Assembly: GCA_020355945.1 (NCBI GenBank)
Contig: CP070627.1
Span: forward strand, 4,910,038 to 4,932,282
Length of the DNA stretch: 22,245 nt
Reading direction: 5' to 3'
Source: Candidatus Aminicenantota bacterium
GTDB lineage: Bacteria; Acidobacteriota; Aminicenantia; UBA2199
The position numbers and the translations under genes were made by a program. Each line of letters starts with the position of its first letter. Within the stretch, counting starts at the first letter, position 1. Positions 1-22,245 of the stretch are shown here, one piece after another. Below the pieces are notes generated by a model that did no database searches, was not told where the DNA came from, and saw nothing but the letters and a program-made list of their open reading frames with translations.

Positions 1-1
1 C

Positions 2-1312
2 GGATTACAAACCGACTTTGAAATAAAGAGTAGGGAAAACAAAATTGAACTGCTGAGAAAAGACCGGGAAAAACAAGGAATTATTCTCATTTTCCTTATC
101 CTTTTGGCCCTCTTAATCGGGGGCCTGGCCTTTGTCATCTATACCCGCTATCGCTTAAAAGCCAGGGTTACCAGCGAATTGGAAAAAGAGATCGATGAGC
201 GCAAACTCACCGAACAAAAACTGCGGGAAAGTGAAGAAAAATTCAGGGTACTGGCGGAAAAGTCTCTAGTGGGTATCTGGATCATCCAGGATAATATCAT
301 TAAATACGCTAATCCCATGTCGGCAGCAATCTTTGCATATCCCCTGGAAGATATGATTGACAAAAATCCATTGGAATTGGTTATTGAAGAAGACCGCCCC
401 CTCTTCACCGAACGCCTGGTCCAGCGAAGGGCTGGCAGCGGTAAAATCTTATCCTACGAATTCAAGGGACTCACCAAAGAGGGGGAAATCCGTTACCTGG
501 AATCCTACGGCTCTTCAACCCTTTACCAGGGACAACCTGCCGTACTGGAAGCTGTTATTGATATTACCCGCCGCAAAAGAGTAGAATCGGAACTCATCAA
601 GAGCAGGAAAATGGAATCCGTGGGAATCCTGGCCGGGGGCATTGCCCATGACTTTAATAACCTATTGGCAGTAATCGTTGGCAATACTTCGATGTTGAAA
701 TTACATGTCGGCGATGACAACCCTAAGTTTAATACCTACCTGGATAACGTGGAAAAAGCCTCTAACCAGGCGGCGGACCTGGCACAAAAGTTCCTTACCT
801 TTTCCGAAGGTGGATGGCTGATGCGAAAAAAACTCAATTTCTCCAATATTTTAAAAGATTCCGTCCAACTTTCCCCGGAAATCAGGAATATTCGCTGTGA
901 ACCTTCAATCCCTTCGAACCTGGATCACATCTATGGGGATGAGCGGCAATTGCGACAGGTAATGGTCAACATACTGCTCAATGCCCATGAGTCTTCACCT
1001 GATGAAAACAAGAAAATTTCCATCAAAGCCGCCAATATCACCATGGATAAAGACAACCAATTCTCCCTAAAAGACGGGAAATACGTAAAAGTATCGGTTA
1101 TTGATCACGGCAGAGGTATTCCCCCGGAGTTGTTGGAAAAGATATTCGATCCTTACTTTTCCACGAAAAACACAGTGAGTCAAAAGGGGCTGGGATTGGG
1201 TCTTGCCATTTGTTATTCTATTGTCAAAAAGCATGGAGGGCACATTACCATTGCCTCAGAAGTGAAAAAAGGCACAACAGTAGACCTTTACCTGCCTGTT
1301 TATAAAAAATAA
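2..1312 (+). CDS. TPR-type sensor histidine kinase, 5' end cut by window
   Basis: This is the C-terminal part of a membrane sensor kinase that autophosphorylates on His and passes phosphate to an unseen response regulator. The frame is open from base 2, and the residues before the TTG at 104 (QTDFEIKSRENKIELLRKDRE) match the same region of the two downstream paralogs, so the gene starts outside the window and TTG 104 is not the start. Seen in order: a charged coiled coil, a membrane segment (bases 80-140), a second coiled coil, a PAS domain (bases 239-560), the HisKA H-box GGIAHDFNN with the phosphoacceptor His codon at 647-649, the N-box NILLNAHE, and the G-boxes DHGRGIPP and KGLGLGLAI. It ends without a receiver domain. 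By analogy with its paralogs the missing part should be a signal segment and a TPR array. Kinase identity is certain; signal and partner are unknown. Confidence 0.93.
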   Translation, partial: GLQTDFEIKSRENKIELLRKDREKQGIILIFLILLALLIGGLAFVIYTRYRLKARVTSELEKEIDERKLTEQKLRESEEKFRVLAEKSLVGIWIIQDNIIKYANPMSAAIFAYPLEDMIDKNPLELVIEEDRPLFTERLVQRRAGSGKILSYEFKGLTKEGEIRYLESYGSSTLYQGQPAVLEAVIDITRRKRVESELIKSRKMESVGILAGGIAHDFNNLLAVIVGNTSMLKLHVGDDNPKFNTYLDNVEKASNQAADLAQKFLTFSEGGWLMRKKLNFSNILKDSVQLSPEIRNIRCEPSIPSNLDHIYGDERQLRQVMVNILLNAHESSPDENKKISIKAANITMDKDNQFSLKDGKYVKVSVIDHGRGIPPELLEKIFDPYFSTKNTVSQKGLGLGLAICYSIVKKHGGHITIASEVKKGTTVDLYLPVYKK

Positions 1313-1623
1313 TTGTCAAAGCATCTTTACCCGGGAGAAATAAACCGCTTGAGCATAGGAAAAAACAAAACAAGGTACAAGGTAGGGTAATCATAAAATC
1401 GGCGTCTTTCCCGCCAGTCAAACGGTTATCCGGAGAGCAAAAACGCCTTAATTTTTTGGCTTTTTTACCTAATTATTTTACCAAAACAGAAGACTTTTAT
1501 GCTGTATTTTACCGCACTAAAAATCACCCCAGACCTCATAAAGCCTTGTCTATATTGGATTTCATGGCCATTTTCATAAATATTGCCGAAAAAAATTTTT
1601 TTTATAAAAATCATAAAAATTAG
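1313..1623. other. Non-coding gap after first kinase
   Basis: No convincing gene was found here. The right half is very AT-rich, with A and T runs from about 1590 to 1620 that could serve as an UP element for the promoter at 1624. No clear hairpin with a T-run terminator follows the kinase stop codon. Confidence 0.5.
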
Positions 1624-1652
1624 TTGACAGAATTGGTTTTTTATGCTATATT
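1624..1652 (+). promoter_or_regulatory. Sigma-70 type promoter for the peptide unit
   Basis: TTGACA (1624-1629) and TATATT (1647-1652) are separated by 17 bases, preceded by A/T runs. The expected transcript start is near 1659, leaving about 105 bases of leader before the ATG at 1765. The same box pair and spacing occurs before the kinases at 2602 and 5322. Confidence 0.7.
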
Positions 1653-1764
1653 GACCGTATAATTGAGACCTGCTAAAAATCGGTGTAAATGAATAGATTA
1701 AGATAAATTAATCGAAATCATTTTGTGGTGGTGTCAAAAATTTTATGAAATGCGAGGCGGCTGT

Positions 1765-2004
1765 ATGAAGAAATTAGTATGTGCGGTGCAATGTAGGCGG
1801 AGATGGGCAAAAGGGAGACTCTTTCGCACATTCACGCTGACCTGGTTCTCTTTATTTTTTTTCATACTGCCTGGTAAATTTACTATGAAAGGGGGGGAGG
1901 AAAGCGTTGAAAGCGCCAAATCCCCCCAGGAGCTTGTTCCGAAGCATATTGCCACTGAACTTTTGACATTACCCGAAATAATTAAATTAGGAGAAAAAAA
2001 ATGA
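1765..2004 (+). CDS. Possible small membrane peptide upstream of lanthipeptide precursor
   Basis: This is a 79-codon frame that I do not recognise. The ATG at 1765 is preceded by GAGG at 1754-1757, a better start than the frame's earlier ATG at 1723. The product has a basic N-terminus (MKKLVCAVQCRRRWAKG), one hydrophobic stretch around residues 24-37 (LTWFSLFFFILPG), then a hydrophilic tail ending in LPEIIKLGEKK. It could be a small single-span membrane protein. Its stop overlaps the start of the lanthipeptide-type precursor (ATGA at 2001-2004), so the two may be translationally coupled. It could be an immunity or leader peptide, or a non-coding 5' leader with a chance frame. The overlap and the ribosome site are the only support. 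Confidence 0.4.
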   Translation: MKKLVCAVQCRRRWAKGRLFRTFTLTWFSLFFFILPGKFTMKGGEESVESAKSPQELVPKHIATELLTLPEIIKLGEKK

Positions 2005-2204
2005 AAGCGAAACACCCTCCCAAAAAACTAAAACTCTTTAAAACAACCATTGCTCATTTAACCCATGAGCAATTGACCGCCGCCCGCGGTGGTAGTACCG
2101 GCGGTGGCTGGGAAACAGAGTTATGTGAGCCTGAAAAATCGGGTAACTGTACCGGTGATACAGGTAACTGCCCTGTTACCAACTCGTATACTGTAATATG
2201 CTGA
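2001..2204 (+). CDS. Class I lanthipeptide-type RiPP precursor, orphan
   Basis: This 67-aa peptide looks like the precursor of a ribosomally made, modified natural product. The leader (residues 1-31) carries KKLKLFKTTIAHLTHEQL followed by TAARGG, matching the KLxLxKxTIAxL...GG leader of class I lanthipeptides common in Bacteroidetes and related uncultured phyla. The core (32-67) has four Cys (42, 50, 57, 67) and nine Ser/Thr, including NCTGDTGNC, which fits lanthionine ring formation after dehydration. AGGAG at 1989-1993 lies 7 bases before the ATG. No LanB, LanC, LanM, protease or ABC exporter lies in the window, so modification would have to act in trans, or the locus is a stranded copy. 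The leader call is strong; the final product and its role are unknown. Confidence 0.78.
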   Translation: MKAKHPPKKLKLFKTTIAHLTHEQLTAARGGSTGGGWETELCEPEKSGNCTGDTGNCPVTNSYTVIC

Positions 2205-2564
2205 TGGTTTCCCCATGAGATTGAATTGTTCCTGACAATCGTTATCTTCAATCCTCTTTTACTTTCAGGGGCACCCAAAGTTGAAAATGACGTAGGTCGG
2301 TGGTGTAATCGTTGGACTTCATGGTTTACCCATTAACTTCACCCAGGTTTCACCGACATAAGTGAAGGAATTGCAAAAGACCGAATAAGTAAAAATAGGG
2401 GCCGCTTGCATAGGGTGAGGCGGTGAAGCGAATGCCGCCTGCACTTCAGAGTATAGTACTGTAGATTGCAAAATAATAAGTTTCTTCGATCAATCGAGTA
2501 TTCTCTGGCAGCACCTGGTAAGAGACCACAAAGATAAAAAATTACGATTAAATTCTCTTTCATC
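2205..2564. other. Non-coding gap with one stem-loop and a short minus-strand open frame
   Basis: No gene with a clear ribosome site was found between the lanthipeptide precursor and the next promoter. A stem-loop is at 2415-2444. On the minus strand, 2319-2411 is an open frame of 30 residues from ATG (begins MQAAPIFTYSVF, ends TWVKLMGKP), and the same frame stays open further upstream. It may be a decayed gene end or part of a dispersed repeat. Confidence 0.4.
2415..2444. repeat. Imperfect stem-loop
   Basis: GTGAGGCGG (2415-2423) pairs with CCGCCTGCAC (2435-2444) with one bulged base, closing an 11-base loop. No T-run follows, so it is not a typical terminator. Role unknown. Confidence 0.45.
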
Positions 2565-2593
2565 TTGACGTTTCCATTGATTTGTATTATATT
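2565..2593 (+). promoter_or_regulatory. Promoter of second TPR kinase, likely leaderless transcript
   Basis: TTGACG (2565-2570) and TATATT (2588-2593) are 17 bases apart. Only eight bases separate the -10 box from the ATG at 2602, so transcription should start at or next to the A of the start codon. No Shine-Dalgarno sequence precedes that ATG, in line with a leaderless mRNA. Confidence 0.72.
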
Positions 2594-2601
2594 AGTCTGT
2601 T

Positions 2602-5130
2602 ATGAAAAGCGGTCTGAAAAAATATGTTTGTTGGTATGCATTATTCGTGCTGATTTCACTACTCCTGTTTTCCGAAACAACACTGGAAAAAATTGAAGCC
2701 CGGCTCTCTAAAGCGCAGGGGAAAGAAAAAATCAACCTGTTATTACAATTAACCGGGGGCTATGAGGAAGAGAACCCCCAAAAAGCTCTTAAGTACGGCG
2801 AAGAGGTCCTGGAACTGCTCACGACCTTTCCCGACAAAAAAGCTCGTGTTTCGGTATTAAATAACATGAGTATTGCTTACCGGTTTATTAGAGACTACAA
2901 AAAAGCCAAAGAACACGCCCAAAGCAGCCTGGATATTGCCAGAAAAATTAAGGATAAACCAGGCATTGCCAGGGCGTTGACTTCACTGGGAAGGGCCTGC
3001 CTTTTATTAGAGGAATTTGACCAGGCTCGGCACTATCATTCAGAGAGTGTGAAACTCTATGAAGATTTGCACGATCAACACAACCTGGCCCTTGCATACA
3101 ATTCCATTGCCGGTATCCACTGGAGATTTAGCGAATATGCCACAGCAATGGAATATCTCTACAAATCATTAAAAATATATGAAGATTTGGATCACCAGGA
3201 GAGAATTGGTTCGATAAACAATAATCTCGGGGTTCTTCATATGGATTTGAAAAATTTTGATAAAAGCCTGGAACATTACCAAAAATCCCTCAAAATCAAA
3301 GAAAAACTTAACAATAAAGAAGGAATGCACAAAACGCTTAGTAATATTGGACTGATTTACAGCCACAAATGCTTGTATGATAAGTCACTGAAATATTTTC
3401 AACGAGCACTGAAAATCAGCAAGGAATTGGGGGATAACCCATTTACCTCCACCATCTTTCTCAATATTGGTGATACATACATAAAAATGAAAAACCATCA
3501 ATTGGCACTGGAAAATTATAATAAATCGTTGAAAATCAAAGAGAAACTGAATGAGAGAAGGGGGATGTCCAAAGTACTAATTAATAAAGCATCTGTAAAC
3601 CTGTTGTTGGGTAAACATCAAAAGGCGATTCAACAGGCATTGCAAGGTCTGGATTTAGCCAAACAGATCAAAGTTAAAGCAGTAATCAGGGATGCGTACG
3701 AAGTACTGTCCCGGGCATATGAAGCCATAGGAGACATCCGCAGTGCACTGGACCATCATAAAAAGTTCAAAGAAATAGACGACCAGATATTCGCCGATGA
3801 CACCAACATGAGAATTGCCGGGCTGGAAACCAACTTTCATGTAGAGAGAAAACAAAAAGAAATCGAACTGCTGAGAACAGAACGGGAAAACCAGAGAAGA
3901 ACTCTTTTATTCCTTATCATTTTCGCCCTTTTAATCCTTCTCCTGACCTTTGTCATCCACACCCGCTACCGTTTAAAAGCCAGGGTCACCCGCGCTCTGG
4001 AAAAAGAGATCGATGAACGCAAACTCACCGAACAAAAACTGCGGGAAAGTGAAGAAAAATTCAGGGTCCTGGCGGAAAAATCCGTCGTAGGTATCTGGAT
4101 CGTACAGGATAACTTCATCAAATACGCTAACCCCACGATGTCAAAAACCTTTGGCTATCCCCGGGAAGAGCTGATTGATAAAAGCCCTTTGGAATTGGCT
4201 ATCGAGGAAGATCGTCCCCTGGTGAACGAACAATTGATACAGCGAATGGCCGGGTCCAATGGTATTCAATCTTATGAATTCAAGGGAATCACTAAAAACG
4301 GGGAAATCCTTTACCTGGAGTCTTATGGCGCTTTAACCCTTTACCAGGGTCAGCCTGCTGTCCTGGAATCGATTATTGACATTACTCGCCGTAAAAAAAC
4401 AGAAGCAGAACTCATCAAAAGCAGGAAAATGGAATCCGTGGGTATCCTGGCTGGCGGCATTGCCCATGACTTTAACAATTTACTGGCCATTATCGTTGGC
4501 AATACATCGATGCTAAAGTTAACTCTTGGCAATGGTGACAGCAGGCTCTCTTCTTTCCTGGAAGGGGTTGAACAAGCATCAGCCCAGGCTGCAGACCTGG
4601 CTCAAAAATTCATTACCTTCTCCGAGGGAGGATGGTTAATCCGAAAAAAAGTCGAGCTTCATGATATTTTAAGGGATACGGCTCAGCTTTCCCCGGAAAT
4701 AAATAATATTCCTTGCGAGATCATAATCCCCCCGGACCTGGCTCCCATCTATGCGGATGAACGGCAATTGCGGCAGGTGATAACCAACCTGCTGCTTAAT
4801 GCCTACGAAGCCACTTCCGGCAATTATAAAAAAGTTACCATCAAAGCCCAAAATGTCACCCTGACAGAAGAAAACCAGTTTTCTTTAAAAAACGGGAAAT
4901 ATGTAAAAATATTGGTTATTGATAAAGGCAGGGGAATTCCTCCCCAACTGTTGGAAAAGATTTTTGACCCTTACTTTTCCACCAAGGATACGGTGAGTAA
5001 AAAGGGGTTGGGAATGGGTCTGGCTATTTGTTATTCTATTGTTAAAAAACATGAGGGCCATATCGCCATCGATTCCGAACCGAAAAAAGGCACCACTGTA
5101 GAGGTTTACCTGCCTGCTTTTGAAGGGTAA
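2602..5130 (+). CDS. TPR-PAS sensor histidine kinase
   Basis: 842-aa membrane sensor kinase. Seen in order: a signal or membrane segment (residues 8-25), a long TPR array (about 45-390; the motif recurs with phrases such as ALENYNKSLKIKEKL), a coiled coil, a second membrane segment (about 434-452), another coiled coil, a PAS domain (about 485-605), HisKA with phosphoacceptor His622 in GGIAHDFNN, and HATPase with the N-box NLLLNAYE, DKGRGIPP and KGLGMGLAI. The layout puts the TPRs outside the cytoplasm, where they could bind a peptide or protein signal (inference). There is no receiver domain. The part after the second membrane segment is nearly identical to both neighbouring kinases while the TPRs differ more, as expected after tandem duplication. 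ATG 2602 is set by the adjacent promoter and by matching the membrane segment of the next copy. Confidence 0.93.
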   Translation: MKSGLKKYVCWYALFVLISLLLFSETTLEKIEARLSKAQGKEKINLLLQLTGGYEEENPQKALKYGEEVLELLTTFPDKKARVSVLNNMSIAYRFIRDYKKAKEHAQSSLDIARKIKDKPGIARALTSLGRACLLLEEFDQARHYHSESVKLYEDLHDQHNLALAYNSIAGIHWRFSEYATAMEYLYKSLKIYEDLDHQERIGSINNNLGVLHMDLKNFDKSLEHYQKSLKIKEKLNNKEGMHKTLSNIGLIYSHKCLYDKSLKYFQRALKISKELGDNPFTSTIFLNIGDTYIKMKNHQLALENYNKSLKIKEKLNERRGMSKVLINKASVNLLLGKHQKAIQQALQGLDLAKQIKVKAVIRDAYEVLSRAYEAIGDIRSALDHHKKFKEIDDQIFADDTNMRIAGLETNFHVERKQKEIELLRTERENQRRTLLFLIIFALLILLLTFVIHTRYRLKARVTRALEKEIDERKLTEQKLRESEEKFRVLAEKSVVGIWIVQDNFIKYANPTMSKTFGYPREELIDKSPLELAIEEDRPLVNEQLIQRMAGSNGIQSYEFKGITKNGEILYLESYGALTLYQGQPAVLESIIDITRRKKTEAELIKSRKMESVGILAGGIAHDFNNLLAIIVGNTSMLKLTLGNGDSRLSSFLEGVEQASAQAADLAQKFITFSEGGWLIRKKVELHDILRDTAQLSPEINNIPCEIIIPPDLAPIYADERQLRQVITNLLLNAYEATSGNYKKVTIKAQNVTLTEENQFSLKNGKYVKILVIDKGRGIPPQLLEKIFDPYFSTKDTVSKKGLGMGLAICYSIVKKHEGHIAIDSEPKKGTTVEVYLPAFEG

Positions 5131-5272
5131 GCGGGTAACTGTCACTTTTCACTTTTTACCTTTTTCACCCGGTTCATGAAACCAATCCGTTAAGTGCGGG
5201 AGAAAAAAAATACCATACCTAACTTTTCTCATTTTATATTATTTTTTTTCATTAAATTATTAAAATTTCTCA

Positions 5273-5301
5273 TTGACATTTCAGTGATTTTATATTATAT
5301 T
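5273..5301 (+). promoter_or_regulatory. Promoter of third TPR kinase
   Basis: TTGACA (5273-5278) and TATATT (5296-5301) lie 17 bases apart. The segment aligns without gaps to the promoter and start region of the kinase at 2602. The upstream stretch 5221-5270 is almost all A and T. Confidence 0.72.
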
Positions 5302-5321
5302 AATCTATTCGGAGGTGTGTA

Positions 5322-7838
5322 CTGAAAAAATATGTTTGTGGTTTTGCATTACTGTTCTTTTTTTCAGTGTTCCTGGTTAATGGGACAACACTGGAAAAAA
5401 TCGCGGCCCAACTCCCTGGAGCGCGGGGGAAAGACAAAATTACCCTATTGTCGCAATTAACAAAGGCTTACCTGAAAGAAAACCCCAAACAGGCCCTGGA
5501 GTATGGCAAACAGGCCCTGGAACTGCTGGGGAACTTCCCTGACAAAAAACTTCGTGCAGCCCTAATGACTCACATGAGTCATGCTTACAGGTTTATCGGA
5601 GATCAAGAAACCGCTGAAGAATACGCACGAAACAGCCTGGCTGCGGCCAGACAAATCAACGATAAGTCAGGGGCTGCTGCGGCCCTGCGCTCACTGGGGC
5701 AAGTTAGCGTCATGACCGGAAAATTGGACTCAGCCAGGGACTATTTTTTTAAATCTTCCCAACTTTATAAAGAATTGAACGATCAAGCCAACCTGGCCCT
5801 GTCATTCAATTGCATCGCCGGCGTTCACTATGATAAAGGCGAATATGTGACCACATTAAAGTATTTATTCAAAGCATTGAAAATCTATGAAGGGTTGAAT
5901 CACCAATGGGGAATTGGTAGCATGAACGTCAATATCGGGGTTATCTATTGGGAATTGAAAAATTTTGATAAAAGCCTGGCATATTCCCTGGAATCCCTTA
6001 AAATTCTTGAAGGGTTAGACGATAAAATGAGCCTGGTCCTAAATCTCAACAATATCGGCCGTATTTACAGTCTCAAACGCAGGTATGATAAATGCATGTA
6101 TTATCTTAAAAAAGCAATGAAAATCAGTAAGGAATTGGGGAATAAGTGGTTAATATCCGCAGTCCTTAACAGCGTTGGTTACACGTTCAAAGAACTGGAA
6201 AATGACAGGCTGGCGCTGGAGTACTTTAATCGAGCACTGGATATAAGAGAGGAATTAAACGATAAAGTAGGTATAGCAGATATTTCGATTAATATCGCCT
6301 CTGTATATCAACGGCTGGGCCGATATAAAGAAGCGATTCAACATGCCCATAAAGGGCTGGAGATCGCCAGGCAAACCCATGTAAAAGCAGAAATCAGTGA
6401 TGCCTGCCAGGTGTTGTCCGCAGTCTATGAAGCCGCCGGAGACCTGGAAAAAGCGCTGGACTATTATAAAAAGTACAAAAAAGTAAACGACACTATTTTC
6501 AATGAAAACACCACCAAAAGAATCACTGATTTGCAGACCCATTTTGAAATAGAGAGAAGGCAGCGAGAGATTGAGCTGCTGAGAAAGGACCGGGAAAACC
6601 AAAAAAATATTCGCAATTTCCTTATACTTTTTGCCTGTTTGATCCTCCTGGTGGCCTTTGTCATCTTTGCCCGCTTCCGCTTAAAAGCCAGGGCCACCCG
6701 GGCATTGGCAAAGGAGATCGAGGCGCGCAAATTCACCGAACAAAAACTGGGGGAAAGTGAAAAAAAATTCAGGGTATTGGCGGAAAAATCCGTTGTTGGC
6801 ATCCGGATCATACAGGACCACGTCATCAAATACGCCAACCCCACAGCGACAAACATCTTCGGGTATCCCCTGGAAGAAATGATTGATAAAAGTCCTTTGG
6901 AATTGGTGATCGAGGAAGATCGACCCCTGGTAAGCCAACACTTGAAGCAGCGAATGGCCAGGACCGGTGATATTTTACCTTATGAATTCAAGGGAATCAC
7001 TAAAAATGGAGAAATCCTTCACCTGGAGTCTTATGGTTCTTTAATCCTTTACCAGGCTCGGCCTGCTGTCCTGGAATCGGTTATTGACATTACTCGCCGC
7101 AAAAAAACAGAGGCGGAACTCATCAAGAGCAGGAAAATGGAATCCGTGGGGATATTGGTCGGGGGCATTGCCCATGATTTTAATAATCTATTGGCGGTTA
7201 TTGTTGGCAATACATCGATGTTAAAATTAAGCCTGGGCAATAGAGGTCCCAGGATTTCCGCATTACTGGGAAAAGTGGAACAGGCATCAGCCCGGGCCGC
7301 GGAATTGGCTCAAAAGTTCATTACTTTTTCCAATGGTGGATGGGGCATACGAAAAAAAGTCAAATTTTCCGATATTTTAAAAAATAACCACCACTTTTCC
7401 CCTGGAGTAGGGGATATACTTTGTGATATTTCAATTCCCCCGGACCTGGCTCCCATTTATGCGGATGAACGGCATTTGCGGCAGGTGATGACCAACCTGC
7501 TGCTTAATGCCCACGAAGCCAACTCCGGCAACAATGAAAAAATTATCATCAAAGCCCAAAATATCACCCTGGAAGAAGAAAACCAATTTGCTTTAAAAAA
7601 CGGGGAATATGTAAAAGTATTAGTTATTGATAAGGGTAGGGGAATTCCTCCCCAACTGTTGGAAAAGATATTTGACCCTTATTTTTCCACCAAGGATACA
7701 GTGAGTAAAAAGGGGTTGGGAATGGGTCTGGCTATTTGTTATTCTATTGTCAAAAAACATGATGGTCATATTGCCATCAGTTCCAAACCGCAAAAAGGCA
7801 CCACTGTAGAGATTTACCTGCCTGTTTATAATGAATGA
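5322..7838 (+). CDS. TPR-PAS sensor histidine kinase with apparent CTG start
   Basis: Third copy of the kinase family: 838 aa if read from CTG 5322. The layout is as in the copy before: membrane segment (residues 6-21), TPR array (about 40-385), second membrane segment (about 430-448), PAS, HisKA with His618 in GGIAHDFNN, and HATPase with DKGRGIPP and KGLGMGLAI. The first conventional start, GTG 5367, would remove the N-terminal membrane segment that is conserved in the paralog (KKYVC then hydrophobic residues, then TTLEKI). A GGAGG at 5311-5315 sits 6 bases before CTG 5322, and that CTG aligns with Leu5 of the paralog. The position matching the paralog's ATG is CGG (5310-5312). So either CTG is used, or the start has been lost and a shorter protein is made. 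No receiver domain. The kinase call is firm; the start is uncertain. Confidence 0.88.
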   Translation: MKKYVCGFALLFFFSVFLVNGTTLEKIAAQLPGARGKDKITLLSQLTKAYLKENPKQALEYGKQALELLGNFPDKKLRAALMTHMSHAYRFIGDQETAEEYARNSLAAARQINDKSGAAAALRSLGQVSVMTGKLDSARDYFFKSSQLYKELNDQANLALSFNCIAGVHYDKGEYVTTLKYLFKALKIYEGLNHQWGIGSMNVNIGVIYWELKNFDKSLAYSLESLKILEGLDDKMSLVLNLNNIGRIYSLKRRYDKCMYYLKKAMKISKELGNKWLISAVLNSVGYTFKELENDRLALEYFNRALDIREELNDKVGIADISINIASVYQRLGRYKEAIQHAHKGLEIARQTHVKAEISDACQVLSAVYEAAGDLEKALDYYKKYKKVNDTIFNENTTKRITDLQTHFEIERRQREIELLRKDRENQKNIRNFLILFACLILLVAFVIFARFRLKARATRALAKEIEARKFTEQKLGESEKKFRVLAEKSVVGIRIIQDHVIKYANPTATNIFGYPLEEMIDKSPLELVIEEDRPLVSQHLKQRMARTGDILPYEFKGITKNGEILHLESYGSLILYQARPAVLESVIDITRRKKTEAELIKSRKMESVGILVGGIAHDFNNLLAVIVGNTSMLKLSLGNRGPRISALLGKVEQASARAAELAQKFITFSNGGWGIRKKVKFSDILKNNHHFSPGVGDILCDISIPPDLAPIYADERHLRQVMTNLLLNAHEANSGNNEKIIIKAQNITLEEENQFALKNGEYVKVLVIDKGRGIPPQLLEKIFDPYFSTKDTVSKKGLGMGLAICYSIVKKHDGHIAISSKPQKGTTVEIYLPVYNE

Positions 7839-7922
7839 CAGTTCCTCCTGATGCCGGGGCCTCACCCGGAGACGAATGAAAAACATCCTCTTAATATCTC
7901 AATTCTATTGTAGATGCTTCAC

Positions 7923-7940
7923 GGCTTGATTTATCAAGCC
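7923..7940. repeat. Perfect hairpin GGCTTGA-TTTA-TCAAGCC
   Basis: Seven-base perfect stem with a 4-base loop, 33 bases before a second hairpin that shares the TTGAT...ATCAA core. It may be part of a dispersed palindromic element or act in 3'-end formation of the converging genes. Confidence 0.6.
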
Positions 7941-7972
7941 CAGGCCTGTAGCCGATTCATCCACGCCTTTAT

Positions 7973-7994
7973 GGGGTTTGATGAATCAAACCCC
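7973..7994. repeat. Perfect hairpin GGGGTTTGAT-GA-ATCAAACCCC
   Basis: Ten-base perfect inverted repeat with two central bases. No strong T-run follows on either strand, so a classical terminator is not clear. It has the same core as the hairpin at 7923-7940. Confidence 0.65.
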
Positions 7995-8092
7995 TACGAC
8001 AGAATTTATGCATATTTTTATTCGCGTCCCTTCATGCTTCAACGTGCCTTCGCGGCTTATCTTCATAGTAACTGCAAGGTAACAAGCACAAA

Positions 8093-9019
8093 TTATGCGC
8101 TTATTTTTTTTATTTTGACCTTTTTCAAATTGATTTGTCCCAATTGGTGTTCGTAGGCCTGGGTAATGGTTATAATATTTCCAGGTTGCAGTCCCCATAA
8201 GGTGCAGCAGTAGGCATCCAGGGCCACCCGGTCCATACCTGCCACCACCTGGTTCGGTTGATGCAGTTTACCCGGACCAAAGGGACCGTTGGTAATAATA
8301 AATTCCGTGGCGTCCACGATACATAACGCAGGGGTGATCACGGTATTCAGGTCAGCAATGCATTGGTCCAAATGGCGAATGTCATTAATGTCTGTCTTCC
8401 AATTGGGTTTATGAAACGTCCGATTATTCATCGGAGAATTTAAACCCATTAAGTTCTTTAACGTACCGGTAAATTTATTCCCGGCATGGTCTTTAGTGAT
8501 GGGAATATCAATCAACAGGTCATAATTAAAAAACTCCTTCATGATGCGTGCTTCTTTAAGGGCTTTTCCTTTGGGTACCGGTACGGGTTTAAAGAGTGAT
8601 TCGTCGCGTCGGTCTACAATGACCAGTTTAGCGTCTTCTGCATCCACTGCTTTTTTCAAACCGGTATTCTCCCAATTTTCTAAGGGCAGCCAACTGATGC
8701 ACGTCACTTCTTTGGCACCGGCTTGTTTACACATGCGGATGGCAGCGGCAGCGATCTGAGGTTTGGTATAAGCCCCGGGATTATTTCTTTGGGGATTGGC
8801 CAGGATGGCAACTTTTGAATTTTTAGGCACAAAGTGTTTCATCCCACCCAGTTGTTCCACGGCTTTAACCGTGTTTTTGAAATAATCCTCGCCTTCCACC
8901 GCTGAGATATCGATTTTTTCTTTGCCAAAACCGAGAATAAGACCTGCGCCCACTAAAGAACCCACGCCAATGGCGGTGCTTTCTTTGATAAAAGAACGTC
9001 GACTGATTTTTTTAGCCAT
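8093..9019 (-). CDS. Tat-signal DUF362 family protein
   Basis: 308-aa protein of the DUF362 family, whose biochemical role is not settled. The N-terminus has a twin-arginine signal (SRRSFIKES at residues 5-13, followed by a hydrophobic stretch to about residue 30), so it should be exported folded, which often goes with a metal or redox cofactor (inference). DUF362-like parts seen include VAILANPQRNNPGAYT, LLIDIPITKDHAG and LKNLMGLNSP. The Cys-rich ferredoxin tail found in some DUF362 proteins is absent. ATG 9019 is preceded by a good AGGAGG (in the minus-strand reading GGAAAAAGGAGGTAATTT). The gene has its own promoter and lies 89 bases after the propeller kinase gene on the same strand. Confidence 0.85.
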   Translation of the reverse strand: MAKKISRRSFIKESTAIGVGSLVGAGLILGFGKEKIDISAVEGEDYFKNTVKAVEQLGGMKHFVPKNSKVAILANPQRNNPGAYTKPQIAAAAIRMCKQAGAKEVTCISWLPLENWENTGLKKAVDAEDAKLVIVDRRDESLFKPVPVPKGKALKEARIMKEFFNYDLLIDIPITKDHAGNKFTGTLKNLMGLNSPMNNRTFHKPNWKTDINDIRHLDQCIADLNTVITPALCIVDATEFIITNGPFGPGKLHQPNQVVAGMDRVALDAYCCTLWGLQPGNIITITQAYEHQLGQINLKKVKIKKISA

Positions 9020-9058
9020 AAATTACCTCCTTTTTCCGGATAATTCATTAACAATTCT

Positions 9059-9087
9059 ATTTTAGAAAAAATAGGTTTTTATTTCAA
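9059..9087 (-). promoter_or_regulatory. Promoter of DUF362 gene
   Basis: Read on the minus strand, TTGAAA (9087-9082) and TAAAAT (9064-9059) lie 17 bases apart, about 39 bases before the start codon at 9019. Transcription should start near 9052, giving a leader of about 30 bases that contains the AGGAGG site. Confidence 0.6.
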
Positions 9088-9108
9088 TAGAAATGGGTAT
9101 TTTTTTAA

Positions 9109-12100
9109 CTATGATTCTTCCGGCTCTTCAGTAATGGGGAGATGGATAAAAAAGGTAGTACCTTCATTGACTTTACTTTGAAAATAGAGTTTCCCCTGGT
9201 GTCTCTCTACAATAATGTTGTATGAAAAGGGCAGCCCCTGGCCGGTTCCATGACCTGCTTTCTTGGTGGTAAAAAAGGGGGTGTAAATTTTATCCTTTAT
9301 CTCATCGGGAATCCCGATTCCGTTATCGGAAATCTCAACAATCAATTCATTGCCTTTGTGTTTTGTTGACACTTTGATTAATCCGTGTTTACCGGTTTCC
9401 GCGATGGCATCGGCGGCATTAATCAGCAGGTTCAGGAATACCTGGTTTAATTCTCCCATGCTGCAGTAGATGGGAGGCAAATTAGGTGCATAATCCGTTT
9501 GCAAGTCCGCCACTTTTTTGATCCGGTTATGCGCCACCACTAATGTGGATTTCAACATTTCATTCAAATCCGATTTCTCGCATACTTCTCTCCCGATATG
9601 GGAAAACTCATTCATCGATTGAACGATATGCGATACCCTGGACACGCCATTAATAATATGTTCCATGGCTGGGGGAATTTCTTCCACAAAGAAATTAAAA
9701 TCTTTCTCCTGGAGGCCCTGGTTTAATCTTTCTATATCAATGTTTTTCCCTGATTCTGCCGCGCTTTTTACCGAATCCTTGATTACAACACAAGATTCCA
9801 TCAATGTGCCAAAGGTTTCCAGCAAAAATCGCACATTATCCCCGATATACTGGAGGGGGGAGCGAATTTCATGGGCGATTCCAGCGGCCATTTGTCCCAG
9901 GGCTTCCAGCTTTTGAGAAAGAAGCATCCGCATTTGTTCCTTCTTCTGGGGGGTGATATCTTCCGCCAGGAAAAGAAACCCAAACTTCTTACCACTTTTA
10001 TCCAGGATAGGATTGATATTGGCCAGCAGTTGTTTTGATTCACTATCTTTTTTTAAATCAACTTGAATCTCAATATTATTGGAAGGCTCATCCCGGTGGA
10101 GCCCCTTTTCCATGATTTCATCCAGCTTATCCGCAGGAATATATTCTTTTAAAATGTCGACAAATAACTGTTCTTTCACCCGGGCTTTGGGAATTTCAAA
10201 AAATTTCTCCGCTGTATCGTTCCACTGGGATATTTTCCCATTGATATCCACGGTGATAAATATTGAAGAGATAGCAGCGATCAATTTTTCATTCTCAGCG
10301 CTGCGGAATTCGGCAATATCTCTTGATTTTTTCATTTCATCCCTGGAGTGCTTTAACAGTTTCTGAACTCGTTCCTGCTCGGCCAGTCTTTTCCTTAACC
10401 GTTTGGTGCGGTAATAATAACCCCCCAATAACATCGATATAATAGTTAACCCCAGGAGTACCAGGAACCACCACCGCTCCCAGAAAGGCGGGGAAATATA
10501 AATCCTGAGGGAAGTTTCATCCCATAAATTATCGTTATTACTGGCTTTAACCCTAAAAACATAATGCCCCGGGGTAAGATGGGAATAAATAGCAATTCGT
10601 CGATTGCCCACATTATTCCAATCTTTGTCCAGCCCTTCCATTTTATAGGCATACCGGTTGCTCTCCGGCGCTGCATAATGCAGCCCTACATAGTCAAAGG
10701 AAAGTATGTTATGCTTATGGGATAATTTAATTTCACCGGTGGTGGAAATGTGTTTGGTAAGGATTATCTCTCCATCTACCTCTTCACCGATGGGGACAGA
10801 CTTATTGGCAATTTTAAAATCCGTGATCACAACGCTGGGGGGGGAGGGATTGTCAGTGATACTGTCCGGGAAAAAAGCATTAAATCCATTGATACCACCA
10901 AAAAGCATCTCCCCGCTTTTGCTCTTCCAGTAACCGCCGTAATAAAACTCATTACCCTGGAGTCCATCACTGGAATCATAGTTATTAAATACTCTTGTTT
11001 TGGGATTAAACTTTGATAATCCGTTATATGTACTGAGCCAGAGATTACCGTGATCATCTTCCAGTATCCCAAAAATCACATCATCAGGCAGTCCGATCTT
11101 CATACTGTAATGGCTAAAGGTATCTCTTTTTCGATCATATTTATTCAACCCGCTATTGGTTCCGATCCAGAGTGTCCCGGAACGGTCTTCATAAATAAAA
11201 TTGATTACATCGTTGCTTAAACCATTGGGATTCCCCGGGTCTGCCAGGTAACGGGTAAATCTCTCTGTTTCGTGATCAAATTTATTAAGGCCCTGGATAG
11301 TTCCAACCCACAACACACCGTAACTATCTGCAAAAATTGAAACCGTTAGATTATGACTTAAACTATAGGGGTCACCAGCAGCATTTTGGTAACGTTTAAA
11401 TGTCTTATTTCCCTTATTAAATTGATTTAATCCGTCAATTGTTCCGATCCATAGAAATCCCCATTGGTCTTCACAAATTGCCAGGATTTGATTGTGACTC
11501 AAGCTGTTGGGATTCTTCGCATCTGACAGGTAACGGGTAAATTTCATTTTTTCACGATCCAATTGATTCAAACCTTCAAGGGTTCCAATCCAGAACTCAC
11601 CTGACCGATCTTCATAAATGGCCAGGATACGGTTGTTACTCAAACTGTAAGGGTCTTCGGCAATATTTTTGTAAGAAGTAAAGGTAAATGTTTCATTCTT
11701 TCGCTCCCCTATATTTAACCCGTCAAAGGTTCCGATCCATAACACACCGGAACCATCCTCATAAATGGCCGTGACCATGTTGTTACTCAAACTATTGGGA
11801 TCATCAGGAACATGATAGTAATGATTAAATTTCTTCTTTTCTTTGTTGAATCTATTGATCCCCCCAAATTCGGTTCCGATCCAGAGCACCCCGGATCGGT
11901 CTTCATAAATTGACCTGATTTTATTAGCACTTAAGCTGCCGGGGTCTGTTGGGTCTGCCAGGTAACGGGTAAATTCTTGTTCTTTTCGATCAAAGCGGTT
12001 AAGCCCGCCTGAGGTTCCAACCCACAGCATACCATCCCTGTCTAAATAAATCTTACTGACATCATTGCTGCTTAAGCTTTTGGGGTTTCCGGGATCAGCC

Positions 12101-12945
12101 AGGAAATGGGTAAAGGTCTCTGTTTTGGGGTCAAACTTATTCAACCCTCCGCCAGAGGTGCCAATCCATAATATACCTGCCTGTTCCTGGTCTTCAAGGA
12201 TTGTTACAACGGAATTGTCACTCAAACTGTGGGGATCCGCGGGATCGGCCAGGTAATGGGTAAACCTCCCTGTCTTTGGTGAAAACTTGTTCAGACCGCC
12301 CTCAAGGGTTCCAAGCCATAATATACCTGCATTATCCCGGTCTTCATAAATTGTTCGCACTTTATTGTTGCTCAAGCTGTTGGCATCCCCGGGAACGGTC
12401 TGGTAATGGGTAAATGTCTCAGTCTCTGGGTCAAACTTATTCAGTCCTCCACCCCAGGTTCCAATCCATAATATACCTTCCTGATCTTCAAGGATGGAAA
12501 AGACGAAATTGTTATTTATACTTTTGGGATTTCCAGTGTCGGTTTGATAGCGGGTAAAGGTTTCCGTCTTTGGGTCAAATTTATTCACTCCCCCGCCAAA
12601 GGTTCCAATCCACAAGGCTCCATATTGGTCTTCAATGATGGAAAGGACAGTATTGTTACTCAAGCTGTTGGGATTCTCCCGTTGGTTCCAATAGATTTTA
12701 AAATCGTATCCGTCATACTTATTCAAACCGTTATCTGTTCCAAACCATAAAAAACCCTTCCTGTCCTGGCAAATACAATATATGAGGCCATTGGAAAGTC
12801 CATGGTCCACCGTGATATGTTGGAATTCAATATGCTCCTCCTGGGAGCAAACATGAAATGAGGTGTTTAAAAGTACGCATAAAACGAAAACAGTAATTTT
12901 AACCATGGACATCATAACTGTTGTTTTAAGATTTCTTTTTATCAT
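9109..12945 (-). CDS. Two-component propeller sensor histidine kinase (14 blades)
   Basis: 1278-aa membrane sensor kinase. The ATG at 12945 gives a signal segment (residues 15-31). Then come 13 clear propeller blades with the motif IYEDxxGxLWIGTxxGLNxFD, plus a weaker fourteenth (LFGGINGFNAF), so two seven-bladed propellers are likely. Next is a Y_Y_Y domain (RYAYKMEGLDKDW), a membrane segment (FLVLLGLTIISMLLGGYYY), a coiled coil, a PAS domain, HisKA with GQMAAGIAHEIRSPLQ, and HATPase with NLLINAADA, SDNGIGIPD and GTGQGLPF. This is the sensor part of the hybrid systems known for polysaccharide or other ligand sensing in Bacteroides, but the receiver and AraC domains are absent. The longer frame from TTG 12981 is rejected because that TTG forms the -35 box of a promoter that ends just before ATG 12945. 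Confidence 0.93.
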   Translation of the reverse strand: MIKRNLKTTVMMSMVKITVFVLCVLLNTSFHVCSQEEHIEFQHITVDHGLSNGLIYCICQDRKGFLWFGTDNGLNKYDGYDFKIYWNQRENPNSLSNNTVLSIIEDQYGALWIGTFGGGVNKFDPKTETFTRYQTDTGNPKSINNNFVFSILEDQEGILWIGTWGGGLNKFDPETETFTHYQTVPGDANSLSNNKVRTIYEDRDNAGILWLGTLEGGLNKFSPKTGRFTHYLADPADPHSLSDNSVVTILEDQEQAGILWIGTSGGGLNKFDPKTETFTHFLADPGNPKSLSSNDVSKIYLDRDGMLWVGTSGGLNRFDRKEQEFTRYLADPTDPGSLSANKIRSIYEDRSGVLWIGTEFGGINRFNKEKKKFNHYYHVPDDPNSLSNNMVTAIYEDGSGVLWIGTFDGLNIGERKNETFTFTSYKNIAEDPYSLSNNRILAIYEDRSGEFWIGTLEGLNQLDREKMKFTRYLSDAKNPNSLSHNQILAICEDQWGFLWIGTIDGLNQFNKGNKTFKRYQNAAGDPYSLSHNLTVSIFADSYGVLWVGTIQGLNKFDHETERFTRYLADPGNPNGLSNDVINFIYEDRSGTLWIGTNSGLNKYDRKRDTFSHYSMKIGLPDDVIFGILEDDHGNLWLSTYNGLSKFNPKTRVFNNYDSSDGLQGNEFYYGGYWKSKSGEMLFGGINGFNAFFPDSITDNPSPPSVVITDFKIANKSVPIGEEVDGEIILTKHISTTGEIKLSHKHNILSFDYVGLHYAAPESNRYAYKMEGLDKDWNNVGNRRIAIYSHLTPGHYVFRVKASNNDNLWDETSLRIYISPPFWERWWFLVLLGLTIISMLLGGYYYRTKRLRKRLAEQERVQKLLKHSRDEMKKSRDIAEFRSAENEKLIAAISSIFITVDINGKISQWNDTAEKFFEIPKARVKEQLFVDILKEYIPADKLDEIMEKGLHRDEPSNNIEIQVDLKKDSESKQLLANINPILDKSGKKFGFLFLAEDITPQKKEQMRMLLSQKLEALGQMAAGIAHEIRSPLQYIGDNVRFLLETFGTLMESCVVIKDSVKSAAESGKNIDIERLNQGLQEKDFNFFVEEIPPAMEHIINGVSRVSHIVQSMNEFSHIGREVCEKSDLNEMLKSTLVVAHNRIKKVADLQTDYAPNLPPIYCSMGELNQVFLNLLINAADAIAETGKHGLIKVSTKHKGNELIVEISDNGIGIPDEIKDKIYTPFFTTKKAGHGTGQGLPFSYNIIVERHQGKLYFQSKVNEGTTFFIHLPITEEPEES
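10890..12830 (-). repeat. Tandem propeller repeats inside kinase gene
   Basis: Degenerate tandem units of about 145-150 bases, each coding one blade (motif LWIGTxGGLNKFDPxTxxFTxY). The units nearest the N-terminus are the most alike, for instance around 12130-12600, suggesting unit duplication or conversion within the gene. Confidence 0.75.
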
Positions 12946-12952
12946 GAAATAA

Positions 12953-12981
12953 AGTATACAAAAAAAGCTTCTGCTTCGCAA
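12953..12981 (-). promoter_or_regulatory. Promoter of propeller kinase, likely leaderless transcript
   Basis: On the minus strand, TTGCGA (12981-12976) and TATACT (12958-12953) are 17 bases apart. Seven bases later comes ATG 12945, so the transcript should begin at or beside the start codon. No Shine-Dalgarno sequence is seen, matching the layout of the kinase at 2602. Confidence 0.6.
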
Positions 12982-12988
12982 GACCTAT

Positions 12989-15202
12989 TTACAGCACTTT
13001 AAAAAAATCAAATGCTCGTATTAACTCAGCCGTTTCCCCGGTATTAAAATTCCTTTTTAAATCACAGTATTCTTTATCAAATAACGGTCCGGGAAAAATA
13101 CATTTTGTACATTCTGCCTGTTTATTACAATTCATGCAGCCTCTTTTATTTTCGGTTGCTCGATGGATATTTTTTAGATTTTCTAAAATTCCAGGAAAAG
13201 GCATGCCAACTTTCCCAACAGCGTTTCCATGCCAACAGGTTTTAACATTATTATCAGCATCAATAATGACTGTCCCTGATGTCCTGCAGTTAGCCGAACT
13301 CTTCTCCCATCTGCACAAGCTGCCAATATAAGGAAAAATTGGTGTATCAACTAAATCATTAAATGTGTTCTCTTTATTGGAGAGGCGGACCAATAATTGG
13401 TGCAATTGGAGTACATCCTCTTTTTCCCTGTCAATGCATATGGTTTGTAACCGGTTAACTTGAGCTGGCGAGGATGAAAGACCGGACCCGGTTTTGACCA
13501 AATCTATCGTTACACCGCACTGCTTCCCTAAAAAATGCATCCTCAAAGGCGTAAGGGTAATCACACCATCTTCTATGTCGGTTTGATAATACCCCACATG
13601 AGATGTGGTTGGTGACATATATTTTCTCAGGGCATGCTTATTATCCTCGTGATACTGCTTTGCCCGGTCAAAATTTGAGTAAATTTGTATTATCGGCCCA
13701 TTAACAGCCAAATATTTTTTTAACCATAATATAAGTTCTCCTGTAATCATATCAGCACATAGAATGATTTTGTTAAAATAGTTAAAGTTGGTCTTTTTTG
13801 ATGGCGATAATGCTAAAGTCTTGATGTTGACTTTGTCTTCATTGACGGTATCTACTCCCATATTTGATTTGGGAGCCAATGGGATTTTACAGGTATCATA
13901 GGTGTGTATTGTCCTGGAATGAACCTGGTTATCATACATTAACAGCTTCATATCGTATTTTTCATAATTGTGAAAAATAGGTGTACCGGGATATATTTTG
14001 AAGATATTGTGTGCATAATAGTCTATTTTTTCTTCAAGAGAGTGAATAAGATTCACAGTTTGTTGGCCCTCTTCCAGGGTCTCCCCGGGCAGTCCGAGCA
14101 TTATACTGGAGAATATATGCTCTATTCCTATTTTTTTTGCATATGACGTATATTTTTTAAATTTCTCGATAAATTCCTTTTCCTTTTCAAAATTGTCGTC
14201 GGTTTTGGTGTTGGGATGCTGTACTTTGCCAATCTTTCTCAAAATGTGCGGGACCGCACTTTCCAAAGAGAATCCGATGGATATAAAACCGGCTTCTTTC
14301 ATTGTATCTATCAATTCTTCATTCACTTTGTCACATCTGGTGACAGAGACTAACGGGAGTTTGATCTTATTTTCAATGATTCGATGGCAAATTTCCAGCG
14401 CCCTCTCAGGCATTAAGGTAAAGGCATCATCGTATATGATAACATTATTCCCATTATTATGGTCAAATTTCTTTGAGATGTAATCCAATTCCCGGATCAC
14501 TCGATCGATCGAATGTGTGGCAATGATGCGCTTTGACATGACAGCACAATTACAATAGACGCAGTGTTGATTACATCCTCTTGCCGTTATTATTCCCGGC
14601 TTGGCTGAATCCAAAACTCCACTGAGATAAGGAGACGGGTATTTATCCAAAAAATCAGGAATTTTTCCATTTTCTAATAGAATATTTCTCCCGGGATTTT
14701 CCTGGATGTGATCCGCTGTACGAAAAGTAATGCCCTTAATTTTTTCAAAAAATGCCAGGGCCTTTTTTAAATCAAAATTCACATTATCCATTACGGAAAG
14801 TAATTCCAGGCAGGTCTCTTCCCCTTCATGTCTAACACATATGTCAACAAAATCGTTATTTTTTAAAATTGCTTCCGCTTGAACAGAAGCTGTCGGCCCT
14901 CCGAAGAGAATAATAATGTTGGGGTCTGCTTCTTTTAGCGCATGAGCAATTAATTGACATAAACAATAATTGCTGTCATAAACGGTGAAGCCAACAACTT
15001 TGGGTTTCTTTGATAATATTTGAGCAGCACATTCGCTGACATTAATCGGTTCATTGGTTAAAAACGGCCTGGCAATCAATCCCTTTTGAACCAGGTACGA
15101 GATGGTATAGGCTGAGCCCAGGCACATATTAAAATGTGCAGAGACATATTCATTTGAAGATGAAGCGGCAGGAGGAAATACAAAAATAATGTGAGGATTC
15201 AC
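12989..15202 (-). CDS. B12-binding radical SAM protein with SPASM-like C-terminus, likely peptide maturase
   Basis: 737 aa. The N-terminal part (about 1-135) resembles the Rossmann-like B12-binding domain of radical SAM enzymes, though I do not see a DxHxxG cobalt-ligand motif. The radical SAM barrel has the 4Fe-4S motif CNQHCVYC (Cys210, 214, 217) and later GFSLESAV and MLGLPGETLEEG. The C-terminal 110 residues hold a cysteine cluster (CRWEKSSANC, then KTCWH, then CMNCNKQAECTKC, then a last Cys in KEYC), which looks like a SPASM domain binding auxiliary Fe-S clusters. SPASM proteins mostly modify ribosomal peptides, and B12 types often methylate or rearrange unactivated carbons (family knowledge). 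The gene starts with GTG, 50 bases after a 70-aa small protein in the same transcript, the probable substrate (inference). The exact reaction cannot be told. Confidence 0.85.
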   Translation of the reverse strand: MNPHIIFVFPPAASSSNEYVSAHFNMCLGSAYTISYLVQKGLIARPFLTNEPINVSECAAQILSKKPKVVGFTVYDSNYCLCQLIAHALKEADPNIIILFGGPTASVQAEAILKNNDFVDICVRHEGEETCLELLSVMDNVNFDLKKALAFFEKIKGITFRTADHIQENPGRNILLENGKIPDFLDKYPSPYLSGVLDSAKPGIITARGCNQHCVYCNCAVMSKRIIATHSIDRVIRELDYISKKFDHNNGNNVIIYDDAFTLMPERALEICHRIIENKIKLPLVSVTRCDKVNEELIDTMKEAGFISIGFSLESAVPHILRKIGKVQHPNTKTDDNFEKEKEFIEKFKKYTSYAKKIGIEHIFSSIMLGLPGETLEEGQQTVNLIHSLEEKIDYYAHNIFKIYPGTPIFHNYEKYDMKLLMYDNQVHSRTIHTYDTCKIPLAPKSNMGVDTVNEDKVNIKTLALSPSKKTNFNYFNKIILCADMITGELILWLKKYLAVNGPIIQIYSNFDRAKQYHEDNKHALRKYMSPTTSHVGYYQTDIEDGVITLTPLRMHFLGKQCGVTIDLVKTGSGLSSSPAQVNRLQTICIDREKEDVLQLHQLLVRLSNKENTFNDLVDTPIFPYIGSLCRWEKSSANCRTSGTVIIDADNNVKTCWHGNAVGKVGMPFPGILENLKNIHRATENKRGCMNCNKQAECTKCIFPGPLFDKEYCDLKRNFNTGETAELIRAFDFFKVL

Positions 15203-15252
15203 CTTTCAACCTGAAGTTCCCTATTGCAAGATAACAATATTTGCAACTGTTT

Positions 15253-15465
15253 TTAAAAAGATGGAATGATCATAGTTACAGCGAATTTAATATCGCCAGG
15301 GTCTAAACCCTCTTTTTTGATAGCAGCCTTAAAGTGCTCCTGGAGTGTTTCCCCACGATTTCCTTTTTGGTATGCAACGTTGATTTCCTCTAAAACCCTG
15401 GCGGCTTTTTCCTCTCCCAACCGCTCTTCTAATCTCTCTTTTACTGTTACTTGTCCGATATCCAT
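15253..15465 (-). CDS. Small protein, candidate RiPP precursor of the adjacent radical SAM enzyme
   Basis: 70 aa from ATG 15465. I chose this start because AAGGAGG lies 5 bases upstream of it; an ATG at 15489 would add eight residues but has no ribosome site. I do not recognise the family. The first 50 or so residues look helical and charged (VTVKERLEERLGEEKAARVL), like the globular leaders of Nif11- or nitrile-hydratase-type precursors. The last 12 residues (IKFAVTMIIPSF) are hydrophobic, with Thr, Ser, Pro and two Phe and no Cys, like a short core for a radical SAM enzyme. It is the first gene after a strong promoter and is followed after 50 bases by the B12 radical SAM/SPASM gene. It could instead be an accessory or binding protein. 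The gene is well supported; the precursor role is inference. Confidence 0.72.
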   Translation of the reverse strand: MDIGQVTVKERLEERLGEEKAARVLEEINVAYQKGNRGETLQEHFKAAIKKEGLDPGDIKFAVTMIIPSF

Positions 15466-15480
15466 GATATCCTCCTTTTG

Positions 15481-15501
15481 GGTTGACATTTTTTATCAAC
15501 C
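15481..15501 (-). promoter_or_regulatory. Small stem-loop just before the ribosome site of the 70-aa gene
   Basis: GGTTGA and TCAACC form a 6-base stem around a 9-base loop, immediately upstream of the AAGGAGG of the 70-aa gene. It may tune translation; the stem is short. Confidence 0.35.
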
Positions 15502-15575
15502 GATTTTTCTTTATTTTCAATCCCCCTTATGGGAATTTTAATGGCAATTGATATTAAATCAATCGCTCATATTCC

Positions 15576-15605
15576 AGTATAATTCAAACTAATATCGAAT
15601 GTCAA
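15576..15605 (-). promoter_or_regulatory. Promoter of small protein/radical SAM unit
   Basis: On the minus strand, TTGACA (15605-15600) and TATACT (15581-15576) lie 18 bases apart, near consensus. The start should be near 15569, leaving about 100 bases of leader before ATG 15465. A perfect palindrome overlaps the -35 box. Confidence 0.65.
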
Positions 15606-15623
15606 TAGGTAAAAATACCTATT
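15604..15623. promoter_or_regulatory. Candidate operator: AATAGGTA-AAAA-TACCTATT
   Basis: Perfect 8-base inverted repeat with a 4-base centre, touching the -35 box of the promoter at 15576-15605. Its place fits a repressor or activator site. On the plus strand it is followed by a T-run, so it could also form a weak terminator, but no plus-strand gene leads into it. Confidence 0.45.
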
Positions 15624-15655
15624 TTTTAATTTTCTTTAACTCTGTTGTGAAAAAA

Positions 15656-15723
15656 GCCCACGAATTACACGAATTACACGAAAAAAAACAAAAAATTCGT
15701 GTGAATTCGTGTAATTCGTGGGC
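15656..15723. terminator. Long bidirectional hairpin terminator
   Basis: Left arm 15656-15682 and right arm 15696-15723 pair over 27 base pairs with one bulge around a 13-base loop. Each arm carries the tandem word CGAATTACA. Six A bases lie before the left arm and a run of T after the right, so the stem ends in a U-run on both strands. It lies 36 bases past the thiI stop and should end the rplU-thiI transcript. The sequence resembles a class of dispersed palindromes made of CACGAATTA words seen in many genomes. Confidence 0.85.
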
Positions 15724-15758
15724 TCTTTTTTTTCATCGTCTCCGGGTGAAGCTCCGCA

Positions 15759-16949
15759 TCATGACCTTAATTCCCCTCTCAGCGAAATCTCGTATACCTC
15801 CGCTTCCTGCAAACATTTATCCAGGTGCTCCTCCAATTGTACCTCTTTATCAAATTTTTCCAAATAGGAAGCGGAAGGCCTTATCACCGGGTGCCTGGGA
15901 GCAAAAAGACTGCACGCATCATCATGAGGGATAACCGAAATATCATGGGTGCCGATCTTTTTGGCCAGCTCAATGATCTCTATCTTATTATAACCTAATA
16001 ACGGTCTGAAAATAGGCAGCGGTGATACGCTGTCCAGTAGTGAAATATTACCAATAGTCTGGCTGGATACTTGACCTAGAGCATCACCGGTTAAGAGCGC
16101 TTCGGCTTTTACCCGTTGGGCCAATAACGCGGCACACTGCAGCATGGCATTTCGAAACAAAAGCGTCCGATAACCCTCTTTACAGTGTTTGGATATCAAT
16201 TGTTGCACCTGGCCGAAACCTGCAATGTATAACCGGGAACCCCGCTGAAATCGACCTAAAATTTGCACCAATTTCAAAACTTTATCCTTTACCTCATCCC
16301 CCACAAAAGGATAAGCGTAAAAAAAGATAAAGGTCTGACGGCACCCTCGCTTGGACATGAGAAAACTGGCTACCGGCGAATCAAAACCACCGGAAATCAA
16401 TGCCACCAGGTGACCACTGGTGCCCACGGGTAACCCCCCCATCCCCAACAGTTTGCGGGTGGATACATAAATATTCTTTTCCAAAATCCGTATCTCCACC
16501 ACCAATCCAGGATGTCTTACATCAACGGTTAACCCCGGGAATTCCTTGAGTACCTGGGCACCAATTTCTTTGCATACCTCCATGCTGGTCAAAGGAAACC
16601 CTTTATAACTCCGCCGTGTTTCCACCTTGAAGGTTGGCGGCAATCCCTCCAATCGCTGCAGTTCTTCCTTTACAGCAGGAAAGATGCTGTCAAACTTTGC
16701 AGCTACCTGCCGCGCCGGCATCAACGAATGAATCCCCGGTACTTTCAACAACGCCCGGATGATTTCTTCCGAAAAGGGTACCCGCGATTGGACCACAAAC
16801 CGCTGCTCCTCGTTGACACAAGTAAATCCGGATGAATGATAAGCTGCTAAAAGCTCTCGAATATGCCCCCGCATCGCTTTAAAATATAGGGGACGATTCT
16901 TTCCCTTTAACCACAACTCATCAACATTAATTACTATTGTATTATACAT
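15759..16949 (-). CDS. thiI: tRNA 4-thiouridine synthase ThiI, rhodanese-less
   Basis: 396 aa. ThiI adenylates U8 of tRNA and puts sulfur on it to give 4-thiouridine; it may also serve thiazole synthesis. Seen in order: an N-terminal ferredoxin-like part (LWLKGKNR), a THUMP domain (about 60-165), and the PP-loop AANH domain with ISGGFDSP at residues 185-192. The conserved catalytic-type Cys is Cys346 in DDACSLFAPRHP. The protein stops after this domain, so the rhodanese domain of the E. coli enzyme is absent. In Bacillus subtilis such short ThiI takes sulfur from a dedicated cysteine desulfurase, NifZ; here a desulfurase gene lies directly upstream. A GGAGG (16959-16955) lies 5 bases before the ATG. 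It is the last gene of the operon. Confidence 0.93.
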   Translation of the reverse strand: MYNTIVINVDELWLKGKNRPLYFKAMRGHIRELLAAYHSSGFTCVNEEQRFVVQSRVPFSEEIIRALLKVPGIHSLMPARQVAAKFDSIFPAVKEELQRLEGLPPTFKVETRRSYKGFPLTSMEVCKEIGAQVLKEFPGLTVDVRHPGLVVEIRILEKNIYVSTRKLLGMGGLPVGTSGHLVALISGGFDSPVASFLMSKRGCRQTFIFFYAYPFVGDEVKDKVLKLVQILGRFQRGSRLYIAGFGQVQQLISKHCKEGYRTLLFRNAMLQCAALLAQRVKAEALLTGDALGQVSSQTIGNISLLDSVSPLPIFRPLLGYNKIEIIELAKKIGTHDISVIPHDDACSLFAPRHPVIRPSASYLEKFDKEVQLEEHLDKCLQEAEVYEISLRGELRS

Positions 16950-16960
16950 CCTGGCCTCCG

Positions 16961-16979
16961 GCGGGCCCGCGGCGCGGGC
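16961..16979 (-). repeat. GC-rich stem before thiI
   Basis: GCCCGC-GGC-GCGGGC (16965-16979) is a perfect 6-base stem overlapping the palindrome GCGGGCCCGC (16961-16970), one base from the thiI ribosome site. In an AT-rich neighbourhood it stands out and may limit thiI translation. Further up the gap (about 16990-17026), GGGGC/GCCCC arms flank T5/A5, an imperfect stem. Confidence 0.4.
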
Positions 16980-17064
16980 ACCCTATTAGGGGGGGCGCTT
17001 TTTAAAAAAACTGCCCCATGAAGCATCTGGACCGCGAAACATGTGAAACATCCGCAAAAACTTC

Positions 17065-18228
17065 TTACTGACGTCTAACAAACATTTCCAGGTCATCATA
17101 AATCGATGCCAGGGTGTCGCAAAACCTCATAACATCCAACTCAGTGGTGTCATGACCGAACGAAACCCGTAACACAAACTTGTGGTCCTTTTCGGGTAAA
17201 TGAAGCGCGGTAAATACCGGACTAGCACCCTTAACCTTAGAAGAGCAAGCAGAAGTGCTGGAAATCATAATACCCCGCTGCTCCAAATGACGAAGAATAA
17301 TATCACTGGAAATACCCGGTAATATAAAAGTTAAAATATACGGGCTGCTGTGCGTGAAAAAAGGAAACCGAACCCTATTGATTTTTTCTTCTAAACCTTC
17401 CCGGGCCAGTCGGTTGATCCTGGTAACATGGGCCAGTGAAGATTCGATACTCGCCACGGCCTCTTGAGCGGCCTGGTAAAAGGAAAAAATCAAGGGCGCC
17501 GCCTGGGTGGAGGAACGCAGCCCGTTTTCTTGCCCACCACCATACAACAACGGCGAAACCCGGACACCAGCATCCAGCACCAACCCGGCAATCCCTTTGG
17601 GACCCCCGATCTTATGAGACGAAATGCACATACTATCAATTTGTCCCTCCCCCAGGGAAAAAGGAATTTTCCCAAAACCCTGGGCCGCATCCACATGAAT
17701 ATGAACCCCCGGGTTTACCACCTTAATTTCTCCACTTAATCGGCAAATATCAATAATCGCCCCACTCTGATTGTTCACATGAGTCAAAATAACCAGCTTA
17801 ACCGTATCATCCAGCAATTTTAAAAAAGCCGCTTCATCCGGCGTACCATCGTTTTGCAAAGGTAATTCTTTTACCAGGATGTTTCGTTTTTTCAATCGTT
17901 CCATGGGAACAGTCACACTGGGATGGTCGGCAAAGGAAACCAACACGGAATCACCTGCCTTAAGGCCAATGCCTTCAATGACGGTATTGTTGGACTCAGT
18001 GGCCGAACCAGTGAAAACCAGCCGGTCATTCTTACCCGCCCCCAGGAGCTGCAAAAATTTCTTGCGGCAGGTTTCGATCCGCCGAAACAGGTCTTTACCC
18101 GGTTTGTGAGCAGAAGAGGGATTAGCAAAATCCTCCTTCATCGACCTTTCCAGGACCTTCCATGCACCGGGACGAAGCGGCGCCGACGCTGCATAATCCA
18201 GATAAAGCATCTCACCTGGCTTCTTCAT
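17065..18228 (-). CDS. Cysteine desulfurase, NifS/NifZ type
   Basis: 387-aa PLP enzyme of the NifS/IscS group that takes sulfur from L-cysteine as a persulfide. Seen: the N-terminal LDYAASAPL, the PLP-pairing HVDAAQGFGK (Asp180), the Schiff-base Lys206 in SSHKIGGPKG, GGGQENGLRSST, and the persulfide Cys328 in STSACSSKVKG. The gene starts 4 bases after the AAA+ gene stop, with a weak AGGT site, so coupling is likely. Thirty-seven codons' worth of gap (115 bases) separates it from thiI. The pairing with a rhodanese-less thiI argues that it feeds sulfur to ThiI for tRNA 4-thiouridine, as B. subtilis NifZ does, rather than serving general Fe-S assembly. No iscU or sufU scaffold lies nearby. Confidence 0.9.
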   Translation of the reverse strand: MKKPGEMLYLDYAASAPLRPGAWKVLERSMKEDFANPSSAHKPGKDLFRRIETCRKKFLQLLGAGKNDRLVFTGSATESNNTVIEGIGLKAGDSVLVSFADHPSVTVPMERLKKRNILVKELPLQNDGTPDEAAFLKLLDDTVKLVILTHVNNQSGAIIDICRLSGEIKVVNPGVHIHVDAAQGFGKIPFSLGEGQIDSMCISSHKIGGPKGIAGLVLDAGVRVSPLLYGGGQENGLRSSTQAAPLIFSFYQAAQEAVASIESSLAHVTRINRLAREGLEEKINRVRFPFFTHSSPYILTFILPGISSDIILRHLEQRGIMISSTSACSSKVKGASPVFTALHLPEKDHKFVLRVSFGHDTTELDVMRFCDTLASIYDDLEMFVRRQ

Positions 18229-18232
18229 TTAT

Positions 18233-19141
18233 CTACCTATGGAGCTTGTTGTACAAAGACTTCCTGGAAATTTTCAAAATCTTTGCTACCGTTGCCTTGT
18301 TTTTGTATTTTCGCATCAAGTAATCAATGTACCGGGCTTCCAATTCTGCCATAGACATGTCACTGTCTTTCACCGTCTCAAAAAAATCTTCCGACGTTTT
18401 TAACAGGCCAAAAATATCATCATCGGTTAACTCTCTCTTCCCCACCGAAACAGTGGTGATAAAATTTTCAATCTCCCGGATATTTCCCCTCCAGGGATGA
18501 TCCAAAAGGCATTGCTCCGCCTTCCGACTAATGCTTACGGCTAACTGCTTCTCCCGGGCAAAATACATCACCAGGGGTAAGATATCTTTTTTCCTCTCCC
18601 TCAAAGGGAGGACCCGGATGCGATAAGGAGAAATACGGTAATAAAGGTCCTCTCTGAAATCGCCTTCCCTGACCTTTTGTTCGATGTTTTCATCAGTGGA
18701 AAAAATAAACCGGGCATGGATATCTTTTTCCTGGTTGGAACCCAATGGATAATATTTCTTGCGGTCGATAATCCGCAGTAATTTGGACTGGAGGTTTAAA
18801 CTCAACAGGTCAATCTGGTTCAAGAACAAAATACCCCCTGCAGCTTTTTTCCATTTGCCGTCATAATCTCTATCAGCACCGGTAAAGGCCCCTTTTTTAT
18901 ACCCGAACCACTCACTTTCCAGGAGATTCTCCGGTACGTCCCCGCAATTGAGATTCAGAAGGATGGGAAAAGAGCTGATTTCAAACAAATAATTGACCCA
19001 AAAATCCTTTCCCACACCGGTTTCACCGTAGATCAACAGGTTGGTATTCAAATCCGCAACCTGGTGGATCGTCTCTCGAATGGACAGAGACTTCTTATCC
19101 CGCAGATTTCTAATCCGGGAAAAAATTGTATCGTTTGGCAT
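18233..19141 (-). CDS. Sigma-54 activator-like AAA+ protein with altered Walker B
   Basis: 302 aa: a lone AAA+ domain plus a C-terminal Fis-type helix-turn-helix, with no N-terminal sensor domain. Seen: Walker A GETGVGKD (39-46), the sigma-54 contact loop GAFTGA (84-89), arginine fingers in FREDLYYR (Arg163, Arg169), sensor II-like GNIREIEN (Arg222), and a helix-turn-helix ATVAKILKISRKSLYNKL (about 283-300). The Walker B motif reads LFLNQID where the family has LFLDEI, so the Mg-binding Asp and catalytic Glu are Asn108 and Gln109. Nucleotide may bind, but hydrolysis, needed to open sigma-54 complexes, should be poor or absent (inference). ATG 19141 overlaps the rsfS end by 32 bases. It sits in a housekeeping operon, where such regulators are unusual. 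It may regulate DNA without ATP-driven remodelling. Confidence 0.88.
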   Translation of the reverse strand: MPNDTIFSRIRNLRDKKSLSIRETIHQVADLNTNLLIYGETGVGKDFWVNYLFEISSFPILLNLNCGDVPENLLESEWFGYKKGAFTGADRDYDGKWKKAAGGILFLNQIDLLSLNLQSKLLRIIDRKKYYPLGSNQEKDIHARFIFSTDENIEQKVREGDFREDLYYRISPYRIRVLPLRERKKDILPLVMYFAREKQLAVSISRKAEQCLLDHPWRGNIREIENFITTVSVGKRELTDDDIFGLLKTSEDFFETVKDSDMSMAELEARYIDYLMRKYKNKATVAKILKISRKSLYNKLHR

Positions 19142-19494
19142 CCATCCACAACTTTTCCAGGGAATACCTCTGCCTGGTCTCTTCTAAAAAAATATGAACC
19201 ACGAAATCAATATAATCCAGCAGTATCCATTCGGCTTCTCGTTCCCCTTCCACACCGTAGGGTTTTAGTTTAAAGTGATGACTTAACTTTTTTCGAATCT
19301 CATCGGAAATAGCACTATTTTGCCGGGTGGAATTGCCGTGACAAATCACCATAAAATCGGCAATATCACTGATCCCCCTCAATTTTAATACCATGATCTT
19401 TTCCGCCTTTTTATCCATCATAACGGATACCACTCGTTTTACTTCCGCAGGAATTTTTCTCCTTTTTAACTCCGCTGTAACCGCTGCAAATTCC

Positions 19495-19508
<14 letters not shown>
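19110..19508 (-). CDS. rsfS: Ribosomal silencing factor RsfS (Iojap family)
   Basis: 132 aa, usual length for the family. RsfS binds ribosomal protein uL14 and blocks joining of the 30S and 50S subunits during starvation. Family parts seen include ISDIADFMVICHGNSTRQ, the GEREAEWILLDYIDFVVHIF strand region and the end YSLEKLWMDAK. The start overlaps nadD by 14 bases and the end overlaps the AAA+ gene by 32, pointing to coupled translation. The nadD-rsfS order is common in bacteria. Confidence 0.93.
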
Positions 19509-21190
<1,682 letters not shown>

Positions 21191-21234
21191 CTAAGGGCCG
21201 GTTCTTAATAGAAATGTGAATAAAGGTGTTAATG

Positions 21235-21486
21235 TTAATGGGCTTCAACCTCTACAAATTTCCTTTTATTCCTGTCAATAAATCGCACGACACCGGAGGC
21301 CAGGGCAAACAGGGTGTCATCTTTTCCGATCCCCACATTTTTACCGGGTTTAAATTTTGTTCCTCGCTGCCTGACAATAATAGAACCTGCGTTTATATGC
21401 TGACCGCCAAAGGCTTTTACGCCCAGGCGTTTGGAAATACTGTCACGTCCGTTTTTGGCGCTGCCGCCGGATTTTTTATGTGCCAT
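21235..21486 (-). CDS. rpmA: 50S ribosomal protein bL27
   Basis: 83 aa, usual length. bL27 lies near the peptidyl transferase centre. The start [16 protein letters not shown] and the motif [14 protein letters not shown] are typical. The N-terminus is already the mature-type AHKK, with no cleaved leader as in Firmicutes. Its ATG overlaps the rplU stop by one base (TAATG). Confidence 0.97.
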
Positions 21487-21800
21487 TATTCTTTCTCCTT
21501 TTCCTTATCGGGTTTTTTCCCCTTTGGCTTTTTGGTTTGCGTCCTGGTCTGCTTTTGCTCCTGTGCTTTTGTCTTTGTTGGCGCTGCTTTTTTTGCCGGT
21601 GTCCTGGAGGGTTTTGCTTTCTTTAATTTTGTTTCCGGCTGCTTTTCTTTTTTTGCCTGGGTTTCCGGTGCTTTTGCTTTCTTTGCTTTTGTTTCCGGCT
21701 GTTTTTCTTTTTTCGCTGGTGTTTTCGGTGGTTTTGCTTTCTTTACTGGCGCTTCTTTTTGAGCCTGTTCTTGTTTTGGTTCTTCACTCACAGCTTTGTC
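21486..21800 (-). repeat. Low-complexity repeat coding the bL21 tail
   Basis: On the plus strand this reads as repeated words such as GCTTTCTTT, TTTGTTTCCGGCTG and TTTTTCTTTTTT; units around 21620-21655 and 21680-21715 are near copies. It codes the Lys/Pro-rich tail of bL21 and is a likely site for slippage and length change. Confidence 0.65.
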
Positions 21801-22127
21801 TTTGGGGGTGGTGATTTCAATCTTCTCGATTTGGATGCGATGAAGTTGTTGTCTGTGGCCCAGAGTCCGTTTGAAGTGCTTTTTCGACTTTTTCTTGAAC
21901 ACAATAATTTTGGGGGCTTTAAACTCCTGCAAAACCTTCGCCTGGATGCAGGCATCCTTAACAAAGGGCTGACCAATAAGCAGTTCTTTGTCGTTTACCA
22001 ACAGCACACTGTCAAAATTGATGGCATTATCTTTAGAAATTTTGTCTTTGTCTAACAGTTCCACTTCAAGTACATCGCCTTCTTCAACTTTATATTGTTT
22101 ACTGCCTGTCTCAAGAATTGCAAACAT
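21486..22127 (-). CDS. rplU: 50S ribosomal protein bL21 with long basic tail
   Basis: 213 aa, about twice the usual 100-105. Residues 1-105 are a full bL21 ([18 protein letters not shown] at the start, [16 protein letters not shown] at the end), which binds 23S rRNA. Residues 106-213 are a low-complexity tail rich in Lys, Pro, Glu, Thr and Ala, with repeats such as [10 protein letters not shown] and KKAKAPETQ, like the tails of histone H1-like proteins. No stop or frameshift separates the parts, and the tail runs to the rpmA start. GAGGAG lies 7 bases before the ATG. First gene of the operon. Confidence 0.95.
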
Positions 22128-22155
22128 AATTTTACTCCTCTTTGTGATAAGATGC

Positions 22156-22184
22156 TTTATACCATAAAACAGAGATCAAGTCAA
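22156..22184 (-). promoter_or_regulatory. Promoter of rplU-thiI operon
   Basis: On the minus strand, TTGACT (22184-22179) and TATAAA (22161-22156) lie 17 bases apart. The start should be near 22149, giving a leader of about 22 bases that holds GAGGAG before rplU. Confidence 0.75.
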
Positions 22185-22245
22185 ATAGAATTTTAAAATC
22201 CCAGGAATTCTAATTTTGGCCTTAAGCGAAAGAAATTTTAAAAGG

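Follow-up and report, generated by a model that had tools for sequence, protein, structure and literature searches.

A minimal RiPP cassette, consisting of a precursor peptide and the B12-binding radical SAM maturase that would C-methylate its tail, is the most probable reading (about 0.7) of a gene pair on the reverse strand of the window, the 22,245-nucleotide stretch of a Candidatus Aminicenantota genome analysed here (Table 1). A preliminary description had proposed a possible RiPP precursor beside its modifying enzyme, and this proposal is supported by the conservation of the pair and by a leader/core pattern in the peptide. The short gene carries the strong ribosome-binding site and the near-consensus upstream promoter that had been described for it, with TTGACA-18-TATACT scoring 11/12 as the single top scorer among 15 sites in 12800-15900. 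The scan counted sites of at least 9/12, of which shuffled sequence gives 10.4 (sd 3.4), and the promoter is predicted to function on the basis of this consensus match. The longest ORF reading opens at ATG 15489 and encodes 78 aa with the same end (15253); ATG 15465 (70 aa) is the better start because of the AAGGAGG at 15477-15471 and because 15 of the 20 homologs, excluding the window's own copy, are 70-73 aa in length, with the remaining five (77-90 aa) having N-terminal extensions. These 20 homologs were detected at E <= 1.4e-14, so the peptide is not a chance ORF, and a wider profile gathered 46 proteins. The peptide stop is separated from GTG 15202 of the enzyme by 50 bp on the same strand. 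An inverted repeat at 15650-15729 (26-nt arms, 96% complementary, 28 nt apart) separates the promoter from the upstream gene, of which it is perhaps the terminator.

Table 1. Coordinates of the features of the gene pair and its surroundings in the window
Feature	Position	Strand	Basis
Candidate 70-aa precursor peptide gene	15253..15465	-	20 further homologs; homologous peptide beside enzyme at 14/15 loci
Leader-like part, residues 1-58	15292..15465	-	mean column entropy 0.75 bits (21 sequences); helical in Asgard fusion model
Putative core, residues 59-70, IKFAVTMIIPSF	15256..15291	-	mean column entropy 1.63 bits (21 sequences)
Ribosome-binding site AAGGAGG	15471..15477	-	sequence, 5 bases upstream of ATG 15465
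Predicted sigma-70-like promoter TTGACA-18-TATACT	15576..15605	-	11/12 consensus match; 110 bases upstream of peptide gene
B12-binding/radical SAM enzyme, 737 aa, GTG start 15202	12989..15202	-	ORF, Pfam domains, relatives, fold
B12-binding domain, residues 56-134	14801..15037	-	PF02310, 45.2 bits, cut-off 32.1
Radical SAM domain, residues 204-386, CxxxCxxC at 210-217	14045..14593	-	PF04055, 65.8 bits, cut-off 29.5
C-terminal eight-Cys region, SPASM-like, residues 630-713	13064..13315	-	each Cys in 91-93/93 relatives
Reg_prop/Y_Y_Y/PAS histidine kinase, perhaps co-transcribed; unit membership putative	9109..12981	-	Pfam

The enzyme was examined for its domains, conserved cysteines and fold. 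Its B12-like domain, CNQHCVYC motif and C-terminal Cys cluster had been recognised in the preliminary description and were borne out, with PF02310 and PF04055 both scoring above their cut-offs and the cysteines being conserved: (i) Cys 210, 214, and 217 of CNQHCVYC are present in 93/93 aligned relatives; and (ii) the eight C-terminal Cys (630, 639, 656, 689, 692, 698, 701, and 713) are each present in 91-93 of the 93. Of 7998 scored candidates, 1007 were relatives of the enzyme at E <= 1e-10, and the GTG start fits the close relatives, which open V/M-N-x-H-I-I-F. The structure model (pLDDT 92) has a core fold shared with solved B12 radical SAM enzymes, which are mostly C-methyltransferases, though the non-methylating AprD4 and also OxsB match it about as well; these fold matches cover residues 1-558, with the C-terminal Cys region outside the alignments. 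No NCBIfam model scored above its cut-off on the window enzyme. The earlier assignment to the SPASM enzymes holds as far as the C-terminal Cys cluster is concerned, but membership is unproven on the sequence and reduces to a resemblance, as neither a SPASM profile nor, over residues 1-558, a SPASM structure was matched. The spacing from 689 to 701 is CX2CX5CX2C (91-93/93 for each Cys), where the canonical SPASM spacing is CX2CX5CX3C. Elsewhere in the family, a second enzyme from a Candidatus Aminicenantes bacterium (P0044) is 63% identical to that of the window, and at locus L002 (positions 3570-3959) the family enzyme, which two putative precursor copies precede, has only half of the eight Cys of the C-terminal region, with 689, 692, 698, and 713 (window numbering) missing.

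The Cys region also bears on an alternative in which the same precursor and maturase are paired but the tail is cross-linked, cyclised or rearranged, with the Cys region holding auxiliary Fe-S clusters in the style of SPASM maturases. Such chemistry would be consistent with the near-complete conservation of the eight Cys, with the presence of AprD4 among the closest folds, and with the C-terminal piece of the L005 enzyme, which weakly matches the radical SAM peptide maturase model TIGR04148 (15.1 bits against a cut-off of 300, E 0.0099). However, the C-terminal pieces of the window and L008 enzymes gave no TIGR04148 match, no SPASM profile was matched, and the closest folds are mostly methyltransferases; we consider this alternative unlikely. 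Between C-methylation and epimerisation, the solved folds closest to the model favour the former.

The distribution of the pair was determined across genomes. A contig scan with the window enzyme alone as query retrieved no relative, while an alignment (A2) led to 38 loci, of which L001-L012 (38-54% identity) make up the family and L013-L038 (21-38% identity, partly short matches) served as distant controls. The 15 family loci with DNA (the window, L001-L012, L057, and L058) include Aminicenantes, Candidatus Hebobacterum (Armatimonadota in tree labels), Bacteroidales, and Asgard archaea. At all but one of these loci (14/15), a peptide with the same leader lies next to the enzyme; where the peptide comes first, the gap to the first possible start is 31-166 bp (15 cases measured). 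Two peptides are followed by one enzyme at L002, three peptides accompany three enzymes at L003, and the enzyme of L011 is cut off at the contig end. Among Asgard genomes, the enzyme (E <= 1e-100) was found in 5/227 and the peptide (E <= 1e-3) in 5/225, and these are the same five (G004, G005, G006, G521, and G522). Of 142 Aminicenantia genomes, three carry the enzyme and two the peptide; the third genome (G130) has a distant enzyme relative alone (484 bits). At this locus (L056), an unrelated 47-aa ORF (7639-7794) lies 76 bp upstream of the enzyme (7871-10066) and is possibly another precursor type. The family is rare: the order sample of G007 has it in 1/295 genomes and the phylum sample of G002 in 2/396. 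The co-occurrence that had been proposed as a check on the pair was thus observed, both side by side at 14/15 loci and in the identical Asgard genomes, and the opposite outcome, a peptide found mostly without the enzyme, was not what these Asgard and Aminicenantia counts gave.

Profile searches gave similar results. A window-clade profile (21 sequences including the window) was run against 11,317 ORFs in 538,827 bases and ranked the window and 11 other non-Asgard linked peptides first (E <= 8.6e-5), with Asgard peptides matched weakly (0.084, 0.49, 3.1, and 15) and L005 not among the matches listed. Conversely, the window peptide was detected both by an Asgard-only profile (7.3e-5, with L009 at 7.2e-6) and by a profile of four Bacteroidales sequences alone (8e-11). 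At the 26 distant-enzyme loci (L013-L038), nothing was found below E = 1 with the family profile or the three one-clade profiles. When the longest contig was used as a proxy, 9 of the 21 window-clade peptides paired with an enzyme among the best 120 of 1007; the other 12 comprise seven on contigs of <= 2,153 bases and five (3,504 to 60,997 bases) with no partner among the best 120 of 1007. Judged from these sequence comparisons, the pair is an evolutionary unit, and the two-gene unit first noticed in the window is confirmed. In a maximum likelihood tree of 42 enzyme rows, the window grouped with P0023, P0026, P0031, and P0037 (99/96), and the Asgard enzymes (100/99), the Bacteroidales enzymes (100/100), and the two L010 enzymes (100/100) each formed a group; the root is a midpoint for drawing, and no direction of transfer is read from it. 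No relative was found among viral contigs, plasmids searched with the peptide and phages searched with the enzyme gave no match, and PHROGs matched neither protein; these collections thus give no indication that the pair came from a phage or a mobile element.

The peptide alignments were used to separate a leader-like part from a putative core, with the boundary after residue 58 chosen by conservation. A conserved body with a drifting C-terminus had been named beforehand as an outcome that would speak against a precursor. The first half of this was found, the body being better conserved than the tail (Table 1), but the tail retains fixed positions: in the window clade (n=21), Pro68 is present in 21/21, position 66 is Val in 17 and Ile in 4, and Phe61 is found in 18/21, with positions 62, 63, 65, 69, and 70 variable. 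This entropy pattern, together with the fixed tail positions, is as would be expected of a leader plus a core. The core had been described as free of Cys, a description from which the clade departs in detail, with 3 of the 21 peptides ending in Cys. In Asgard archaea, the 21 aligned peptides end in L-M-x-x-W-x-T-V-G, with the Trp and the last Gly each in 21/21; this count leaves aside five rows (P0161, P0162, and L005, ending in MSFVIVG; L058, ending in MGFITVG; and P0166, with an odd C-terminus), of which P0161, P0162, L005, and L058 have a VG end without Trp. A model of a fused Asgard peptide-enzyme protein places peptide helices at 8-18, 20-35, 40-54, 57-61, and 65-79, with block pLDDT of 84-94 at peptide residues 11-70 and <50 at 74-122 (tail end and linker), and speaks neither for nor against leader binding. 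Matches of the peptide to FliG_N, HPD, RelB, eIF-6, and designed helical repeats were weak and were ascribed to its helical charged composition; the best of them (E 1.5e-8) was to a designed helical protein, with no single stretch passing alone. Leader models of the NHLP or Nif11 type were matched neither in NCBIfam at E <= 10 (the window peptide and 9 family peptides) nor in Pfam at E <= 0.1 (29 family peptides). None of the family or structure libraries searched names the peptide, and the NCBIfam and Pfam searches agree with the earlier statement that no named class has this pair.

Locus L010, from Desulfobacteraceae, differs from the others. Its family enzyme (1451-3742) shares a 4-bp overlap with a different 70-aa ORF, the product of which has a distinct N-terminal part ending LPPEVLDKIAGAG followed by a Val/Thr/Ile-rich tail. 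The placement of a sister enzyme at another kind of short peptide speaks for peptide chemistry, subject to the reservation that the NHLP-related leader match of this peptide is sub-threshold (TIGR04509, 14.1 bits, cut-off 34). Three other B12/radical SAM ORFs surround the family enzyme, and the locus as a whole (L010:2-6481, four B12/radical SAM ORFs around the 70-aa peptide) looks proteusin-type. This arrangement is relevant to a further alternative, in which the small protein would assist the enzyme as an adaptor, a carrier or a regulatory subunit, and the actual substrate would be a small molecule or some other protein. The better conservation of the peptide body, the lack of a peptidase or exporter among the annotated neighbours of the pair, and the close fold of MgmA, a protein methylase, are consistent with a helper; against it stand the clade-specific fixed motifs at the extreme C-terminus of the peptide, the two peptide copies per enzyme at L002, and the different peptide of the sister enzyme at L010, which make it improbable.

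For the precursor-maturase reading, we propose that the 70-aa product is a precursor with a folded helical leader (approximately residues 1-58) that would be recognised by the enzyme, and that the hydrophobic tail IKFAVTMIIPSF would be the substrate for C-methylation. This chemistry is inferred from the enzyme fold and from the peptide precedents of PoyC, ApyD, and Mmp10. PoyC methylates the C-beta of Val in a RiPP precursor (PMC5682303), ApyD, the B12 radical SAM enzyme of aminopyruvatide, methylates the C-beta of Tyr to give beta-methyltyrosine (PMC10635010), and the Mmp10-peptide structure depicts a peptide in the grip of an enzyme of the B12 radical SAM type (PMC8828468; further background in PMC13331322 and PMC8326336). 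In the window clade, methylation would be likely at position 66 or 67, conserved tail positions that directly precede the invariant Pro68; in most Asgard peptides, the likely sites would be the Thr-Val or the invariant Trp within LMxxWxTVG. The probable role of the C-terminal Cys region is to bind auxiliary Fe-S centres or to shape the peptide channel. The leader may be removed after modification; no dedicated peptidase or exporter was present among the annotated neighbours of the pair.

Neighbouring genes were surveyed for partners of the pair. In the window, the kinase ORF 9109-12981 opens 7 bp past the enzyme stop if the listed TTG 12981 is its start, and Reg_prop kinases adjoin the pair both here and at L001. 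A TPR-type protein lies downstream of the enzyme at 5/5 Asgard loci (Pfam run on two); it has 681-711 aa except in L007, where the contig end leaves 451 aa. At 3/4 Bacteroidales loci (L008, L009, and L012; Pfam on L008 and L012), a related TPR-type protein lies upstream of the peptide. The modified peptide could on this account be a signal or ligand for the adjoining TPR proteins or Reg_prop histidine kinases. However, Asgard TPR relatives (E <= 1e-60) are abundant (85/225 genomes), close ones occur in G525 and G516, both of which are without the pair in the Asgard genome scan, and Reg_prop motif matches number 91 in G001 and 147 in G002 among 150 candidates scored in each. Furthermore, neither a TPR nor a Reg_prop neighbour was found among those annotated at L002, L003, L004, and L010, and L011 showed no neighbour of the TPR type. 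Because both families are abundant in such genomes, the sensor link is kept as a rival only, and as one of low probability. The broader proposal is likewise doubtful that the system forms its own RiPP-like class in several bacterial phyla and Asgard archaea. In such a class, small folded carrier peptides with a leader of an unnamed family would be modified at their C-terminus by a B12 radical SAM enzyme to which an auxiliary iron-sulfur region is fused, the product being a ligand, in or near the cell, for adjoining TPR/propeller sensors. Apart from the pair, the window has a 67-aa ORF (2001-2204, + strand) matching the class I lanthipeptide leader NF038153 (30.4 bits, cut-off 22), a second RiPP-like precursor located between two histidine kinase genes. 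Three similar kinase ORFs occur in a row on the + strand (2-1312, 2602-5130, and 5367-7838); Pfam assigns TPR, PAS, and HATPase domains to the middle one, and the other two are similar by eye.

RiPPs and B12 radical SAM enzymes are known in kind, and none of the libraries searched has a name for the leader family or the architecture; from its sequences, the precursor-maturase pair looks like a new RiPP variant. Nothing on this pair was found in the literature, which is weak evidence as open-licence papers were covered, nor in the available text of PMC9062424. For Asgardarchaeota, 36 clusters have been predicted, and in the archaeal phyla covered RiPP, NRPS, and PKS are the prevailing types (PMC12016038, the single related source found). 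The available part of that source gives predicted cluster counts only, and the present analysis points to a specific precursor-maturase pair in Asgard archaea, with a leader family usable for finding more such pairs.

When compared with known systems, the window enzyme resembles ApyD (NF050148) in its B12-binding and radical SAM core, and ApyD acts on a RiPP precursor. NF050148 was the best NCBIfam match (116.7 bits vs a cut-off of 750, residues 57-415 only); however, ApyD is itself described as RRE-containing and is encoded together with a P450, an MNIO, an RRE protein, and a methyltransferase (PMC10635010), whereas here peptide and enzyme stand alone. The PoyB/PoyC-type and bottromycin C-methyltransferases and the RiPP maturation radical SAM C-methyltransferases of TIGR03975 (71.8 bits for the window enzyme, cut-off 281.85) are likewise B12 radical SAM enzymes beside RiPP precursors. 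The PoyB/PoyC-type and bottromycin enzymes have Cx7Cx2C (PMC5682303) where the window enzyme has Cx3Cx2C, and, as a further difference, the leader of the window peptide is unrelated to NHLP or Nif11 models. The solved methyltransferases CysS, TokK, TsrM, and MgmA are 16-21% identical to the window enzyme and are without the eight-Cys C-terminal region as far as the matches show, this region being outside the alignments. Like the SPASM-type peptide maturases, of which TIGR04148 is an example, the window enzyme has a multi-Cys region behind the radical SAM domain; it differs from them in matching no SPASM profile, in its CX2CX5CX2C spacing, and in its B12 domain, which to our knowledge these maturases do not have.
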